The position numbers and the translations under genes were made by a program. A DNA stretch of 64,000 bases, from the NCBI RefSeq assembly GCF_002215035.1, contig NZ_NKFP01000006.1, forward strand, positions 2,633,080-2,697,079, read 5' to 3'. The notes below the pieces were generated by a model that was not told the DNA's origin, ran no database searches, and worked only from the letters and a program-made list of their open reading frames with translations. Position 1 is the stretch's first letter, and every line of letters begins with the position of its first letter. This stretch comes from Leptolyngbya ohadii IS1. Lineage in GTDB: Bacteria > Cyanobacteriota > Cyanobacteriia > Elainellales > Elainellaceae. This document shows positions 1-64,000 of this stretch, in pieces.

Positions 1-2
1 CC

Positions 3-215
3 ACTGTTGACAATAACCCTACCGAAATCAAGCTCTATCAGCATTGCCCTTGCCTAAAATCTTCCTGCACGAATGGTTCCTTCCCACGTCTTGGCGAACC
101 CAAGCCAGTGCGATTCGTTGAGGGGAATTTTAAGAGCAGCAATATTCCTCCGTTTCTATGTCGCCTGAACTGCCTGAGAAATCTGCTAAAACTCAGCCTG
201 ATACTCGCTCTGTAA
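3..215 (+). CDS. Possible C-terminus of an upstream phage protein (partial)
   Basis: One frame is open from the left edge to a TAA at 213-215. It encodes about 70 residues, including a cysteine cluster (CPCLKSSC) that could bind a metal. It overlaps the following gene by 58 bases in another frame, which counts against it. I do not recognise the protein. It is included only because the frame is open from the edge. Confidence 0.25.
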   Translation, partial: TVDNNPTEIKLYQHCPCLKSSCTNGSFPRLGEPKPVRFVEGNFKSSNIPPFLCRLNCLRNLLKLSLILAL

Positions 216-412
216 AAGTAGGGTCGTGGGCGTTCGCGCTGATTTGTTCGTTATTTTTGGCATACCAATGCTGGAGCCATGAGCGGCGTGGAGAAACGGT
301 TAGTGCGATCGTCTGGATGCCCTGCATCCTGTTTATCGGCACTGCATTCGGCGTAAACATTGAGCCATCAGAAATTGCATCTGCGCTAGGAATTGGCACC
401 CGTGGAAATTAG
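158..412 (+). CDS. Small two-TM membrane protein, possible holin-like
   Basis: This 84-residue protein has a polar N-terminus of about 21 residues and two hydrophobic segments (about residues 22-41 and 48-66), with a short charged turn containing RRGE between them. Size and topology fit a small phage inner-membrane protein such as a holin, but there is no recognisable endolysin next to it, so the role is inference. The start at 158 has no strong Shine-Dalgarno. The next gene begins two bases after its stop, which suggests translational coupling. Confidence 0.5.
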   Translation: MSPELPEKSAKTQPDTRSVKVGSWAFALICSLFLAYQCWSHERRGETVSAIVWMPCILFIGTAFGVNIEPSEIASALGIGTRGN

Positions 413-414
413 CT

Positions 415-1104
415 GTGAGCGCATCCCAATGGATCAGAAGTTTTTTAGATTGGCTGAAGTCGATGCTGGGTCGGACACCCAGGACATCAGCGACCACAGT
501 GCTGGGAGAATGGCACAGCAAGCGAGTATCTGTGTTTCGGATTCGCAACGATTCGATTCCAGGCTGCTGCGAGTTTTGGAAGGTAGATCACCATCATGAA
601 GAAGCCACTTTCTGGATCTGCTGCATCAACCTCGCCCAGCTCCGAGCCGACCTCGCCGAACTTGGAACTAATCCAGGCGCTTTCCTCCGAACTCACCACC
701 GGGGAATGGCTCATGATCTCCAGTCCCAATTGGAAGCGCAAAACCAATACCTTGCATCGCATTACTGGATCTGTGGCATCAGTCGCCCCTATGCCGGGAT
801 TGACCCGAAGGGCAGGCACTACAGGTCGTTTCGCAATTGTCACCTTACTTTGCTGGCTGGCGATTTCCAAGGCATTGCCGATTCCTATGCAGGCGATCGC
901 TATATTCGGCGGTTTGCGCGAGAAGTGGCATCCCGGATCGCCAACTGTGAATTTAGGGAGTACCGTTCTGCCGCGACCTGGGTTGCTGCAATAAAGACGA
1001 TTGACTGGGTGAGATGGCTGGAAGGGATGGCACAGGGCAAGGATGGCATCGACCTACATCATCGGCTGCAAGTGCGAAAGCCAAAGAAGTATCGCTCAGT
1101 CTGA
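415..1104 (+). CDS. Hypothetical prophage protein, 229 aa
   Basis: A 229-residue protein with a GTG start at 415, just after the preceding stop, so the two genes look like one transcript. The N-terminus is basic and amphipathic, the middle is rich in Cys, Trp and His, and the C-terminus carries a Trp-rich helix (WVAAIKTIDWVRWLEG) and a basic tail. I recognise no family. A second frame, open at 596-994, is inside this gene and looks like a shadow. The gene converges with the leftward gene ending at 1096, overlapping it by nine bases, so this is a boundary between two oppositely transcribed modules. Confidence 0.55.
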   Translation: MSASQWIRSFLDWLKSMLGRTPRTSATTVLGEWHSKRVSVFRIRNDSIPGCCEFWKVDHHHEEATFWICCINLAQLRADLAELGTNPGAFLRTHHRGMAHDLQSQLEAQNQYLASHYWICGISRPYAGIDPKGRHYRSFRNCHLTLLAGDFQGIADSYAGDRYIRRFAREVASRIANCEFREYRSAATWVAAIKTIDWVRWLEGMAQGKDGIDLHHRLQVRKPKKYRSV

Positions 1105-1791
1105 AATCGCCTCTTCCACCTCTTGCATCAAGTCTGTTGGTAGGTAAGGCAGGCAGCGGGAGAGCAGGTCTTTGAATGTCTGAACCTGCTGTTTGTAATC
1201 CGGCTTCGGCTTCGGCGTGGGAGCTGGTGCAGCTTCCACCACTTCCACCTCCCCGGCTAAGAAGGGATAAGATTCGCCGCTGGGTAGTTTGGCGTACACC
1301 AATGCGCCGGAGTTCTCGGTTTTCTGGACTTCCAGCTCTGCTCCGGTGTGCTGGCTGCCTGTCACTCGAATTTTGCTGCCTGGGGCGATCGCCGCTCTCT
1401 GGGTCACGCGCTCCACTGCGGACTGCACAGCAGCAGCGGTAGGGCTGGGCGATTGGCTCAAGGCATTCACCCAGGCTTCTCTCTGTTGTTCAGGCTCTAG
1501 AGGTGTTAAGGGGCGACACTGCCGTTCACTCCCTGGCAGTTTTTGTAAACCATTGGTTGACAAATTCTCGACGACTGCTGAAGCATCAATCAGTTGGGCA
1601 GCTCGCTGGCGACTGAATCCCCATCGATCGCCACAGTAGGCTTCAAATGTGTCGTAGTTGGCTCGATACAGCTTCCGATCGCGAATCTGGGCTAATGCCT
1701 GCCCCACTTCGTAGAAGGCTCCGGTGATGCGATCTTCAAGCTGATGCAGGTCGATTTGCTCGGCAGCGGTCAATACGTCGATGGTTAGCAT
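1096..1791 (-). CDS. ParB-N-like DNA-binding protein, plasmid/phage type
   Basis: About 231 residues. The N-terminal half has the pattern 'EVGQALAQIRDRKLYR...TFEAYCGDRWGFSRQRAAQLI', typical of a helix-turn-helix segment found in many cyanobacterial plasmid and phage proteins. A Pro/Ala/Lys linker precedes a C-terminal helical tail ending in LMQEVEEAI. I chose the ATG at 1791 because a GGAG lies about seven bases upstream and it overlaps the sigma-factor stop (1785) by seven bases, indicating coupling; an upstream start at 1857 would lie well inside the sigma gene. The role is probably regulatory DNA binding together with the sigma factor; this is inference. Confidence 0.6.
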   Translation of the reverse strand: MLTIDVLTAAEQIDLHQLEDRITGAFYEVGQALAQIRDRKLYRANYDTFEAYCGDRWGFSRQRAAQLIDASAVVENLSTNGLQKLPGSERQCRPLTPLEPEQQREAWVNALSQSPSPTAAAVQSAVERVTQRAAIAPGSKIRVTGSQHTGAELEVQKTENSGALVYAKLPSGESYPFLAGEVEVVEAAPAPTPKPKPDYKQQVQTFKDLLSRCLPYLPTDLMQEVEEAISD

Positions 1792-2537
1792 GGGATACTC
1801 CGGAGTTGGCTTAATGCGTCGGTGAGCAGAGTTTGAAGTTGAGCAGGAGTGAGACAATGCCGTTTGGCAATGGCAGCATCAGGCAGGCATCCCCAGAATT
1901 TTTCGATCAGGCACTCCTGGGCGAGCTGCGGCAGTTGGGCGATTGCCTGGAGCGTGGCAGCTCGGATAGCTTCCCGTTCTTCGGCTTCCTCCAGGTTTTG
2001 AGCGTGTGGGTCTGCCACTTGAATCGCGTCGTCGTCATCCAGGCTGGCTAAAGGTTTGTGTTGCGTGGCGTGGGCGATCGCCTGCCAGGTGCCCCGGTCG
2101 ATGCCCATTCCAGTGGTGGCAATCTCGTCCAGCTCGATCAGTCGATTGCCTTGCTTGGCTAGCTTTTGCTGAATGGCTCTGGCTTCATCGGATTTCTCCT
2201 GCCATCGGCGGGGAGATTTGATGAGGTGCTTGTGATCCCTCAAATGGTGCTTTATCGCACCTTCACAAAAGGGAACGATGTAGGAGGAAAAGGCAACGCC
2301 TTTGGATGGATCGAAGCTCTGAATGCCTTTGAGCATCCCCAGGATGGCGAGCTGATGCAAGTCTTCAAAGGGTTCATTACACCGCTGCTGCATCTTGCGG
2401 GCGGCTTTGCGGGCGAGTCCATCGTTGCTAATGGCGATTTGGTTTCGCAGCTTGATCAGGGTTCGATCGTCGCAATCTCCACTGATTCGCCTGCGATAGT
2501 ACGCCCAGATCTGTTCGGCACGGTGATGGGCATTCAT
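1785..2537 (-). CDS. Prophage sigma-70 family RNA polymerase sigma factor
   Basis: A 250-residue protein. Residues about 55-100 match sigma region 2 (core binding and -10 recognition): DLHQLAILGMLKGIQSF, then FDPSKG and FSSYIVPFCEGAIKHHLRD. A region-3-like part follows (LIELDEIA, residues about 130-145), and an acidic linker leads to a short region-4-like helical C-terminus. The size is that of a minimal SigB/F/28-type factor rather than a housekeeping one. It is transcribed divergently from the integrase and coupled to the downstream DNA-binding gene. By analogy with phage-encoded sigma factors it probably redirects host polymerase to late phage promoters; no target motif is proven here. Confidence 0.85.
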   Translation of the reverse strand: MNAHHRAEQIWAYYRRRISGDCDDRTLIKLRNQIAISNDGLARKAARKMQQRCNEPFEDLHQLAILGMLKGIQSFDPSKGVAFSSYIVPFCEGAIKHHLRDHKHLIKSPRRWQEKSDEARAIQQKLAKQGNRLIELDEIATTGMGIDRGTWQAIAHATQHKPLASLDDDDAIQVADPHAQNLEEAEEREAIRAATLQAIAQLPQLAQECLIEKFWGCLPDAAIAKRHCLTPAQLQTLLTDALSQLRSIPC

Positions 2538-2769
2538 GAATTTAAAGATAGGTTCGGCTTCTATCAGTTTTTGGTAGAAGTTTCTTTTTCACTTCATGAG
2601 TCTCACCGATTTTGAGATGAGTCTTGCAGGATTGAAGGGCGTTTGTCCTGAGGCGATCGGGTGTATTAGTGTGATAATCGGCACCACATTTGGCTAACGA
2701 AAATCGTCATTATCAGATTCGTCGCAGCCGGGAACGCTCCTGCAAGTTAGGAGAATTGACCCTGCATAC
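2538..2769. promoter_or_regulatory. Divergent control region between sigma factor and integrase
   Basis: A 232-bp gap between two divergent genes. It holds an imperfect dyad at about 2596-2622 (TGAGTCTCA then TTGAGATGAG), an AT-rich stretch near 2670, and an AGGAGA at 2747-2752 that is too far (17 bases) from the integrase ATG at 2770 to be an ideal ribosome site. No convincing -35/-10 pair can be assigned by eye. It probably contains both promoters. Confidence 0.4.
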
Positions 2770-3732
2770 ATGGATGCAAGCATACAAGCTGCCAGTCTGC
2801 GAGACGTTTTTAAGGTTCAGCAGCGAGACATCATCGCTGAACTGCTGGCAGACAAACGATCGCACAATACCCGTCGCGCTTACGCTCGCGACCTGAAGGA
2901 TTTTTTCGGCTCGATTACCGAAGGACTAGAACCCTCCCCCCAACTGGTGAGCGAATTCCTGAAGCTGGAGCGGTTCACGGCGATCGCGATGGTGTTGAAC
3001 TACAAGCAGGAGCTAATTGCCAAGGGTCTGGCAGAAGCGACGGTGAATCGGCGGTTGGCGGCAATCAAGTCGCTGGTGAAATATGCCCAGAAGATTGGCA
3101 AGTGTGAATGGAGCCTGGAGGAGATTGAAGGCGAACGGGTGCAAGGCTACCGGGACACATCGGGAGTCGATGTGGAGAGCTATCGCAAGATTTTGGCAGC
3201 GGTCGATCGCTCTACCTTTGCCGGGAAGCGCAACTATGCCCTGCTGCTCTTGCTCTGGTCAAATGTGCTTCGGCGGGGTGAGGTGGTAAAGCTGAACTGC
3301 TGTGATTTTGAGCCGGGAGAAGCGCGGCTGCGAATCTATGGGAAAGGGAGGGGAACCCAGGCGGAATGGGTGAGCCTGAGCGCAGCGGTGGTGATGGCGA
3401 TCGAAGAATGGCTGTCTACTCGTGGGAGCTGCAAACCTGAGGAGCCGCTATTCATTGCCCTGGATCGGGTTCATTGGGGGCATCGCCTCACCGGAGATGG
3501 AATCTACAATTTGGTAAAAGAGGCGGCGATCGCGGCTGGGATTGGCAAGCACATGAGTCCCCACCGGATTCGGCATTCTGGCATCACTGAAGCCCTGAAC
3601 CTGACGGATGGAGACGTGCGAGCAGTGCAAAAGCTTTCCAGGCACAAGAATATCCAAACCCTGCTCCTCTACGATGATTCACGGCGCAATATGCAGAAGG
3701 ATATCAGTGAAAAGCTGACTGATGCTCTTTAG
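2770..3732 (+). CDS. int: Tyrosine-type site-specific integrase
   Basis: A 320-residue phage integrase. A SAM-like core-binding domain (residues about 15-105: NTRRAYARDLKDFF, TVNRRLAAIKSLVKYA) is followed by the catalytic domain with Arg in NVLRRGEV, Lys in IYGKGRG, the HxxR box in HRIRHSG, His in LSRHKN and the nucleophilic Tyr in TLLLYDD. All catalytic residues are present, so it should be active. It would recombine attP with a bacterial tRNA-Val; the right junction is at 32592-32633. The start at 2770 is the only ATG giving a full domain. A neighbouring TTG lies in another frame. Confidence 0.93.
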   Translation: MDASIQAASLRDVFKVQQRDIIAELLADKRSHNTRRAYARDLKDFFGSITEGLEPSPQLVSEFLKLERFTAIAMVLNYKQELIAKGLAEATVNRRLAAIKSLVKYAQKIGKCEWSLEEIEGERVQGYRDTSGVDVESYRKILAAVDRSTFAGKRNYALLLLLWSNVLRRGEVVKLNCCDFEPGEARLRIYGKGRGTQAEWVSLSAAVVMAIEEWLSTRGSCKPEEPLFIALDRVHWGHRLTGDGIYNLVKEAAIAAGIGKHMSPHRIRHSGITEALNLTDGDVRAVQKLSRHKNIQTLLLYDDSRRNMQKDISEKLTDAL

Positions 3733-3752
3733 AAAATATCCAGCCTTGCCTG

Positions 3753-3782
3753 TTGACATGTGCCCTAACTAGGGAATATGAT
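3753..3782 (+). promoter_or_regulatory. Sigma-70 promoter with palindrome in the spacer
   Basis: TTGACA at 3753-3758 and TATGAT at 3777-3782 are separated by 18 bases, a near-consensus housekeeping promoter. The spacer contains a perfect inverted repeat CCCTA-AC-TAGGG (3763-3774), placed where a bound repressor would block polymerase. It drives the 3847-4689 operon. That the palindrome is an operator is inference. Confidence 0.75.
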
Positions 3783-3846
3783 AAAAGGTATCGAAGGGCG
3801 AGGGATGCGACCCCAAGCCCAAACAGTAACCAAGGAGTAAATGACA

Positions 3847-4143
3847 ATGGCTACCAGCAAAACTCTACTTCAAATTCTGACAGGCGGCATTAGCTACGAC
3901 CAATCCTGGGCTATTTATGCGGAGCGCATTAACGGCGAATTTAAGCCCGAATCGCCTGCCCGATTTGGTCAGCGAATCTTTGAAAATGGCGGCGTTAACG
4001 ACGATTGTGAAATCTTCACAGTCAACGATCAGGCGGTTGAATTTATTAACTGCTATACCGAGGGCGATGATGATTTTCTAGAGGAAGCCGCTCTTGAACT
4101 CATCCAGCACGAAAACGACAACTACCAGGAGCGTATTGCGTAA
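3847..4143 (+). CDS. Small acidic early prophage protein
   Basis: A 98-residue acidic protein starting MATSKTLLQI. I chose the ATG at 3847 over 3841 because AAGGAG at 3834-3839 gives proper spacing to 3847 and is too close to 3841. It has no signal peptide or membrane segment; the C-terminal part is strongly acidic (EGDDDFLEEAALELIQHEND). I do not recognise the family. It is the first gene behind a strong regulated promoter and overlaps the next gene by one base (TAATG), so it belongs to a three-gene early operon. Small acidic phage proteins often act as inhibitors or DNA mimics, but nothing here shows that. Confidence 0.7.
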   Translation: MATSKTLLQILTGGISYDQSWAIYAERINGEFKPESPARFGQRIFENGGVNDDCEIFTVNDQAVEFINCYTEGDDDFLEEAALELIQHENDNYQERIA

Positions 4144-4532
4144 TGCAAGAATCGACCGCTCAAAACCTCCGAGCGGTCGCCCCTAAAATCCTCTCCGGTG
4201 AAATCAAGAAGGATGCTCCCTTCACGCCGGAAGTGGTTAAACGGGCGATCGACATCCTGGAAGTCCTGCGAGATGGGCAATGGCATACAGCAACAGAAAT
4301 TGCACAGAGTTTAGATATCGGGGCGAAATATGCCCGTGATGTATTGAGAGTTTGCGCTGAAGCCTGGGAGCTGGAGTCTCACAGGCGAAATGGCTGGCGT
4401 TCAGGGCTAACCTTTTGCCCCAGTTGCAAAAGCGTTTATTACGTGGATGACGAAGGCGACCATTTTTACCACGAATGCGATCGCTGTGGATGGCACCAAT
4501 TGAGGAAAAGCAATGACGTACAGATCCCGTGA
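4143..4532 (+). CDS. Winged-helix protein with C-terminal zinc ribbon
   Basis: A 129-residue protein. Residues about 30-80 look like a winged helix (VVKRAIDILEVLRDGQWHTA, TEIAQSLDIGAKYARDVLRV). Residues about 91-120 form a zinc ribbon with two Cys pairs, CPSC and CDRCG. The combination suggests a transcriptional regulator or a protein that processes DNA ends; the first seems more likely. It starts on the last base of the preceding stop codon, so it is translationally coupled. It could bind the CCCTA/TAGGG palindrome in the operon promoter; this is inference. Confidence 0.75.
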   Translation: MQESTAQNLRAVAPKILSGEIKKDAPFTPEVVKRAIDILEVLRDGQWHTATEIAQSLDIGAKYARDVLRVCAEAWELESHRRNGWRSGLTFCPSCKSVYYVDDEGDHFYHECDRCGWHQLRKSNDVQIP

Positions 4533-4689
4533 TGGACTCCTGTGGGAGGCAGAGCAATTATTAGGCGTGAAGCTTGAGAAGGTGGATGATTTGCGCCCTC
4601 ACCTGCCTGGGGAGCTGCGCGATAACCTGGGGACGAACAAACGATTACAGGAAGCGGTTGAGTGGCTGAAATCTCAAAAATTGCAATAA
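4513..4689 (+). CDS. Short conserved-looking protein, 58 aa
   Basis: ATG at 4513 to TAA at 4687-4689 gives 58 residues beginning MTYRSRDGLLWEAEQLL and ending EWLKSQKLQ. A GAGG at 4502-4505 provides a Shine-Dalgarno at good distance, and the gene overlaps the end of the winged-helix gene, as expected in a compact phage operon. It is predicted to be helical and charged, with no membrane segment. I do not recognise it. Confidence 0.55.
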   Translation: MTYRSRDGLLWEAEQLLGVKLEKVDDLRPHLPGELRDNLGTNKRLQEAVEWLKSQKLQ

Positions 4690-4761
4690 ACGGCAGAATG
4701 CGGGTTCCAGACTCGATCGTTTGAACTACAATTAGCCTGAAACCTTTGACAGGCGATGATT

Positions 4762-5037
4762 ATGAACAAAGGCGAACTGGTAGACAAAATTGCCGAAAAA
4801 GCAAGCGTCACCAAAAAGGAAGCGGATGCCGTTCTGACGGCTGCGATCGACTCCATCATGGAAGCCGTGGCAGAAGGCGACAAAGTGACCCTGGTGGGCT
4901 TTGGTTCTTTCGAGCCACGCAAGCGGCAGGCACGGGAAGGGCGCAACCCTAAGACGGGCGAGGCGATGACAATACCTGAAACGACCGCCCCTGCATTTTC
5001 GGCTGGGAAAATGTTCAAGGAAAAAGTTTCGCAGTAG
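4762..5037 (+). CDS. hup: HU-family DNA-binding protein
   Basis: A 91-residue HU/IHF-family protein, full length. It shows the N-terminal dimerisation helices (MNKGELVDKIAEKASVTKKE), the VTLVGFGSFEPRKRQAREGRN turn and DNA-binding arm, and the PAFSAGKMFKEKV C-terminus, all typical of HU. The second ATG (4762) matches the usual HU start; an ATG two codons earlier (4756) is possible. It has its own transcription unit, ending in a terminator at 5068-5090. In a prophage it may assist integration, packaging or transcription architecture, but a chromosomal-type HU function is equally possible. Confidence 0.92.
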   Translation: MNKGELVDKIAEKASVTKKEADAVLTAAIDSIMEAVAEGDKVTLVGFGSFEPRKRQAREGRNPKTGEAMTIPETTAPAFSAGKMFKEKVSQ

Positions 5038-5067
5038 ACCAGACAGCTCCTTAATGATTCACCATCT

Positions 5068-5090
5068 ACGCTCCGTGAGGGGCGTTTTTT
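5068..5090 (+). terminator. Rho-independent terminator after HU
   Basis: A seven-base-pair stem (ACGCTCC, loop GTGA, GGGGCGT) is followed directly by a T run. It lies 30 bases after the HU stop, in the right orientation. Confidence 0.85.
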
Positions 5091-5325
5091 ATTTACTACT
5101 ATCAGTCCCGAATCGGCTCACTATCTTTTCAGCAGGAGCGGGTTGTGTGGCGGTATCTGTCCACCCTTCCCTGCCTTCTGTCTGCCGCTGCTGGGCTGGG
5201 TTGAGTGCGGTGGGAATGAATTCAAGCTGCTGATATTTGGGCTTTACTGGCATGGCTCGCACTGGCAAACGTCGGGCTTAGGATGCCCGATTCGGGAACC
5301 ATGAGGGCAGTTCCAGCAGCCTGCC
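5091..5325. other. Gap before the ParB/radical SAM operon
   Basis: About 235 bases with no credible gene on either strand. It must hold the promoter for the operon that starts at 5326, but I see no clear -35/-10 pair. A GC-rich part near 5280-5320 precedes the start codon and lacks a good Shine-Dalgarno. Confidence 0.5.
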
Positions 5326-5994
5326 ATGCCTCAAATCAAGATTCAGCAAATCCAGACCGATCAGCTCAATCCCTACTCCAACAACATCAAGCAGCATCCA
5401 CCAGAGCAAATCGAAAAGATTGTGCGCTCAATTGCTGAGTTTGGCTTCACTGTGCCAATTCTGGTGGATGGCAATTTTGAGGTCATCGCGGGTCACGGAC
5501 GACTGGAAGCGGCGAAACAGATGCACCTCAAGTCTGTGCCCTGCATTGTGCGAGATGACCTTTCGGCTGCTCAGGTTAAAGCACTGCGAATCGCTGATAA
5601 CCGCATCGCTGACGATGGAGCCTGGGACGAAGCCGCATTGATGGCGGAACTGGCAGAACTGGCAGAACTGGAATATGACCTGACGCTGACGGGCTGGGAC
5701 GAAGCTGACCTGACAGCGTTCGATGAGCCAGAAACCGAATATCAGGAACGGCAGACGATCGGCACTGCTCCGCGAATGCCTGCAATCGAGCGGCAGACCG
5801 ACGATGAGCCGGACGGCGATGATCTGGCAGACGAGCCACCAGAGCAGCCAGCTCCCCCACCAGCAGGCGATAAATACCCCCTGTCGATCGTTCTCAGTTC
5901 GGGCGAACTGAAGGAATGGAAGGCTTTTAAGGAATCGATTGATGAACGGCAGGACAAGACAGCATTTCTGAAATTGATGAGGGGAGAAGTATGA
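5326..5994 (+). CDS. ParB/sulfiredoxin-fold (ParB-N) phage protein
   Basis: A 222-residue protein. Residues about 10-90 match the ParB N-terminal fold: LNPYSNNIKQHPPEQIEKIV, the box VIAGHGRLEAAKQM (equivalent to the GERR nucleotide-binding loop, with GHGR), VPCIVRDDLS and KALRIADNRIAD. The C-terminal 90 residues are an acidic, Pro-rich tail ending in a helical segment (ELKEWKAFKESIDERQDKTAF). Phage ParB-N proteins usually sit near terminase or DNA-modification genes and lack the centromere-binding half of chromosomal ParB, as here. It overlaps the radical SAM gene by four bases, so the two are made together. The activity (nucleotide hydrolysis, nuclease or DNA modification) cannot be decided from sequence. 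Confidence 0.88.
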   Translation: MPQIKIQQIQTDQLNPYSNNIKQHPPEQIEKIVRSIAEFGFTVPILVDGNFEVIAGHGRLEAAKQMHLKSVPCIVRDDLSAAQVKALRIADNRIADDGAWDEAALMAELAELAELEYDLTLTGWDEADLTAFDEPETEYQERQTIGTAPRMPAIERQTDDEPDGDDLADEPPEQPAPPPAGDKYPLSIVLSSGELKEWKAFKESIDERQDKTAFLKLMRGEV

Positions 5995-7253
5995 CAGAGA
6001 GTTCTTTGGGCGTGTACTGGGGCGGTTTCCTACTTAATTCGATGGCTCCGGTCGAAGTCCACCTTAATGCCTGTAGTCACCAGTGCGGATATTGTTTTGC
6101 CCTCCTAAATGACCCCGATCGCCGTGCCAACGCTAAGCAGATCTTCAGTCTCCTGTCCGAACTCTGGCAGCAAAACGACAAAGGCGAGTGGAAACGATCG
6201 AGCTATGCCGCCCATTTGCTCAGAGAAGGCTACCCAGTCGTCATCTCGAACCGAGTAGACCCGCTCGCAGCGAATAATGTATCGATCTCCCTGCCACTCA
6301 TCGAAACCCTGACAGCGATGGGCATTCCGGTCAATGTTTTGACCAAGTTCGGCAAGCGCAAGGATGTAGAGCAGCTATTTGATACGCTCGATCGTCCTAC
6401 TGGGTTCTACGTCTCCCTTGCCAGCCTCAACCCTGACATCATCCGCAAATGTGAACCCGGCGCACCCTTGCCAGAAGAACGGCTGCAATTCATCCAGGAA
6501 GCTGTGAGCCGTGGTCATGCGGTATCGGTTGGCATCAACCCGATCGTCCCCGGCTGGATTGATGATCCGGTGGCTATAGCCAAAGCGGTGAAGGACGCAG
6601 GAGCCAGCGGCATCCAGCTCGGCAAGTTGCATTTCTCGAAGAAACAGCTTGAGAATATGCCTGCCAGAGATAGGGCGGCATTGGGAGAGGCGGCAATCGC
6701 CTCCGGTCTGAAGTCGAAAGCTGACCCGGCTCTGGATGAGCTGTACTCTGCCGTTGTCGAGGCTGTAGCGAGCGTTGGACTCCAGACCTACACCAGCCAG
6801 CAGGGAGAGCGATCGGACGCATTGACGGCGGAATATGGCTGCTATCCGAAGCGGTTTCCGACGATGCAAGAGTTTGTGAACCACTGCCATGACACGCTGA
6901 AAGATGGCGACTTGATTCTCTGGGAAGACTTCCGCGATTTCTTCCTGCCTCGCCTGCCGGAGGGTGAGTGGGGATTGCGTGACCACCTGAACGCGATCGC
7001 CGCTCAAAACTCGCTCAATGGGCTGTACATTCCGCAACGCATGACTTATCACGAATTGCTGTGGCACGTCTGGCAGCACACGGGAACGATCGTGTGTCCT
7101 GCGAACGTGGAGTGCTTCGCCTGGGCGGGTGACCCAATTCCCGGCAAAAGGAATTCTTGGATACGGGTAGAAGATGCAAATCAGATGCCCATCCTTGTAT
7201 TCAAGCCAGGAGGCACCAATGGACAGGCATACACTGCCGAACATCAACTATGA
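5991..7253 (+). CDS. Prophage-encoded radical SAM enzyme
   Basis: A 420-residue protein. The motif CSHQCGYC (residues 28-35, CxxxCxxC) binds a [4Fe-4S] cluster that cleaves S-adenosylmethionine. The following core has the alternating strand/helix pattern of a partial TIM barrel, with VVISNRVDPL, IPVNVLTKFGKR, FYVSLASLNPD and VSVGINPIVPGW strands resembling the spore-photoproduct-lyase / Rv2578c branch. The C-terminal 140 residues form an extra domain with Trp- and His-rich segments (YHELLWHVWQH, ECFAWAGDPIPG). It overlaps ParB-N by four bases, and the first small Gly-rich gene starts inside its 3' end. The substrate is unknown; DNA/RNA or the downstream small proteins are candidates. Confidence 0.85.
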   Translation: MTESSLGVYWGGFLLNSMAPVEVHLNACSHQCGYCFALLNDPDRRANAKQIFSLLSELWQQNDKGEWKRSSYAAHLLREGYPVVISNRVDPLAANNVSISLPLIETLTAMGIPVNVLTKFGKRKDVEQLFDTLDRPTGFYVSLASLNPDIIRKCEPGAPLPEERLQFIQEAVSRGHAVSVGINPIVPGWIDDPVAIAKAVKDAGASGIQLGKLHFSKKQLENMPARDRAALGEAAIASGLKSKADPALDELYSAVVEAVASVGLQTYTSQQGERSDALTAEYGCYPKRFPTMQEFVNHCHDTLKDGDLILWEDFRDFFLPRLPEGEWGLRDHLNAIAAQNSLNGLYIPQRMTYHELLWHVWQHTGTIVCPANVECFAWAGDPIPGKRNSWIRVEDANQMPILVFKPGGTNGQAYTAEHQL

Positions 7254-7485
7254 CGAACTGGAGCAATGCGGTCGAGGGAAGGGAGGTAAAGCAGGCGGGA
7301 GTAAAGGTGGCTCACGCTCGATCGGAAGCCAGATGAGAGACATGAACTTTGCTGAAGGTGGGCGATCGCAGCGACTACGAGAGGAAAGAGCGGCATTCGG
7401 TCAATACGCCGGACTTGCTTCGATGTATGGTGATGCCACCCTACGCCGCCGCTCTCCGAATACATCTAGGCTACGGCTGGGCTAA
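7219..7485 (+). CDS. Tandem small Gly/Lys-rich single-Cys protein, copy 1
   Basis: An 88-residue basic protein. The start at 7219 follows AGGAGG at 7208-7213, a strong Shine-Dalgarno, and lies inside the end of the radical SAM gene. Residues about 6-32 (LPNINYDELEQCGRGKGGKA, then GGSKGGSR) are nearly identical to the N-terminus of the next gene; the rest is Arg-rich and diverged. There is one cysteine, inside the conserved block. A conserved N-terminal block, a variable C-terminus and radical SAM proximity resemble the arrangement of modified-peptide precursors, but a DNA-binding packaging protein is also possible. I know no described family. Confidence 0.75.
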   Translation: MDRHTLPNINYDELEQCGRGKGGKAGGSKGGSRSIGSQMRDMNFAEGGRSQRLREERAAFGQYAGLASMYGDATLRRRSPNTSRLRLG

Positions 7486-7497
7486 GAGGGAAAAACA

Positions 7498-7785
7498 ATG
7501 CAAGCACTTCCAGCCATCAGCTATGAAGCGGCGGAGCAATGTGGCAGGGGTAAGGGCGGAAAAGCAGGCGGCAGTTCAGGCGGTAGCCGTCCGGCAAGCG
7601 GCGATCGTCTGGGCTTAAACAATCGCGGTAGAAGCCCAAACTCTCCTTTGTCTGGAGCTGAAGCCGAAATCGCCAGCCGCGCTCTAGCCCGTCGCCTCAG
7701 CGCCCAGGGGCAACGCAATACTCTAGCAGCACGCTCACAGACTCGTGGGGTTAGCCCTGACCTCACCTTTGGCAGAATCCGATAA
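7498..7785 (+). CDS. Tandem small Gly/Lys-rich single-Cys protein, copy 2
   Basis: A 95-residue basic protein, a diverged tandem copy of the preceding gene. It shares LPxIxY, the exact 14-residue block EQCGRGKGGKAGGS, then GGSR; the C-terminal 60 residues are Arg/Ser/Ala-rich and predicted helical (AEAEIASRALARRLSAQG). It again has one cysteine in the conserved block. It is 12 bases after copy 1 and is followed by a terminator at 7807-7838, so ParB-N, radical SAM and both small genes look like one transcription unit, separate from the terminase operon. Confidence 0.75.
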   Translation: MQALPAISYEAAEQCGRGKGGKAGGSSGGSRPASGDRLGLNNRGRSPNSPLSGAEAEIASRALARRLSAQGQRNTLAARSQTRGVSPDLTFGRIR

Positions 7786-7806
7786 TTAAACGGTTTGTAC
7801 AACGGC

Positions 7807-7838
7807 ACGATCGTCTCTACCGGGGGCGATCGTTTTTT
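7807..7838 (+). terminator. Terminator closing the radical SAM/small-protein operon
   Basis: The inverted repeat ACGATCG ... CGATCGT (7807-7813 and 7827-7833) is followed by six T. It separates the radical SAM cassette from terminase. Confidence 0.75.
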
Positions 7839-7901
7839 GTGAGTAGGTGAAAGTAGGAACGATTGGGGCAGGAATACCCCAGGTTTGTCCCAATCTGCCC
7901 C

Positions 7902-8381
7902 ATGTCTGAAAGCCTTGCTCTAACTGAGAAACAGCTTGACGCGATCGCCCTTCTTGCCTCCGGTAAGTCCCAGGTTGCCACAGCAAGGGACATCGGAGTG
8001 GACAGGAAGACGATCGCTCGCTGGATGGCAATTGCCGAATTTAATGCCGAACTGGAGCGGAGACGATCGCGGCTTCAAGAGCAGCACATCTCCCAGGCTG
8101 ACGCACTGCAAGACGAAACGATTAGCCAGTTCTACCAAGACCTGAAGGCATACCGAGAGGCACGGCTCAACATCTACCGAGCCAAACTTTCCAGGGCGGT
8201 AGACATTTTGAAAAAAGCCGGACGGCGGTTTAACGATTTACCAGATGAGGCGATCGCTCCCGGCAGCCTGGTCGGACTCTTTAGCATCGCAGACCAACTC
8301 TCTGAATCCGGGCTGAACGGCTGGGCTGAGATTCTGGCAATTGATGAACTGTTGAAACGACTGGAAGGCAATGGCGAGTAA
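7902..8381 (+). CDS. Terminase small subunit-like protein
   Basis: About 159 residues. The N-terminal helix-turn-helix (LTEKQLDAIALLASGKSQVA, GVDRKTIARWM) is the DNA-binding domain that recognises packaging sites in small terminases; the rest is helical and suited to oligomer formation. I chose the ATG at 7902 (MSESLALTEK) over a TTG at 7863, since the domain begins right after it. It overlaps the large-subunit start by 11 bases, which supports the assignment. Confidence 0.8.
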   Translation: MSESLALTEKQLDAIALLASGKSQVATARDIGVDRKTIARWMAIAEFNAELERRRSRLQEQHISQADALQDETISQFYQDLKAYREARLNIYRAKLSRAVDILKKAGRRFNDLPDEAIAPGSLVGLFSIADQLSESGLNGWAEILAIDELLKRLEGNGE

Positions 8382-9711
8382 GGCAGCACTGAGCCTGGTG
8401 CATGGGCGGATGAGAGAGCAGGCGATCGCGGCAGTCTCCGGCACGATGAAACAACAGCGGGAGAAATCATCGGCAGGCGATCGGGTAAATCTGGCGGCGA
8501 AACTAGTCGAAGGGCTAACCGACTGGGCAAAGCCATTGATGCAGCCCAAGCGCTATAAATGCCTGTATGGTGGGCGCGGGTCTGGCAAGTCGTATGCGGT
8601 TGCCGATGCCCTGCTCATTACTGGGTTAACTCGCAAGATTCGGGTACTTTGCGCTCGCGAATTCCAAAACAGCATTAAGGATTCAGTTCATGCCCTGCTA
8701 AAGGAGCGAATTGCAGAACTGAAGCTGGAGAGCTTCTACAGAGTTCAGGAAGCGGCGATCGTTGGTGTGAACGGTTCACAGTTCATCTTCAAAGGAGTTC
8801 GGCTCAATGTGCAGTCGGTTAAGTCGATGTCAGGACTAACCCACTGCTGGATTGAGGAAGGGCAAACCATCTCTGCTGAATCGTGGCAGGTGCTAATCCC
8901 CACCATTCGAGAGGAAGGCTCTGAAGTTTGGGTCACATTCAACCCACTGAATGAGTCCGATACGGTTTATCAAGAGTTAGTAGCAACGCCGCGATCGAAT
9001 GCCTACGTTGAGCGCGTCAACTGGGACAGGAACCCCCATTTCCCAAAGGTTCTGGACGATGAACGGCGGCATATGCAGGCAACTGACCCGGACGCTTACT
9101 ATCACATCTGGGAAGGCGGATTCTGGGAGAAATCGGATGCTCAGATTCTTGCCGGGAAGTGGGTGGTGGATGACTTCGAGCCTGGGGAGGACTGGAACGG
9201 ACCTTATTTCGGGGCTGACTTCGGATTCGCCAAAGATCCCACAACTCTCGTCAAATGCTGGGTGCATGGCAATCGGCTCTATATTGAGCGCGAATCGTAT
9301 GCCGTGGGACTGGAGATTGACTGCACTGCCGATCGGTGGAAGCTGGATGTGCCGGGGTGCGAAAACTTTGTGGTTCGCGCTGACTCTGCCAGACCTGACT
9401 CAATCTCCTACCTGAAGCGACACGGCATCCACCGTATTGAGGGAGCTGCTAAGCGAGCCAACAGCGTAGAGGATGGCATCGCTCACCTGAGAAGCTACGA
9501 AAAGATCGTGATTCATCCCAGGTGCAAGCGCACGGCAGAGGAGGCACGGCTCTACAGCTACAAGACCGATCGGCTCACGGGCGATGTGTTGCCGATCGTC
9601 CTGGATGCCCATAACCACTGCATTGATTCCCTGCGGTATGCCTTGGAGCCAATGATTCGCCCGATCGCCCCAGTTCGCCGCTATTCTCCTACAGTGGCTC
9701 GGAATTGGTAG
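8371..9711 (+). CDS. terL: Terminase large subunit (PBSX-like)
   Basis: A 446-residue packaging motor. The ATPase half has Walker A GGRGSGKS (residues about 67-74), Walker B LTHCWIEEG (about 152-160) and coupling motif VTFNPL. The C-terminal RNase H-like nuclease half has acidic motifs in GADFGFAKDPT, RADSARPDS and HNHCIDSLRYAL. The family is PBSX/SPP1-type large terminases. Both domains are intact. Its stop TAG is directly followed by the stop of the convergent HNH gene. Confidence 0.95.
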   Translation: MASKAALSLVHGRMREQAIAAVSGTMKQQREKSSAGDRVNLAAKLVEGLTDWAKPLMQPKRYKCLYGGRGSGKSYAVADALLITGLTRKIRVLCAREFQNSIKDSVHALLKERIAELKLESFYRVQEAAIVGVNGSQFIFKGVRLNVQSVKSMSGLTHCWIEEGQTISAESWQVLIPTIREEGSEVWVTFNPLNESDTVYQELVATPRSNAYVERVNWDRNPHFPKVLDDERRHMQATDPDAYYHIWEGGFWEKSDAQILAGKWVVDDFEPGEDWNGPYFGADFGFAKDPTTLVKCWVHGNRLYIERESYAVGLEIDCTADRWKLDVPGCENFVVRADSARPDSISYLKRHGIHRIEGAAKRANSVEDGIAHLRSYEKIVIHPRCKRTAEEARLYSYKTDRLTGDVLPIVLDAHNHCIDSLRYALEPMIRPIAPVRRYSPTVARNW

Positions 9712-10566
9712 CTAGAGCAAAGGAATCTGACTATAGGTAGCCTGCGTCTTTCCCAGTACCTTGAGAATGGCTTGCCATCGCTTCTTAGAGTAGAACGATT
9801 GCTGGACGTACCACTGGTAGGCATCCCGATCACCTTTTGAGCTGTTGCACGATCGACAGCAAGGGAGCAAGTTGTTTAGTGCCTCCGGTCCACCGACGTT
9901 AAGAGCAATAAAGTGGTCAATCGTTAGCTTCTTGTTGGTGCTAGAGCAGTAAGCACATGAATTTTGAAACTGCTGAAACCTATACTTCAACTGCTCTTGG
10001 CTGTAGGGAGCTTGGTAAACCGATCGCCGATTGGCTTTGCGTCTGCGTTCGCGTTCACGATATCTCGATTTGTTTGCAAAATAATGCTGCGATCTGACCA
10101 GCCTGATTCTGGACTTGTTGGTGTGGTAGTAGAGCTTTTGACGTTCTTTCGGCTTTCCAGTCTTCCTTTCTTCCTTGCGCCTGGAGGCAATCGCCTCTCC
10201 ATTAGCTCTGCGATACTCAATCGCCTCCAATCTCAATCGCTCCCTGTTTTGCTCTCGATACGTCTTGGCGTACTCTAATCGGGCTTCACGCTCCTTCTGG
10301 TATCGAGCTTTGCTTATCTGTGCAAACTTTTGGCGGTTACCCTGATATCTATCTCTCCTGTACTGATTAATCCGGTCGCGGTTTTCAGCACAGTATTGCT
10401 TCCTTCGCTCTCTATTAAGGGCTTGTCGATACCTAGAGCATTCCAGGCACTCATTGTTTTTGATGTACCTGACGCTTCTACCGTCTCCGTAATCGTGCTT
10501 CCGTCTGCACAGTATGCCGAGATGAAACTTGCTTGGGTCAAAACCCAAGTCACCTAAACTATTCAT
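9712..10566 (-). CDS. HNH homing-type endonuclease 1
   Basis: About 284 residues. A Cys-rich N-terminus (LCRRKH ... CLECSRYR) is followed by a long, highly basic helical region rich in Arg/Lys/Tyr, probably wrapping DNA. The C-terminal HNH nuclease has CAYC, LTIDHFIALNVGG, NLLPCCRSCNSSKG. I chose the ATG at 10566 because AAGGA lies at proper spacing and is too close to the ATG at 10572. It is reversed between terL and portal, a common site for free-standing homing endonucleases. Its stop codon abuts the terL stop (TAG/CTA), so insertion left terL intact. Confidence 0.88.
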   Translation of the reverse strand: MNSLGDLGFDPSKFHLGILCRRKHDYGDGRSVRYIKNNECLECSRYRQALNRERRKQYCAENRDRINQYRRDRYQGNRQKFAQISKARYQKEREARLEYAKTYREQNRERLRLEAIEYRRANGEAIASRRKEERKTGKPKERQKLYYHTNKSRIRLVRSQHYFANKSRYRERERRRKANRRSVYQAPYSQEQLKYRFQQFQNSCAYCSSTNKKLTIDHFIALNVGGPEALNNLLPCCRSCNSSKGDRDAYQWYVQQSFYSKKRWQAILKVLGKTQATYSQIPLL

Positions 10567-10728
10567 AGCCATGTCCTTACATAACTAAGGGAATGGTCAG
10601 CGATCGCCATCTGTTACCAGCAGAATGGCGATCGCGCTCTACCAATTATAGTCTGAAACGCTGACTCTGCAAGGTTTTGGGCTGTCATACTGAAGTGGGA
10701 ATCATGAGCAGGTAGCCGCAGTAAGCTC
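10567..10728. other. Gap between HNH 1 and portal gene
   Basis: A 162-base gap holding a short inverted repeat with HIP1 sequences (GCGATCGCCATC at about 10599-10610 and GATGGCGATCGC-type at 10626-10637), probably a hairpin, plus the start region of both divergent genes. If HNH 1 is a recent insertion, this is where its right border lies. No promoter can be named. Confidence 0.4.
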
Positions 10729-12273
10729 ATGACACCTAAGACTTCCAGCACCACTCTTAAGGATGTCCAGGAGAACCTGGATATGTTTTGGGGAAACCAT
10801 TTTAAAACCTGGGTTGGACCCAAGATTCCTGCTACTGTGCCACAAGCCGCTGAGAAGATGGCTGAGATTGAGCGAATCTTTATGTCGGCAAACCTAGTAG
10901 CGGAATGTGTTGGTAACTGGAAGGATGGGCTGATCTCTGAAGACTTCGTGTGGTATCTCAAGGGGACAGACGGGCAGCGTATCGACACCAAAGCAGGAGC
11001 AAATCAATCGGCAGCAGCGGCAGAGCTTCAGCTTCAGCGATGGCTGGACTGGGTAGAGCAACAGGCGATCGCCGCTGACCCTACCAGCACCAATTTTCAG
11101 CAGACTGACCCCTGGAGTGAGTTCGTTCTATCCCTCGGAGTTACAGGTCAGGGAAACCTGCGGCTCTGGCAGCCACGCCGCTACGAGAATGACCCTGACC
11201 CCATCCATCGCATTCATCTTCACTCTCCCAAGACTGGCTCAGTTGCGGTTGAGCGCGATGATGACGGGTTTGTAGAATCAATTACCTATACTTACGGCGA
11301 AAGTAAAAAAGAAATCCAAACTCTGAATGAGCAGGGCAGAGTAGTTGTTCAGACCGTGAACGCATCGGGTGAGCAGGAAGCTGAAGACCTTGAGATTGAC
11401 ACGGGCGGACGCTGGACAATTCAGCAGGTAACAAGTCCCTCACTGCTGACCAAGCCGATTAAGCAGAAGCAAAACGCTATTAATCACAGCCTGACAATGA
11501 AACTGCGAAATCAGGAGCTTTCCGGCTTCAGAGAGCGCACGTTTCTCAATGCCCAATCGCCGGGTGAGTGGGTGGATGATCCAAAGGCTCCAGGTGGGCA
11601 GCGGTTTGTCCCCAGCAATGAGCCGATGGAGCGCGGACCGGGTTACGACAACTACGTTTACGGTGTGCCAACGGGCGATAGTTCCAGTTCGAGCTACACA
11701 AATCCCCAGGTGCATGAATCTCAACCCATCTCAGTCGCAACCTTCAAGGAAGGCATTGAGATCGATCGGGTGCTGATGTACCTGGAATTTAAGCAAGGGC
11801 ACCTGCTAAGTCAGGGCGATGGTGGTTTGTCGGGTGAGTCTCGAATTCAGATGCGGCAGGGCTTTGAACTGTACCTGAAGGGCTTCAAGCGTCGGATTGA
11901 GAGCGCGATCGCCAACATCCTCAATATCGTCCTCAAAATTTTGGGCTATGAAGGCTTCGAGGTGGTGGTAGAGCTACGAATCACTACAGGCAAGCTGACC
12001 AGCGATGAGCGGCAGATCATCATCAGCGAGTATCAGGCAGGACTGATGAGCCGTGCGACTGCGATGGCGATGCTGGGTTCGACTGACCCGGACAGTGAAT
12101 TGCAGCTCATCGAAGAAGAACAACAACAGCAGGCTGCGAGGCGATCGCCCCTTAATGACCCATTTCAACTAGGAGACGGCAATGACACCGGAGCAGCCCG
12201 AACAGGAGCAGAACCAAGGGCAGGAACTAACGATCCGGCTGGAGGTGGAGAGACAGGCACCGCAGCAGCGTAA
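10729..12273 (+). CDS. Phage portal protein
   Basis: A 514-residue protein placed between terminase and Mu F-like protein, the invariant position of the portal. Visible portal traits are the long central region with ITYTYGESKKEIQTL beta ribbon, the KQNAINHSLTMKLRNQEL helix, and the helical stem/crown region (RRIESAIANILNIVLKILGY). The last 50 residues are low-complexity Gln/Glu/Gly/Ala. It forms the dodecameric ring for DNA entry. The assignment rests on order, size and these features. Confidence 0.85.
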   Translation: MTPKTSSTTLKDVQENLDMFWGNHFKTWVGPKIPATVPQAAEKMAEIERIFMSANLVAECVGNWKDGLISEDFVWYLKGTDGQRIDTKAGANQSAAAAELQLQRWLDWVEQQAIAADPTSTNFQQTDPWSEFVLSLGVTGQGNLRLWQPRRYENDPDPIHRIHLHSPKTGSVAVERDDDGFVESITYTYGESKKEIQTLNEQGRVVVQTVNASGEQEAEDLEIDTGGRWTIQQVTSPSLLTKPIKQKQNAINHSLTMKLRNQELSGFRERTFLNAQSPGEWVDDPKAPGGQRFVPSNEPMERGPGYDNYVYGVPTGDSSSSSYTNPQVHESQPISVATFKEGIEIDRVLMYLEFKQGHLLSQGDGGLSGESRIQMRQGFELYLKGFKRRIESAIANILNIVLKILGYEGFEVVVELRITTGKLTSDERQIIISEYQAGLMSRATAMAMLGSTDPDSELQLIEEEQQQQAARRSPLNDPFQLGDGNDTGAARTGAEPRAGTNDPAGGGETGTAAA

Positions 12274-12421
12274 CTTCGTGATTCCGGGCTGTGCCACGAC
12301 GATTTGCTGCACTGAAGATGAAGGTTTAAGCGTCGATCAGTTGCTCTCGATCGTCTTCAGCTTGGCTCACTCGAATCCTGATGCAAAGGTTGATTTCTGG
12401 ATTAAGGTGATGCCCGAATGA
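12182..12421 (+). CDS. Small protein overlapping the portal 3' end
   Basis: A 79-residue ORF in a different frame from the portal gene, overlapping its last 92 bases. A good Shine-Dalgarno (AGGAGA at 12171-12176) precedes the ATG, and its stop overlaps the start of the next gene (ATGA at 12418-12421), so translation coupling is complete on both sides. Its first 30 residues are the alternative-frame reading of the portal low-complexity tail. The C-terminal half (LSVDQLLSIVFSLAHSNPDA) looks like a folded segment. The function is unknown. Confidence 0.6.
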   Translation: MTPEQPEQEQNQGQELTIRLEVERQAPQQRNFVIPGCATTICCTEDEGLSVDQLLSIVFSLAHSNPDAKVDFWIKVMPE

Positions 12422-13338
12422 ACCGTGAAACGCTGGCACTGGCAGAGCGGTATGACAGGCTGGCTCGCGACCTGGAAGACCAGACGATCGACCGCCTCGA
12501 TCGAGCGATTGACCAAAGTTACCGCAATCTAGAGCGGGAGTTCTTGCGGCAATACCCAGAGATGCAAGCTCAAGGCAGTCTGTTGGCATCGCAACGGCGA
12601 GCAGTGCTGATGAATGACCTCTCTGCCCTGCTTGCCATCATTCGCCCAGAGCAGGCGGAAGAGTATGAGCAGCTATTCCAGCGGATGATTGTGGCTGCGA
12701 GCGGGTTGGGTGGCGACCTGGCAGGAGCCATGCTGGAGGCAATCGCCCCAGACAGCTTTGCCAGAGCTTTTGCAGGCATCAACCTTGAGGCAGTAGCTCT
12801 CCAGGCGAGAGATGGGGCACGGCGGCTCTACCGTTACAACGAAGAATTTCAGGGCAAGGCATCGGCGATCGTTGAACAGGGCTTAATTCAGGGATGGGGT
12901 GCAAGGCGAGTCGCTGATAGCCTGCGATCGGAGATGGGAGTCGCCAAGTTCAACGCCGAGCGCATTGCCCGGACTGAGGTGATGTCTGCCCTGAACGATG
13001 GGGCACAGCTTCGTTATCAACAAGCCGGAATAGAAGCGGTGCAGTGGGTTGTCACACCTTCCGAAGGGCTGTGCCCAATTTGCGCTGCAAGGAATGGGCA
13101 GGTTTATCCAATCGGCAAGGTGCGTGTCCCCATCCACCCCTTTGATCGTTGCCTGCTTTTACCGTGGCGACGGGAGTGGCAGGAGGCTGGACTGACCGAT
13201 GACGAATTTACCGCAGACTACCGCAATCGGGTGCTAAGGGAACTGAAAGCAGGCGGCAAACAGGCACAGGACAGGGTTGCAGCGTTTGAGAAAGCGGGAG
13301 GACTGGAGAAGCCCCCAACTCCGATCTGGAAGCCCTAG
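12418..13338 (+). CDS. Mu F-like minor head protein (SPP1 gp7 type)
   Basis: A 306-residue protein. The N-terminal half is helical. The C-terminal half is the phage Mu F domain: AERIARTEVMSALNDGAQL, WVVTPSEGLCPICAARNGQ (CxxC), PIHPFDRCLLLPW. Such proteins bind the portal, enter the capsid and help early DNA delivery; some are substrates or carriers of toxin domains, but none is fused here. The gene starts within the stop of the preceding small gene. Family and position agree. Confidence 0.92.
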   Translation: MNRETLALAERYDRLARDLEDQTIDRLDRAIDQSYRNLEREFLRQYPEMQAQGSLLASQRRAVLMNDLSALLAIIRPEQAEEYEQLFQRMIVAASGLGGDLAGAMLEAIAPDSFARAFAGINLEAVALQARDGARRLYRYNEEFQGKASAIVEQGLIQGWGARRVADSLRSEMGVAKFNAERIARTEVMSALNDGAQLRYQQAGIEAVQWVVTPSEGLCPICAARNGQVYPIGKVRVPIHPFDRCLLLPWRREWQEAGLTDDEFTADYRNRVLRELKAGGKQAQDRVAAFEKAGGLEKPPTPIWKP

Positions 13339-13351
13339 TGGGAACGTTGCC
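13337..13351 (+). repeat. 15-base intergenic motif, copy 1
   Basis: agtgggaacgttgcc overlaps the stop of the Mu F-like gene. An identical 15-mer occurs at 18047-18061, again just after a stop codon. It may be a promoter element, processing site or protein-binding site. Confidence 0.6.
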
Positions 13352-13377
13352 AGCAGAAATTAAGGCAATTCCCACAC

Positions 13378-14079
13378 ATGAAATTCAGCGAAGCTCTGGC
13401 AGCTATCAAGGCTCTCGATAATGGCTCTGAACTGGCTTCAGCCATTGAGGGGGAAGTTGAGGGACTGAAAAGTAAGAATTACGAAATCATTGGCGAAAAG
13501 CGCAACGTAACCACCAAAGCTCAAACCCTTGAGACAACGGTGATGGCGATCGCCAAAGTTGCAGGCATTGAGGGCGATCTGGAATCTGTCCTTGCTGCAC
13601 TTGAGCCGAAGGTGCGTGAGTCGCTGCAAAAGCTGACCACCGCTGAAACCAAACTCACTGAAGCAGAAACCCGTGCAACTGAGGCACAGGGCAAGCTAAA
13701 CAGCTTTGAGCGTAAAGCCAAGCTGAGCGAGATTGCCACCGCAGCCGGAGCCAATCCAGCCGTGCTGGAAAAGCTGCTGGGAGACAAGTTCGACCAACTC
13801 AAGGTTGAAGGTGAGGGTGATGCCCGTGTGGTGAAGCTGGGCGATAAGCCACTGAAGGAAGCGGTTGCGGCTGATGAATCGCTGAAGCTGTTTGAAGCGG
13901 CTCTATTTCCGGCTGCATCTGCGAGTCCGTCGCCTGCTCCGTCGCCTGCTCCTGCTGCCAAGCTGCCGGGTGGCAGTCCTCACGGGAAAACTGACAACAA
14001 GAAAGATTTGCTCTCCACCTACTCAGAGAAGAACTACGGCGGGGCAAAAGCTTTAAACCAAAAAGCTGCTGGCAGCTAA
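13378..14079 (+). CDS. Capsid scaffold protein (putative)
   Basis: A 233-residue protein located between the minor head protein and decoration/capsid genes. A predicted long coiled coil (residues about 20-120, Lys/Glu/Ala/Thr heptads such as LTTAETKLTEAETRATEAQG) is followed by a Pro/Ala/Ser linker (ASASPSPAPSPAPAAK) and a basic tail. Position and helical, charged composition are those of phage scaffolds (GPO/gp20-like), which nucleate capsid assembly and then leave. No protease domain is visible. Confidence 0.75.
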   Translation: MKFSEALAAIKALDNGSELASAIEGEVEGLKSKNYEIIGEKRNVTTKAQTLETTVMAIAKVAGIEGDLESVLAALEPKVRESLQKLTTAETKLTEAETRATEAQGKLNSFERKAKLSEIATAAGANPAVLEKLLGDKFDQLKVEGEGDARVVKLGDKPLKEAVAADESLKLFEAALFPAASASPSPAPSPAPAAKLPGGSPHGKTDNKKDLLSTYSEKNYGGAKALNQKAAGS

Positions 14080-14084
14080 CGTCT

Positions 14085-14099
14085 GATGCGTTGGACGCA
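14085..14099 (+). promoter_or_regulatory. Perfect hairpin between scaffold and decoration genes
   Basis: ATGCGT-TGG-ACGCAT (near 14088-14102) forms a six-base-pair stem with a three-base loop. It has no T run, so it is more likely an mRNA stability or partial attenuation element setting the scaffold:capsid ratio than a terminator. The boundaries are accurate to a few bases. Confidence 0.35.
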
Positions 14100-14133
14100 T
14101 TGGCGACGCAAACCCTACCCCATCTAATCAACT

Positions 14134-14529
14134 ATGCCTGGAGTTACCTGGAAATCTAGCGCGGTACAAATGCCGGAGTGGGCAGCTTGCCAATTAGAAG
14201 CTGAAAACCTCCTGCCTGCCGGAACTCAGCTCAATCTGTCTCAATTCACGCCAAACGCTCAAGGGCAGGTCGTCGTCCCTTCTGGAACCTTGCTGGGACG
14301 CACCTACACTGAGCGAGCAGCAGGCACGGGCTTTGGTCCTGCACTGGAAACGGACGATGAAATCTTTATTGTGGCGTTTCAGGTTGAGCGTGGCGAAATC
14401 GACGCTGGCGTAACGTTTGTGCGGCATCAGCGATTGGTGTATGAGAACAAACTGCCGGGCTGGGATGGGTTTGACGCTGACACGAAAGCCAAAGTCCGAT
14501 CGCTCTATCAGTGCATCGTTTCTGCCTAG
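14134..14529 (+). CDS. Head decoration/stabilisation protein (putative)
   Basis: A 131-residue protein with a beta-rich pattern, in the position of lambda gpD-like or Mu-type capsid decoration proteins, directly before the major capsid gene. Features include an extended N-terminal arm, a GQVVVPSGTLLGRTY strand pair and a DDEIFIVAFQVE strand. It probably trimerises on the capsid surface. The assignment rests on position and size. Confidence 0.6.
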   Translation: MPGVTWKSSAVQMPEWAACQLEAENLLPAGTQLNLSQFTPNAQGQVVVPSGTLLGRTYTERAAGTGFGPALETDDEIFIVAFQVERGEIDAGVTFVRHQRLVYENKLPGWDGFDADTKAKVRSLYQCIVSA

Positions 14530-14585
14530 TAGTTAGGCAATCTCAACCCTCAAAAACACACGATTACTAACTCACAAAGCAGACG

Positions 14586-15758
14586 ATGAAGACTTTTTAC
14601 GAACTCTACGAAGAACTGCAAGAAGACCGCTATTTTGAGCGGCTTGCCCTGAATCCGCAAGCTCAGTTTGGCTCTGAAGATCAGCCGTTGCTGGGTGCAT
14701 CGCTGCTGCCAGAGCGACTGGTTGAGCAAAACTCCTTTGAAGAAACGCAGGTGCGCTACCGGACTCAGCCTGCACTGGACAACAACCGCTATTCGCCGAC
14801 TCAGAAGCAGGCAAGCGGGCATCTGGTTGGTTCGTTCCGGGTAGACCTGGGACACACCGACACTCAGAAGGAGTTCACAGGTAAGGATCACGATGACCTG
14901 ATTAAGCTTCTGGAGCGCGATAGCGACATGGAAGCAACGATGCGGGTGATTCGCTGGTCAGACAATGAGCTGGTCCGTCCCCACGTTTTCAAGAACGAGA
15001 TCCAGCGGTGGCAGGCTCTCCTGAAAGCTCAGGTGATTCGTCGGACTAGCGATGGGGCGATGGAGCCGATCGACTACTACCGTCCAGCCGATCACTACGT
15101 TGAAGTTCCGGGTGGGACGGCAGCAACTCCGGCAGGCTGGTACAGCAACAACTACGACCCGTTCGACGATATTGAGGCGGGTGTAGAGAAGCTGGAAGGC
15201 AAAGGCTATCAGGTAACTGGGATGTACAGCACAGGCTACTTGGCTCGCGTGCTGCGCCGTAATGCCAAAGTGATTGGACGTTCCACTTCGATTAGCGTGA
15301 ATGCCGACGGGCAAATCACCAGCACAACCAACCGGGTCAGCAATTCGGTGCTGGATGAAATCATGCTGGATGAAGCTTATCCGACAATTACCCGCTACAA
15401 CGGCGGCTATGAGAGCGCGACAGGCTTCAAGCGGTACATGGAGCTGGACACTGACGGCGATTACCTGCTGCTAGTTGGCTCTACCCAACGTCAATACGAC
15501 CTAGCAACTGACTATGTGGGCACGTCTGCTGCTGATGTGGGCGAGTTCGCCGATGGTGCGATCGTGCTGCCCAATACGCTGGGCTACTACGGAGTTGGGC
15601 GCAACGTGGGCGAGAGCAACCCCGGACGCACAATCACTACCTGGATGCAGGACAAGAAGCCAAAAGGGATGGGCGGTGAATCCTACCAGGCTGGACTCCC
15701 TGTGATTGCTGAACCGCAAGCCTACTACGTCATTAAGGTCAAGCGACCCACTCCCTAA
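14586..15758 (+). CDS. Major capsid protein (HK97 fold)
   Basis: A 390-residue protein following scaffold and decoration genes, the canonical site of the major capsid protein. Recognisable parts are the N-terminal arm (YFERLALNPQAQFG), the FSRV-type strand FRVDLGHTDTQKEF, a long spine helix (DDLIKLLERDSDMEATMRVI), and a C-terminal P-domain stretch ending QAYYVIKVKRPTP. It lacks an obvious protease fusion. It would form the icosahedral shell that packages DNA through the portal. Confidence 0.82.
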   Translation: MKTFYELYEELQEDRYFERLALNPQAQFGSEDQPLLGASLLPERLVEQNSFEETQVRYRTQPALDNNRYSPTQKQASGHLVGSFRVDLGHTDTQKEFTGKDHDDLIKLLERDSDMEATMRVIRWSDNELVRPHVFKNEIQRWQALLKAQVIRRTSDGAMEPIDYYRPADHYVEVPGGTAATPAGWYSNNYDPFDDIEAGVEKLEGKGYQVTGMYSTGYLARVLRRNAKVIGRSTSISVNADGQITSTTNRVSNSVLDEIMLDEAYPTITRYNGGYESATGFKRYMELDTDGDYLLLVGSTQRQYDLATDYVGTSAADVGEFADGAIVLPNTLGYYGVGRNVGESNPGRTITTWMQDKKPKGMGGESYQAGLPVIAEPQAYYVIKVKRPTP

Positions 15759-15988
15759 TGGTTAACTGCGAACCGCTCAAAGCCCCTCTGTCATGGAGGG
15801 GCAAGCTTTATCTCAAAGGCTGCACGTCAATCCCTGAAGATCTGGCGGCAGCGCTGGGAATTCTGCCTGCTCCTGAACCAGGAAGGGAGGGCGATCCAGC
15901 GACCAATCCTCCCCCTGCATCAACTGAAACAGAAGCACCTCCCCAAGCTACCGCTGCTGAAAAGCCCAAACGCACACGCAAGCGCTGA
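15758..15988 (+). CDS. Small Pro/Ala-rich head protein
   Basis: A 76-residue protein overlapping the capsid stop by one base (TAATG) and the next gene by one. The N-terminal 35 residues (LSWRGKLYLKGCTSIPEDLA) look folded and resemble the short domain of the protein at 18087; the rest is a Pro/Ala/Glu/Thr tail ending in a basic KPKRTRKR. It is likely a head-tail joining accessory. No family is recognised. Confidence 0.6.
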   Translation: MVNCEPLKAPLSWRGKLYLKGCTSIPEDLAAALGILPAPEPGREGDPATNPPPASTETEAPPQATAAEKPKRTRKR

Positions 15989-16383
15989 TGTACACGACGA
16001 TCGCCGATGCTCTAACCGCAGTAAAGACCAACCCGGCAACCAGGGGGCTGGTGGGGGCTGAGTACGATGCCTATCTGACGGGCTTGCTGACCATATCGGC
16101 AGGCACAGACCCGGCAAACGTCACTCAATACCGTCCCTTTCTGGTTGCCGCCAAGCTCTTAGAGCAGCTTCGATCGCAGCAATCCATCAAAAGCGCAGAA
16201 GGAGCCGTATTTAGTGGATTAGCTACCCCGATCGCCTCGCTACTGGCACAGCAAGCGGCAATTGATGAAGCACTGAGCCTGACCGTTCCGGCTGGCTTTG
16301 AAGTGGTGGCAACTGCCGCTCCTGCTCCGACCGGACTGCCGCGATTTGGCAGCATTTCCCGCGCCACCCAGATTCGCCCCTAG
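15988..16383 (+). CDS. Head-tail connector-like protein
   Basis: A 131-residue protein located where head completion or adaptor proteins (gp6/gp15-like) lie in this phage group. It is mostly helical (residues 1-100), with a Pro-rich C-terminal tail (AAPAPTGLPRFGS). Coupled to the upstream gene (TGATG). No catalytic motif. The role is inferred from position. Confidence 0.5.
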   Translation: MYTTIADALTAVKTNPATRGLVGAEYDAYLTGLLTISAGTDPANVTQYRPFLVAAKLLEQLRSQQSIKSAEGAVFSGLATPIASLLAQQAAIDEALSLTVPAGFEVVATAAPAPTGLPRFGSISRATQIRP

Positions 16384-16414
16384 TATGGGTGTATCCCTTG
16401 GAGGGGGACTAAAA

Positions 16415-16675
16415 ATGAACCTGGAAATTGTCGCTTTAGAGAATAAAACTATTGAGATGAAAGCGGTTCGTGAAAACGGGCTGCTGATTCGCGAAATTCA
16501 ATATCATCTAGCTCGGATTGGGCTGGATTGCAACGGTGAAGCGACCTGGGGGATTGCCACTCAAATCGCCTATAACCGCTTCCTGGACGATTATGGGGTG
16601 CGATCAGAAGAATTTACACCGCAGATTGCCCAAACCCTGCTGAATGCTCCCACCGTGACCCGACTACTCCTATGA
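16415..16675 (+). CDS. Peptidoglycan-binding-like small protein
   Basis: An 86-residue protein starting MNLEIVALENKTIEMK, selected because GGAGGGGG lies about eight bases upstream of 16415. Residues about 25-70 (LLIREIQYHLARIGLDCNGE, then TWGIATQIAYNRFLDDYGV) follow the layout of PG-binding-1 domains, in which a short helical repeat binds cell-wall glycan. No hydrolase domain is attached. It may recruit a lytic function or stabilise the virion; confidence in the family is moderate. Confidence 0.5.
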   Translation: MNLEIVALENKTIEMKAVRENGLLIREIQYHLARIGLDCNGEATWGIATQIAYNRFLDDYGVRSEEFTPQIAQTLLNAPTVTRLLL

Positions 16676-17118
16676 GCAGCCCATTCCCGCCTAATGCCCT
16701 GCTGACCTTTCGCCTGCCTGTTGCGGGTGGGGAGATTGATGCGCTGGGTAATCCCGTAGCCCTGACCGAAGATCTCCAGGTGGTGTGCTATCTGAAGCAG
16801 GGCAGTGTACAGAAAAGCTCCGATCCGCTGGACGGTGGGGAGCTGGCGCGAGTTGCGCTGGATGGGCGGATTGTGGGACGGCTGGTGGATGGGGCGATCG
16901 AGCCGTTGGATAGCCTGCCTGCTGATATCCTGCCGGGGACAAAGGCAGAAGCCCGAATCGGGCGGGATGGGACACTGCCCAGCGATGGGGATGAGGCATT
17001 GGAAGGAGATTTCTTTGTGGAGCAGGCGATCGCCTCTGCGTTTGGTGTAGATGCCGTGCTGGGTGGAAAGATTCGAGGCTATCTGGTGATGGCTGTAGCC
17101 TGGGGAGAAGCCCTGTGA
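16672..17118 (+). CDS. Head completion/head-tail joining protein (putative)
   Basis: A 148-residue beta-rich protein (RLPVAGGEIDALGNPVALTE, GKIRGYLVMAVAWGEAL) overlapping its neighbours by four bases on each side. It sits between the connector-like genes and the Mu gpG-like protein, where stopper/neck proteins lie. The final helix-free, strand-rich architecture is typical of head-closure proteins. No firm family assignment by eye. Confidence 0.5.
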   Translation: MSSPFPPNALLTFRLPVAGGEIDALGNPVALTEDLQVVCYLKQGSVQKSSDPLDGGELARVALDGRIVGRLVDGAIEPLDSLPADILPGTKAEARIGRDGTLPSDGDEALEGDFFVEQAIASAFGVDAVLGGKIRGYLVMAVAWGEAL

Positions 17119-17531
17119 GACTGAGGATCGACATCACCACATCAGGAGACGGGCTGGATAAACTAGCTCAGAAACTCAATCGGCTGGAAGTGCCCATGCG
17201 TCAGGCGGGGCTGTATATGGAAAGGGAACTCAAAATGGGGTTCGCTCGCCAGTCCGACCCTGACGGAAAGCCCTGGCAGGCTTTGAAGCCCAGCACATTA
17301 AGGCGAAAGAAAACCCGCTCTATCCTGCGAGAAACGGGCACTCTGGCGGCGGGAATCTCGCTGGTCAGCGTGAGCAGTACATCGGCAACAGTGGCGGCAA
17401 CGGCGGGAAGTGAATACGGCATCTTTCACCAGACCGGAACGAGCAAGATGGCTCAACGCCAGATCATCGGCATCGGCGAACGCCATATCCCCCAAATAAC
17501 GAAAATCTTTGAAAGTTACCTGGAGAGCTGA
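17115..17531 (+). CDS. Phage virion morphogenesis protein (Mu gpG / P2 gpS type)
   Basis: A 138-residue protein with a GTG start overlapping the previous stop. It has the family hallmark: FARQSDPDGKPWQALKPSTL, RRKKTRSILRETGTLAAGIS, then a YGIFHQTGT strand and IGIGERHIPQI. Such proteins complete the tail terminus or head-tail joint. Coupled to the next gene (TGATG). Confidence 0.85.
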   Translation: MRLRIDITTSGDGLDKLAQKLNRLEVPMRQAGLYMERELKMGFARQSDPDGKPWQALKPSTLRRKKTRSILRETGTLAAGISLVSVSSTSATVAATAGSEYGIFHQTGTSKMAQRQIIGIGERHIPQITKIFESYLES

Positions 17532-18043
17532 TGGACGTTGCAGCAATTGAGCAGGCATTGATCGATCGCCTCTCTCCCCTGCGTCAGGCGGGACTATTGG
17601 TGCGAGCATTACCCAATCAATCGGGCGAGACTGGCAAGATCGAGGGCAATGGAGCCATTACCCTGAGCTGGGCACTGGATGAAGCGACCGCTCCCAGTTC
17701 GATGGGCTTTTTCACCCAGGATTGCTTGATGAGCTGGGTTCTGGATATTCGCCTGAGAAACCTGCGAGAGGAAGCCGGAGCGTGGGAGATCAGGAAAGCA
17801 ATTTATGGGCTACTGGTAGGTTTCCAACCTCCGGGCTGCAAGAAGATGTATGCGCGGCGATTTGAGTTTGTCGATCGCACAGATGCAGTCTGGGTTTTTC
17901 AGGCGACGTTCATTGTGCCAACGGTGCTAATGGAAGTGGGACAACCAGACGAAGAACTGCCTCTGCTGAAAGATATTTTCTTGGCAGATGAAACCGTGAA
18001 CGGCGTGGAAGTCGCCGAAACTTACCCGCTCATCGACACCTGA
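17531..18043 (+). CDS. Mu gp37-like tail/neck protein
   Basis: A 170-residue protein resembling the Gp37/DUF1834 family: N-terminal IEQALIDRLSPLRQAGLLVR, a central strand TQDCLMSWVLDIRLRNLREE, and YGLLVGFQPPGCKKMYARRF, DAVWVFQATFIVP. In Mu-like phages this gene lies just upstream of the sheath gene, as here, and contributes to the tail terminator/neck. Confidence 0.75.
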   Translation: MDVAAIEQALIDRLSPLRQAGLLVRALPNQSGETGKIEGNGAITLSWALDEATAPSSMGFFTQDCLMSWVLDIRLRNLREEAGAWEIRKAIYGLLVGFQPPGCKKMYARRFEFVDRTDAVWVFQATFIVPTVLMEVGQPDEELPLLKDIFLADETVNGVEVAETYPLIDT

Positions 18044-18046
18044 AGC

Positions 18047-18061
18047 AGTGGGAACGTTGCC
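18047..18061 (+). repeat. 15-base intergenic motif, copy 2
   Basis: Identical to 13337-13351 (agtgggaacgttgcc) and also placed immediately downstream of a stop codon and about 25-30 bases before the next gene. Confidence 0.6.
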
Positions 18062-18086
18062 TCTGACTCAGATCTGAGGCGAATTT

Positions 18087-18305
18087 ATGCCCACATACAC
18101 CTATTTGGGAGAGCGAACCGCGATCGCCCTTCCACCTGAAAAAGAGGGAGACGACCCGAAAGAGGTTGCCTTAATCCCTCACCAAGAAATTGAGCTTCCC
18201 GCCAATCTTCCCTATGTGCAGCGACTTGTGGCACTGGGATTGTTGAAGCTTGTTGAAGCTCCCAAGCCTGCATCTACCAAGTCCCGTAAGGAGGCTGATT
18301 CGTAA
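18087..18305 (+). CDS. Small protein upstream of sheath
   Basis: A 72-residue protein: a short beta-rich N-terminus (YTYLGERTAIALPPE), a helix (LPYVQRLVALGLLKLVEA) and a basic tail. Mu-like phages carry a small gene at this place (between gp37 and sheath), but its function is not clear. It is coupled to the sheath gene (TAATG at 18303-18307). Confidence 0.6.
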   Translation: MPTYTYLGERTAIALPPEKEGDDPKEVALIPHQEIELPANLPYVQRLVALGLLKLVEAPKPASTKSRKEADS

Positions 18306-19801
18306 TGGTTCAGTCGTTTTTTCACGGGGTTCAGACCCGCTATCTGGACACGGTTCCCCGCTCCGTCCAGACCATCCAGACGGCAATTATTCTGCTGGTG
18401 GGCACAGCTCCTACCTATAAGGCAGCAACTCCCGCAGTCCTGAATCGCCCAACTCGCTGCATTAACGACCTGGACGACGTAGCGAACTTCGGCTCAAAGA
18501 CCAGGGGCTTTTCCATTCCGGCTGCGCTGGATGCGATTCGAGACAATGGCGGCGGTACGGTCGAAGTGGTCAATGTCTGGAACCCTGCAACCCACACGAC
18601 CCAAGCGCAAAACATCAACTACACCTTCCCGACGACTGGCACGGATGCGAACCGGGTGCAGCTCCGACAGGTATCAGGCTCACCGGGCAGCCAGACGATC
18701 GTGGCTGGCACTGTCGCCGAAGGGCTGACAGGGGTGACGGTGACAGCTTCTGGTGGAACACCCACCTACACGCTGAACACCGATTACACGCTGAACACCC
18801 AGACTGGGCAGATTACTCGCCTCGCCACTGGCACGATTGCGGCTGGAGCAACGGTGCGAGCTACCTACACCTACGCCGATCCTTCTAGGGTCACCTCTAC
18901 GGAAATCATCGGCGCGGTGACAAACGGGATTCGGACTGGCTTGCAGGCTGGACTGGATGTGTTCAACCTGCGAGGGTATCGTCCCAAGATCATCATCTGC
19001 CCTGGCTTCAGCGACCTGACCACCGTTTCGGCAGAAATGATTTCACTGGCATCCACTCTGGAAGCCTATGCGCTGATCGATGCTCCGGCAAATGCAACGC
19101 GAGATGAGGCGATCGCCGGACGTGCCGGAACTGCTCCGGTGAGCAACTTCAATACGGCATCCAGACGAGCGGTGCTGTGCTATCCGAGGGTGTTTGATAC
19201 TGAAAACCAGCTTCAGCCCTACTCCCAATTCCTGGCGGGCGTGATTGCTCGGACGGATGGTGAGTTTGGCTATTGGTGGTCGCCCAGCAACAAGGAAATT
19301 CGCGGTATTACCGGGATTGAAGCAAATCTGACGGCAGACTTCACCAACCCGAATACCGATGTGAATGCCCTGAACGCTGCTGGCATCACCACGATTTACA
19401 ACAACTTCGGCACGGGCTTCCTGACCTGGGGGAACCGCTCGGCACTGTTTCCCAGCGATACGACTCCGCTCAATTTCATCCCGCTTGGCAGAACCCTGGA
19501 TATCTTCCACGAAAGCCTGCAACGTGCAAGCCTGCCCTATGTCGATCGTCCCATCAATGAAGCTCTGATCGATGCGATCGAAGCCACCGGAAACGGCTTC
19601 ATCAGGGAGCAGGTGGTGCTGGGCGCATTGCTGGAAGGTTCGCGGCTCTACTATGACCGAGCCAAGAATCCTGCCACTGCGCTGGCTGCGGGGCGGATCA
19701 CCTTTTCGATCGTGCTGATGATTCCGACTCCAGCGGAAACCATCATCTACGAATCGACGCTGGATATTAACCTTCTGAGCCAGTTAGGGCAGGGACGGTA
19801 A
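18305..19801 (+). CDS. Tail sheath protein (contractile)
   Basis: A 498-residue protein of P2 FI/Mu L type. Start region HGVQTRYLDTVPRSVQTIQT; an inserted Ig-like domain between about residues 125 and 200 (VAEGLTGVTVTASGGTPTYT, repeated YTLNTDYTLN); and the conserved C-terminal sheath domain (WGNRSALFPSD, RTLDIFHESLQRASLPYVDR, ITFSIVLMIPTPAETI). It polymerises around the tube and contracts during injection. It is intact. Confidence 0.93.
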   Translation: MVQSFFHGVQTRYLDTVPRSVQTIQTAIILLVGTAPTYKAATPAVLNRPTRCINDLDDVANFGSKTRGFSIPAALDAIRDNGGGTVEVVNVWNPATHTTQAQNINYTFPTTGTDANRVQLRQVSGSPGSQTIVAGTVAEGLTGVTVTASGGTPTYTLNTDYTLNTQTGQITRLATGTIAAGATVRATYTYADPSRVTSTEIIGAVTNGIRTGLQAGLDVFNLRGYRPKIIICPGFSDLTTVSAEMISLASTLEAYALIDAPANATRDEAIAGRAGTAPVSNFNTASRRAVLCYPRVFDTENQLQPYSQFLAGVIARTDGEFGYWWSPSNKEIRGITGIEANLTADFTNPNTDVNALNAAGITTIYNNFGTGFLTWGNRSALFPSDTTPLNFIPLGRTLDIFHESLQRASLPYVDRPINEALIDAIEATGNGFIREQVVLGALLEGSRLYYDRAKNPATALAAGRITFSIVLMIPTPAETIIYESTLDINLLSQLGQGR

Positions 19802-19810
19802 ACGCACAGG

Positions 19811-20716
19811 CTAGCCTGTTTTCAGATCTTCCAGAAAGCAGGCTAGTTGGTCTTCATTGGTGTATCTTTTGCCAAACCTGGAGTGAAACGCATCATGGCA
19901 GGGTGAACAAAGAGTGATTCCGTTTGAGACTTCATACCTTAGTTCTTCGTAATCAATCCAGTTCTTTATATGGTGTCCCACCAGCTTTTTTCGACTCCCG
20001 CATTTTTGGCAAATGTAGCCATCTCGCTTCAGTACAGCCTTTTTCCAGCATTTCGCCTTCTGGCTTTTTCTGTCTGTTCTCAGCTTCTTACGCTGTTCCG
20101 GTGTCAGGTCATGCCTCCAAGCGTAGTGATTGGTTCCAGAAACCCTATCAACAAAGCATTGATGGCATCTTGCACCATTGGAGAAGCTTCCTTTTATCAC
20201 CTTGTACTCATGACCGTTAGGGCAGCGGACATGAATCTTCCAGGGATGAGGCTGATAAACGGTATCGAGAAGCGTATAGCCAGGAACAGCCTCTACCATT
20301 GCTCTGCACTTTTCCAAACTGCCTTTGTTGCCACCGTAGCCGCTTTTGCGAGCGCAAGTGTCGCAGTAGTTGCCTCTGCGAACAGAACCGTAGGAAACCT
20401 TTTGAATATGCCCTTGACGGCATCGAACCTTCAAAGGCGTTTTCGTGTTTACAAATTCGGTGCTGAACACTGTCCAACCAGCAGCCTCAAAATCTGCCTT
20501 CACCTGATCAAAGTCCAATCGCTGTTTCTCGTTAAAGCATTCGATGCAGCGATTACCACGATAAAAAGAGTCCCATCGAGCGTTATACCTATGTCCCTGC
20601 CCACACTCAATCAACAGAATCCTTCTGGTTCCCACAAGCTCGCTAGAGAGCAGTTTGTATCCAGGGACAGACTCTACAAACTGCCTCATTTCATCGATCG
20701 ATCTTCTCTTCGCCAC
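19811..20716 (-). CDS. HNH homing-type endonuclease 2 with zinc-ribbon repeats
   Basis: A 301-residue protein with a GTG start. Three N-terminal repeats of about 65 residues each have a CxxGH ... CxxC zinc-ribbon (CGQGHRYNARWDSFYRGNRC, CRQGHIQKVSYGSVRRGNYC, CPNGHEYKVIKGSFSNGARC), a common DNA-binding array in homing endonucleases. The C-terminal HNH nuclease has CQKCGSRKKLVGHHIKNW, NGITLCSPCHDAFH. It is reversed between sheath and tube genes, a second interruption of the late operon, and divergent from a tiny RHH gene. Confidence 0.9.
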   Translation of the reverse strand: MAKRRSIDEMRQFVESVPGYKLLSSELVGTRRILLIECGQGHRYNARWDSFYRGNRCIECFNEKQRLDFDQVKADFEAAGWTVFSTEFVNTKTPLKVRCRQGHIQKVSYGSVRRGNYCDTCARKSGYGGNKGSLEKCRAMVEAVPGYTLLDTVYQPHPWKIHVRCPNGHEYKVIKGSFSNGARCHQCFVDRVSGTNHYAWRHDLTPEQRKKLRTDRKSQKAKCWKKAVLKRDGYICQKCGSRKKLVGHHIKNWIDYEELRYEVSNGITLCSPCHDAFHSRFGKRYTNEDQLACFLEDLKTG

Positions 20717-20739
20717 TGCTAAAGCTCAACTGATGATAT

Positions 20740-20765
20740 ATTGCAATTGTACATCAATTTGCAAT
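20740..20765. promoter_or_regulatory. Operator-like inverted repeat between HNH 2 and RHH gene
   Basis: ATTGCAA (20740-20746) and TTGCAAT (20759-20765) form a perfect inverted repeat in the 55-bp AT-rich gap between the divergent HNH 2 and RHH genes. Its size and location fit a site for the RHH protein, allowing autoregulation and control of the nuclease. This is inference. Confidence 0.55.
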
Positions 20766-20771
20766 ACAAAA

Positions 20772-20915
20772 ATGAGCAAAGTAGCTATCACAGTAAGAAT
20801 TTCCGATGAAGAACTTGAAAAGCTAAAGGCTTACTGCGAACAAGAATCCAGGACACAAACGGAGGTAATCAGGGAAATGATCAGGGGACTGAAATTGAAA
20901 AAAACGGGAGGATAA
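20772..20915 (+). CDS. Ribbon-helix-helix (CopG/Arc) small repressor
   Basis: 47 residues starting MSKVAITVRISDEELEKL, with the strand (VAITVRI), helix 1 (SDEELEKLKAYCEQES) and helix 2 (RTQTEVIREMIRGLKLKK) of a minimal RHH DNA-binding dimer. It lies divergent from HNH 2 across an inverted repeat and three bases before the tube gene. Possible roles are repression of HNH 2 or specificity help. Possible longer starts upstream would run through the intergenic repeat and are not favoured. Confidence 0.8.
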   Translation: MSKVAITVRISDEELEKLKAYCEQESRTQTEVIREMIRGLKLKKTGG

Positions 20916-20918
20916 ATT

Positions 20919-21431
20919 TTGAATACCATCTATAAATTTGACGGTGCAGTGGTTTGGCTCAATGGCACTTCGCTGGCAGGAGAGATTAACGAGATCGAAC
21001 TGCCGGAAATCTCCTGGGATGTGATTGAGCATGAGACGATTGCTTTAATCGGCACCCCGGAGTTTGCGAACAAGCTGGAAGCGATGGAATCCACTATTAC
21101 GTGGGCTTCCTACTCTCCAGACTTGGCAGAAGCAGCAGCGAACGCATTCCGCTCGGTAAACCTGCAAATTCGCGCTTCGGCAGGACAATACACTGCCAAC
21201 GGCAAGACCGGGGATATCAGCCTCAAAATCGACCTGACCGGACGCTTCAAGAACAACCAGATGGGCACGTTCAGCCCTGGTGAAATGGAGCGGGAATCAG
21301 TGATGACAGTCGATTTCGTCAGCGAGAAGTGGAATAACACAGAGATTCTGGCGATCGGCATCAACCCACCCATCTACCGGGTTCGTGGGCGCGATTTGCT
21401 GGAAGGGATGCGGCGCAACTTAGGCGGCTAG
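20919..21431 (+). CDS. Tail tube protein (P2 FII type)
   Basis: A 170-residue protein with a TTG start preceded by GGGAGGAT. Sequence shows the tube family: KFDGAVVWLNGTSLAGEINE, ELPEISWDVIEHETIALIG, a central EFANKLEAMESTITW strand and MTVDFVSEKWNN. It stacks as hexamer rings inside the sheath. The tube-sheath separation by HNH 2/RHH is unusual. Confidence 0.9.
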   Translation: MNTIYKFDGAVVWLNGTSLAGEINEIELPEISWDVIEHETIALIGTPEFANKLEAMESTITWASYSPDLAEAAANAFRSVNLQIRASAGQYTANGKTGDISLKIDLTGRFKNNQMGTFSPGEMERESVMTVDFVSEKWNNTEILAIGINPPIYRVRGRDLLEGMRRNLGG

Positions 21432-21481
21432 TTTGGGCACTTTGGCAAGATAACTCCTGAATTACGCAACTAGAGATAGCA

Positions 21482-21829
21482 ATGACAACTAAAACAGAGA
21501 CGACAGAGGTGATGGAAGATGTAGTGCTGCAACTAAAGGACGGGAGAACGGTTGAGCAGATTGACGAAGAAGAGTTAGACGGTGATCTGTTCTTCCGTTT
21601 CCAACGGGTGAGCATCCAGCACAAGGACAAGCCGGATGAAGCAATGAAGTGGCTCATCATGCGTCTTTTCACGGTTTGCGGTGAGCCGATGAAGATCGAC
21701 CATTTGAGTGAAAAGCCTTCTCAGGGTGGTCTGGGATTCCGAGCGGTGGCTCAGCTTGGCACTTTGGCAGGTGAGTTCATGCAGGGCTTACCCAACCCAA
21801 AGACATCATCCACCTCAGTCGATTCGTAG
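21482..21829 (+). CDS. Tail-assembly chaperone, short form (P2 gpE-like)
   Basis: A 115-residue protein between tube and tape measure, the position of gpE in P2 or gpG in lambda. It binds the tape measure protein during tail assembly. N-terminal half is acidic (VMEDVVLQLKDGRTVEQID); the C-terminal half is more hydrophobic. A slippery heptamer CCCAAAG at 21796-21802, ten codons before the stop, should direct some ribosomes into the -1 frame to produce a longer form. Confidence 0.85.
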   Translation: MTTKTETTEVMEDVVLQLKDGRTVEQIDEEELDGDLFFRFQRVSIQHKDKPDEAMKWLIMRLFTVCGEPMKIDHLSEKPSQGGLGFRAVAQLGTLAGEFMQGLPNPKTSSTSVDS

Positions 21830-21951
21830 GCTGGGGACTGGCTGAATTAAAGCAAGCCTCGATCGCAGAGCTGCGTTTCTGGTGTGAGCAAGTGCGGGAA
21901 GTACAGCGGGATATTGAGAAAGCGGAGCGGGAGGCGCAAAGGAAAAAATAA
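21482..21951 (+). CDS. Tail-assembly chaperone, -1 frameshift product (E+E'-like)
   Basis: If the ribosome slips back one base at CCCAAAG (21796-21802), translation continues as DIIHLSRFVGWGLAELK... to the TAA at 21949-21951, adding 49 residues and giving about 156 in total. The extension (LKQASIAELRFWCEQV followed by a charged RDIEKAEREAQRKK tail) has no start codon of its own, is open throughout and resembles GpE-type extensions. Its stop overlaps the tape measure ATG (TAATG). Arrangement is the same as lambda G/GT and P2 E/E+E'. Confidence 0.8.
21796..21802 (+). promoter_or_regulatory. Programmed -1 ribosomal frameshift heptamer
   Basis: C-CCA-AAG is in the correct phase for an X-XXY-YYZ slippery site in the short-form frame. 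The downstream -1 frame is open for 49 codons. Lambda uses G-GGA-AAG in the equivalent gene. Confidence 0.82.
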
Positions 21952-24281
21952 TGGCATCTCAAGCTCTGCAAATTCTTTTGGAGGCGATTGACAACGCCTC
22001 AGCTCCCATACGTGGTGTCATTGAGCAAATCGATCGACTGGAGCGTACATCTCGCAGCATCAGCGATGCTGGGAAAAAGATCAGCGACTTCGGCGGAGCA
22101 ATGACCCGCAATGTTACTCTTCCCGTCGCGGCTGGTCTGGGTGCTGCAACCTATGCAGCGATTCAGATGGAGGATGCACTCACACAAGTCAATAAAGCTT
22201 ACGGCTTTGATGCTGGCAGCAAGCAGGCACAACAGGCACAGCAAGTTATTCAAGGCTTGTCTTTGGAATTGGGACAAATGCCCACTGATGTCGCTGCGAT
22301 CGCCACAGAAGCCGGAAAACTTGGGGTGCAGTTCAACCAGTTGAACGACTACACACGGCTGGTCACGAAATCTTCAGTCGCGTTCGATATGAGCGCCCAG
22401 AATGCTGGTGAGTCAATGGGCGTTCTGACGAACGTGCTGGGCTACATGAAAAACGGTGTCGTCGATATCGAGGGACTGACCCGCTTCGGTGATGTCGTTA
22501 ACCACCTGGCAGACAATGGAGCCACATCAGAAAGCGCAATCATCAACGTAATGAAACGGGCTGGTGGTGCAACCAGAGCTTTTGGGCTTACCAGCGAATC
22601 TGCGGCAGGCATGGCAGCCGCATTCTTGAACCTGGGTGATGCGCCGGAGGTGGTTGGAACTGCGATGAACTCCATGCTGCCTGCTCTGATGAACGCATCC
22701 AGGGGAACGGACAAGTTCCAAAAGGGGCTTGAAGCGTTAGGTCTGGACGCGAAAACGTTTGAGCAGTCGATCAAGAAAGATGCAGCCGGGGCACTGACAG
22801 ACTTCATCTCCCGCTTGGGCAAATCCGAAAATGCATCGGCTGTACTCTCCGATATGTTTGGCACTGGCAGCGATGCTTCTATGCTTCTGAAAGCAGCGAA
22901 GAACGCTGAGCAGTTCAGGAAAACGATCGAGAGTGCAAGCAAAGTCAAAGCAGGCGGCATGATGTCCACCTTTGATAAGCAGTCTGCGACGACTTCAGCA
23001 GCATTGACGCGATTTGGTGCTGTCAGTCAGATCTTGGGCAACACGATCGGCTCGGCACTCCTGCCCCCACTGAATGACGTGCTAGAGAAGATCACGCCGA
23101 TGGTGCAGAAGTTTGCAGAGTTCGCACAAGCCAACCCAAAAATTATGCAGATGGTAGTCAGTTTTGCGCTTGTGGCGGCTGCGATTGGTCCGGTCATCAT
23201 CGTAGTCGGGCAACTGGTAACGGCTCTTGGCTCGCTGAAAGCTGCGATGGTTGCGATTAAAGGGGTACAGCTTGCTTCCTCATTCAGCGGATTGGGGATG
23301 GCAGCAAACAGCATCCTGGCAGTCGGTAAGGCAATGGCGGTAATGGTTGCGGCTGCGGCTGCACTGGGGGCAATCCTGGGGGGAGTCGTTTATGCGGTGT
23401 TCTCCGTTGGCGCGGCTCTCACTGGCGAGAGCTTTACCTTTGGGGAGTTCATCAACGTCATTAAGACCAGCCTGATGGAACTGCCCCAAAATCTGGCGAT
23501 GATTCCCGAAACAGTTGGGGCAATCTTCTCAGCGATCGGGGTCAGCATTCAGACCACGTTCATCAATCTGGGCTTGAGCGTTCAGATGATGGTGACAAAC
23601 GTGATGAACGGATTCAACTCGCTGGGAGCGCAGATCGGCGCGGTCTGGAATCAAATCGTAGCTTCAGTGCAGACAGCTTTCAGCAACATGGTTTCTGCCA
23701 TCTCTAACGGAGTCTCCCAGGCGGTCACCGCAGTGCAGAGCATGGGTTCCCAGATTATTGGGGCTGTGCAGTCCATTGGACAGCAGTTGTATTCAGCCGG
23801 AGCGAACCTGATGCAAATGCTCGCTGACGGGATTCGGAGTGCAGCCGGAGCAGTAACAGGTGCTATCAGTTCGATCGCAGGACAGGTGGCAGGCTTCCTG
23901 CCTGGTAGCCCGGTCGATACGGGTCCACTGCGAGTCTTCAACAGCGGCTACACGGGTAGCCAACTGATGCAAATGCTGGCGGGCGGGATTCAGTCTTACC
24001 CGATTGATGGGGTGATGGGTGCAGCACTATCTCCCGTTGCCGCGCAAACAGCCGGAATTGTGCCTACTTCGACAGGGGCAGGCATCACACCGACTGGAGC
24101 AATGGGCGGTGGAATGGGCGGCGGTGCTATCACTCTCACGTATTCTCCGACGCTTTACCTGGGCAATGCAGGAAAAGAATCGGAGGGCAGTTTCCGCGAA
24201 CTACTCCAGGAACATAGGGACGATATTGAGCGAATGCTTGATGAGATGCAACGGCGGAAGGAACGTTTAGCGTATGGTTAG
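21951..24281 (+). CDS. Tail tape measure protein
   Basis: A 776-residue protein, the longest in the phage. It has an N-terminal helical section (IEQIDRLERTSRSISDAGKK), the TP901-type core (YAAIQMEDALTQVNKAYGF, SLELGQMPTDVAAIATEAGK), hydrophobic segments around residues 390-500, a long helical region and C-terminal FLPGSPVDTGPLR. It sets tail length and assists DNA entry. A length of 776 residues would correspond to a tail of roughly 110-120 nm by the common 1.5 Angstrom per residue rule, which is only a guide. Confidence 0.93.
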   Translation: MASQALQILLEAIDNASAPIRGVIEQIDRLERTSRSISDAGKKISDFGGAMTRNVTLPVAAGLGAATYAAIQMEDALTQVNKAYGFDAGSKQAQQAQQVIQGLSLELGQMPTDVAAIATEAGKLGVQFNQLNDYTRLVTKSSVAFDMSAQNAGESMGVLTNVLGYMKNGVVDIEGLTRFGDVVNHLADNGATSESAIINVMKRAGGATRAFGLTSESAAGMAAAFLNLGDAPEVVGTAMNSMLPALMNASRGTDKFQKGLEALGLDAKTFEQSIKKDAAGALTDFISRLGKSENASAVLSDMFGTGSDASMLLKAAKNAEQFRKTIESASKVKAGGMMSTFDKQSATTSAALTRFGAVSQILGNTIGSALLPPLNDVLEKITPMVQKFAEFAQANPKIMQMVVSFALVAAAIGPVIIVVGQLVTALGSLKAAMVAIKGVQLASSFSGLGMAANSILAVGKAMAVMVAAAAALGAILGGVVYAVFSVGAALTGESFTFGEFINVIKTSLMELPQNLAMIPETVGAIFSAIGVSIQTTFINLGLSVQMMVTNVMNGFNSLGAQIGAVWNQIVASVQTAFSNMVSAISNGVSQAVTAVQSMGSQIIGAVQSIGQQLYSAGANLMQMLADGIRSAAGAVTGAISSIAGQVAGFLPGSPVDTGPLRVFNSGYTGSQLMQMLAGGIQSYPIDGVMGAALSPVAAQTAGIVPTSTGAGITPTGAMGGGMGGGAITLTYSPTLYLGNAGKESEGSFRELLQEHRDDIERMLDEMQRRKERLAYG

Positions 24282-24747
24282 CGGCATCAACAAGCAACAA
24301 AAGGTCGCAAACCGCGCACCTCTCGCGCTTCTGGGCGATCTTGAGATTGACATCATCACTGCCCCTAGATCGTTCGACTTCACCGAAAGGAGCGTGTATA
24401 GCCAGCATGACAAAATTGAGCGCAAACCAGGACTGCAATATACTGGCGAGTCTCTCAACGAAATCAGTATGGATTTTAGGCTTGCTTCTCAGTGGACAGA
24501 TCCAGACGCTCAACTTAAACGGCTCCAGGCGGCAAGGCGGGCACACCTGTCGATGGCATTGATTCTAGGGACTGGCAGATTTGCCGGAAACTATGTGATT
24601 GAGGAGATCCGGACAAATGTGGTGGTGACAGACATCTCAGGCAATCTGGACGCGATCGAAGTGAGCGTGAAGCTGAAGGAGACGCTGACCAAACCACCGA
24701 AGACAAAGCGGTTTGGGAAATCGCCCTTTAAGAAGCGGAGGCGATGA
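24274..24747 (+). CDS. Tail protein U (P2 gpU-like)
   Basis: A 157-residue protein following the tape measure, as in P2. It shows the gpU family pattern: LALLGDLEIDIITAPRSFDF, HDKIERKPGLQYTGESLNE, FAGNYVIEEIRTNVVVTDI, AIEVSVKLKET. It would cap the baseplate or tail end. The start at 24274 overlaps the preceding stop by eight bases. The C-terminus is strongly basic (KPPKTKRFGKSPFKKRRR). Confidence 0.85.
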   Translation: MVSGINKQQKVANRAPLALLGDLEIDIITAPRSFDFTERSVYSQHDKIERKPGLQYTGESLNEISMDFRLASQWTDPDAQLKRLQAARRAHLSMALILGTGRFAGNYVIEEIRTNVVVTDISGNLDAIEVSVKLKETLTKPPKTKRFGKSPFKKRRR

Positions 24748-24965
24748 TGGAGTTTACCGAATACATCACGCGACAGGAACAGCGCTGGGACACGATCGCC
24801 TGGGAAACCTACGGCGACCCATACGGGTATGAGCCAATCTTGATGGCAAACCCACAGTATCGGGGACTGGTGAAGCTGCCAGCCGGGACAAGGCTGCAAA
24901 TCCCGGTATTACCGGAGGCAACGCCCACTCTCAGCGCGGAGCTGCTGCCTCCCTGGAAGCGATAG
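24747..24965 (+). CDS. Tail protein X (LysM-like)
   Basis: A 72-residue P2 gpX-type protein: TRQEQRWDTIAWETYGDPYG, ANPQYRGLVKLPAGTRLQIP. The fold is LysM-like and joins hub components. I chose the second of two adjacent ATGs (24747) because GGAGG at 24737-24741 has a better spacing to it; the first, at 24744, is two bases away from the ribosome site. Confidence 0.88.
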   Translation: MEFTEYITRQEQRWDTIAWETYGDPYGYEPILMANPQYRGLVKLPAGTRLQIPVLPEATPTLSAELLPPWKR

Positions 24966-24999
24966 GGGAACGCTTCAGCCGTTGCTACTGTTGCCCACT

Positions 25000-25707
25000 A
25001 TGTTCAGCCTCAACGATCGTTCACGGCTTGAAGAACATGGCTTTGACCGCCTCAAATCATTGTTCTCCGATCTGCGTCCCTGTACGTTATTTCTTGACCC
25101 GGAACGGACGCTGCACATTGTATGCAGCCATCAGAGCGAGCTGGAGGCGATTGAGCAGAAGCGAGGGGCGATCGAACGCAGGGCTTACCTGAGCCTGGGA
25201 TGCTGCCAGGTATTAGCATGGGTGGCAGATACAGATCTAGAATTAGTGGCATCTGTTGAGGATGACACTATGCCTACCGCAACGCTTGAGAAGCCAGCCA
25301 CTAGCAGCAAATCGACCACTGCTCAATCCACCCCTTCTAATAGACTTCCAGGGCAAACCCTGAACAATATCGCTGCTGATGTAGAGCAGACGATCGACAT
25401 TGTACGGGAGTGGTTCGTGGGGAAGGGCATCACACCGATCCCGTTTGGGGATGATGAGATTGTGAGCGGGGAAGATGCGATCGGCTGCTACAGCCACTTT
25501 GAACCGATGGTGATTCAGGCACGGATGGCACGGCGGGGACTGAGCCTACCAAAAACAGAGCAGAACGGCAACGGCGCGACGGCAACAGCAACAAAACCAG
25601 CAGCCACCAAATCGACGGCTAAGGCTCCGGCGAAAACAGCAGCTGCCAAAAAGAAGACATCGGCTAGGAAGCCTGCCACGCGAACGAAGAAAAGCGGAGA
25701 CAGTTAA
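25000..25707 (+). CDS. Hypothetical tail-region protein with histone H1-like tail
   Basis: About 235 residues. The first 85 form a mixed fold (FDRLKSLFSDLRPCTLFLD, YLSLGCCQVLAWVAD), a Ser/Thr-rich linker follows, then a second short domain (residues about 115-180), and finally about 45 residues of Lys/Ala/Thr/Pro repeats (AKAPAKTAAAKKKTSARKPA). Such tails resemble histone H1 and bind nucleic acid or anionic surfaces. A TTG at 24982 is an alternative start. It lies between X and a terminator, so it ends the first tail transcript. Function unknown. Confidence 0.6.
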   Translation: MFSLNDRSRLEEHGFDRLKSLFSDLRPCTLFLDPERTLHIVCSHQSELEAIEQKRGAIERRAYLSLGCCQVLAWVADTDLELVASVEDDTMPTATLEKPATSSKSTTAQSTPSNRLPGQTLNNIAADVEQTIDIVREWFVGKGITPIPFGDDEIVSGEDAIGCYSHFEPMVIQARMARRGLSLPKTEQNGNGATATATKPAATKSTAKAPAKTAAAKKKTSARKPATRTKKSGDS

Positions 25708-26012
25708 TTCCTCATATTCCGTCTCACACTGAGACTCAGAAGACATACTACAACCCTGGACTAGATTTGGACTAGACGGGCTGTAATATGCCTTGTAGTA
25801 TCACGCCTCAAACCCTTGAAATAGCGTGAGACAGGCGTGAGACGATATCGTGGGTGGTAAAACCCCGGAAGTCTTTATATATCAAGGCTTTCGGGTTTTT
25901 TAGTCCTTTGATTAGTTGCTATATGAGCAGGCAGTCAAGGGTCTGGACTAGTCCAAAATCAGCAATTATTTGTCTCAGACAAAACTCAGACAACTCAGGC
26001 AAATGGAGCAGC
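25708..26012. other. Repeat-containing gap after the histone-tailed gene
   Basis: It holds three copies of TGGACTAG (near 25758, 25770 and 25951) and the close direct repeat GCGTGAGACAGGCGTGAGACG (about 25824-25844), besides the terminator at 25859-25901. No coding region is credible. The repeats may be protein-binding sites. Confidence 0.5.
25859..25901 (+). terminator. Terminator within the tail gene cluster
   Basis: AAAACCCCGGAAGTCTT pairs with AAGGCTTTCGGGTTTTTT through a nine-base loop, ending in a T run. It would end the transcript from the first tail section, so the genes beyond need a separate promoter. Confidence 0.75.
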
Positions 26013-26018
26013 TATAAT
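26013..26018 (+). promoter_or_regulatory. TATAAT -10 box ahead of a structured leader
   Basis: A perfect TATAAT with no strong -35 hexamer at standard distance. It is the best candidate for the promoter of the D-V-PAAR-W-J-I genes and would start transcription near 26025. Confidence 0.5.
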
Positions 26019-26024
26019 TAGTGG

Positions 26025-26243
26025 AAACTCCCAGCACTGCTGGACTTGTTGGAAATACCAAGATTCCCATAGGAGCACGTCAGCGCAAGCTGATCCGGGA
26101 TGGCAGCCTGAGCCGTAGAAAGGCAAGTGCCCCACATTGAAGCGAAAGCCGCCGATTCTTCCTGACGGGAGCGGTAAATATGGCAAAGGTCAGGAAGCCC
26201 TCATCAGCAATGGTGGGGGCTTGGTTTTGGGCATCCTGAGAGC
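26025..26243 (+). ncRNA. Putative structured leader RNA upstream of gpD
   Basis: A 219-base gene-free stretch rich in potential helices. CCAGC-act-GCTGG lies near 26031-26043. GTCAGC-GCAA-GCTGAT with a GNRA tetraloop is at 26079-26094. Nested GGCA/TGCC and GCC/GGC arms are at 26102-26131. A perfect nine-base helix CTTCCTGAC/GTCAGGAAG spans 26158-26197. AAGCCC/GGGCTT (26195-26222) forms a terminator-like hairpin whose 5' arm shares three bases with the nine-base helix, so the two compete. I recognise no known riboswitch or RNA family. A short peptide reading is possible but weak. Confidence 0.5.
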
Positions 26244-27263
26244 ATGGCAAGAACTCCAGTTTTTAAGCTCAGCTATCTCGGAAAGGACATCACGGCAGAC
26301 GTGAAGCCCTTCACCACGTCGATCGGCTACGTGGACAATTTGGAGGGAGAGGCAGACGAGATAGAAGTGGCGATCGACAATGCCGATCTCCGCTGGATGG
26401 ACTCCTGGCTGCCCAAGGAAGGCGATACCCTCACCCTGCAACTAGGCTATGAAGGGGAACCCCTCACGCCGGAAACCACGTTTGAAGTGGATGAGCCGCA
26501 ATTCTCTGGAGCGCCGGACGTGCTTCGGTTGAAGGGGCAAGCGACTCCTATCACTGCCAGCTTGCGGCAAAAAAGGACTCAGGCATACGAGAACGTGACA
26601 CTGCGGCAGATTGCCCAGACGATCGCCCAGCGGCATGGACTAGAAATCGTGGGAAATGTCCCAGACCTGAAGCTAGAGCGGGTGACGCAGAAGGAACAGA
26701 GCGACCTGGAGTTCTTGCTGGAGCAGTCCCAGGAATTTGGACTGGTGTTCAAAATCGAGGGCACGAAGCGGCTGGTCTTTTACCGCATTGAGGAACTGGA
26801 GAAGGCGGCTGCGGTGCTGACCATCAACCGGATGGACGTAAGCCGCTACGACCTCACCCGGAAGGCGGCAGGCACTTACAAAGCCGCGAAGGTGAAGTAT
26901 TTTGACCCTAAGACAGGCAAATACATTGAGGCGACGATCGACGCTGACGGGAATGAGCTGCCCAAACCGAAGGAAGGGGAGCAGGAGCAGACCGTGGGCG
27001 ATACCCTGAGCATTCGCGAGAGGGTAGAGAACCTGGAGCAGGCACGGGTGAAGGCGAAAGAGCAACTGCGGCGGGAGAACAGCAGCCGGATTGAGATCGA
27101 GCTGGACATGGAGGGAAGTGTGATTCTGGCGGCTGGCGTGAACTTCAAGCTGAATGGCTTCAGGAAATTCGACGGCAAGTACATGATCGAATCGGTGAGA
27201 CACAGGCTGGACAAGCGATCGGGCTATCGCTCAAACGTGAAGGGCAGGAGGATTGAGGAGTGA
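26244..27263 (+). CDS. Baseplate hub protein (P2 late control D type)
   Basis: A 339-residue hub protein. N-terminal barrel (VFKLSYLGKDITADVKPF, EIEVAIDNADLRWMDSW), the family segment QIAQTIAQRHGLEIVG and EQSDLEFLLEQSQEFGLVFK, and C-terminal VILAAGVNFKLNGFRKFDGK. It sits under the tube and carries the spike. Overlaps the next gene by four bases (GTGA). It is the first gene behind the structured leader. Confidence 0.9.
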   Translation: MARTPVFKLSYLGKDITADVKPFTTSIGYVDNLEGEADEIEVAIDNADLRWMDSWLPKEGDTLTLQLGYEGEPLTPETTFEVDEPQFSGAPDVLRLKGQATPITASLRQKRTQAYENVTLRQIAQTIAQRHGLEIVGNVPDLKLERVTQKEQSDLEFLLEQSQEFGLVFKIEGTKRLVFYRIEELEKAAAVLTINRMDVSRYDLTRKAAGTYKAAKVKYFDPKTGKYIEATIDADGNELPKPKEGEQEQTVGDTLSIRERVENLEQARVKAKEQLRRENSSRIEIELDMEGSVILAAGVNFKLNGFRKFDGKYMIESVRHRLDKRSGYRSNVKGRRIEE

Positions 27264-27643
27264 AGCCAAAGAAGGAGAAATCAAGCGCGGGGCAATCGTC
27301 CCTCCACTTCGGCACCATCAGCGAGGTCTATGCCAACGGCACAGCACGGGTGAAGCTTGAAGACCTGGACGGCATGACCACGATGCCCATCCCAGTCGGT
27401 CATCAAAACACCAGCGATCGGATCTGGTACTGGATGCCAGCAGTAGGTCAGCGAGTCGCCTGCCTCCTGGACGAAAAAGGGGAACAGGGCGTGGTTTTGT
27501 GCGGAATCTACACGCAGGAAAACCCGCCTCCTATCCAGGATCTAAACAAGCTTTACCTTAAGTTTGGGGCGATCGAGATAACGGGAGACGTGACCACTGG
27601 ATCGCTGCAAGTAAAAGCCACTCGAATCGACTGGAACCCTTGA
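27260..27643 (+). CDS. Baseplate spike protein V
   Basis: A 127-residue protein with a GTG start. It has an OB-like domain (FGTISEVYANGTARVKLEDL, WYWMPAVGQRVACLLDEKGE, GVVLCGIYTQENPP) and a short beta-helix end (IEITGDVTTGSLQVKATRID). It pierces the outer membrane; the tip is supplied by the PAAR protein encoded next. Shorter than P2 V (211 residues), so the spike is short. Confidence 0.88.
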   Translation: MKPKKEKSSAGQSSLHFGTISEVYANGTARVKLEDLDGMTTMPIPVGHQNTSDRIWYWMPAVGQRVACLLDEKGEQGVVLCGIYTQENPPPIQDLNKLYLKFGAIEITGDVTTGSLQVKATRIDWNP

Positions 27644-27646
27644 GCC

Positions 27647-27907
27647 ATGCCCAGAGTAGCGAGAATTGGAGACACAATTTCCCACGGCGGAAATATTATC
27701 GGCGGATCACCCGACTGCTATTGCAATGGGCAGCAGGTTGGTCGTTTGGGTGATCCTGTCCTTTGTTTTGCTCACGGCGTTCAGGCTATCAGCTCTGCTA
27801 GCAGCACAACATTTGCCAATGGTATCGGTGTGGCGAGATTGGGGGACTCCATTACCTGCGGGGCTGTGATCAGCTCTGCCAGCCCTGACGTTTGGGTGGA
27901 TGGCTAG
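27647..27907 (+). CDS. PAAR-motif spike tip protein
   Basis: An 86-residue protein with the PAAR repeat pattern: ARIGDTISHGG, GRLGDPVLCFAHGVQAI, GVARLGDSITCGAVISS. It forms the metal-stabilised conical tip of the spike. It is a bare PAAR protein without an effector domain. Confidence 0.92.
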   Translation: MPRVARIGDTISHGGNIIGGSPDCYCNGQQVGRLGDPVLCFAHGVQAISSASSTTFANGIGVARLGDSITCGAVISSASPDVWVDG

Positions 27908-28116
27908 GTGTTTATCAGTCTTAGCACCTCTTGGGGAAGCCAAACGTCAATCGCACCCTCCTGAAAATTGGGCGGCGGAGCAATCAAGCACCGAAAAGCC
28001 GTAGTGGGGGCACGTTGGCTGATCTCCAAGACAATGCCTCCCCACTCAGAATACTGGGAAAGCTCGCTTGCGTCCGGCTCTAGCTTTTTCACACGAACCA
28101 AAAGCTTACTCTTCAT
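27904..28116 (-). CDS. Reverse-strand small gene between PAAR and W (candidate moron)
   Basis: A 70-residue protein on the strand opposite to all neighbouring tail genes, overlapping the PAAR stop by four bases. Sequence looks protein-like (KLLVRVKKLEPDASELSQYS, WGGIVLEI, then CLIAPPPNFQEGAIDVWLPQ) and fills the 264-base gap between PAAR and W, which otherwise holds no gene. The Shine-Dalgarno is weak. The family is not recognised. Reverse single genes in late operons are often independently expressed lysogenic genes. Confidence 0.55.
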   Translation of the reverse strand: MKSKLLVRVKKLEPDASELSQYSEWGGIVLEISQRAPTTAFRCLIAPPPNFQEGAIDVWLPQEVLRLINT

Positions 28117-28171
28117 CTTGCTGCGTAACCAGAACTGCCCTCATTGTGCCCTGCAAGGGAATCCTTGAGGC

Positions 28172-28621
28172 ATGGCAGACCCCATTCTCACCCATCCCGA
28201 TTTCACAAACCTCCAGACCTGGTGGCAAAGCAAGCTCACCCAGGGCGAAGCAGTTTTGACTAGCAACGTCATAGATTCTCTGTGGTGGCAATTCAAGCTA
28301 TTCGGCAGTGGCATAGTCCAAGACATCGCCGAACTTGACCAAGCGATCAAGATTGTCCTCAGCACTCCGATCGGCTCAGACATCCATCGCCCTGAGTTCA
28401 GCAGCGGCATCTGGCAGTACATCGACTACCCCATTCCCAGAGCCACGCCGTTTGTGGTGAGGGAATCGACGAGTGCCGTGGAAACCTGGGAGCCGCGAGT
28501 AACGCTGGATTCGGTGACAGTGCAGAAATATAGTCCAGGGATTCAGAGCATTGCCGTGAATGCGACCTGGACAATCGCCGATAGCGACACGACCGGACAG
28601 ACGGAGGTGGCAGTTGGTTAA
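28172..28621 (+). CDS. Baseplate wedge protein W (gp25-like)
   Basis: A 149-residue protein containing the gp25/W domain: QDIAELDQAIKIVLSTPIGS, HRPEFSSGIWQYIDYPI, then the strand VTVQKYSPGIQSIAVNATWT. It nucleates sheath polymerisation at the baseplate. It has an N-terminal extension of about 40 residues with Trp pairs (LQTWWQSKL, DSLWWQFKL). Confidence 0.9.
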   Translation: MADPILTHPDFTNLQTWWQSKLTQGEAVLTSNVIDSLWWQFKLFGSGIVQDIAELDQAIKIVLSTPIGSDIHRPEFSSGIWQYIDYPIPRATPFVVRESTSAVETWEPRVTLDSVTVQKYSPGIQSIAVNATWTIADSDTTGQTEVAVG

Positions 28622-29735
28622 TTCCTCAAACCTATCCAGACCGAACTTCATCAACCGATCGCCCGATACAGTTGAGGCGGAAATCATTGCCCTGTGGGAG
28701 GCGATCGCCCAAAAGCCCCTCTTCCCTGCTCAGGCGGAGAGATTGCTCCTAAACCTGATCACCTACAGAGAGGCACTGCTCAGAATGGGCATCCAGTATG
28801 CCGCTGAGCAGAACTTGGTGAATTACGCGACCGGGACCAACCTGGATCAGCTTGGTGAACTGGTAGCCACTCCCCGGCTCGCAGCCGCCGCCGCGACGAC
28901 TACCCTCCAATTCACGAAGCTAGCGAATTTTCTCAATAGCTCGGTCGTCGTTCCATCCGGGACACTCATCACCACGGCATCGGGCATCGTCTTTAGTACC
29001 AACAGCAGCCTGACGATCGGGGTAGGAACTAGCAGTGGCACAGTGCTTGCTACTTGCACAACTCCCGGTATTACCGGGAATGGCTTCACGACCAACCAGG
29101 TGAGCCAGTTCTTCAGCACTCCGATCGTCGGCATCCTATCTATAGGCAACACTTCCACCACCAGCGGGGGAGCTGACATAGAAACGGACGATCGCTATCG
29201 GGCACGGGTAAAACTTGCGCCGGAGCGGTTCTCGGTCGCTGGAAGTGTTGGGGCATATAGGTTCTACACGCTCTCAGTCAGCCAGACCATCATTGATGCT
29301 TCGGTGTTGCAGCCAGCACGGGGGCAGGTGAAGGTCTATCCGCTCACTTCAACTGGGGCACCCTCTCAGGCTCTACTCAACCAAGTCACAGCAGCGCTGA
29401 CACCAGATACAGTTCGCCCACTGACGGACGATGTGGAGGTGTTGGCTCCGACGGCTGACAACTATTCGATCGTCGCTTCGCTGACTGTGCTGACCACAGC
29501 AGATCCGGCGATCGTGCTGGCTAATGCGACGGCTGCGGCGAATGCCTACATTGCAGAACGGCGATCGAAGTTGGGCAACGACATCGTGAGAAGCCAGATC
29601 ATTGCAGCCCTGAGTGTTGCAGGGGTAAAAGAAGTCAGCCTGACCCAGCCGGCTGCAAATATTGACGTGCAGCTATCGGAGTTTGCCAACAATACCGGGC
29701 TGACGCTGACGATCGCCGGGAGTGCTGCTGCATGA
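28614..29735 (+). CDS. Baseplate protein J
   Basis: About 373 residues. I chose the TTG at 28614 because GGAGG at 28603-28607 gives good spacing and the gene then overlaps the W stop by eight bases; an in-frame ATG at 28560 has no such support. It shows the Baseplate_J pattern: IQYAAEQNLVNYATGTNLDQ, LGELVATPRLAAAAA, GGADIETDDRYRARVKLAPE, PLTDDVEVLAPTADNYSIVA, NAYIAERRSKLGNDIVRSQI. It connects wedge and hub. Confidence 0.93.
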   Translation: MVNSSNLSRPNFINRSPDTVEAEIIALWEAIAQKPLFPAQAERLLLNLITYREALLRMGIQYAAEQNLVNYATGTNLDQLGELVATPRLAAAAATTTLQFTKLANFLNSSVVVPSGTLITTASGIVFSTNSSLTIGVGTSSGTVLATCTTPGITGNGFTTNQVSQFFSTPIVGILSIGNTSTTSGGADIETDDRYRARVKLAPERFSVAGSVGAYRFYTLSVSQTIIDASVLQPARGQVKVYPLTSTGAPSQALLNQVTAALTPDTVRPLTDDVEVLAPTADNYSIVASLTVLTTADPAIVLANATAAANAYIAERRSKLGNDIVRSQIIAALSVAGVKEVSLTQPAANIDVQLSEFANNTGLTLTIAGSAAA

Positions 29736-30856
29736 GCCTTTTGCCTCCCTCAGTTCAGGATGAGCGGTTTCTCACGCTTGAGAAATTGGTGGAACGGCTC
29801 CAGGCGATCGACTTGACCGTACTGGCGATCTACGACCTGGATACGGTGAGCGAATCGGCACTCTACGACCTGGCTGACCAGTTCAACGTGCTGGGCTTGC
29901 GGGGCTGGACGCTGGCAAGCACAACGGCACAGCGGCGGGCACTGATTAAGGAAGCAATTCAGCTTCACCAGAAGGCAGGGACAGGGTATGCCATCCGGCG
30001 ATCGCTGACGCTGGTGGGATACCCAAATGCGACGATCGAAGAAAATCCACCCATGCGCTACGACGGCTCATGGAGCTACGACGGGCAGGAGCGGTACGAA
30101 GGGAAGCGGATGTATGGCTTCATCGTGACCCTGGACGCAACCCAATCTCAGGTATCGACCGATCGCATCACGCTAATCATCGGGCTGATTAATGAGTGGA
30201 AGAATGCCCGGAGCCGCTTGCTGGACTTGCGAATTGGCAGCGTTTCGCTATTCTTCAATCTGCTGATCTACGACGGTACATGGGCATTTAACGGGTCGCA
30301 GACGTTCGACGGAGTAAAAAATCTGTCGATCCTGGAAGACAATTTCACGAACGCCTCAAACGTGAATATTGCTAACCACTCTCCCACCTTCTCCCAGCCT
30401 GGGTTCACTTACTCAAACTACGGCGAGAATCCAGGGGCACGGGTGAATGGGGGTGTGCTGACACTTGCGTCTCAACCCGTTTCCGCCCCTATTTCAGGGC
30501 AAAACTACCGGGCAAGCTTGACGGTCACGATCCCGACAGGCGGCGGATTTGTGCTGCTACTGCGGCGAAATACACAGGCGGGAGAGGACGTGCGAGTGGT
30601 AATGCTGACCACCGCTGCTCTGCGGGTAGAGCAATATCCAGGCGGGACAGTGCTGGCAACGGCATCGGGCTACACTCCCCCTGCCAATACTCCGCTTCTG
30701 GTAGAGGCGGTGCTTAGAGGGGCAAGCCTGACGGTGCGAGTGGGCGGTATTACCCGGATCAACATCTCCACGGTCACGGTCAACAGCGGCACGGCGATCG
30801 AGCTGGTAGGCGGCAGTGCAGTGATCGATTCTTTGGTTGTTCAGCAGGAGGTCTAA
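29732..30856 (+). CDS. Tail protein I fused to a C-terminal beta domain
   Basis: A 374-residue protein. Residues 1-200 match P2 gpI: LTVLAIYDLDTVSESALYDL, QRRALIKEAIQLHQKAGTGY, AIRRSLTLVGYP. From about residue 200 it has an extra beta-rich module (FTNASNVNIANHSPTF, LRRNTQAGEDVRVVM, LLVEAVLRGASLTVRVGGI) that resembles a concanavalin/LamG jelly roll, possibly binding glycans. P2 gpI has 176 residues, so this is a fusion of a wedge/fibre-attachment protein with a receptor-binding-like domain. Confidence 0.85.
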   Translation: MSLLPPSVQDERFLTLEKLVERLQAIDLTVLAIYDLDTVSESALYDLADQFNVLGLRGWTLASTTAQRRALIKEAIQLHQKAGTGYAIRRSLTLVGYPNATIEENPPMRYDGSWSYDGQERYEGKRMYGFIVTLDATQSQVSTDRITLIIGLINEWKNARSRLLDLRIGSVSLFFNLLIYDGTWAFNGSQTFDGVKNLSILEDNFTNASNVNIANHSPTFSQPGFTYSNYGENPGARVNGGVLTLASQPVSAPISGQNYRASLTVTIPTGGGFVLLLRRNTQAGEDVRVVMLTTAALRVEQYPGGTVLATASGYTPPANTPLLVEAVLRGASLTVRVGGITRINISTVTVNSGTAIELVGGSAVIDSLVVQQEV

Positions 30857-31930
30857 ATGGTTTTTCTATCCGATTCACCCAGAAATTTTGTTTCTGTCCC
30901 AAGGATTGAAGCGACGGACATCGCCCTAGGGGGTAACGAGACGAACGCGCCGAACTTGCAGCTCAAATCCTTAGCTCAGCGGGATGCGTGGCTTCAGGAT
31001 CAGGTCAATGCTCTGATCTCTTCGCTTGGTAGTAGTACACCCATCCCAAACTCCGTGAAATTGTTCGGGGGAAGTGGGGGGCAAGGTGCCTACAACCTCA
31101 CTTCTGGCAGTGACACCTTCAGCGATGGGGTGTACTACTTTTCGAGCTTCACTGTTGGCGCTGGTGCAACGCTAAATATTTCGCTATTTGCCAGAATTTT
31201 TGTACTGGGCAACGTAACGATCAACGGCACGATCAACATTTCAACAACTGCAAACGGTGGGGGAGCGATCGGGACGGGTACGGCGGCAGTTCCTAACAGC
31301 GGGGGAATTTCCGGAGCGGGGATTGGTGCGGGAAGTGGAGGATCAGGAGGACGGGCTTATTCTTATGCAGCGCAGCCTTATGGGAGCGGGGGAGCAAGCG
31401 GGTTTATCTCAACTCCCAACACTGGCACGGCTGCGACTACTTCAGCAGGGGGTGAGGGAGCGGGAGGGCTGTGGATTGAAGCAGCCGGGACTGTCACTGT
31501 AGCCAGCACTGCATCAATTGCTGCAATTGGTGGAAATGCTGTTGCTGGATCTGTGACTACTGGATCAGTGAACGTTTCCGGTGGAGGCGGAGGGAGCGGA
31601 GGAACTGTAGTTTTGTCCTCCCTCACATCTGTATCAGTTGCGGGCGCAATTAGCGTTCGTGGCGGGAATGGAGCCAATGCAGTAGCCGGAAACGCGCAAG
31701 GAGGACGTGGAGGAGCAGGCGGGCAAGTAGTTTTAATTGCTCCCACTACTTCCACCACTGGAGCTGCAATCACCCTTACTGCTGGCACGAACGGCTCAAA
31801 CATTGGATCGCCTGATTTAGGTGGTGGTGGTGGTGGTGGTAATGGAGGAGCAGGCGGAACAGGTGGTGCTTCCCCGGTTGCTCCATCGAACGGAAGGCTT
31901 GTGACCAGAAACTTTAGAGCAGTTGGATAG
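30857..31930 (+). CDS. Glycine-rich tail fibre/adhesin protein
   Basis: A 357-residue protein. The N-terminal 70 residues (FLSDSPRNFVSVPRIEATDI, LKSLAQRDAWLQDQVNALIS) include a short helix for baseplate attachment. After a beta-strand region the protein is rich in poly-Gly segments (ISGAGIGAGSGGSGG, VSGGGGGSGGTVVL, GNAQGGRGGAGGQVVLIA, GGGGGGGNGGAGGTGG) alternating with beta strands, as in polyglycine-II adhesin tips of T-even S16-type fibres. It is likely the receptor-contacting protein, with variability expected in the Gly-rich loops. Confidence 0.75.
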   Translation: MVFLSDSPRNFVSVPRIEATDIALGGNETNAPNLQLKSLAQRDAWLQDQVNALISSLGSSTPIPNSVKLFGGSGGQGAYNLTSGSDTFSDGVYYFSSFTVGAGATLNISLFARIFVLGNVTINGTINISTTANGGGAIGTGTAAVPNSGGISGAGIGAGSGGSGGRAYSYAAQPYGSGGASGFISTPNTGTAATTSAGGEGAGGLWIEAAGTVTVASTASIAAIGGNAVAGSVTTGSVNVSGGGGGSGGTVVLSSLTSVSVAGAISVRGGNGANAVAGNAQGGRGGAGGQVVLIAPTTSTTGAAITLTAGTNGSNIGSPDLGGGGGGGNGGAGGTGGASPVAPSNGRLVTRNFRAVG

Positions 31931-31937
31931 GTGAATC

Positions 31938-32516
31938 ATGGCTGAGCAAGAGCAAGAATTTGAGCTAGATGAAACGCTGCATGAGCCTGTCTATAAAGGC
32001 TTCTGGATTTACGGCGACCAGATTTCCGGTTCATCCAATGCAGACATTCCTCCTGAGCAGTGGGCGATCGGATTTCAGTTGGTCGCAGTCCCAGAACGTT
32101 GGGAAGAAGCGCTGTGCTATTGGGATGCAGCCACCCAGGAGGTGAAGCTCAAAGGCGATCGCCCATCTCCTGCCCACTATTGGGATGGCGAGCGCAATGA
32201 ATGGGTGTTGCCTGAGCTGCCGCCAATTCCAGCCATCCCACGCTGGGATTGGCTCACCGACTCGGTGCGTGGCTCTGCACTATTCCAGCGAAGCTATCTG
32301 GCGAGTGAGCAGTCTACGGCGGTGAATGCAGCTTTCACGCTGCTGATGGCATCGCTGACCACGACCCGCAATCTCAACGATCTCCGATTTGCCTTTGCAC
32401 GGCTGCGGGTGGGGTTGCAGGCATTGGAGATAGATTTTTCGGTAGAAGAATTGGAATGGCTTGGGGGGAAGCTGCTGGAGTGCAATTTCGATCCTGCTGA
32501 ATTTGACTTAGGGTAG
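31938..32516 (+). CDS. Fibre-associated protein (possible assembly chaperone)
   Basis: A 192-residue acidic protein directly after the fibre gene, the usual position of a tail-fibre assembly factor. It has a Trp-rich first half (GFWIYGDQISGSSNADIPPE, HYWDGERNEWVLPELP) and a helical second half (TAVNAAFTLLMASLTTTRNL, RFAFARLRVGLQALEIDFSV). It is the last phage gene before attR. Family not recognised by name. Confidence 0.65.
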   Translation: MAEQEQEFELDETLHEPVYKGFWIYGDQISGSSNADIPPEQWAIGFQLVAVPERWEEALCYWDAATQEVKLKGDRPSPAHYWDGERNEWVLPELPPIPAIPRWDWLTDSVRGSALFQRSYLASEQSTAVNAAFTLLMASLTTTRNLNDLRFAFARLRVGLQALEIDFSVEELEWLGGKLLECNFDPAEFDLG

Positions 32517-32591
32517 AAATCTGGTAGTCGCCAATCAAGAATTTAGCCAAAAGCTTTTAGAATCAACAGCTTCAGGGCTTTAGTTTCAACC

Positions 32592-32633
32592 TTGACATCG
32601 TAGGGGTCACTGGTTCGAGTCCAGTTGTGTCCA
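32592..32633 (+). other. attR: 3' half of tRNA-Val(GAC)
   Basis: From TTGACAT (anticodon loop, anticodon GAC) through CGTAG, GGGTC, the T-arm ACTGG-TTCGAGT-CCAGT and acceptor TGTGTCC-A, the 3' half of a tRNA-Val is complete. The bases before the loop (agtttcaacc) do not pair with CGTAG and no GGACACA acceptor 5' arm occurs upstream, so the 5' half is missing. This is the expected remnant when a tyrosine integrase crosses over in the anticodon loop. The restored complete tRNA should lie at attL, left of the window. Confidence 0.85.
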
Positions 32634-32810
32634 TTAATCCTCATCCTCTCGATCGAGTTGGGGATACTGCTCAAAAACTTTGGTGATTAGTAAATAGAGT
32701 TCGTCCAGAATTTCCTCTGCACCATCCTCATCCACCTCTGCGAGAAGCTGTTCAACGGCGGTGATGTTTTGGACGAGGCGATCGGCTTGCTGGCGGTTGA
32801 GGGAAGACAT
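32634..32810 (-). CDS. Small acidic host protein next to attR
   Basis: ATG at 32810 to TAA at 32634-32636 gives 58 residues, starting MSSLNRQQADRLVQNITAVE and ending in an acidic QLDREDED. It is predicted all-helical. The stop codon begins on the base after the tRNA fragment. Family not recognised. The gene is short, but codon use and composition look real. It is the first host gene. Confidence 0.6.
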   Translation of the reverse strand: MSSLNRQQADRLVQNITAVEQLLAEVDEDGAEEILDELYLLITKVFEQYPQLDREDED

Positions 32811-32860
32811 GGCAAAAAGTATTGAATAATTCGCTTTGATTGTAGTATTTCTGGCGACGA

Positions 32861-33247
32861 TTATTTTAGGGCTTCGGCTAACGCGGCTCTGGTACGGGCA
32901 ACTGAAATCCGAACCCGTTCGACCTGCGCCTCATAGGCTGCCTTTTGCTGCGGGGAACTGTCGATGGGGCTTGCCCTAAGAATTTGCTCGTAGTAGCGAA
33001 AAATTTGAAAGGCGTAGCTGGCGACGGCAATTTGCTCCTGGGACAGCGATCGAATGCGGTCTACCAGATCGGCACAGGTCGCGGAATAGGGCAGAAGAAA
33101 GACATCGGCATAGAGGGGAGGCAACCGATGCGATCGGGTTTTGAGTTCTTCCAGCAGCTTCACGGCTTCCTCGGAGAGCGCCCCATCATAGTCCGCGAGG
33201 GAATTGAGGAGGGCAAGCAGCAGGAACTTCGTGCGTTTTTGCTTCAA
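32861..33247 (-). CDS. Hypothetical helical protein, 128 aa
   Basis: A 128-residue helical protein starting MKQKRTKFLLLALLNSLADY. It has a hydrophobic N-terminal stretch too polar for a signal peptide and a long amphipathic C-terminal helix (KAAYEAQVERVRISVARTRA). No motif. Transcribed leftward on its own. Confidence 0.6.
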   Translation of the reverse strand: MKQKRTKFLLLALLNSLADYDGALSEEAVKLLEELKTRSHRLPPLYADVFLLPYSATCADLVDRIRSLSQEQIAVASYAFQIFRYYEQILRASPIDSSPQQKAAYEAQVERVRISVARTRAALAEALK

Positions 33248-33365
33248 TGGTTTTGCTTCGGTTTTGCTGTAATGTCAGACGACGGGCAGAATGAATCCTT
33301 CAAAATTTTACCAGTCGCCGCATCGCCCATAAAGACGCAGATCAGAACGCAGATTAGAATACAAA

Positions 33366-34022
33366 TTACGAATAGCTAAACGATCGCGAACGTTCCTGAA
33401 TTACTCGCGGCGCATTCACCTTGAGGAACAGTGGTTCGACATAAGCGCCAAGCCAGGGCTGACCAATATTGAGCCAGGCAAAGGGACTGCTTTCGGGAAT
33501 TTGCAGATCAACTCCCGCAATGTGAATTGGGCTATTCGTTTGCCCTTCAAACAGCAGCAGCTTGGTATCCTTGACGCTAAACACCGGGGCGCTCAACGCC
33601 AACGGTAATCCCGGCAGTTTCCACGTGCAGCGACAGCGACATAGCACATCCTCGCCCTGGGTGACTTCGACGCTAAGCTGTTCACCCTGCTGCCATTTGA
33701 ATTCGGCATATTCCTTCGGCAGTCCCCAAATTTCCCGTCCACCTGCGATCGAGTCTGGATTATCCACATAAATATGAGACACCCAGCCGCCAATTGTGCC
33801 CGCGTGGTAAATCAGACCGCTGACGACAATCAGTTCGTTGTATTGCAGCACCGATCCGCTTTTGTAGGCAGAGAGATAAACGCCGCCGATCGTCTTACCG
33901 GGAAATACCGGGATGATTTCCAGTTCCGACGGGATGAGTGGACGAACGCGATCGATATCTATCAGGTTGAGGGTTTGCAGTGCGTAACCTTGAAGTTGCC
34001 AGGGCGTAGAAGGATAGGACAT
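33366..34022 (-). CDS. Acetoacetate decarboxylase-family protein
   Basis: A 218-residue protein of the acetoacetate decarboxylase superfamily: a beta-barrel with LIPSELEIIPVFPGKTIGGV, VSGLIYHAGTIGGWVSHIYV, and the hallmark GGREIWGLPKEYAEF, where the Lys-containing loop lies near the usual Schiff-base site. In cyanobacteria such proteins are often of unknown substrate rather than true acetone-forming enzymes. Cytoplasmic, no signal peptide. Confidence 0.85.
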   Translation of the reverse strand: MSYPSTPWQLQGYALQTLNLIDIDRVRPLIPSELEIIPVFPGKTIGGVYLSAYKSGSVLQYNELIVVSGLIYHAGTIGGWVSHIYVDNPDSIAGGREIWGLPKEYAEFKWQQGEQLSVEVTQGEDVLCRCRCTWKLPGLPLALSAPVFSVKDTKLLLFEGQTNSPIHIAGVDLQIPESSPFAWLNIGQPWLGAYVEPLFLKVNAPRVIQERSRSFSYS

Positions 34023-34067
34023 AGCTCACCTTGCCTGAAGAAAAGGGCAGTTGATTGAAAGTCCCCC

Positions 34068-34110
34068 CACCCAGCTTTGGGAGAGGGGTAATTGATTCAG
34101 GAGCAGGTCA
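34068..34110. repeat. Dispersed C/G-rich intergenic repeat
   Basis: gtccccccacccagctttgg followed by gagagggg, an imperfect palindrome of a dispersed cyanobacterial class also seen here at about 34806, 37383, 40279, 55728 and 56810. Confidence 0.55.
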
Positions 34111-34126
34111 ATCGAATTTTTGCGGT

Positions 34127-34738
34127 CTATCTATTCTTATAGCTCCGCTGACCGCCCGTGACGTTATCTGCGCCGCCTGTGAAGGTATCCTGTACCGCAT
34201 CAACTGAATCCCCAACGCTATCCTTCACGTCATTGATGAATTCCTTCGTTCCGGGGTACAGGGGCTGATCCAGATTCAGCTTCTCGCGCACGTTATCCAC
34301 TACATCATCTAAGCCGCCTTGAGCATCGTCAGCGGTCTTCTCCAGATTCCTTTTTGCGTTACGGATATTAACGTTATCCTTTTCATCCAGATCGATATAG
34401 GATTTGCTCTGCTTCTGATAGGACTGCTTCTCGTAGGACTGACGCTGACTCGGCATAGAGGCGCGATCGGGTCTGGGCAAGTCACTCTTGCCTTCGAGCG
34501 TTTTGGTGAGCTGAGGCGTCGCGTCCTTAGAAAACGCCTTATCGTTCTTGAGGTTATCCCGGTGCGAGTAGTAGCCGCCCTCGTTTGCCGCAGGCTTATC
34601 ATCGCTCAGGGTCGGCAGTTTGTTCCAGCTCTCTGCGCTGTAGTCGCCTGCCAGTGCCGCAGAGTTACCTACAAACACACTGAGGAATAGGAGGACAGTT
34701 GCGACGATCGCCGTAAATGCTTTGCGAAGTTTAATCAT
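34127..34738 (-). CDS. Secreted hydrophilic protein with signal peptide
   Basis: A 203-residue protein. Residues 1-30 form a signal peptide (FTAIVATVLLFLSVFVGNSA, cleavage after ALA-G). The mature part is hydrophilic and mostly helical: Gln/Ser/Tyr/Lys repeats (QSYEKQSYQKQSKSY), a segment with VNIRNAKRNLEKTADDAQGG, and LYPGTKEFINDVKDSVGDSV, as in small cyanobacterial stress or photoprotection-associated exported proteins. Not a CsbD protein. Neighbours are dehydrogenases and SRPBCC, so a stress-related island is likely. Confidence 0.65.
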   Translation of the reverse strand: MIKLRKAFTAIVATVLLFLSVFVGNSAALAGDYSAESWNKLPTLSDDKPAANEGGYYSHRDNLKNDKAFSKDATPQLTKTLEGKSDLPRPDRASMPSQRQSYEKQSYQKQSKSYIDLDEKDNVNIRNAKRNLEKTADDAQGGLDDVVDNVREKLNLDQPLYPGTKEFINDVKDSVGDSVDAVQDTFTGGADNVTGGQRSYKNR

Positions 34739-34799
34739 TTTTATCTCCTCTTGTTTGATCTTTTGTTTGCAAAATTATTTGCAAATGGTTTTAGTGAAG

Positions 34800-34975
34800 G
34801 CTTGAGATCCCCCTAAATCCCTCTCTAAGGGGGATAATCTGATGTCCAGGCTTTGCCTGGAGGCTCTTGTATACGGCTCTACCGCTAAAGATAGGGGGAG
34901 GCAGAGCCTCACAAAGAGCATCCCAACGCAGAGCATTGGAACGAGGCAACACAGTACCTCTTAGGGGAGCTAGGG
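34800..34975. repeat. Dispersed repeats between secreted protein and ADH genes
   Basis: Contains ATCCCCCTAAATCCCTCTCT ... AAGGGGGAT (palindrome, about 34809-34840), CCAGGCTTTGCCTGG (about 34849-34863) and GCAGAGCCTC / GCAGAGCATTGG segments. These are typical dispersed cyanobacterial intergenic repeats, probably transcribed hairpins. No gene. Confidence 0.6.
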
Positions 34976-34984
34976 GCGTTTTAT

Positions 34985-36154
34985 TTAAGGCTTAATAAAC
35001 ACCTTGATACAGCCATCCTGCTTGTGCTTAAACATCTCATAGCCCCGCTTTGTTTCCTCCAGGGACAAATGATGGGTAAACACACGCGACGGATCGACTT
35101 CTCCGTTTGCCACCCGATCGACCAGCATCGGCATATACTTTTGTCCAAACATCTGACCCATCTTCAGCGTCAGACCTTTGTTCATTGCAGCTCCCATCGG
35201 CAGTTTGTCCATGAAGCCGCTATACACGCCCATAATGGATACCGTGCCACCTTTGCGGCAGGACACAATCATCTGGCGGATCACGTTGGGGCGATCGGTT
35301 TCCAGACGGACAAGCTGTTTTGCCCGATCGTACAGACCTTCTACGCCCATCCCGTGCGCTTCCAGACCAACCGCATCAATACAGCAGTCGGGTCCGCGTC
35401 CGCCGGTCATTTCCTTGAGTGCGTCGCCTGCGTCAACCTCTTCATAGTTGATGGTGTCGGCTTTGGCGAAGGTTTTTGCCAGCTCTAAGCGTTCCGGGAA
35501 TCGATCGATTGCGATTACCCGCTCTGCGCCCAGCATATAGGCACTGATCATGGCAAACTGACCGACCGGACCTGCACCCCAGACCGCAACAATATCACCG
35601 GGCTGAATGTCGCACAGATCCGCGCCCATGTATCCCGTGGGAAAAGCGTCAGACAGGGGCAGGATTTTCTCATCGGCAATGCCATCGGGGACGACCGCGC
35701 AGCCCAGATCCGCAAAGGGAACGCGAATGTATTCCGCCTGCGAACCAGCATAGCCGCCGAACAGATGGGAGTAGCCGAAAATGCCCGACGTGCCGAAGCC
35801 GAACAAAGGCTCCTGCATCCAGCCGTTCTTGTTCGAGTTATCGCAGAGCGACCATTTTTGCTGCTGACAGAAGAAACAGCCGCCGCAGCCAATAATTGAG
35901 GAAACGACGACGCGATCGCCTACCTTCAGCTTTTTCACCGCAGGACCGATCTCCATGACTTCTCCCATGAATTCGTGTCCGATGATGTCACCGGGCATCA
36001 TTGAGGGAATATAGCCATCGTAGATGTGCAGGTCAGAACCGCAGATGGTGGTTGCTGTGACTTTGATGATCGCATCACGCGGATTGAGAATTTTTGGATC
36101 GGGCACGGTTTCCACGCGCACGTCCATTGGACCATGCCAACAGGCAGCTTTCAT
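34985..36154 (-). CDS. Zinc-dependent alcohol/formaldehyde dehydrogenase 1
   Basis: A 389-residue MDR-family enzyme. Catalytic zinc ligands in TTICGSDLHIYDG and GDIIGHEFMGEV; structural zinc Cys cluster GCGGCFFCQQQKWSLC; Rossmann motif VWGAGPVGQFAMIS with NAD(P); C-terminal FTHHLSLEETKRGYEMF. Length and pattern match the glutathione-independent formaldehyde-dehydrogenase-like group. It is the downstream member of a tandem pair with 36169-37338, 14 bases apart. Confidence 0.9.
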   Translation of the reverse strand: MKAACWHGPMDVRVETVPDPKILNPRDAIIKVTATTICGSDLHIYDGYIPSMMPGDIIGHEFMGEVMEIGPAVKKLKVGDRVVVSSIIGCGGCFFCQQQKWSLCDNSNKNGWMQEPLFGFGTSGIFGYSHLFGGYAGSQAEYIRVPFADLGCAVVPDGIADEKILPLSDAFPTGYMGADLCDIQPGDIVAVWGAGPVGQFAMISAYMLGAERVIAIDRFPERLELAKTFAKADTINYEEVDAGDALKEMTGGRGPDCCIDAVGLEAHGMGVEGLYDRAKQLVRLETDRPNVIRQMIVSCRKGGTVSIMGVYSGFMDKLPMGAAMNKGLTLKMGQMFGQKYMPMLVDRVANGEVDPSRVFTHHLSLEETKRGYEMFKHKQDGCIKVFIKP

Positions 36155-36168
36155 CTTTTACCCTTCTC

Positions 36169-37338
36169 CTACGGCTTCAGAACAATCTTGGTGCAGTTTT
36201 CGCGCTTGTGCTTGAAGATCTCATAGCCACGCGGCGCATCATCCAGCGGCAGATGGTGAGAAATGACGATCGTGGGGTCGATATCGCCATTCTCAATGTG
36301 GGACAGCAGGGTAGGCAGATACTTGTGAACGTGGGTTTGTCCCATCTTGAAGGTCAGACCTTTGTTCATCGCCGCACCGATTGGAATTTTGTCCACAAAG
36401 CCGCCATACACACCGGGCAGCGACACTGTACCGCCCTTCCGACAAGCGACGATCGCCTGACGCAGCACATAGGGACGATCGGTTTCCATCCGCACCGCCT
36501 GCTTCACTTTGTCGTAGACGCCTTCAGGTCCGATTCCGTGTGCCTCCATGCCGACCGCATCAATACAGGCATCGGGTCCGCGTCCACCCGTCATTTCCTT
36601 CAGAGCTTCGCCCGGATCGATTTCTTCGTAGTTGATGATTTCGTGCGCGCCCATCATCGCAGCTTTTTCCAGCCGTTCCGGGAATCGATCGATCGCAATC
36701 ACCCTTTCCGCACCCAGCAGAATGGCACTCTTGATCGCAAACAGTCCGACTGCACCGCATCCCCAAACCGCAACCGTATCTCCGGGCTGAATATTGCAGT
36801 TTTCTGCGCCCATGTAGCCCGTTGCCAGCACATCTGTCAGGAACAAAACCTGATCGTCGCTGAGGTGATCGGGCACTTTGAACGGACCCACATCCGCAAA
36901 GGGAACCCGCGCGTATTCCGCCTGTCCCCCGGCATAGCCGCCAAAGAAGTGCGAGTAGCCAAACAGCGCCGCCGGAGAGGTTCCGTAGAGCGGTTCGATC
37001 AGGTGCGCCTGATGGTTGGAGTTATCGCAAAGCGACCATTGCTCCTTCCGACAAAAGAAACAGTTGCCGCAGGAGATGGGGAAGGGAATGATGACGCGAT
37101 CGCCAATTTTCAAATTTTTGACCGCAGGACCGACTTCTACAATCTCTCCCATGAATTCATGTCCGACAATATCGCCGGGCATCATTGAGGGAATGTATCC
37201 GTCATAAAAGTGAAGATCCGATCCGCAAATTGCTGTGGATGTAATTTTGATAATCGCATCACGCGGATTGAGAATTTTTGGATCGGGCACATTATCGACC
37301 CGAACATCTAAAGGACCGTGCCAGCAGACAGCTCTCAT
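36169..37338 (-). CDS. Zinc-dependent alcohol/formaldehyde dehydrogenase 2
   Basis: A 389-residue paralogue of the neighbouring gene, with the same length and similar sequence throughout. Ligands: [25 protein letters not shown]; Cys cluster [16 protein letters not shown]; Rossmann [15 protein letters not shown]-terminal [17 protein letters not shown]. The pair arose by tandem duplication and is probably one operon, this gene being first. Differences in the substrate region ([18 protein letters not shown]) suggest altered specificity. Confidence 0.9.
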
Positions 37339-37382
37339 GCTTAAATTCCTTAAATTTGGTTTGTGAAAGATAAACCGATGTT

Positions 37383-37440
37383 GGGTTCCCCCTAGAATCC
37401 CCCCTTGAGGGGGGCAGGGGGGTGTTAGGGGCTAGGGAGC
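37383..37440. repeat. Dispersed C/G-rich palindrome
   Basis: Sequence of type TTCCCCCTAGAATCCCCCCT-TG-AGGGGGG followed by CAGGGGGGTG; a near-perfect stem between the ADH 2 upstream region and the SRPBCC gene. Confidence 0.65.
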
Positions 37441-37462
37441 AGCTCAGGGATTCAGCAACACC

Positions 37463-38176
37463 CTACTTCCGACCCGAAGGCTGACCCTCTGTCGTCGCGA
37501 TTTCTCCAGCTTCCATCAGCATCTTGAAGCGGCGCAGCTCATCGCCAATTTGCTGTTCTGCCTCTTCCCCAAACAGTTTGGCGATCGCTGCACCCACGAC
37601 ACCACCGGGAGGATTGTATTCCATCACCACTTTCACTTCCGTTCCGCGTCCGGGAGGTCCGGGCTGGAACCGCACAAAGCCGGAATTGTCCACCTGCGAC
37701 CCTTCCACCGATGCCCAGGCAATCAGCTTATTGGGCTGGTCTGCCACGATCTCAGCGTCCCATTCCACTTCCGTCCCAAACGGTGCGCTGGTCACCCAGT
37801 GCGATCGCGTTGGACTCGTCACCGTCACCGATTTCAGGTGCTTCATGAACGTGGGCAAATTCTCAAAGTTGTGCCAGAACTCGTACAGTTCTTCCGGCGT
37901 TTTGTTGATGATAGTTACCGTCTTCTCGACCTTGATGCCCTTGCCCAAGCCCGTTGCGTCTGCCACCTTGTCCGTGAGGCTCTTATCCGCAGTTGCACCG
38001 TGGTACGCCATTGCGCCCCCTGCCATTGCCATTAGCGCACCCCGCAGCGATCGCTGGCTCAATCCCATCAGCACCATTGCGCCGCCCGTAATCAGCGAAC
38101 CCCATTTTTCGGCATCGCTTACGCCCTGCGGATTTTGCGGCTGATTTTCCTGATTTCCACCTGATACAGTTTCCAT
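37463..38176 (-). CDS. SRPBCC (polyketide-cyclase/START-like) membrane-tethered protein
   Basis: About 237 residues from the ATG at 38176, chosen for the AAGGAGAACC Shine-Dalgarno. Two hydrophobic Gly/Ala-rich segments (LITGGAMVLMGLS and GALMAMAGGAMAYHG, residues about 25-60) precede a SRPBCC domain (residues about 80-225: VEKTVTIINKTPEELYEFWH, FENLPTFMKHLKSV, WDAEIVADQPNKLIAW, VVMEYNPPGGVVGAAI). Such proteins bind hydrophobic ligands. In cyanobacteria they are often adjacent to SDR or dehydrogenase genes, as here. Confidence 0.85.
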   Translation of the reverse strand: METVSGGNQENQPQNPQGVSDAEKWGSLITGGAMVLMGLSQRSLRGALMAMAGGAMAYHGATADKSLTDKVADATGLGKGIKVEKTVTIINKTPEELYEFWHNFENLPTFMKHLKSVTVTSPTRSHWVTSAPFGTEVEWDAEIVADQPNKLIAWASVEGSQVDNSGFVRFQPGPPGRGTEVKVVMEYNPPGGVVGAAIAKLFGEEAEQQIGDELRRFKMLMEAGEIATTEGQPSGRK

Positions 38177-38284
38177 CTTGGTTCTCCTTATCTGTTCTGC
38201 GGTCAAATCTGTGATTAAACTTGATTAATTAATTGGGATGGGCGTTATTCTCCATTACATCCACCCATCCCCTCATCTATCCAT

Positions 38285-39316
38285 CTACCCGTTCTCTCTT
38301 CCTCCTAACAAACCCGTTGCCAAAATCATCAGCGCACCAATTCCCGCCGCCGTTCCCCATTTGATCACCGGATTAAAATCCAGAACTTCCAGGAAACTGG
38401 GAATCATTGCACCGCCAAAGTCGCCTTCGATCCGGTCATAGCCCGATCCAGAAATTGGCTCGTATAGATTGTTCGGATCGTCCTCATACTTCGTAGTGGG
38501 TGTGTGCTGTCCCTCCACGGCAATCATTTGCACCAGGAAATCGCCCAGTGCCGGAGAGAGCCGCTGAATGAAGTCCAGAACGCGACCGGAATCGCCCACA
38601 ATCAAATCGCGGGTTTGATGCTCCGCAGCATAGAGAATGGCATCTGCCACTTGATCGGGATGGTAGTAAGGGGGAACACCCTGCGGCTTCACGCCCAGCT
38701 TGGTTTTGCCCTTGTTGTAGAACGGCGTGTTGATCGTCGAGGGCATAATTTCGGTAACGCTGACGGGAACGCCATCGTGCTTGAGTTCCACCCGCATTGC
38801 GTCCAGGAAGCCCTGTAGCCCGTGCTTCGATGAGGAATAGGGACTCTGCAACGGCAGCGATCGTCTTGCTTCCACAGAGGAAACCGAAATAAACGCGCCC
38901 TGTCCCGTCTGCTTGAGGTGGGGCAACGCCACCATTGCGCCATAGACCTGACCCAGCAGATTCACCTCGATCACCCGCTTGAATTCTTCCGGCTGAATTT
39001 GCTCAAAGCGGGCAAATAGTCCGGTTGCGGCTGCATGAACCCAGGTATCCAGACGTCCATACTGCTGCACGGCTTTTTCGGCGATCGATCGCACCTGGGC
39101 AAAGTCCGCCACGTCCGCAACCACCGCAACGGCATCGCCCCCTGCCGCTCGAATTTCATCCACGAGGGAATCCAGTCCGGGCTGGCTCCGGGATGCCACG
39201 ACGACCTTTGCGCCCCGTCCGGCAAACTTGAGCGCAGTCGATCGCCCGATGCCGCTGGATGCACCGACCACAGCAACAACCTGCTGATTAATGGGCTTGA
39301 GTTGGAATGTAGTCAT
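38285..39316 (-). CDS. SDR-family oxidoreductase with C-terminal membrane anchor
   Basis: A 343-residue short-chain dehydrogenase. Rossmann GASSGIGRS (residues about 18-26), HAAATG at the NNAG position, catalytic Ser in SVSSVEARRS and YSSSK (YxxxK). After the SDR core an extension leads to a hydrophobic C-terminal segment (WGTAAGIGALMILATGLLGG), suggesting attachment to membrane. I chose the ATG at 39316 (MTTFQLKPIN) over 39370, which adds unlikely residues. NADPH-dependent; the substrate is not predictable. Confidence 0.88.
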   Translation of the reverse strand: MTTFQLKPINQQVVAVVGASSGIGRSTALKFAGRGAKVVVASRSQPGLDSLVDEIRAAGGDAVAVVADVADFAQVRSIAEKAVQQYGRLDTWVHAAATGLFARFEQIQPEEFKRVIEVNLLGQVYGAMVALPHLKQTGQGAFISVSSVEARRSLPLQSPYSSSKHGLQGFLDAMRVELKHDGVPVSVTEIMPSTINTPFYNKGKTKLGVKPQGVPPYYHPDQVADAILYAAEHQTRDLIVGDSGRVLDFIQRLSPALGDFLVQMIAVEGQHTPTTKYEDDPNNLYEPISGSGYDRIEGDFGGAMIPSFLEVLDFNPVIKWGTAAGIGALMILATGLLGGRENG

Positions 39317-39753
39317 TAGCCTGTATTGGAAGACAATTGATTGGATAGGGAATTCAATTTCAAAATTCAATTTCGAGATTCAATTTCGACGCAAAGCCTT
39401 CCCTCGGTTAGAACCTGGATGGGAATTCAGGGCTAGCTGAACCGCTCCAAATGAAGCAATTTGGCAACTGAAGCTATTAGCGTTGACTCGAAACTGCCCA
39501 ATGCTGCTGTGAATAGGCTTATCTGTGATTTAAGCAACTCTATTCGGTTTTGCAGTCTACCGTTCAGATGATTTATTCCCTATAAAAATCGTTTTAGGAT
39601 GAGCAAAATCAGAAAACACAAAATCCCCAGCTTTGCGATCGGCTGAGGATTCATAATCTTTTGATTACTGCTTATCTCTAAGGAGGGATGCCTAAGTTCG
39701 TTTGTCCCTACACTTGTCCTTACATTTGTCTCTAAATCTATCTCTAAATCTCG
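39317..39753. other. Gap with reverse-strand terminator
   Basis: A 437-base gap. It holds the SDR promoter region on its left and, on its right, a hairpin AATCCTCAGC/GCTGGGGATTTT (39620-39651 on the minus strand) that may end the transcript of 39754-40140. Nothing else is recognised. Confidence 0.5.
39620..39651 (-). terminator. Terminator-like hairpin, minus strand
   Basis: On the minus strand, AATCCTCAGC, a ten-base loop and GCTGGGGATTTT form a stem with a T-rich end about 100 bases after the stop of the gene at 39754-40140. Confidence 0.5.
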
Positions 39754-40140
39754 CTAAACGCCGCCCTTTGGAATCGTTGATACGTCTGCAGGCGAGTTGC
39801 TGGGATGAACATAAACGTAGAGATTTGGAATCGTAACTCCTTTACGCTCGATATTCACAATCTCCGTTCTATCGATTTCGTACCGCTGATCTAGCTCATC
39901 CAGAGAACTGTACACTACCTCCTCCAGATTCGGTGGATCAATATTTTCATTCATGTAGCCTTCCATATTTGGCTCAACTACATAAAGGTGATTAATTTCA
40001 ACGGGTTTAATGAAGTAGCTGGCAGAATCAGTATCAAACATACTGCTGGTCGGCTGGTTCAAATTCAAAATCGCTACAAGCAGCAGTGTGACACCAATGC
40101 CGATCGAAATTAGGGGCGCAAGAAATCGCTGATTCCTCAT
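39754..40140 (-). CDS. Hypothetical single-TM protein, 128 aa
   Basis: A 128-residue protein with an N-terminal membrane anchor or signal (residues about 7-27, APLISIGIGVTLLLVAILNL) and an acidic exported domain (VEINHLYVVEPNMEGYMNEN, ERKGVTIPNLYVYVHPSNSP). I recognise no family. It is a monocistronic gene. Confidence 0.6.
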   Translation of the reverse strand: MRNQRFLAPLISIGIGVTLLLVAILNLNQPTSSMFDTDSASYFIKPVEINHLYVVEPNMEGYMNENIDPPNLEEVVYSSLDELDQRYEIDRTEIVNIERKGVTIPNLYVYVHPSNSPADVSTIPKGGV

Positions 40141-40278
40141 AGAGAATTACCAAAAAATTTCTATTAATTCGTTTCTAACTCGGCGAATTCCAGCAGCATT
40201 GAGTCTTACTGATTGGTATAGTTCTTCTGCGTTAACCAATGGCTCAACCTAAAGAGGGAAATGTAAGATGCTAAATCC

Positions 40279-40315
40279 CTCCCCCATTGCTGAGAGAGGG
40301 ACTTTGAGATGTACA
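40279..40315. repeat. Dispersed palindromic repeat
   Basis: AAATCCCTCCCCCATTGCTG followed by AGAGAGGGACTTTGA; another member of the dispersed C/G-rich class, in the 272-base gap between 40141 and 40412. Confidence 0.5.
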
Positions 40316-40412
40316 AGTTTCTGGCGACGTCTTGTGACACAGACCTGTGACGCAGACCTGTAGCATACAGGATTGATACCCAGCCCAGCGCATCGATCGG
40401 CTCACTATATTC

Positions 40413-41117
40413 CTATGCCGCCATATCGAACATCAGCACTTCTGCCCGATCGGACGTTCCTCGCAGCGTAATCAGATCTTCATCAGAAATGGCTGCCCCA
40501 TCCCCCGCAGATAATAGGCGATCGTTTAACTGCACTGTTCCCCGTGCAACTTGCAGCCATGCCACGCGACCTTTCTCAAAACGGTGGCTCACTTCATCGC
40601 CATCTTGCAGGAGTGCAGCATAAAGATTGGCATCCTGGTGAATGGTAATTGATCCATCCCGACCATCCCGCGAACCGACTAAGCGGAGTTGACCTTGTTT
40701 TTCCGCATCGCTGAAGGTTTTTTGTTCGTAGCCCGGAGCAATGCCCTTAGATTCGGGCAGAATCCAGATTTGCAGAAAGTGAACGGGTTCCGTTTGGGAT
40801 GCATTGTATTCACTGTGCAAGATGCCCGTTCCCGCCGACATCCGCTGCACATCCCCCGGACGAATGACTGACCCGGTGCCGATGCTGTCTTTGTGTTCCA
40901 ATGCCCCTTCCAGGACGTAGGAAACAATTTCCATATCGCGATGTCCGTGGGTGGCAAAACCCTGACCGGGCGCAACTTTGTCCTCGTTGATCACGCGCAG
41001 ATTGGCAAACCCCATGTGATTGGGATCGAAATATTCACCAAAGGAGAAAGTATGGCGGCTATCGAGCCAGCCGAAGTTAGCAGAACCGCGGGCTTGAGCA
41101 GAACGAAGCGTAATCAT
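40413..41117 (-). CDS. Pirin family protein (YhhW type)
   Basis: A 234-residue bicupin. N-terminal cupin with metal ligands in [18 protein letters not shown] and [31 protein letters not shown]-terminal second cupin with [20 protein letters not shown]. Homologues have quercetinase activity and respond to redox or aromatic stress. It is divergent from the LysR gene at 41559, which is a common arrangement for regulation by the LysR factor. Confidence 0.92.
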
Positions 41118-41558
41118 CTGGGCAGCCTCCTAATGAATTAAAAAGTTGATCGCTCAAAAAGTTAATCAGTCGAGAAGTTAATCGCTCAAGAAGTTAATCG
41201 CTCAAGAAGTTAACCAAGCCAAAAATTAATTAAGCCAAAAGCTGGACAAAAATGACGAGAAAGACCTCTGGAAACTCTCCAGGAGAACCCTGGCAGCGAA
41301 ATCGCTGGAGAAACCTGTGAGAAGAACCTGAAGGGAAACCTGAGCAGATAACCTACGCAGCAAAAGTTGAGCAGTTTGAAGAATTGTGAGAAGAGCGGTG
41401 AGAAGCAATCTGTGAAATACCGCAGGTCAGGTATGAAACCCATTCTGTTTCGGTTTGCCTTTTCCTGTTTGGCACAATATCATTATGGACTGAATCCAAA
41501 TAAATGACAATACCCTATTTTGTAAACAGATTGTCCTCAAAATTTCTACAATAGCCCT
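41118..41558. promoter_or_regulatory. Divergent pirin/LysR region with tandem repeats
   Basis: A 441-base gap. Close to the pirin gene it contains five 16-base units (41143-41222). Further right, imperfect repeats of AACCTG/GAGAA occur to about 41440, and an AT-rich part precedes the LysR ATG with TACAAT at about 41546. A minus-strand open frame at 41210-41443 is a translation of the repeats and I do not consider it a gene. Confidence 0.6.
41143..41222. repeat. 16-base tandem repeat, five units
   Basis: Consensus aagttaatcgctcaag. Units at 41143, 41159, 41175, 41191 and 41207, the third and fourth identical and the last diverged. It lies 25 bases upstream of the pirin start, so it may act in its promoter or 5' leader. 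Confidence 0.8.
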
Positions 41559-42452
41559 ATGGATAAATTTGACAGCATTCGTGCTTTTACACAGGTCGTT
41601 AATTCTGGAGGCTTTGCAGCAGCAGCACGGGAAATGGGACTGTCGCGATCGGCAGTCAATAAACTCGTCATTGCCCTGGAGGATGAATTAGGTGTACAGC
41701 TGTTGCACCGCAGCACGCGAGTTGTTACCCCCTCGGAAGCTGGACTGGCATTCTATGAACGCTGTGTCGAAATTTTGGCAAGCCTGGAGGAAGCTGAGCG
41801 ATCGATTGCCCAACTGCACGACGAGCCACGGGGACGGCTTCGCATCAATGCCCCCATGTCCTTTGGCACAATGGTTCTGGCTCCGGCACTGGCGGATTTT
41901 CTTGCCCAGTATCCCGACCTTCAGGTACAGCTAACCCTCAGCGATCGCTTTATTGACCCGATAGAAGAAGGCTTTGATGTCACGGTACGTATCGCCGAGC
42001 CGCAGGAAAGCGCCAGCCTGATCATCAAGCCCCTGGCGACTGTCGAACGAATTCTTTGCGCTGCGCCCGCCTACCTGGAAACCCACGGGGCTCCTCAAAC
42101 GATCGACGAACTGCGCCACCACTCCTGCCTGCACTACGGGCAGCTGGCGATCGAAAATCAGTGGACGCTAATCGGTGCAGCGGAAGTGCAAACAATTCCC
42201 GTCAAGGGGGTGCTTTGTTCCAATAACGGAGAGGTGCTGAGGGAAGCAGCCGTGCGCGGCTTAGGCATTACAGTTTTGCCAGCCTTCATTGTGGCGCAGG
42301 AGCTTCAGCAGGGAACGCTGCAACGGGTATTGCCCGATTACCAGGCGTCTGAACTTGCTATTTCAGTCATTTATCCGGTTAATCGTCACCTTTCTACCAA
42401 AGTCCGGCTGCTGACTGACTTTCTCCAGGAGCGCTTTGGTCAGCCTGGATGA
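41559..42452 (+). CDS. LysR-family transcriptional regulator
   Basis: A 297-residue LTTR. N-terminal winged HTH ([39 protein letters not shown]), a linker helix and a substrate-binding domain ([40 protein letters not shown]). It belongs to the CrgA/DsdC-like group with C-terminal [14 protein letters not shown]. Divergent from pirin and probably controlling it. Confidence 0.93.
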
Positions 42453-42496
42453 GGCGTTTGCCCCCTTTTTCGGTTGCCCTCATCCCCTCGATCGAC

Positions 42497-42550
42497 CTGA
42501 ATCAAATCTGTCTGAATCTAGTCTGCCTGAATCTAGTCTGTCTGAATTAA
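42497..42550. repeat. 15-base tandem repeat, about 3.5 units
   Basis: Units ctgaatcaaatctgt, ctgaatctagtctgc, ctgaatctagtctgt and a partial ctgaattaa lie just after the LysR gene and up to the stop of the GT4 gene. Probably a replication-slippage repeat. Confidence 0.75.
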
Positions 42551-43812
42551 CAGGAGAGCCTGCGATCGCTCAAGGAAAAACTTGGCTCCGGCTGAGGAAT
42601 CTTTGCCCCAAATAGCGCTGCCAGCTTGCGTGCCTCGATCGCAATATTGTGATGCTGTGCCACCTGTTCTGCACCCGCCTGTCCCATTGCCTCTAAGACT
42701 TCGATGGGAGACTGGAGCGCAGCCCGAATTGCCGCCTTCAGCGTTTCGACTGAGCCAGCAGGCACCAGCCAGCCACAAACCCCCGGAACCACCAGCTCCG
42801 GAATTCCAGCCGTGTAGGTGCTAATCACAGGACGATGAAGTGCCAGGGCTTCCATAATCGCGACGGGCAACCCCTCGGAGAAACTGGGCAGCACAAACAC
42901 CCGCGACGCTAAAATCTCCTGCTGCACCGACAGGTTGCTCATCCACCCGGTGATTTCAATGTGGTCTTGCAGATTCCACTGATCGATCGCCGCTTCAATC
43001 TGCTGCCGCAAATTCCCATCGCCCACCAGAGCAAGCTTGACTGAGACCCCCTCTGCCACCAGCTGATGCACCGCCTCAAGCAGCAGCAGTTGCCCTTTGT
43101 CTTCACAGAGCCGCCCCACACAAACCAGACGAGGAACCGCCGGAACGGGCTGGACAGGCTGGGCTAAAAAGTCCTGATCAACGCCGCAGTGGATTACGTG
43201 GATCTTTGACCACTGAGACTGATCGCACCAGCGGAGCAGCTGGCTTTTGCCAAACGAACTAACCGTTGCAACAAAGGTCGCCCGCTTAATTTTCTCGACA
43301 ATATGGAGCGGCGCAATTTTGTCGAATTCCTCAGGTCCATGAATGGTGAAGCTGTAGGACAGACCGCTGAGATTGCTACACAGCATCGCGACGGTTGCCG
43401 GATTCGTGCCGAAATGGGCATGGATATGCTGAACCCCTGCCTTGGTTAACCAGTGACACAGGATGCAGGCTTCTGCCCAGTAAATTAAATAGTGCAGAAT
43501 GCCCCGATCGGATTGCCACCCCAGTTTCCAAGCCAATCCCAAGGTTCGCAGTGCGGCGATCGGCTGCGTAAAGAGCGTCCAAAGTAGACTGAACAAGAGC
43601 GTTAGACGATTCTCTTCCAGCAGAGTCCGGGTCAGCTCTGCCTCTTTCTGATCGCGTCGGTCTACCAGTTCAGCCCGACAGGAGCGCATTGAATATCGCA
43701 GAACTGTGATGCCACAGGACTCAATTTCCGCAATTTCGCGTCGGATAAAGCTATGGCTCACCTTGGGGTATTGATTGACCAAGTATGCAATCTTTGGGGC
43801 TACTTCCATCAT
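42547..43812 (-). CDS. GT4-family glycosyltransferase
   Basis: A 421-residue GT-B enzyme. N-terminal acceptor domain (KIAYLVNQYPKVSHSFIRRE, HIHAHFGTNPATVAMLC), C-terminal nucleotide-sugar domain (PRLVCVGRLCEDKGQLLLLE, IEITGWMSNLSVQQEILASR, PSFSEGLPVAIMEALALHRP with the E-x7-E type motif). Resembles colanic-acid/exopolysaccharide transferases (WcaL/EpsF-like). Role in extracellular polysaccharide synthesis is inferred. Confidence 0.9.
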   Translation of the reverse strand: MMEVAPKIAYLVNQYPKVSHSFIRREIAEIESCGITVLRYSMRSCRAELVDRRDQKEAELTRTLLEENRLTLLFSLLWTLFTQPIAALRTLGLAWKLGWQSDRGILHYLIYWAEACILCHWLTKAGVQHIHAHFGTNPATVAMLCSNLSGLSYSFTIHGPEEFDKIAPLHIVEKIKRATFVATVSSFGKSQLLRWCDQSQWSKIHVIHCGVDQDFLAQPVQPVPAVPRLVCVGRLCEDKGQLLLLEAVHQLVAEGVSVKLALVGDGNLRQQIEAAIDQWNLQDHIEITGWMSNLSVQQEILASRVFVLPSFSEGLPVAIMEALALHRPVISTYTAGIPELVVPGVCGWLVPAGSVETLKAAIRAALQSPIEVLEAMGQAGAEQVAQHHNIAIEARKLAALFGAKIPQPEPSFSLSDRRLSC

Positions 43813-44507
43813 GTATCGCTAAATTTGTACTTCAGTCGCTACTCAAGCTGAATTGCGAATGCACTCGACAGGACACTACGTATTTTCCTCACTGCTAGGC
43901 AAACCTAGCATGAATTATCTGGCTCCTCAAATGCCCGTAGGCACAAATATATCTTTTGGGAGGGAAATAAATCCGGACGAATAACCCCCACTCCCCTCGC
44001 CTTGTAAACGATTCCCGACTCGATTGCCTCTAGCCAGCGCAGATTCTTCACCAAAAAAATACACGAGAGATAGATTTGTCTAGTTTGTATGAAAGATTTT
44101 TTCCAATTTTTCTCGACAAATTCACGATTTATAATTGGATTAGCGTAAGATACCGCAAGCAAGCCAAGCGAGCTGGCTTTCCTGACTAAGCTTCCTCAAT
44201 TAAGCGATCCTTGGTCAGTGATTTCTGGGATTACCGCTTTGCCCGAAGCCATCTTCTACGTCGCAATAGAATACGTGGCAATAGAAGAGAGCCAAAAGCT
44301 CTGGGGTACAATCAGAAACTTTTAAACTCAATTTCAATAGGACTCAAGAAAACGGGACATGTTATTTGCCCAATATTCTCTCATAAGTACATTTTAGAAA
44401 GCAAAGAACGATACAAAATATTGTTTCGGGATAAAGTTGCAGATCGGGCGGCGATCGATGTCCTTGTTTGCATTCCTCCCGCCGCCCCGTGTACTGGCGT
44501 CTCCGTA
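43813..44507. other. Gene-poor 695-base gap
   Basis: AT-rich in its central part. Open frames of 85 residues (minus, 43905-44162) and 131 residues (plus, 44211-44606) have no recognisable features, and the second overlaps sdhA. I call no gene here. A short dyad (GTACTGGCGTCTCCGTAC, about 44491-44508) lies immediately after the sdhA stop and might act as a weak terminator. Confidence 0.5.
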
Positions 44508-46229
44508 CTAATATTTCCGCTCCTGGGGCTGGAACATCGTAATTGTTACAGGGCGATAGCGAATATCAATTCCGGCAGGCGAGTAATAAGCCTGGGTATG
44601 CTTTAGGAAATCCGTATCGTTGCGATCGACAAAATCCTCCCTGGCATGAGCACCCCGACTTTCCTGGCGATTGAGGGCACTGGTCAGGATCATCTCTCCC
44701 ACAATCAGCAGGCTTTGTAGCTCCAGGGCTTCGATCAGTTCAGTGTTCCAGAGCTTGCCTTTGTCGTCCAGGTAAACCTGCTCTGCCTGCTGCCGAAGGG
44801 TTTGAAGCTGGCGTAATCCTTCTCGCATCAGAGCATCTGTTCGGAAGACGCCGCAATATTCGGTCATGCAATCCTGGAAAGCCTGCCGCACCTGATCGAT
44901 CCGGTACTGTCCGGGCTGCGCCAGCAGGGATTGAAGCTGCTGTTCTGCCTGGGTCAGGTAATTTTGCTCGTCAATTTCGGGCAGTTTGCGAGTCTGCACA
45001 TAGCGGGCGATCGTCGCTCCTGTTCTACGACCGTAGACTACACATTCCAGCAAGGAATTGCTGCCCAGGCGGTTTGCCCCATGCACCGAGACGCAGGCAG
45101 TCTCTCCCGCTGCAAAGAAGCCCTCTACCAGACCCTCTGCACTGCTGCGAACCTGTCCTTCTGTACTCGTGGGAATGCCACCCATCGAGTAATGCACCGT
45201 AGGACGCACAGGGATCGGCTGATTCACTGCATCAATGCCCACCAGACGGTGTGCCTCCTCCCAGCAGAAGGGAATCCGGCTCATAATTTTCTCTCTGCCC
45301 AGGTGCCGCACATCCAGATGCACAAAGGGTCCGCCTGCGCTGCCGTCCGAGTGAATGCCGCGTCCTGCCCGTAGTTCTCTGGCGATCGCCCTGGAGGTAA
45401 TATCCCGTGGCGCAAGCTCCATGCGGCTAGGCGCATAGTCTTCCATGAAACGACGCCCTTCGCTGTTCACCAGATAGGCACCCTCGCCCCGCACCGCTTC
45501 CGAGATCAGCACGCCCACCGGATAGAGTCCCGTTGGGTGAAACTGCACGAATTCCATATCTTCCAGGGGCAGACCAGCGGCAGCCGTCATCGCCAGCCCG
45601 TCTCCCGTAGAGGCATAGTCGTTTGATGTGGTGTTGTAAACGCGACCGTAACCGCCCGTCGCAAACATGACTGCCTTTGCCCGCACCACCGCCAGCTTGC
45701 CGTCCCGAATGCGGAACATCACCAAGCCCTTTGCCTGTCCCTCTTCCAGAATCAGGCGCATCACATACCACTCGTCGTAGATGTGAACCCCGTAGCGGCG
45801 CAGGTTATTCACCAGCTCATGTAGAATCGCGTGTCCGGTTTTGTCTGCCGCATAGCAGGTGCGCTTGTGAGAATGTCCGCCAAAAGCACGCTGGGCAATT
45901 CGTCCATCCGACAGGCGGGAAAACAGCACGCCCATATGTTCCAGGTCGATCACCACATCCGGCGCTTCACGGGTGAGAATTGCGACCGCATCCTGATCCG
46001 CCAGATAGTCAGACCCCTTCACCGTGTCAAAGGCGTGTGCTTCCCAGGTGTCCTGATCATCGACGTTTTTCAGGGTTGCCGCCATACCGCCCTGAGCCGC
46101 AACGGAGTGCGATCGAATTGGGTGGGTCTTAGCAATGACCGCCACACTGAGTCTGGGATCGGTTCGGGCAATTTCGACCGCTGCCCGCGATCCGGCAAGT
46201 CCGCCGCCGACAATCACCACATCATGCTC
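44508..46229 (-). CDS. sdhA: Succinate dehydrogenase/fumarate reductase flavoprotein; start codon displaced
   Basis: About 574 residues, beginning at EHDVVIVGGGLAGSRAAVEI. FAD-binding GGGLAGSRAA; HPIRSHSVAAQGGMAA with the His that carries covalent FAD; FGGHSHKRTCYAADKTGHAI; active-site region LEDMEFVQFHPTGLYPVGVL; HYSMGGIPTSTEG; HGANRLGSNSLLECVVYGRR. It oxidises succinate in the thylakoid/plasma membrane with SdhB. At 46229 the coding frame runs into a duplicated internal segment, so no native start is attached. The missing first codons (ATG ATT then GAG) and leader occur at 47146 on the opposite strand, so the sequence is rearranged or misassembled. Confidence 0.92.
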   Translation of the reverse strand, partial: EHDVVIVGGGLAGSRAAVEIARTDPRLSVAVIAKTHPIRSHSVAAQGGMAATLKNVDDQDTWEAHAFDTVKGSDYLADQDAVAILTREAPDVVIDLEHMGVLFSRLSDGRIAQRAFGGHSHKRTCYAADKTGHAILHELVNNLRRYGVHIYDEWYVMRLILEEGQAKGLVMFRIRDGKLAVVRAKAVMFATGGYGRVYNTTSNDYASTGDGLAMTAAAGLPLEDMEFVQFHPTGLYPVGVLISEAVRGEGAYLVNSEGRRFMEDYAPSRMELAPRDITSRAIARELRAGRGIHSDGSAGGPFVHLDVRHLGREKIMSRIPFCWEEAHRLVGIDAVNQPIPVRPTVHYSMGGIPTSTEGQVRSSAEGLVEGFFAAGETACVSVHGANRLGSNSLLECVVYGRRTGATIARYVQTRKLPEIDEQNYLTQAEQQLQSLLAQPGQYRIDQVRQAFQDCMTEYCGVFRTDALMREGLRQLQTLRQQAEQVYLDDKGKLWNTELIEALELQSLLIVGEMILTSALNRQESRGAHAREDFVDRNDTDFLKHTQAYYSPAGIDIRYRPVTITMFQPQERKY

Positions 46230-47244
46230 TTCACGGGTGAGAATTGCGACCGCATCCTGATCCGCCAGATAGTCAGACCCCTTCACCGTGTCAAAGGCGT
46301 GTGCTTCCCAGGTGTCCTGATCATCGACGTTTTTCAGGGTTGCCGCCATACCGCCCTGAGCCGCAACGGAGTGCGATCGATTTCTTCTCCTTTTGCCGTC
46401 AGCATCAGAATGTAGGGGTCTTTGTTGCCAGGTTTCTGACGGATGCGGGCGCAAACCTCCAGACCATCCAATCCGGGCAGCATTAAATCCAGAATAATCA
46501 GATCCGGCTGCTGTTCTTGAAATACCTGAAGCGCAGTCAGCCCATCCCGGCAAATTCGACAGGAGAATCCTTCCTTTTCCAGGTAAAGCTGAATCAACTG
46601 GGCAATTCGTCCATCCGACAGGCGGGAAAAAAGCCCCCCCCCTTGTTCCCCTGCCCGCCCCACCGCCAGCTTGCCGTCCCGAATGCGGAACATCACCAAG
46701 CCCTTTGCCTGTCCCTCTTCCAGAATCAGGCGCATCACATACCACTCGTCGTAGATGTGAACCCCGTAGCGGCGCAGGGCGGTATGGCGGCAACCCTGAA
46801 AAACGTCGATGATCAGGACACCTGGGAAGCACACGCCTTTGACACGGTGAAGGGGTCTGACTATCTGGCGGATCAGGATGCGGTCGCAATTCTCACCCGT
46901 GAAGCGCCGGGTGTGGTGATCGACCTGGAACATATGGGCGTGCTGTTTTCCCGCCTGTCGGATGGACGAATTGCCAAGCGTGCTTTTGGCGGACATTGCT
47001 AAGACCCACCCAATTCGATCGCACTCCGTTGCGGCTCAGGGCGGGAAGGCGGCCACCCCCAAAGATAAAGAAGTATCGAACTTTCCCCCAATCCCCTGTC
47101 ATCTACGGCACGATAGATCCAGAAGACATTCAAACAGAGCGGGACATGATTGAGCATGATGTGGTGATTGTCGGCGGCGGACTTGCCGGATCGCGGGCAG
47201 CGGTCGAAATTGCCCAGTTGATTCAGCTTTACCTGGAAAAGGAA
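46230..47244. other. Mosaic of sdhA and response-regulator fragments
   Basis: Pieces and their sources: 46229-46380 = 45965-46116 direct; 46372-46607 = 47542-47777 inverted; 46598-46630 = 45891-45923 direct; 46631-46659 unmatched and containing a run of C; 46660-46778 = 45686-45804 direct; 46775-46997 = 45872-46094 inverted, with at least two mismatches; 46994-47044 = 46087-46137 inverted; 47152-47215 = 46166-46229 inverted; 47206-47244 = 47540-47578 direct. Neighbouring pieces overlap by 4-10 shared bases at most joins. Between them, 47060-47151 is the native sdhA leader and start. Open frames in this stretch are artefacts of the joining and should not be named as genes. Confidence 0.9.
47146..47215 (+). 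pseudogene. sdhA: Displaced native 5' end of sdhA
   Basis: ATG ATT GAG then the same codons as the main gene (EHDVVIVGGGLAGSRAAVEI) on the plus strand, ending at GAAATTGCCC where it joins response-regulator sequence. Upstream 47060-47145 is unique sequence that should be the sdhA promoter/leader. The fragment shows what the intact start looks like. Confidence 0.85.
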
Positions 47245-47509
47245 TTGAGGGTGAGGGCGGCAATACGTAGGAGGCTCCCAACCCACATTCCTTACAAATG
47301 TCCGATCGCCTCTTTAGCTTTGCTTAACTGCGAATTCATCAGGTGGGTAAATCTATCGATCGGGTAAATCCAATCAGGCGGATGGATCTGTCGGTCGGGT
47401 AGATCTGCCAGTAGGATAGAGATGTTCTGGTGTCGCGATCGTCCTGGTGCCGTCACAATTTTCTCTGAGTGACTGCTCATTCACCCTGTTCTCTCGTTCT
47501 CCCGTTGCT

Positions 47510-48217
47510 ATGGAAATCCTAATCATTGAAGATGAATCAGAAATTGCCCAGTTGATTCAGCTTTACCTGGAAAAGGAAGGATTCTCCTGTCGAATTTGCC
47601 GGGATGGGCTGACTGCGCTTCAGGTATTTCAAGAACAGCAGCCGGATCTGATTATTCTGGATTTAATGCTGCCCGGATTGGATGGTCTGGAGGTTTGCGC
47701 CCGCATCCGTCAGAAACCTGGCAACAAAGACCCCTACATTCTGATGCTGACGGCAAAAGGAGAAGAAATCGATCGCATCATTGGCTTATCCACCGGAGCA
47801 GACGATTATCTGGTGAAGCCCTTTAGTCCCAGGGAACTGGTGGCGAGAGTGCGGGCACTGCTGCGGCGAACCCTGCGTCAGGGAGGACAAACCCGTGCCT
47901 ACCAGACCGCTCACTTTTCTGCCGATCTGGATCAGCGGGTGGCACATCGACAGCTCGACGATCAGGGAAATGAACCCCTCGACCTCACGACGCTGGAGTT
48001 TGACCTGCTGACCACTTTTTTGAGCCATCCCGGTCGCGTCTGGAATCGGACACAGCTGATTGAAAAACTCTGGGGCAGCGATTTCTTTGGCGACGAGCGG
48101 GTTGTGGATACCCATGTTGCCCGTCTGCGGAAAAAAATTGAACCCGATCCGGCAAATCCAACGTTCCTCAAGACGGTAATCGGGGTGGGCTATAAGTTTG
48201 AAGACGTGGCGAGCTAG
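47510..48217 (+). CDS. OmpR/PhoB-family response regulator
   Basis: A 235-residue two-domain regulator. Receiver: acidic pair E7-D8, phosphoacceptor D51 in LIILDLMLPG, T81 in LMLTAKG, K103 in YLVKPFSP. Winged-helix DNA-binding domain: LDLTTLEFDLLTTFLSHPGR, GDERVVDTHVARLRKKIE, VIGVGYKFE. I chose the ATG at 47510. Parts of its receiver coding sequence are copied into the mosaic to its left. The permease gene follows 10 bases after its stop. The cognate kinase might be the one at 49010, not adjacent. Confidence 0.93.
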   Translation: MEILIIEDESEIAQLIQLYLEKEGFSCRICRDGLTALQVFQEQQPDLIILDLMLPGLDGLEVCARIRQKPGNKDPYILMLTAKGEEIDRIIGLSTGADDYLVKPFSPRELVARVRALLRRTLRQGGQTRAYQTAHFSADLDQRVAHRQLDDQGNEPLDLTTLEFDLLTTFLSHPGRVWNRTQLIEKLWGSDFFGDERVVDTHVARLRKKIEPDPANPTFLKTVIGVGYKFEDVAS

Positions 48218-48227
48218 GGTTCAGGAA

Positions 48228-48869
48228 ATGGAGGTTTTAGGACAGGCTTGGACATATGCGATCGAGCATCAGCAAGAGCTAATCGAGGCTTTGCAACAGC
48301 ATTTGCTGCTGGTGTTGGTGCCCATGACGATCGCCCTAATCCTGGGATTACCCCTGGGCTGGTGGAGTTCCCGATCGCGTCTGGCGGCATTGACTTTTAT
48401 TAACGGCTTTAATGTCCTGCGCGTCATCCCCAGTCTTGCCGTGCTGTTTCTGGCAATTCCCTATTTCGGACTCAGTTTCCGCTCTGCGGCAATCGCCCTG
48501 ACGCTGCTGGCAATGCCTCCGATTTTAATCAATACGGATGTGGCATTTCGGACGATCGATCCGATGGTGCAGGAAGCGGCGGCAGGGATGGGCATGAGCG
48601 ATACGCAAATTCTGCGTCGGGTGGAAGTGCCTCTTGCCCTGCCCGTCATCGTCTCAGGAATTAAAATTGCCCTGGTGGAAGTGATTGCAAGCGCAACGCT
48701 GGCGGCGTTCATTGGTGCGGGAGGTCTGGGGACTTTTATTGTGCGAGGGTTTTCTCTTTACGACAATCGGATTCTTCTGGTCGGAGCCGTTCCGGTGGCA
48801 CTGCTGGCGCTGCTGACAGAAGTAAGCTTGAGCTGGGTTCAGCGAGGATTGCAGCCCCCCAATCCCTAA
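48228..48869 (+). CDS. Osmoprotectant ABC transporter permease (OpuBB/YehW-like)
   Basis: A 213-residue inner-membrane permease with about six membrane segments (LLLVLVPMTIALILGLPLGW, AVLFLAIPYFGLSFRSAAIA) and the EAA-like cytoplasmic loop EAAAGMGMSDTQILRRVEVP that contacts the ATPase. Matches permeases of glycine betaine/choline transporters. I chose the ATG at 48228, not the TTG at 48198. No ATPase or binding-protein genes are adjacent in the window, so it is an orphan here. Confidence 0.88.
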   Translation: MEVLGQAWTYAIEHQQELIEALQQHLLLVLVPMTIALILGLPLGWWSSRSRLAALTFINGFNVLRVIPSLAVLFLAIPYFGLSFRSAAIALTLLAMPPILINTDVAFRTIDPMVQEAAAGMGMSDTQILRRVEVPLALPVIVSGIKIALVEVIASATLAAFIGAGGLGTFIVRGFSLYDNRILLVGAVPVALLALLTEVSLSWVQRGLQPPNP

Positions 48870-49009
48870 AAGCCAGCTTTTGGTTGCGTTTTGGTCACAG
48901 TGAGCGCTCTTCTAACAGGCGGTCTATACTTAAGAGTGTTGCTCAGAAATATTAATTCAGATATCTCTTGAGAATATCGACTGTTTGAGGGCATTGCAGA
49001 ACCAAAAGG

Positions 49010-51007
49010 TTGGCAAGCAAAGCCACAGATTCAAACGCAGACATTCGTCAGCAATCCGCACCCATGCTCAGTTCCCAGCCCGATCTCCTACAGCAGATGC
49101 TTGAACGAGAGCGGCTCTTGACCGCTATGAGTCAGCGGATTCGGCAGACCCTCGACCTGAGCGAAGTCCTGAATACCACAGCCGCAGAAGTTCGGACTTT
49201 TCTTCAAAGCGATCGGGTAGCAATTTTTCAGTTTGAACCAGATTGGCAGGGGCGGGTCGTGGTTGAGTCAGTGCGTCCCGGCTGTCCTTCCATCCTGAAT
49301 CAAAAAATTCATGATCCCTGCTTTAAGCATTTATGGCACCACCCCTACCTGGAAGGACGAACCCAGCAGATTGATGATTTGCAGCAGGCAGAGCTAGACC
49401 CCTGCTATCGGGCAATGCTGGAGCAGCTTCATGTGCGGGCAAATCTGGTCGTACCCATTTTGCAAAGCCCTGCCTCTAATCAGCCGTTAGATCCGACCCA
49501 GCGATCGCAGCAGGACAGTCTGTGGGGGTTGCTGCTAGTTCATCAATGCACGGCACCTCGCCAGTGGCAGCGTGAGGATGTTTCGTTGCTAATTCAGCTT
49601 GCTTCCCAGGTTGCGGTCGCTATTCAGCAGTCCGAACTCTACGAGCAGCTTAATCGGCTCAACAGCACTCTAGAGATGCAGGTACAGCAGCGCATGGCTC
49701 AGCTTCAGCAGGCATTTGAGTTTGAAGCAACCCTGAAGCGCATCACCGACAAAGTGCGAGATAGCCTGGATGAAGCGCAAATCTTGCAGACCGTTGTACG
49801 AGAACTTACCCTGGCACTGGGTACAGCAAGCTGCGATACCGCCATTTACAACACTCAGCAGCAGGTTTCAACGATCGTCTGCGAATACATTCAGGGCAAT
49901 GTGCCGATCGCGAAGGGTAAATCCATTCCCATTGGGGTTTTCCCGGAGTACTATCAGCTGCTGCTGCAAGGAGAATATTTTCAGTTCTGTTGGCATAATC
50001 CGGTTTATGTGGCGGATCATCCCGTGCGAGAAATTCGCGATCGCTATGCCGTGCTGGCTTGTCCCATTATTGACGATCAGGGTGTGCTGGGGGATCTCTG
50101 CCTTTATCGGAACGGAGACTCGATCTACGAGGAAGCCGAAATTCGCTTGGTGCAGCAGGTGGCAAATCAATGTGCCATCGCGATCCGTCAAGCCCGACTC
50201 TATCACGCCGCCCAGACGCAGGTTACAGAACTGGAGCGGCTCAACTACCTGAAAGACGATTTTCTGAACACGATTTCCCACGAACTGCGAACCCCGGTCG
50301 CCAACATCAAGCTTGCAGCGGAACTGCTAGAAGTCCATCTGCACCAGATGCAGCTTTTAGGGGAGGGCACCCCGATCGATCGTCCGTTTGAGATTTTGAA
50401 GCACGAAACCCAGCGTGAAATGAATCTAATTAACGATCTGCTGGATCTGTCGCGCCTGAATGCCAATACAGAACCCCTGCTGCTGACGACGATCGATCCG
50501 GCAATCTGGATTCACTCGATCGCTGAATCCTTTATCGAACGTGCCCACAGCCATCAGCAAACCCTGAATATGTTGATTCCTGCGGATCTGCCGCCGATCA
50601 CCACTGACCTGCTCGACCTGGAACGAATTGTCACCGAACTGCTGAACAATGCCTGTAAATATACGCCTGGTGGGGAGACGATCACGCTATCGGCGGGTCA
50701 AACGGCAAATCGCACGGAGCTGCAAATTAGCGTCAGCAATTCCGGTGTTCGGATTCCCCCCAGCGAACAAACTCGAATTTTTGACAAGTTCTACCGGATT
50801 CTTAACAGTGACCCCTGGAAGTATGGGGGAGTCGGGCTGGGACTGGCACTGGTTCAAAAACTGGCGCAGCGCCTGAACGGAACAATTCAGGTAAAAAGTA
50901 GCGATGGCTCCGAAGCAGAAACCGCCTCCCAGCCGCAAACCACCTTTGTCCTGACTGTTCCGATCGACCTTTCCAGCAAATCCTCAGCAGATGATCCATT
51001 ACATTGA
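49010..51007 (+). CDS. GAF-domain sensor histidine kinase
   Basis: A 665-residue cytoplasmic kinase. First GAF domain (residues about 45-200: IRQTLDLSEVLNTTAAEVRT, GRVVVESVRPGCP), of the phytochrome-like type but without an obvious chromophore Cys in a typical CH motif; second GAF (about 240-405); dimerisation/phosphoacceptor domain with His424 in NTISHELRTPVANI; ATPase N box LLNNACKYTP, IFDKFYRI and GGVGLGLALVQKLAQRLNG. The TTG at 49010 gives the longest form; an ATG at 49064 (MLSSQPDLLQ) is an alternative. No membrane segment. Confidence 0.92.
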   Translation: MASKATDSNADIRQQSAPMLSSQPDLLQQMLERERLLTAMSQRIRQTLDLSEVLNTTAAEVRTFLQSDRVAIFQFEPDWQGRVVVESVRPGCPSILNQKIHDPCFKHLWHHPYLEGRTQQIDDLQQAELDPCYRAMLEQLHVRANLVVPILQSPASNQPLDPTQRSQQDSLWGLLLVHQCTAPRQWQREDVSLLIQLASQVAVAIQQSELYEQLNRLNSTLEMQVQQRMAQLQQAFEFEATLKRITDKVRDSLDEAQILQTVVRELTLALGTASCDTAIYNTQQQVSTIVCEYIQGNVPIAKGKSIPIGVFPEYYQLLLQGEYFQFCWHNPVYVADHPVREIRDRYAVLACPIIDDQGVLGDLCLYRNGDSIYEEAEIRLVQQVANQCAIAIRQARLYHAAQTQVTELERLNYLKDDFLNTISHELRTPVANIKLAAELLEVHLHQMQLLGEGTPIDRPFEILKHETQREMNLINDLLDLSRLNANTEPLLLTTIDPAIWIHSIAESFIERAHSHQQTLNMLIPADLPPITTDLLDLERIVTELLNNACKYTPGGETITLSAGQTANRTELQISVSNSGVRIPPSEQTRIFDKFYRILNSDPWKYGGVGLGLALVQKLAQRLNGTIQVKSSDGSEAETASQPQTTFVLTVPIDLSSKSSADDPLH

Positions 51008-51030
51008 ACAATTGCAGACCGTTACGCTCA

Positions 51031-52440
51031 CTACACTCTGCCCGAAGCCGATCGCCTCAAGAACTGACCGCTTCCTGGCGTCCCGTACCACTGTTCTCCG
51101 TGCACTACCAGCTCACCGCGCAAAAACACCTTTTCGACCTTGCCCGTTACCGATCGCCCCTCATAAAGCGAATAATCTACGTTGGAATGGTGGGTGCTGG
51201 CGCTAATGACGTGGGATTTGTGGGGGTCAAACAGGACAATATCCGCATCGCTGCCGACGGCGATCGTACCTTTGCGGGGAAACAGCCCAAACATCTTGGC
51301 GGGTGCGGTTGACGTCAGCTGCACAAACCGATTCAGGGTGAGCCGATTGGCATTGACACCGCCATCAAACAGCAGCGGAATTCGCAGTTCTACCCCCGGT
51401 GCGCCATTGGGGATTTGCTCAAAGTTGTCTCGCCCTAACTGTTTCGATCGATGAATGCCAAAGGGACTTTCGTTGAAGCAAAACGGACAGTGATCCGTAG
51501 ACACAATTTGCAGATCGTCGAACTTGAGTCCGCGCCAGAGGGCGTGCTGGCAGTCAGCTTCCCGCAGCGGTGGAGTCATGACAAACTTTGCCGCTTCAAA
51601 GCCGGGACGATCGTATTCCTCGATGGTGAGAAACAGATAGTGGGGACAGGTTTCTGCATAAGCCTCAATGCCGCGATCGCGGGCTTCCACTACAGCGTCC
51701 AGCGCTTCTTTTGCCGAAAGGTGAACGATATACACCGGGATTTCCGCCAGTTCCGCCAGCCGAATTGCCCGATGGGTTGCCTCTGCCTCCATAACGCGGG
51801 GACGGGTGAGGGAGTGGTATTTGGGAGAAGTGTTGCCCTGCGCCAGTGCCTCTTCGATCAAAACCTGAATCACGCTGCCGTTTTCTGCGTGCAGGTTAAT
51901 CATGCCGCCGTGACCGCCCACCGTCCGCATCGCACGAAAAATGTCCCCATCCTCGACCATGAGAATGCCCGGATACGCCATGAACATCTTGAAGCTGGAA
52001 ATGCCGTCGCGGTTAATTAAATCGGGCAGCTCCGCTAAGGTTTCGGGCGTGATGTGGGTGAGAATCAGGTGAAAACTATAGTCCACGCAGGCTTTGGGCT
52101 GCGCTACTGCCAACCGCTGATCGAGGGTCTGCTTGGGGGTTTCGCCTTTCTTTTGTAGTGCAAAGTCAATAATGGTCGTCGTGCCGCCAAATGCCGCCGA
52201 TCGCGTTCCGGTTTCAAAGGTATCGCAGGTCTCTGCCGTACCCAGGGGAAACTCCATGTGGGTATGCACATCAACGCCGCCGGGCAGCACATAGAGATTG
52301 CTGGCATCGTGGACGATCGCGGTATCGGAGTGAATCTCGCGGGCGATCGTATCAATTCTGCCGTCTTTGATTAAGATATCTGCGCGATAATCATCAACGG
52401 CAGTAATAATTCTTCCCCCTCGAATTAGGGTTTCGGTCAT
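51031..52440 (-). CDS. hydA: Dihydropyrimidinase (hydantoinase)
   Basis: A 469-residue amidohydrolase. Binuclear zinc ligands in GGVDVHTHMEFP, carboxylated Lys in SSFKMFMAYPG, His in INLHAENG and IPVYIVHLSAKEA, Asp in IVSTDHCPFCF. Catalyses ring opening of dihydrouracil/dihydrothymine or hydantoins in reductive pyrimidine breakdown. Length and motifs are complete. It converges with the histidine kinase gene. Confidence 0.92.
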   Translation of the reverse strand: MTETLIRGGRIITAVDDYRADILIKDGRIDTIAREIHSDTAIVHDASNLYVLPGGVDVHTHMEFPLGTAETCDTFETGTRSAAFGGTTTIIDFALQKKGETPKQTLDQRLAVAQPKACVDYSFHLILTHITPETLAELPDLINRDGISSFKMFMAYPGILMVEDGDIFRAMRTVGGHGGMINLHAENGSVIQVLIEEALAQGNTSPKYHSLTRPRVMEAEATHRAIRLAELAEIPVYIVHLSAKEALDAVVEARDRGIEAYAETCPHYLFLTIEEYDRPGFEAAKFVMTPPLREADCQHALWRGLKFDDLQIVSTDHCPFCFNESPFGIHRSKQLGRDNFEQIPNGAPGVELRIPLLFDGGVNANRLTLNRFVQLTSTAPAKMFGLFPRKGTIAVGSDADIVLFDPHKSHVISASTHHSNVDYSLYEGRSVTGKVEKVFLRGELVVHGEQWYGTPGSGQFLRRSASGRV

Positions 52441-52986
52441 GGGTTATATCTCCATCTATAGTGCATTTCGCTTCGCTTGTATTTCCTTACAATTCTCAAT
52501 TCATCTAGAATTTTGTTAAGATAACTTTGTTTGGGTTTTGTTCTCAGGTTTCGCGCTCAGACTTTATCCTTAATCATCTATACGTCTGAAAGTTACTACA
52601 GCTTTTTCCGCAACTCAATTTCAAGAATTTACTTATTGATGATTATTGACATATCTTTGTAGCTGTAACAGAGCTGTAATGAATCTGTTGGTATCTGCTC
52701 AATCGACTGTTTTTCGCGATAGATCTCACGCGATCGTCACTTCAGCTCCTATTCTTTTGACAAACCGGACTCTCCCTTCCAGCAAATCTGTTGTCTGTGC
52801 CACAGTATGAAGTGTCACAAGCAAGGCATAGAGGCAAATTGAAGTCGTTATTCTTGTAAGCAAGGTGTGAGGAAAAGTAGAAAAAGCCTCTGGGGTCGAA
52901 ACATGGCAAGACTCCCGGAGGTTTTTTCATAGGAAGCTTTTGACCTAACTTCAATCAGTCCCAGCTTCAATCAGTCTCGACTTTCA
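52441..52986. other. Gap with hydA promoter region and bidirectional terminator
   Basis: A 546-base stretch. The left part is AT-rich and should contain the hydA promoter. The right part holds a hairpin with A/T runs on both sides (52881-52927). A minus-strand frame of 70 residues overlaps that hairpin and is not a credible gene. Confidence 0.55.
52881..52927. terminator. Bidirectional terminator
   Basis: AAAAAG-CCTCTGGG ... CCCGGAGG-TTTTTT, an eight-base-pair stem flanked by A and T runs, works in both directions. It lies 60 bases beyond the stop of the leftward GNAT gene. Confidence 0.75.
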
Positions 52987-53528
52987 TCAGTCCAGCTTTA
53001 GCACCAGCAGCCTGGATTGGGGCATGATTCCCAGCTCATTTCGTACGATCGCCGTTAGCTCTTTGGCGGCAACGGGTTCAAATCCCAAACGAGTATAAAA
53101 ACTGACGCGATCGGTGGAGCAGGCAAGATACAGCGGTTTTACAGCCTTCTCTCCTATAGACTTGACCAGCATTGACCCCAGACCTTGCTGACGGTAGGCA
53201 GGCGCAACCAGCAGGTTAAACAGCAGCGAGTAGTGGCGATAGCGGCAGAGCTTGGCACAGGCAATGAGCTGAGTTTGCCCCTTTCTCCGAGGAGCAGCGG
53301 AAAAGCAGTCCACAATCACCCAATAGTATTTCCAATCGTCCGAAAGCAGAGGACTCAGGCGCAGCCACAGGAACGCCGTCACCAGGGCAACGATCGCCAG
53401 CAGCAGCACCGTTATTCCAAGACTCAGCAGCCAGAACATCCCAACAGCCAGTAGCCCCCAGCTCAGCCATTGCCATCCGCGAGTCGGGCGATTGATCTCA
53501 CGCTCAAAGTTTTGCAGCAGCCGATGAA
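52987..53528 (-). CDS. GNAT acetyltransferase with membrane hairpin; N-terminus cut
   Basis: About 180 residues of a GNAT-family N-acetyltransferase: FNLLVAPAYRQQGLGSMLVK (acetyl-CoA pyrophosphate loop, QQGLGS), PLYLACSTDRVSFYTRLGFE, and C-terminal LGIMPQSRLLVLKLD. An N-terminal hydrophobic pair (LLAVGMFWLLSLGITVLLLA, IVALVTAFLWLRL) is inserted before the acyltransferase strand, as in several cyanobacterial proteins. At about 53528 the frame enters an inverted fragment of the M20 gene, so the true N-terminus (perhaps 20-40 residues) is missing. The longer frame to 53856 is a chimera. Confidence 0.85.
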
Positions 53529-54350
53529 TTCCCGAATCATAGGTTCCGCGCCGCCCGGACCTTCCTCCGCAGGCTGGAAAATGAACTTCACCGTTCCGGC
53601 AAACCGCTCCGGATGCTGCGATAGATAGTAAGCCGTCCCCAGGGCGATCGTTGCCCTGGTGACGGCGTTCCTGTGGCTGCGCCTGAGTCCTCTGCTTTCG
53701 GACGATTGGAAATACTATTGGGTGATTGTGGACTGCTTTTCCGCTGCTCCTCGGAGAAAGGGGCAAACTCAGCTCATTGCCTGTGCCAAGCTCTGCCGCT
53801 ATCGCCACTACTCGCTGCTGTTTAACCTGCTGGTTGCGCCTGCCTACCGTCAGCAAGGTCTGGGGTCAATGCTGGTCAAGTCTATAGGAGAGAAGGCTGT
53901 AAAACCGCTGTATCTTGCCTGCTCCACCGATCGCGTCAGTTTTTATACTCGTTTGGGATTTGAACCCGTTGCCGCCAAAGAGCTAACGGCGATCGTACGA
54001 AATGAGCTGGGTTTGTGGCGCAGAAGCTACGGGAATGGGGCATTCCGCATCAGACGGGGATCGCTCAAACGGGAGTCGTGGCAACAGTAACGGGCAGTCA
54101 ACCGGGTCCCGTGCTGGCAATTCGGGCGGATATGGATGCCCTGCCGATTCAGGAAGAAAATGAGGTGCCCTATCGATCGCAGCATCCGGAGCGGTTTGCC
54201 GGAACGGTGAAGTTCATTTTCCAGCCTGCGGAGGAAGGTCCGGGCGGCGCGGAACCTATGATTCGGGAAGGCGTGCTGCAAAATCCTCAAGTCGATGCAG
54301 TAATTGGGCTACACCTGTGGAATAATTTGCCGCTGGGTACGGTGGGCATC
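53521..54350. other. Mosaic of GNAT and M20 amidohydrolase fragments
   Basis: Pieces: 53529-53651 = 54850-54972 inverted (123 bases); 53642-54011 = 53030-53399 inverted (370 bases); 54006-54189 = 54631-54814 direct; 54176-54350 = 54879-55053 direct. Joins share GGCGATCGT, GCTGGG and ATCGCAGCATCCGG. The last join deletes 78 bases (26 codons) between direct repeats. Apparent genes at 53659-54090 and 54015-54365 are products of this joining. Confidence 0.92.
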
Positions 54351-54489
54351 TTGTCTCCCCATTAAGGGTTATTCTGCTCGTTCAGATTCCTTCAGGTTAT
54401 GACATCCACAATTTTCAGAGAAGTTGTGAAACAGCCGATTTGGGAGGCGATCGGTTAGTTTAAAGAAAAGAAAGGATTTTTTAAGGAAT
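54351..54489 (+). promoter_or_regulatory. Upstream region of the M20 amidohydrolase gene
   Basis: 139 bases of unique sequence between the mosaic and the gene at 54490. It should contain the promoter; I see an AT-rich stretch (ttaaagaaaagaaaggattt, about 54460-54480) that ends in a purine-rich segment, TTTAAGGAAT just before ATG. Confidence 0.45.
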
Positions 54490-55704
54490 ATGGTCTCTAC
54501 GTCCCTCCCGGCGCTCAATGTCAATTTATCTCGAATTCGGACGGCAATTCAGGCACTTCAGCCGCAGTTAGTGGAGTGGCGGCGGGTTCTGCATCAGCGT
54601 CCTGAACTGGGATTTCAGGAGGAGTTGACGGCTGGGTTTGTGGCGCAGAAGCTACGGGAATGGGGCATTCCGCATCAGACGGGGATCGCTCAAACGGGAG
54701 TCGTGGCAACAGTAACGGGCAGTCAACCGGGTCCCGTGCTGGCAATTCGGGCGGATATGGATGCCCTGCCGATTCAGGAAGAAAATGAGGTGCCCTATCG
54801 ATCGCAGCATCCGGGCAAAATGCACGCCTGCGGACATGATGGACATACGACGATCGCCCTGGGGACGGCTTACTATCTATCGCAGCATCCGGAGCGGTTT
54901 GCCGGAACGGTGAAGTTCATTTTCCAGCCTGCGGAGGAAGGTCCGGGCGGCGCGGAACCTATGATTCGGGAAGGCGTGCTGCAAAATCCTCAAGTCGATG
55001 CAGTAATTGGGCTACACCTGTGGAATAATTTGCCGCTGGGTACGGTGGGCATCCGGGAAGGGGCTTTGATGGCGGCAGTGGAACTGTTTGACTGCACCAT
55101 CCAGGGACGGGGCGGACATGGGGCAATTCCGCAGCAAACGATCGATGCGATTGTGGTGGCTTCCCAGGTTGTGAACGCGCTGCAAACAATTGTCTCTCGC
55201 AATGTTGATCCGCTGAAAGCTGGCGTGGTGACGGTGGGATCGTTCCATGCCGGACACGCCAATAACGTGATTGCCGATACAGCCCGCCTGACGGGAACGG
55301 TGCGTTACTTTGATCCCAGCCTCAAGGGATTTTTCCGCGAACGGATGGAGCAAATTATTTCCGGCATCTGTCAAAGTTATGGCGCGACTTACCATCTGGA
55401 CTACGATGAGTTCTATCCACCCGTCATCAACGATCGCAATATTGCAAACTTAGTTCGATCGATCGCCGAAGAAGTGATCGAAACGCCGATCGGCATTGTG
55501 CCAGACTGTCAGACGATGGGCGGCGAGGATATGTCCTATTTCTTGCAGGAAGTTCCCGGCTGCTATTTCTTCCTGGGGGCGGCGAACCTGAGCAAGGGGC
55601 TGGCGTATCCGCACCATCACCCCAGATTTGATTTTGACGAGACGGCTTTGGGAATGGGCGTGGAGATTTTCGCTCGCTGCGTCGAGAAGTTTTGTCAGGC
55701 ATAA
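54490..55704 (+). CDS. M20-family amidohydrolase (IAA-amino acid/hippurate hydrolase-like)
   Basis: A 404-residue metallopeptidase-fold hydrolase. Metal ligands: AIRADMDALPIQEEN, MHACGHDGHTTIALG (Cys and His), QPAEEGPGGAEPMI, HHHPRFDFDETAL; dimerisation domain with CTIQGRGGHGAIPQ. Cleaves N-acyl amino acids such as hippurate, N-acetyl-diaminopimelate or indole-acetyl amino acids; the exact substrate cannot be told. AAGGAAT precedes the start. The copy in the mosaic upstream is partial and lacks 26 codons. Confidence 0.92.
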   Translation: MVSTSLPALNVNLSRIRTAIQALQPQLVEWRRVLHQRPELGFQEELTAGFVAQKLREWGIPHQTGIAQTGVVATVTGSQPGPVLAIRADMDALPIQEENEVPYRSQHPGKMHACGHDGHTTIALGTAYYLSQHPERFAGTVKFIFQPAEEGPGGAEPMIREGVLQNPQVDAVIGLHLWNNLPLGTVGIREGALMAAVELFDCTIQGRGGHGAIPQQTIDAIVVASQVVNALQTIVSRNVDPLKAGVVTVGSFHAGHANNVIADTARLTGTVRYFDPSLKGFFRERMEQIISGICQSYGATYHLDYDEFYPPVINDRNIANLVRSIAEEVIETPIGIVPDCQTMGGEDMSYFLQEVPGCYFFLGAANLSKGLAYPHHHPRFDFDETALGMGVEIFARCVEKFCQA

Positions 55705-55727
55705 GTGGTCTGTGCAAGGAGATTTGC

Positions 55728-55757
55728 GCCCCCTAGCCCCCAATTCTGGGGGAACAG
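55728..55757. repeat. Dispersed C/G-rich repeat
   Basis: GCCCCCTAGCCCCCAATTCT followed by GGGGGAACAG, a palindrome in the 63-base gap between the M20 and DUF3318 genes. Related to the sequence inside the FGGY gene. Confidence 0.6.
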
Positions 55758-55767
55758 AACAATAAAC

Positions 55768-56361
55768 ATGGAAGACTCTTCTGCTGCGGGCAGTCCCAAG
55801 GTCGATGAAAACTATCGCCTCCTGGACCTGATGCCTGCCTCCGGGCGAATGTACTGCAAGATCCAGAGCAAGCCTGACCAGCCGCAGGTGATTACGGCAA
55901 AAGTTCCCCTGCCCGGTCGCGAAACTCGCCCGATCGCCATTAACTTTGACCTCTGGCACAAGCTCACCCAGCCCCAGCGTGATTTGCTGCTGCTGCAAAA
56001 AGTAAGCTGGCTGCTCTCAATTCGCTGGTTTGAGCCGGGATTTTATCAGGGACTCACCGCCCTCGGCTTTGCCGGAATCGGCTGGGAATTTCTGCGCTCT
56101 GACCCCACCGCCATTCTCGTGATGAGCGGACTCACCTTCCTCGCAGCCAGCCAGATCTGGCGCAAAAGCCGCACCCTTGAACAGTCCAAAATCGCGGACG
56201 AGCAGGCGATCGCCATTGCCCAACGACGAGGCTATTCCCAGACAGACGCAGCCCAGGCGTTAATTGAAGCGATCGAGGCTGTTGCCTTACTAGAAGGGCG
56301 ATCGATTACCGTGGAGGAACAGGTGCGGTGTCAGAATTTGCGATCGAATCTTACGAGGTAA
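55768..56361 (+). CDS. DUF3318 cyanobacterial membrane protein
   Basis: A 197-residue protein from the ATG at 55768 (MEDSSAAGSP). Features of the family are RLLDLMPASGRMYCKIQSKP, RPIAINFDLWHKLTQPQRDL and WLLSIRWFEPGFYQGLTALG, then two membrane segments (FAGIGWEF..., AILVMSGLTFLAASQIW) and a C-terminal helical region (SQTDAAQALIEAIEAVALLE). The function is unknown; it occurs almost only in cyanobacteria. Confidence 0.85.
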   Translation: MEDSSAAGSPKVDENYRLLDLMPASGRMYCKIQSKPDQPQVITAKVPLPGRETRPIAINFDLWHKLTQPQRDLLLLQKVSWLLSIRWFEPGFYQGLTALGFAGIGWEFLRSDPTAILVMSGLTFLAASQIWRKSRTLEQSKIADEQAIAIAQRRGYSQTDAAQALIEAIEAVALLEGRSITVEEQVRCQNLRSNLTR

Positions 56362-56401
56362 ACTATCTCATCCACTCCTCTACTCCTCCACCCTTCTCCC
56401 T

Positions 56402-57754
56402 ATGCACTCCCTCGGCATCGACTTCGGCACTTCTGGTGCAAGGGCGATCGTCATCAACCGCAACCTGGAAATCCGATCGTCTGTCAGCCTGTCCTTTCCG
56501 ACGGATTGTGATGACTGGGCGAGACTGTGGCGGCAAACGCTGTTTGATTTAATCGAGCAAATTCCGCTAGAGCTGAGGCAAACCATTCGAGCGATCGCTA
56601 TCAACGGCACATCCTCCACCGTATTAATTTGCGATCGGGCAGGGCATCCCCTCAGTTCACCGATTTTATACAACGACGATCGCGGCTCTGCGGTACTGGA
56701 TCAGGTAAAGGCGATCGCGCCTCCCAATCATACGGTAATCAGCGCAACGTCCAGTCTGGCAAAGCTGCTGTGGTTCGATTGGCAGTTCAGCAATAGTTCA
56801 ATAACTCCAAGTCCCCCAACAATTCAAAGTCCCCCAGAATTGGGGGATTTAGGGGGCGTACAGGATTTAGGGGGCTTCCGAGGTCTACTCGGCAAACCTT
56901 CTACCCAAAATTACTTTCTGCACCAGGCAGACTGGCTCGCCTTTTGGCTCCACGGACAGATCGGCATCAGCGATTATCACAATGCGCTGAAGTTGGGCTA
57001 TGACGTACAAAACCTCTGCTATCCCGACTGGCTGCAAAATCTAAAAGTGCCATTTCAGTTGCCGAAGGTTCTCGCCCCCGGTACGCCGATCGCCCCTATC
57101 ACTCCCGAAATCAGCGATCGATTGAATCTGCCGTCGGACTGTCAGGTTTGCGCCGGAACGACAGACAGCATCGCCGCCTTTCTGGCAAGCGGAGTACAGT
57201 CGGCAGGAGAAGCGGTCACATCTCTGGGGTCTACGCTGGTTTTGAAGCTGCTGAGCGATACGCGAGTTGATGATGCAAGGTACGGAATTTACAGTCACCG
57301 ATTAGGTAATCAATGGCTGGTGGGTGGTGCATCCAATACGGGCGGTGCAGTGCTGAAGCAGTTCTTTAGCCCAGAGGAACTGATGCGGCTGAGCCAGGAC
57401 ATTGACCCGCAACAGGAAAGCTATCTGGACTATTACCCGCTGCTAAAACCGGGCGAACGATTTCCGATCAACGATGCCCATCTGCCGCCCCGTCTGGAAC
57501 CCCGACCGGAAAGGGCGATCGACTTTTTGCATGGACTCCTCGAAAGTATTGCCCGGATTGAGGCTAGGGGCTATCGCTTGCTGCAAGAATTAGGAGCCAG
57601 TCCGCTTCAGCGAGTTTACACGGCAGGGGGTGGTTCAACTAACGAAGTATGGCAACAAATTCGATCGCGCCAGCTCCAGGTTCCCGTTTTGCGTTCAGAG
57701 CAAACTGAAGCAGCTCATGGAACGGCTCGGCTAGCGATGCAGGGAATTAGGTGA
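56402..57754 (+). CDS. FGGY-family carbohydrate kinase with in-frame repeat insert
   Basis: A 450-residue sugar kinase. GIDFGTSGARAIVI (phosphate 1), AINGTSSTVLICDRAGHPL, SSLAKLLWFDW, QADWLAFWLHGQIGISDYHN, AGTTDSIAAFLASGVQSAGE (phosphate 2), SLGSTLVLKLL and VYTAGGGSTNEVWQQI (adenosine). Residues about 135-162 (PTIQSPPELGDLGGVQDLGG) are encoded by a dispersed intergenic repeat and have no place in the family. The reading frame stays open through it. It may be related to xylulokinase/D-ribulokinase; the substrate is not certain. Confidence 0.9.
   Translation: MHSLGIDFGTSGARAIVINRNLEIRSSVSLSFPTDCDDWARLWRQTLFDLIEQIPLELRQTIRAIAINGTSSTVLICDRAGHPLSSPILYNDDRGSAVLDQVKAIAPPNHTVISATSSLAKLLWFDWQFSNSSITPSPPTIQSPPELGDLGGVQDLGGFRGLLGKPSTQNYFLHQADWLAFWLHGQIGISDYHNALKLGYDVQNLCYPDWLQNLKVPFQLPKVLAPGTPIAPITPEISDRLNLPSDCQVCAGTTDSIAAFLASGVQSAGEAVTSLGSTLVLKLLSDTRVDDARYGIYSHRLGNQWLVGGASNTGGAVLKQFFSPEELMRLSQDIDPQQESYLDYYPLLKPGERFPINDAHLPPRLEPRPERAIDFLHGLLESIARIEARGYRLLQELGASPLQRVYTAGGGSTNEVWQQIRSRQLQVPVLRSEQTEAAHGTARLAMQGIR
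56806..56886 (+). repeat. Dispersed C/G-rich repeat inside a coding sequence
   Basis: AGTCCCCCAACAATTCAAAG followed by TCCCCCAGAATTGGGGGATT, TAGGGGGCG and TTTAGGGGGC. The same class as intergenic copies at 34068, 34809, 37383, 40279 and 55728, but here it is translated. Confidence 0.75.
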
Positions 57755-57851
57755 GAAGGGCGATCGGCATATCCAATTCCGTAAATTTCACCTAAGTCGA
57801 ATTTCTCCAAATCCCTATAGATAGAGCTATGGGAGTCTTATTCTTCTTATT

Positions 57852-58784
57852 CTATTTATCGTTCGTTTTCCCATTCTCATCCCCATACACAAATTCTGGC
57901 TTAGCCCGATCGCTTCCCCGCCAGAGGTATTCCGTCACAAATTGCCCAAGCTGCCGTTCCTGAGCGGGACTTTGGGGCAGGGGTAGGTGAAGCGACCTGT
58001 AGAGGTCAATGCGGTACAGATCAAACGCAGATTCGAGTAAATCCCCATAGGTTGTGGCAGCGTCGAGCATCCAGCCATAGGCAAACCAGGCGACAATCAA
58101 GCCTACGGGAATCGCCCACAGTGCCCAGACTGACCAAATGAGAAACAGAATTCCCCAGAGCCAGGTTCGCGCCGCTGTATTGAGATCCGCACGAGCGTCT
58201 TGCAGTTCTCTGCGGACACCTTCAGGCAGCACCAGCCAGAGCCGCGACCAGCAAATCACTGCATCCAAGCCATATTTATCGCTGGGCTTACTTTCAGCCG
58301 ATCGCAGAATATTACCTAACCGCGTCGGCATCAGGCGATCGCTTCGATCGGGGAATTGGCGAAGCTGATAGTCGATCGTCGTCAGGTCGTCTCGCTGTTC
58401 TGGGGTGAGATGGTCTTCGCTTTGCTTGAGGTTTTGCCATTGGCGATCGAGGCGATCGAACCGCTGGCGCTGTCGTTTAATCAGTCTGCGGCGAATTGGA
58501 TTCAGCCAGGGATACCAGTAGCCCTCAAAGAAGCGAAGCACGGCGAGGTCAAATCGCTGAATTGCGAAGGCAGAGGTGGTGATAATCAGGAGAATGCCAA
58601 TGAGAACGGCAATTTGCAGGGGTTCAACCAGCGACGTAAAGCTTGCCTGCAACTCATTCCAGCCGAATCGATGCAGCCAGGCGAAGAATCCACCAACCCA
58701 GAAGGCAAAGGCGGGCGTTAGCAAGGTTGCAACCCACTGCTCGGCAAGTTTTCCGGTGAACCCCTCCAGAAATTTGGTCGGCAT
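57852..58784 (-). CDS. Hypothetical four-TM protein
   Basis: A 310-residue membrane protein. Hydrophobic segments at about residues 18-38, 55-77, 215-232 and 234-255, with a large basic helical cytoplasmic part between (RRRLIKRQRQRFDRLDRQWQ, residues about 95-205). No catalytic motif. It lies 12 bases after the neighbouring gene 58797-59216 and is probably its operon partner. Confidence 0.7.
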   Translation of the reverse strand: MPTKFLEGFTGKLAEQWVATLLTPAFAFWVGGFFAWLHRFGWNELQASFTSLVEPLQIAVLIGILLIITTSAFAIQRFDLAVLRFFEGYWYPWLNPIRRRLIKRQRQRFDRLDRQWQNLKQSEDHLTPEQRDDLTTIDYQLRQFPDRSDRLMPTRLGNILRSAESKPSDKYGLDAVICWSRLWLVLPEGVRRELQDARADLNTAARTWLWGILFLIWSVWALWAIPVGLIVAWFAYGWMLDAATTYGDLLESAFDLYRIDLYRSLHLPLPQSPAQERQLGQFVTEYLWRGSDRAKPEFVYGDENGKTNDK

Positions 58785-58796
58785 TGCAGTTTTTCC

Positions 58797-59216
58797 CTAG
58801 TCCTCTGGAATCAGCGCACCCAGTTCGGGATGGGACGGGCAAGCGGGAATCGGAATACCAATCGATCGCCGATACCAGATGTAATCATTGTGGGGACAGA
58901 CATACTTCTGCGCCGAAACTGAGCCAATGCTTCCCGGTAAAGGCGTAAACCCCCTGGAGTTCGTTTTAGGACGGAGATATTCCGCTGTCCAAGGCTCTGT
59001 ATTGGGATGGCTTCTCAGCAGCCGTAGAATCTCATCCTCAACGGGCTGACCCGCTTTCGCCTCTGCCAGAAGCTCTGCCAACTGGCGATCGAAGGATTCT
59101 GCTCCCGCCTCCAATAGCTCTGGTAACGCTGGACGAATCGATCGGGCACAGTCCAAAATTTCTTCGGGATCAACGTCTTTGGGATCAAATTCGGGATCAA
59201 AGGGTGACGTAGACAT
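58797..59216 (-). CDS. Small protein with CxH/C-type C-terminal motif
   Basis: A 139-residue acidic protein. N-terminal helices (VDPEEILDCARSIRPALPEL, FDRQLAELLAEAKAGQPVED) and a C-terminal motif KYVCPHNDYIWYRRSIGIPI, PACPSHPEL that may bind zinc (two CP-H pairs). This C-terminal module occurs in several cyanobacterial proteins, some in conflict-type gene clusters, but I cannot place it further. First gene of a two-gene leftward operon. Confidence 0.7.
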   Translation of the reverse strand: MSTSPFDPEFDPKDVDPEEILDCARSIRPALPELLEAGAESFDRQLAELLAEAKAGQPVEDEILRLLRSHPNTEPWTAEYLRPKTNSRGFTPLPGSIGSVSAQKYVCPHNDYIWYRRSIGIPIPACPSHPELGALIPED

Positions 59217-60041
59217 GGGGCAAACCGGACAAGGAAAAATGCTGCTGGATGCAGGCTAACATAGGATGCTCTGTTGCAGCGCAGTCCAAGCACGGTGCAG
59301 CGCGAGCTCCGTCTTTCCTGTAGAAAATTCCTCGGCACCGACAGACTCGATTGGTGTCCATACAGCAGCCTAAGTTTGAATCAGGAGGTTAGGGATGAGG
59401 GCTGCTCTCCTCCCGCAAAATATTTGTTGAATTTACAGGAATCATTCACTGCGACAAAAATTCCTTTCCCTTATTCATTCGATCGTTTCTTGATTTAGCC
59501 ATTCGATTGAGCAACAGATTGAGCAATGAAGGTTTAGCAACAACACCGTTGTCAAAAATGTGAGACAGATCACACTAATATCAGTAAAAGAAATATTTTC
59601 TATGCAAGGGTTTTTTGAATAGATAAATCTGATACAAAATTTTCGTCTTTTTTATTAATCAGCCCTTCCCAAAACCATAGTAGAAGCGATCCCCAGCTGA
59701 TCCCCGATCGCACTCAAAGAAATTTCTTTTTTTCATCCCGCTAACTAATACGATCGGGTGAACTCAATTATCCACCTCCTATGGCATGATGATGATGGAT
59801 TTCGGTAGGAATTCGATCGCAAATCCTGAAGGGGCAGTTCAAAGAGTGTCACATTAACTAATTCTCCTGAGGTTCAACAAGTCAAAACAGAGGTGGAATA
59901 CTTGTTCAGTATTTCGCGATGTTCACGGCAATTTGACCTTAGTTGCATGAGGTTAAGCAAACCGCATTTCCTTCGCAACATTCAATTCCGTTGAATCGTC
60001 GTTTGTGAGTGTGGTGCGTGTTGTATGGAGTGGTTCAAGCG
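59217..60041. other. Gene-free 825-base stretch
   Basis: AT-rich in 59500-59700 and containing no credible gene. It should hold promoters for the divergent genes at 59216 and 60042. I recognise no repeats or RNA. A short frame at 59274-59498 has no recognisable features. Confidence 0.5.
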
Positions 60042-60692
60042 ATGGAACGGTTCATTGGTGCTCTTTCACTAACCCTACTGTTGTCGGGTCTGGCGGCAGT
60101 TGTTCAGGTCTCGCCTTCCCAAAATTCCACCCCGAATCTGCTCAATGCGGAAATCCTGCCTGCGCTGAAGGGCGACCTGGCTCAAGCAGATGCCGCAGTT
60201 AGCCGTGCCGAATTGGCAAATATCTTAGTCACCACCTTTAAGCTGCGATCGGCTCATAAAACCGCTGCTGTCTCTGCACTGGCAGACGTGCCAACCTCGC
60301 ACTGGGCTTACAAAGATATTCAAACGGTCGTCGAGAAAGGCATTATGACGGTCTATCCGGGAGAAAAATTCCTCCCCGATCGTCAATTAACTCGTGCTGA
60401 GGCTTTCTCGGTTCTTGCCAAGGCGGCTGGCAGCACCCAACAGTCGGATCAGCTTGCCTCCGGGATTCTGGCAAACTATGCTGATTCCCATCAAGTTCCA
60501 CGATGGGCACGCCAGCCAATCGCAAGTGCGCTACACCGGGGACTGGTTAATATCCGTTCCGATCAGCGTATTGATCCCCTCAGTACTATGACTCGCGCCG
60601 ACATCGCTTATGCCTTGAGAAAATATCATCTTCAGGAGATCCCCTCGGGGCTACGCCGTTCGCTCTCTCTACCTCTAGGGAGCCGAACCTGA
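60042..60692 (+). CDS. S-layer homology (SLH) domain protein
   Basis: A 216-residue exported protein. Signal peptide at residues 1-25 (FIGALSLTLLLSGLAAVVQV). Two to three SLH-like repeats: VSRAELANILVTTFKL with FADV-type ALADVPTSHWAYKDIQTVVE; LTRAEAFSVLAKAAG with YADSHQVPRWARQPIASALH; MTRADIAYALRKYHLQ. Binds cell-wall polymers or stabilises the outer membrane. I chose the ATG at 60042 (MERFIG) over upstream starts. Confidence 0.85.
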   Translation: MERFIGALSLTLLLSGLAAVVQVSPSQNSTPNLLNAEILPALKGDLAQADAAVSRAELANILVTTFKLRSAHKTAAVSALADVPTSHWAYKDIQTVVEKGIMTVYPGEKFLPDRQLTRAEAFSVLAKAAGSTQQSDQLASGILANYADSHQVPRWARQPIASALHRGLVNIRSDQRIDPLSTMTRADIAYALRKYHLQEIPSGLRRSLSLPLGSRT

Positions 60693-60948
60693 TCCTCGGG
60701 TCAAAACTCCCAGGCAAGCTTTGGGGAAATTTATAGAGGCTTCAGGAAACCTAAACCGGAGTTCTTCATTCCTTTACCTGAACCCCTCGCTCAGCGCCTA
60801 TGCTGGATTCATTCAGCCCCCCAATTCAGCCTTTAATCGTTTGGCTTCACTGTTCCCTTCAACCCGCTAACGAAAACAAAACGATCGCCCTCTTCACTTG
60901 TACATCTTGAACAAGCTGCGATCGTTCCCTATGCTTCAAACAGGTGAA

Positions 60949-61251
60949 ATGATGAATAGCTCATCGACACTACAATCTCCCCATTCTCCCAGACGCGATC
61001 CCCTCCAGCCTATCCGTCTGTGGTTAGATTCCTTTCCAGTTCACAACCCTACTATTGCTCGCCGCCTTGCTAAGCTGATCCCGCCTCAATGCCCGTTCGA
61101 GCGAGACATTAAATTCTTCGGTCGGACGCTGCTGCACATCCCACCCCTCTGCAAGCTCAATCCCTTTTATGAAGAGCTGGTTGGACTGCGGTTCCGTGCC
61201 CTCTGCTATCTGGCGGACGAATGCGGTGAAGACGTTCGACCCTACTGCTAA
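60949..61251 (+). CDS. Mo-dependent nitrogenase C-terminal-domain protein
   Basis: About 100 residues (MMNSSSTLQS; upstream ATG/TTG starts exist). Family pattern: IRLWLDSFPVHNPTIARRLA, KLIPPQCPFERDIKFFGRTL, LHIPPLCKLNPFYEELVGLR, FRALCYLADECGED. The family is found in cyanobacteria with or without nitrogenase and its function is not established; the name comes from a domain fusion. Conserved Cys residues may bind metal. A terminator follows at 61331. Confidence 0.85.
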   Translation: MMNSSSTLQSPHSPRRDPLQPIRLWLDSFPVHNPTIARRLAKLIPPQCPFERDIKFFGRTLLHIPPLCKLNPFYEELVGLRFRALCYLADECGEDVRPYC

Positions 61252-61330
61252 GGGCGATCGTTATCCCAAAATTTCAGGTTTTTAGTTTTTCAAACTTCCA
61301 TCCTTAAGTTTTAAAGATAGTTCCACTTGT

Positions 61331-61356
61331 GCAGGCGTAATGCCTGCCTTTTTTTT
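61331..61356 (+). terminator. Rho-independent terminator
   Basis: GCAGGC-GTAAT-GCCTGC (61331-61347) is followed by CTTTTTTTT, 80 bases after the preceding stop. Confidence 0.88.
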
Positions 61357-61376
61357 CGCAAATTTCGTGCAAGTCA

Positions 61377-63191
61377 CTAATCGATCGTCGGTGTAAAGGG
61401 CAAACGGCTGTACATTCCCAGGGGATCGTTCAGGGATCGCAGGGTGTCCCAGTCTTCGCGAATCTGCTGAACCTTGACGCTCAGAGGATCGGTGAGGGTT
61501 TCCGTGGGCGGCAGGACACTGCTCAAAATCTGGCTGCTGAACTGGGAGAGAATCTGCTCTTCAAACGATCGCCGACGCGGGTATTCCTCAACCTGCCAGT
61601 TTTCCCCCAGCTTGGCGGCTTTAGCGGCTGCCTGAATCGCGTCTTCGATGCCGCCGATCTCATCTACTAGTCCTACCTGCTTGGCATCAGCTCCCGACCA
61701 GACCCGTCCCTGGGCAATTTCGGCGACTTTTTGTTTGGGGATCGATCGGGTATCGGCAACCAGAGTGATAAAGCGATCGTACAGGCGGTTTACCACTCCC
61801 TGAAGTACGCGCAGTTCCTCCGGGGTTTTGGGGCGGGCGATCGTATCGAGATCAGCAAATCGTCCGGTCTTGACGCTGTCCCAGGTAATGCCGTTGGTGT
61901 TAGCGATCTTCTGGAAATTGGGCAGTACACCAAAGACGCCGATCGATCCCGTCACCGTTGTTGGGGAGGCAAAGATCTGGTTGGCGTTGGTTGCGATCTG
62001 ATAGCCACCCGATGCCGCATAGCTGCCCATTGACACAATCACGGGTTTTTTGTCGCGCAGCAGCTTCACCTCTCTGGCAATCAAATCTGATGCAGTTGCG
62101 CTTCCTCCCGGACTGTTAATCCGCAGCACCACTGCCTTAATATCCTCATCCTGACGAATATCCCGCAGCGTGGAAGACAGCCGATCGCCGCCAATGGTTC
62201 CTGCCCCGCCCCGTCCGCTTACAATGCTGCCCTCGGCGTATACCAGGGCAATGCGCTCTCCGCTCTGTCTTTCATTTCCTGCCGTCGCTTCAGCGTATTC
62301 GTCAATGTCAATCTGGCGGAACGAATCTCCCTCGGATTCCTTGGTAATTTTTCGCAGCTCGGCAGTCACTTCGTCATCGTATGCCAGACGATCGACCAGC
62401 TTGGCGGACTGTGCCTGTTCCGGCAACAAAATGCCCTGACGGTCGGCAATGGTCTGAAGCTGTTGAGGTGTCACCTTACGACTTTTTGCCGTGGTGGTGA
62501 GAAACTCACTCCACAGATCCGCCAGCAAGCTCTGGGTTTCGCTGCGGTTTTCTGGGCTAATAGCACTGCGAACAAAGGGTTCTACAGCAGACTTAAATTT
62601 GCCTGCGCGTAAGGGCTGTACTCCAATCCCGTATTTCTGGAGGGCTGCGCCGTAAAGGGTGGTTTCCGCGTTGAAGCCGTTGATCTCAAGCTGTCCAGAA
62701 GGATTCAGCAGAATCGTACTCGCCACCGATGCCAGATAATAGCCCCGCTCCGACCAGCCGGTATCGTCATACGCCACGATCGGCTTACCCGCATCGCGAA
62801 ACTTCTGGAGTGCCTGCCGGACTTCCCGCAGAGTAGCGTAGCCGGAATCCAGTCCAACCGCTGGAATATCGCCCGACAGATAAATGCCCGCAATCCGATC
62901 GTCCTGTGCTGCCTGTTCAATCGTTGTTAGCACCGTTCGCAGCGGCACCGTCTGGGGCGATCGATTGCCGGAAATCGCCTCACTCAGGACATTACCTTCA
63001 TCCTGCTGTCCGTCACTGATCGGCTGGGACAGGTTGAGCTTCAGGATAGAATCTTTTGCAACTTCGGGAGCGGCATCCCGTGAAAAAAAAGCCACCGCAA
63101 ACAGCAGAGCCGTCAAACCGCCCACGCTCATCGCCGTAAACAGCGTCAGACCAACAACGGTGGCAAGTATTTGTTTGAGAAAATCGCGCAT
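61377..63191 (-). CDS. sppA: Signal peptide peptidase SppA, 67K type
   Basis: A 604-residue membrane-bound serine protease with an N-terminal anchor (ILATVVGLTLFTAMSVGGLT). Two tandem S49 domains: the first contributes the general-base Lys within LRAGKFKSAVEPF, the second the nucleophile Ser394 in SMGSYAASGGYQIA. Other family parts: RINSPGGSATASDLIAREVK, TVTGSIGVFG. Degrades leftover signal peptides in the membrane; in cyanobacteria SppA1 is linked to light acclimation. I chose the ATG at 63191 (MRDFLKQ). Confidence 0.93.
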   Translation of the reverse strand: MRDFLKQILATVVGLTLFTAMSVGGLTALLFAVAFFSRDAAPEVAKDSILKLNLSQPISDGQQDEGNVLSEAISGNRSPQTVPLRTVLTTIEQAAQDDRIAGIYLSGDIPAVGLDSGYATLREVRQALQKFRDAGKPIVAYDDTGWSERGYYLASVASTILLNPSGQLEINGFNAETTLYGAALQKYGIGVQPLRAGKFKSAVEPFVRSAISPENRSETQSLLADLWSEFLTTTAKSRKVTPQQLQTIADRQGILLPEQAQSAKLVDRLAYDDEVTAELRKITKESEGDSFRQIDIDEYAEATAGNERQSGERIALVYAEGSIVSGRGGAGTIGGDRLSSTLRDIRQDEDIKAVVLRINSPGGSATASDLIAREVKLLRDKKPVIVSMGSYAASGGYQIATNANQIFASPTTVTGSIGVFGVLPNFQKIANTNGITWDSVKTGRFADLDTIARPKTPEELRVLQGVVNRLYDRFITLVADTRSIPKQKVAEIAQGRVWSGADAKQVGLVDEIGGIEDAIQAAAKAAKLGENWQVEEYPRRRSFEEQILSQFSSQILSSVLPPTETLTDPLSVKVQQIREDWDTLRSLNDPLGMYSRLPFTPTID

Positions 63192-63372
63192 TGGAGAGGG
63201 AGAATCGGAAGAGGTGAAGAGAGCGCAGCCGCTATAGACAGGCAAAGCTGCTCATCTCAAGTTCTACTGTAAACCGTTCCTCCGGCGATCGTCTCTAACG
63301 TTTTCCTAGGGCATTTTCCCCAAATAGGATTTCAAGAAAATTGTTTTGGGAGATTTTTATCAGGATATTATT

Positions 63373-63696
63373 TCAGGACGTCTTCTCCACGTCTGCCTTC
63401 ATCCGCTCCAGCGTCATGTGCATCTGGTCGAACATCTGCTGAGGGGTAACGCCAAACTGACCGAGCTGGGTTTTAAGCTGCTCGACAGTCATCTGTGCCA
63501 TAAAATCTTCCGATAGCTCGAACCGCTTCATAAACACGCGGTAGCGATCCATCATTTCTTCCATCTTTTCGATGTAGAGCTTTTTGCCCTCGCGATCGAA
63601 CTTGCCGTAGTCTGATCCTAGGCGCATCAGGGATTGGTAGTCCTCAAATAGATTTTTGGCTTCCTGCTGAACGATTTCAGAATCAAAGAATCCCAT
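63373..63696 (-). CDS. DUF1825 family protein
   Basis: A 107-residue helical protein matching the cyanobacterial DUF1825 family over its length: MGFFDSEIVQQEAKNLFEDY, DREGKKLYIEKMEEMMDRYR, VFMKRFELSEDFMAQMTVEQ. Function unknown; highly conserved in cyanobacteria. Confidence 0.92.
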   Translation of the reverse strand: MGFFDSEIVQQEAKNLFEDYQSLMRLGSDYGKFDREGKKLYIEKMEEMMDRYRVFMKRFELSEDFMAQMTVEQLKTQLGQFGVTPQQMFDQMHMTLERMKADVEKTS

Positions 63697-63888
63697 CGCT
63701 TCCCTTTACCGTGTTACGAAGGTGGTACGAATTTGTTAAACGATTTCTCAGCTAGTTTCATTCTACTGGAGTCGTCTAAGGAGAAAGAGATCGGATCTCT
63801 CTACCTGTTCGCTGCCGATTTCACTTGCCGATTCCACTTACTGTTTCCACTGAATATCTATTTCCGGTTAATGTCCACAGGAACAGTA

Positions 63889-63922
63889 CCTGCAAAAAAA
63901 GGGAACCGATCGGCTCCCTCTA
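63889..63922 (-). terminator. Minus-strand terminator of the gene at the right edge
   Basis: On the minus strand GGGAGCCGATCGGTTCCC is followed by TTTTTTTG. It lies about 50 bases beyond the stop of the leftward gene that enters from the right. Confidence 0.85.
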
Positions 63923-63970
63923 AGGATTTCTGAAAGATAGATTAAGAAACTAGGGTAACTAGAGGAGGAA

Positions 63971-64000
63971 TTACATCAGACCCAGCTGGGACAGAATGCC
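63971..64000 (-). CDS. C-terminus of a leftward gene (partial)
   Basis: On the minus strand the last codons read GILSQLGLM and a TAA at 63971-63973, followed after about 50 bases by a good terminator. The end resembles C-termini of small high-light-inducible (chlorophyll-binding-like) proteins, but nine residues are not enough to be sure. Confidence 0.5.
   Translation of the reverse strand, partial: GILSQLGLM

Follow-up and report, generated by a model that had tools for sequence, protein, structure and literature searches.

A phage cassette in Leptolyngbya ohadii IS1 encodes, beside the terminase, a radical SAM enzyme (rSAM) and a ParB-fold protein, both of which would work with proteins bearing a phage-specific, basic, glycine-rich N-terminal tag. 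In the reading that we favour, to which we give a probability of about 0.45, the rSAM recognises the tag and probably modifies it, a step that we infer, and so marks proteins that are likely packaged and injected. The change would most likely be made to the tag or to something joined to the tag, and the tagged proteins would most likely be packaged in the virion in association with the DNA and enter the next host with it. Profile searches gave 17 phage groups with this rSAM, and basic proteins with a tag of this glycine-rich kind were encoded nearby, clearly in 12 of them and weakly in 2 more.

Gene order and tagged proteins of the window

The window is the whole stretch of 64,000 nucleotides that was analysed, and all features given here lie on its forward strand. 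The ParB/Srx-fold protein (5326–5994), related to the ParB portion of phage ParB-DNA methyltransferases, overlaps by ATGA the gene of the 420-aa rSAM (5991–7253). Tagged small basic protein 1 (7219–7485; 88 aa, pI 10.5) starts within the rSAM 3' end and is followed, after a 12-base gap, by tagged small basic protein 2 (7498–7785; 95 aa, pI 11.7). This order, with its coordinates, overlap and gap, is as an earlier sequence-only reading had given it. The longest reading of the frame of small protein 1 is a 103-aa ORF from 7174, and its best start is the ATG at 7219, with AGGAGG just 5' of it inside the rSAM 3' end. The four genes directly precede those of the small (TerS, 7863–8381; phrog_3218, E 9.5e-10) and large (TerL, 8371–9711; Pfam Terminase_3, E 8e-41) terminase subunits. 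An HU-like DNA-binding protein is encoded 5' of the unit (4756–5037; Pfam Bac_DNA_binding, E 7.7e-33), and an HU gene also precedes the ParB-rSAM pair in loci G390 and L029.

Flanking terminator-like stems at 5068–5085 and 7807–7833, the latter with 12 pairs and a T run, give the four genes the look of a single unit. The proposal of a single transcript is retained to that extent; however, neither the stems (4 against a shuffle mean of 4.3) nor promoter-like sites (2 against 1.7) were commoner than chance.

The block said to be common to both small proteins was indeed identical over 14 residues, EQCGRGKGGKAGGS, at 7261–7302 and 7534–7575. The two copies differ at 8 of 42 bases and 7 of 14 codons, all synonymously, which argues for constraint on the protein and against a fresh duplication. 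A protein search of the same genome placed the block at these two sites, with two further weak matches (E 0.3 and 0.8). The small proteins had no Pfam match. These two Arg/Lys-rich proteins, which would be the cargo in the window, may be likened to simple internal head proteins. Each has one Cys, as had been noted, but this is not a general feature, since Cys is absent from 17 of the 26 tagged proteins; a thioether from a tag Cys was rejected on the same count. One tag class contains KGGSW, and a streptide-type crosslink, which joins Lys to Trp, was rejected as the tags of the window have no Trp.

The radical SAM enzyme and its ParB-fold partner

The enzyme matched Pfam Radical_SAM with an E value of 8e-5, under the family cut-off. 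Its CSHQCGYC motif (residues 28–35; 6072–6095) was confirmed, and the three motif Cys were invariant in 17 of 17 aligned rows. The AlphaFold2 model had a mean pLDDT of 90.7, and in Foldseek it matched 73 solved chains at E ≤ 0.001, led by radical SAM enzymes. With a CxxxCxxC motif and a modelled partial TIM-barrel core, the protein belongs to the radical SAM superfamily; viperin identity was rejected (E 0.043 to NF038283).

Pyruvate formate-lyase activating enzyme, which modifies a glycine within a peptide, and spore photoproduct lyase (SPL) tied in likeness of core fold, with Z scores of 17.7 and 16.9 over 224 and 238 residues at rmsd 3.3 and 3.5, respectively. The unit encodes no glycyl radical enzyme, the rSAM has no sequence match to the activating enzyme, and the fold likeness to it is no proof of function. 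No SPL chain was found when the rSAM profile was searched against PDB sequences, the SPL likeness being a match of fold; by hand alignment, the nearly invariant Asn87 seems to stand at the position of the SPL catalytic Cys. The nearest curated models were Rv2578c (NF038135; 57.7 bits over a partial profile, cut-off 430) and PA0069 (NF033668; 39.8 bits, cut-off 360), both far below their curated cut-offs. The window enzyme has its core in common with SPL, Rv2578c and PA0069 but differs in having its own C-terminal domain and in belonging to a phage unit with ParB and tags. This domain (residues 266–420; 6786–7250), with an FVNxC motif, was conserved in the near clade and different in the distant set of loci. 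Among the matches listed by a fold search with it, Z was 2.3–3.2, several being winged helices by title, and no fold could be assigned to the domain.

The ParB-fold protein matched Pfam ParB_N (E 1.6e-9), phrog_620 (1.2e-50) and phrog_498, a DNA methyltransferase family (1.2e-46), and its residues 4–145 matched PADLOC MTase_II (3.4e-35). Phage ParB-DNA methyltransferases have a ParB domain of like kind, whereas the partner of ParB in the unit is the rSAM; profile searches of the four genes gave no methyltransferase domain, fused or adjacent to ParB. A defence system was rejected, the PADLOC matches being that of ParB to MTase_II and a weak one of the L117 NUDIX protein to PDC-S07. Irrespective of tags, ParB preceded the rSAM by at most 1.5 kb at 11 of the 18 near loci and at 18 of the 21 distant ones.

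The kinship of this ParB and its frequent place close upstream of the rSAM favour another account, in which ParB guides the rSAM to modify phage DNA close to where packaging starts; the tagged proteins, which are basic, would bind the modified DNA and travel along with it. Two terminase relatives have a DNA methylase upstream of TerS, of C5 type in L028 and N6/N4 type in L031, with an integrase between methylase and TerS in the latter. The ParB partner and these methylases make the DNA-modification branch of the sequence-only reading stronger than it was. A weakly similar phage rSAM, that of YuA, annotated as 'DNA repair photolyase', is encoded near a putative deoxyuridylate hydroxymethyltransferase gene and presumably takes part in base hypermodification. 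Measured against the L125 enzyme, the likeness covers half of that protein at 24% identity, and eight YuA neighbour genes had no homologue in 35 loci (534 kb, overlaps included), while a YuA gp12 query did find the rSAMs in the same loci. YuA gp11, gp13, gp14 and gp17 gave 0 homologues at E 1e-3 among ORFs of at least 70 aa in the window and 34 loci, some of them partial phages. Thymidine hypermodification uses a hydroxymethylase, a nucleotide kinase and a PLP enzyme with an rSAM, and no such gene set was found beside the rSAM. Moreover, tag similarity does not track ParB, and a DNA mark alone leaves the tag differences from phage to phage unexplained. We regard this account as unlikely.

Recurrence of the enzyme and the tag

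Searches with single sequences gave little. The rSAM sequence found little in viral and genome contigs and only its own copy in 386 genomes of the phylum; an rSAM profile matched in 7 of 388 genomes, two core-only matches being dropped. Six rSAM queries against named phages (E limits 0.01 to 1e-8) gave weak core matches or none, the former in Dulem virus 36, YuA-like phages and bicaudaviruses, and plasmids gave 16 weak partial matches. As a DNA pattern, EQCGRGKGGKAGGS had no match in viral and genome contigs, and the small proteins had none in named phages; their matches in 34 of 386 phylum genomes (E 0.1) were judged from the table to be glycine-rich look-alikes.

Tags recur within one phage and differ between phages. 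Repeats within a phage were found in 7 groups, and in one more group across near-identical phages; G412 has 4 copies and G554 has 3. Composition and position were the grounds for assigning single-copy tags. Except for Gly and Lys/Arg, no residues common to all tags were evident. Where the tag gene lies downstream, 12 of 13 pairs measured start between -35 and +16 bases from the rSAM stop; it is not directly 3' of the rSAM in L119–L121, L125 and L149/L158. A shared N-terminal block with an unrelated remainder was found at 6 of 22 rSAM loci, near-duplicates included, and at 1 of 74 control terminase loci, none of which carries an rSAM; the cut-offs (pair score at least 80, remainder below 40) were set after the data were seen. 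No tagged neighbour of the rSAM was found in L115 or G390; a glycine-rich protein of L115, without Pfam match, was rejected on sight as tail-type.

The tagged proteins reach 751 aa, with whole enzymes among them, and their domains include ADP-ribosyltransferase (ART, in three lineages), NUDIX, DnaJ and ParB_N. The pI was 9.0–12.0 in 26 of 26 tagged proteins measured. Two ARTs had minor head and virion structural proteins as their best phage families (phrog_16619, E 1e-24, and phrog_21789, E 9e-18), and two matched the Alt-like phrog_802. An untagged relative of a tagged ART was sought, and only the same contig was returned. The ARTs and the NUDIX protein, as putative cargo in related phages, are of kinds packaged by other phages.

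An rSAM adjoining small proteins that are conserved in one part and variable in another is also the layout of RiPP systems, and the small proteins could be precursors that give up their modified cores as bioactive peptides. We consider this very improbable, given cargo of the size described, the lack of any protease, transporter or exporter in the four genes between the stems, and the lack of a Pfam match to SPASM or a recognition domain on the three rSAMs scanned.

The profile searches gave 79 loci, of which 31 weak ones (L161–L191) were left out. The distant loci were reduced from 24 to 21 by dropping L132, which is 87% identical to L131 over 3.1 kb, and L159 and L160, where no intact motif ORF was found; L151, L154 and L155, with a cut rSAM, were set apart. 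In the 21 distant contigs the rSAM is usually accompanied by ParB, and no tagged protein there was convincing. An automated test for glycine-rich starts, with criteria set after the tags were seen, was positive in 13 of 18 near and 5 of 21 distant loci, and the five distant starts looked like chance frames. Among nine distant loci, the next large gene reached the terminase cut-off in six (L136, L139, L141, L146, L147 and L157) and matched terminase below it in L133 and L156; that of L138 had no terminase match. Since the pair occurs there without convincing tags, modifying tags is not its universal job, and it has an older one, perhaps on DNA.

Tag lineage and significance

Across 10 loci, tag similarity correlated with rSAM similarity (r 0.354; 168 of 5000 permutations as high, in a small test) and did not correlate with ParB (r -0.011) or TerL (r -0.049). 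With all 13 loci the correlation with TerL was 0.578 (1 of 5000), driven by two close pairs; once these were removed, tag against rSAM gave 0.352 (116 of 5000) and tag against TerL -0.03. The tree and the permutation test exclude L129, which the contig end truncates, and L196, whose rSAM is cut; L115 and G390, having no tag, do not enter the permutation test. The window has TerS, TerL, portal and capsid (E about 1e-140) in common with L029/L032 and differs from them in rSAM clade and tag; with L113/L130 it has the rSAM clade and a QCG-type tag in common and not TerL. L130 and the window also have a Mu F-like head protein in common (E 5e-54), which occurs in L123, L125 and L127 with other tags. 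When three tag classes were scanned over viral contigs, all 6 contigs with the tag as a gene start carried the rSAM; a seventh match lay about 100 residues into an ORF oriented against its neighbours. A partnership of the small proteins with the enzyme, as proposed, is thus supported, as tags recur beside homologous enzymes and follow enzyme lineage, and for the specific tag patterns searched no homologue was found away from the enzyme.

Phage T4 Alt and the internal proteins carry a capsid-targeting sequence, and the tag could likewise be read by the scaffold or capsid, with the rSAM as a mere neighbour that has a task of its own. The points of likeness are one N-terminal sequence on several unlike proteins of one phage (7 groups), Alt-like ARTs as cargo, small basic proteins, and genes adjoining the terminase in the window, G412, L029/L032 and others. 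However, the tag here adjoins rSAM and ParB and follows the rSAM; it does not track terminase lineage in 10 or 11 loci (it does in 13 with the close pairs), phages with common capsid and portal have different tags, and the scanned classes were found only with the rSAM. We therefore hold a pure targeting signal to be quite improbable.

Phage ARTs and Nudix proteins have been reported as often virion-packaged (PMC9503650), and these, like polyvalent proteins, have ART, Nudix and ParB domains near head or packaging genes (PMC9503650, PMC5512222). In the relevant sections of both papers, packaging was inferred from head-protein fusion or gene context, with no shared tag, and the term 'radical SAM' is absent from their main texts. 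No description of such a layout was found in the open-access literature, searched in part for other points, and within it the sequence-only reading's statement that no such system is described stands.

A bolder form, which we think has little chance of being right, is that the rSAM, placed by ParB on the phage DNA beside the packaging start, joins the tag covalently to the DNA or a base; effectors such as ARTs would be packaged and injected as protein-DNA conjugates, and tag and enzyme would be matched pairs swapped as a module. Returning to recognition and probable modification of the tag by the rSAM, the presence of this enzyme near DNA-packaging genes, with tagged proteins that include host-modifying enzymes, in many uncultured phages suggests an undescribed protein marking, perhaps for delivery together with the phage DNA. 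The distant set, being untagged, also raises the question of the job of the older ParB-rSAM pair beside the terminase. If the favoured reading is true, injected phage proteins bear an address tag that is read by an enzyme and is independent of head-protein fusion, which would account for a phage radical SAM family lacking a known substrate. New injected effectors could then be found by their tag, and swappable enzyme-tag pairs would be available for loading proteins into capsids.

The cassette and its radical SAM enzyme

The four-gene layout described in the sequence-only reading was borne out: a ParB-fold protein is encoded at 5326-5994, a radical SAM enzyme (rSAM, 420 aa) at 5991-7253, and two small proteins at 7219-7485 (best start ATG 7219) and 7498-7785, flanked by terminator-like stems at 5068-5085 and 7807-7833. 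The observation holds up and extends beyond what that reading reported. Both small proteins carry the block EQCGRGKGGKAGGS, in which 7 of the 14 codons were unlike and every change was synonymous. The terminase genes TerS (small subunit) and TerL (large subunit) lie directly 3' of the unit. TerL is followed by genes for a portal-like protein (a sub-threshold match), a Mu F-like head protein and capsid protein E; together with an integrase upstream of the cassette, these genes indicate a prophage. A tRNA-Leu (caa) gene was located at 4638-4724, between the integrase and HU genes within the prophage region, and an HNH endonuclease gene (9712-10572, - strand) between the TerL and portal-like genes, antisense to both.

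The rSAM fell outside every curated family; the top NCBIfam model, Rv2578c, reached 57.7 bits (cut-off 430), and the rSAM profile matched no PDB sequence below E 0.2. A confident structure model (mean pLDDT 90.7) predicted a radical SAM core with two tied best fold matches: PFL-activating enzyme at Z 17.7 (rmsd 3.3 over 224 residues) and spore photoproduct lyase at Z 16.9 (rmsd 3.5 over 238 residues). The last 155 residues were modelled as a domain (pLDDT 83.4), with no clear match among the solved structures searched.

Tagged proteins beside related enzymes

Searched with the single rSAM sequence, named phages, viral contigs and the phylum yielded almost no matches, and rSAM was present in 3 of the 36 genomes of the order, including its own. 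A five-sequence profile matched 7 of the 388 genomes of the class (5 true relatives by length and score) and retrieved 91 viral relatives, the best 80 of which were kept, representing 79 loci. The near set, comprising rSAMs that either aligned end to end or were truncated at the end of a contig, was sorted into 17 groups of loci (L and G handles): the window; L115; L113; L130; G390 (L107, L114); G412 (L111, L116); L117/L148; G554 (L118); L119/L120/L121; L029/L032; L123; L124; L125; L127/L149/L158; L128; L129 (cut); and G557 (L196, cut). An FVNxC-type C-terminal motif was present in the aligned near rows.

Proteins encoded beside these enzymes carried basic, glycine-rich N-termini (tags), much alike within one phage and unlike between phages. 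Tag status was clear in 12 of the 17 groups and weak in 2 (L124, L128). A tag was repeated inside one phage in 7 groups: MASKGGSWK(S/G)G in G412 (4 copies), MAASGG(T/I)W in L117 (2), MAS(S/G)AVRxKxGxxFG in G554 (3), MAGQDW(R/K)KNKKGF in the L127 group (two contigs with 2 copies, the third with 1), ENLQCG in L113 and L130 (2 each) and QCGRGKGG in the window (2). L029/L032, L123, L125 and G557 each had a single tagged protein. Examination of the rSAM neighbours in L115 and G390 revealed no tagged protein, and the L129 contig ends inside rSAM. The near-identical phages L119/L120 and L121 shared MAARGGHWSK on different cargo, the remainder behind the tag. In L121 one such gene lies between ParB and rSAM, a position without one in L119 and L120; gain and loss of tagged genes may therefore be rapid. 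In G390 (L107 15874-17199, - strand; L108 1547-3034), an opposite-strand gene directly follows rSAM, and the terminase (Terminase_6N, E 7e-16) comes only some 6 kb beyond it, which sets this cassette apart from the terminase.

In 12 of 13 pairs with a downstream tag gene, the gene started -35 to +16 bases from the rSAM stop, the exception being L128 (111 bases); in L119-L121, L125 and L149/L158 it was placed elsewhere. Glycine made up on average 19% of the first 40 residues of tag proteins and 6% in 184 other ORFs, a difference partly due to selection, as tags were chosen so. The pI was 9.0-12.0 in all 26 of 26 tagged proteins. In a blind test, a shared N-terminus with an unlike remainder was found at 6/22 rSAM loci vs 1/74 control loci without rSAM.

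Association of the tag with the enzyme

The rSAM tree placed the window, L115, G390, L113 and L130 together (100/100), and QCG-type tags were found only in this clade. TerL grouped differently: the window with L029/L032 and L123 (weakly L115), L113/L130 with L119 (weakly L128), G412 with L115 (weakly L117), G554 with L124, and L125 with L127. The window shares its Mu F-like head protein with L130, but also with L123, L125 and L127, whose tags are different. In permutation tests on 10 loci with all genes, the tag correlated with rSAM (r 0.354; 168/5000 as high), compared with -0.011 for ParB (2560/5000) and -0.049 for TerL (2822/5000). With 13 loci, two close pairs lifted the values for both rSAM (0.703; 0/5000) and TerL (0.578; 1/5000); after these pairs were cut (11 loci), the values were 0.352 (116/5000) and -0.03 (2642/5000). 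These sequence comparisons suggest a modest signal of the tag following rSAM.

Scans of the viral collection for three tag classes matched 1, 3 and 3 contigs, and rSAM was present on 6 of the 7; the patterns were specific, and looser tags without rSAM could escape them. On the seventh contig, L201, the match lay about 100 residues into an ORF opposed to its neighbours, in a 13.7-kb stretch without rSAM, and looks like chance. We consider it likely that tag and rSAM belong together. In three L130 relatives with a similar terminase (L151, L154, L155), rSAM is cut at one same point, neither tagged gene is present and most of ParB is missing; L154 and L155 are identical in this stretch. This co-loss is weak evidence, because the upstream ADP-ribosyltransferase (ART) is missing in L113 too.

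Cargo, substrate and the ParB partner

Pfam identified tagged ARTs in G412 (E 1.4e-14), L117 (3e-9) and L130 (8e-7), a NUDIX domain in L117 (1e-12), a DnaJ domain in L125 (3e-9) and ParB_N folds in L127 (2.4e-4, below cut-off) and on the L158 contig (2.6e-16); the remaining tagged proteins scanned gave no convincing domain match. At L117 1288-2811, the C-terminal half behind NUDIX resembled a HipA/PI3-type kinase by eye, with no Pfam match there. Among PHROG families, the tagged ARTs were related to a minor head protein, to a virion structural protein and to Alt-like enzymes. Frequent packaging of phage ARTs and Nudix proteins in virions is reported in PMC9503650, and injected polyvalent proteins are described as including ParB domains in the main text of PMC5512222. 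The best single reading, to which we assign a probability of about 45%, is that rSAM modifies the tag and that tagged proteins travel in the virion. Modification of DNA by rSAM comes next and seems rather unlikely, although the window ParB, of a kind joined to DNA methyltransferases, and the DNA methylases upstream of TerS in two terminase relatives keep it a live rival; against it, the partner genes tested from phage YuA are absent from the window unit. The term 'radical SAM' was absent from the main texts of PMC9503650 and PMC5512222, and we found nothing like the cassette with tagged partners in the open-access literature searched.

In the 21 contigs tested from a remoter, distant rSAM set, no convincing tagged protein was found, and the C-terminal rSAM domain was unlike that of the near set. 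ParB lay within 1.5 kb upstream of rSAM at 18/21 distant and 11/18 near loci under a strict rule, which L032, L124 and L157 fail solely through overlap of the longest ORF; L135 and L153 in this count lie at contig starts. ParB did not adjoin rSAM in L113, L125, L127 and L158, and was downstream in L130. Across L131-L157, ParB was directly upstream of rSAM, often with a 4-base ATGA-type overlap and mostly before terminase genes; three of these rSAMs had no match at E 1e-8 among 50,697 named phage records. The next large gene at 9 distant loci scanned matched a terminase above cut-off in 6, below it in 2 and nothing in 1, and the six were of three kinds (Terminase_3, Terminase_6 and GpA). The evidence from the distant set indicates that the ParB-rSAM pair probably forms the old core, and that tagged proteins were probably added in one clade.
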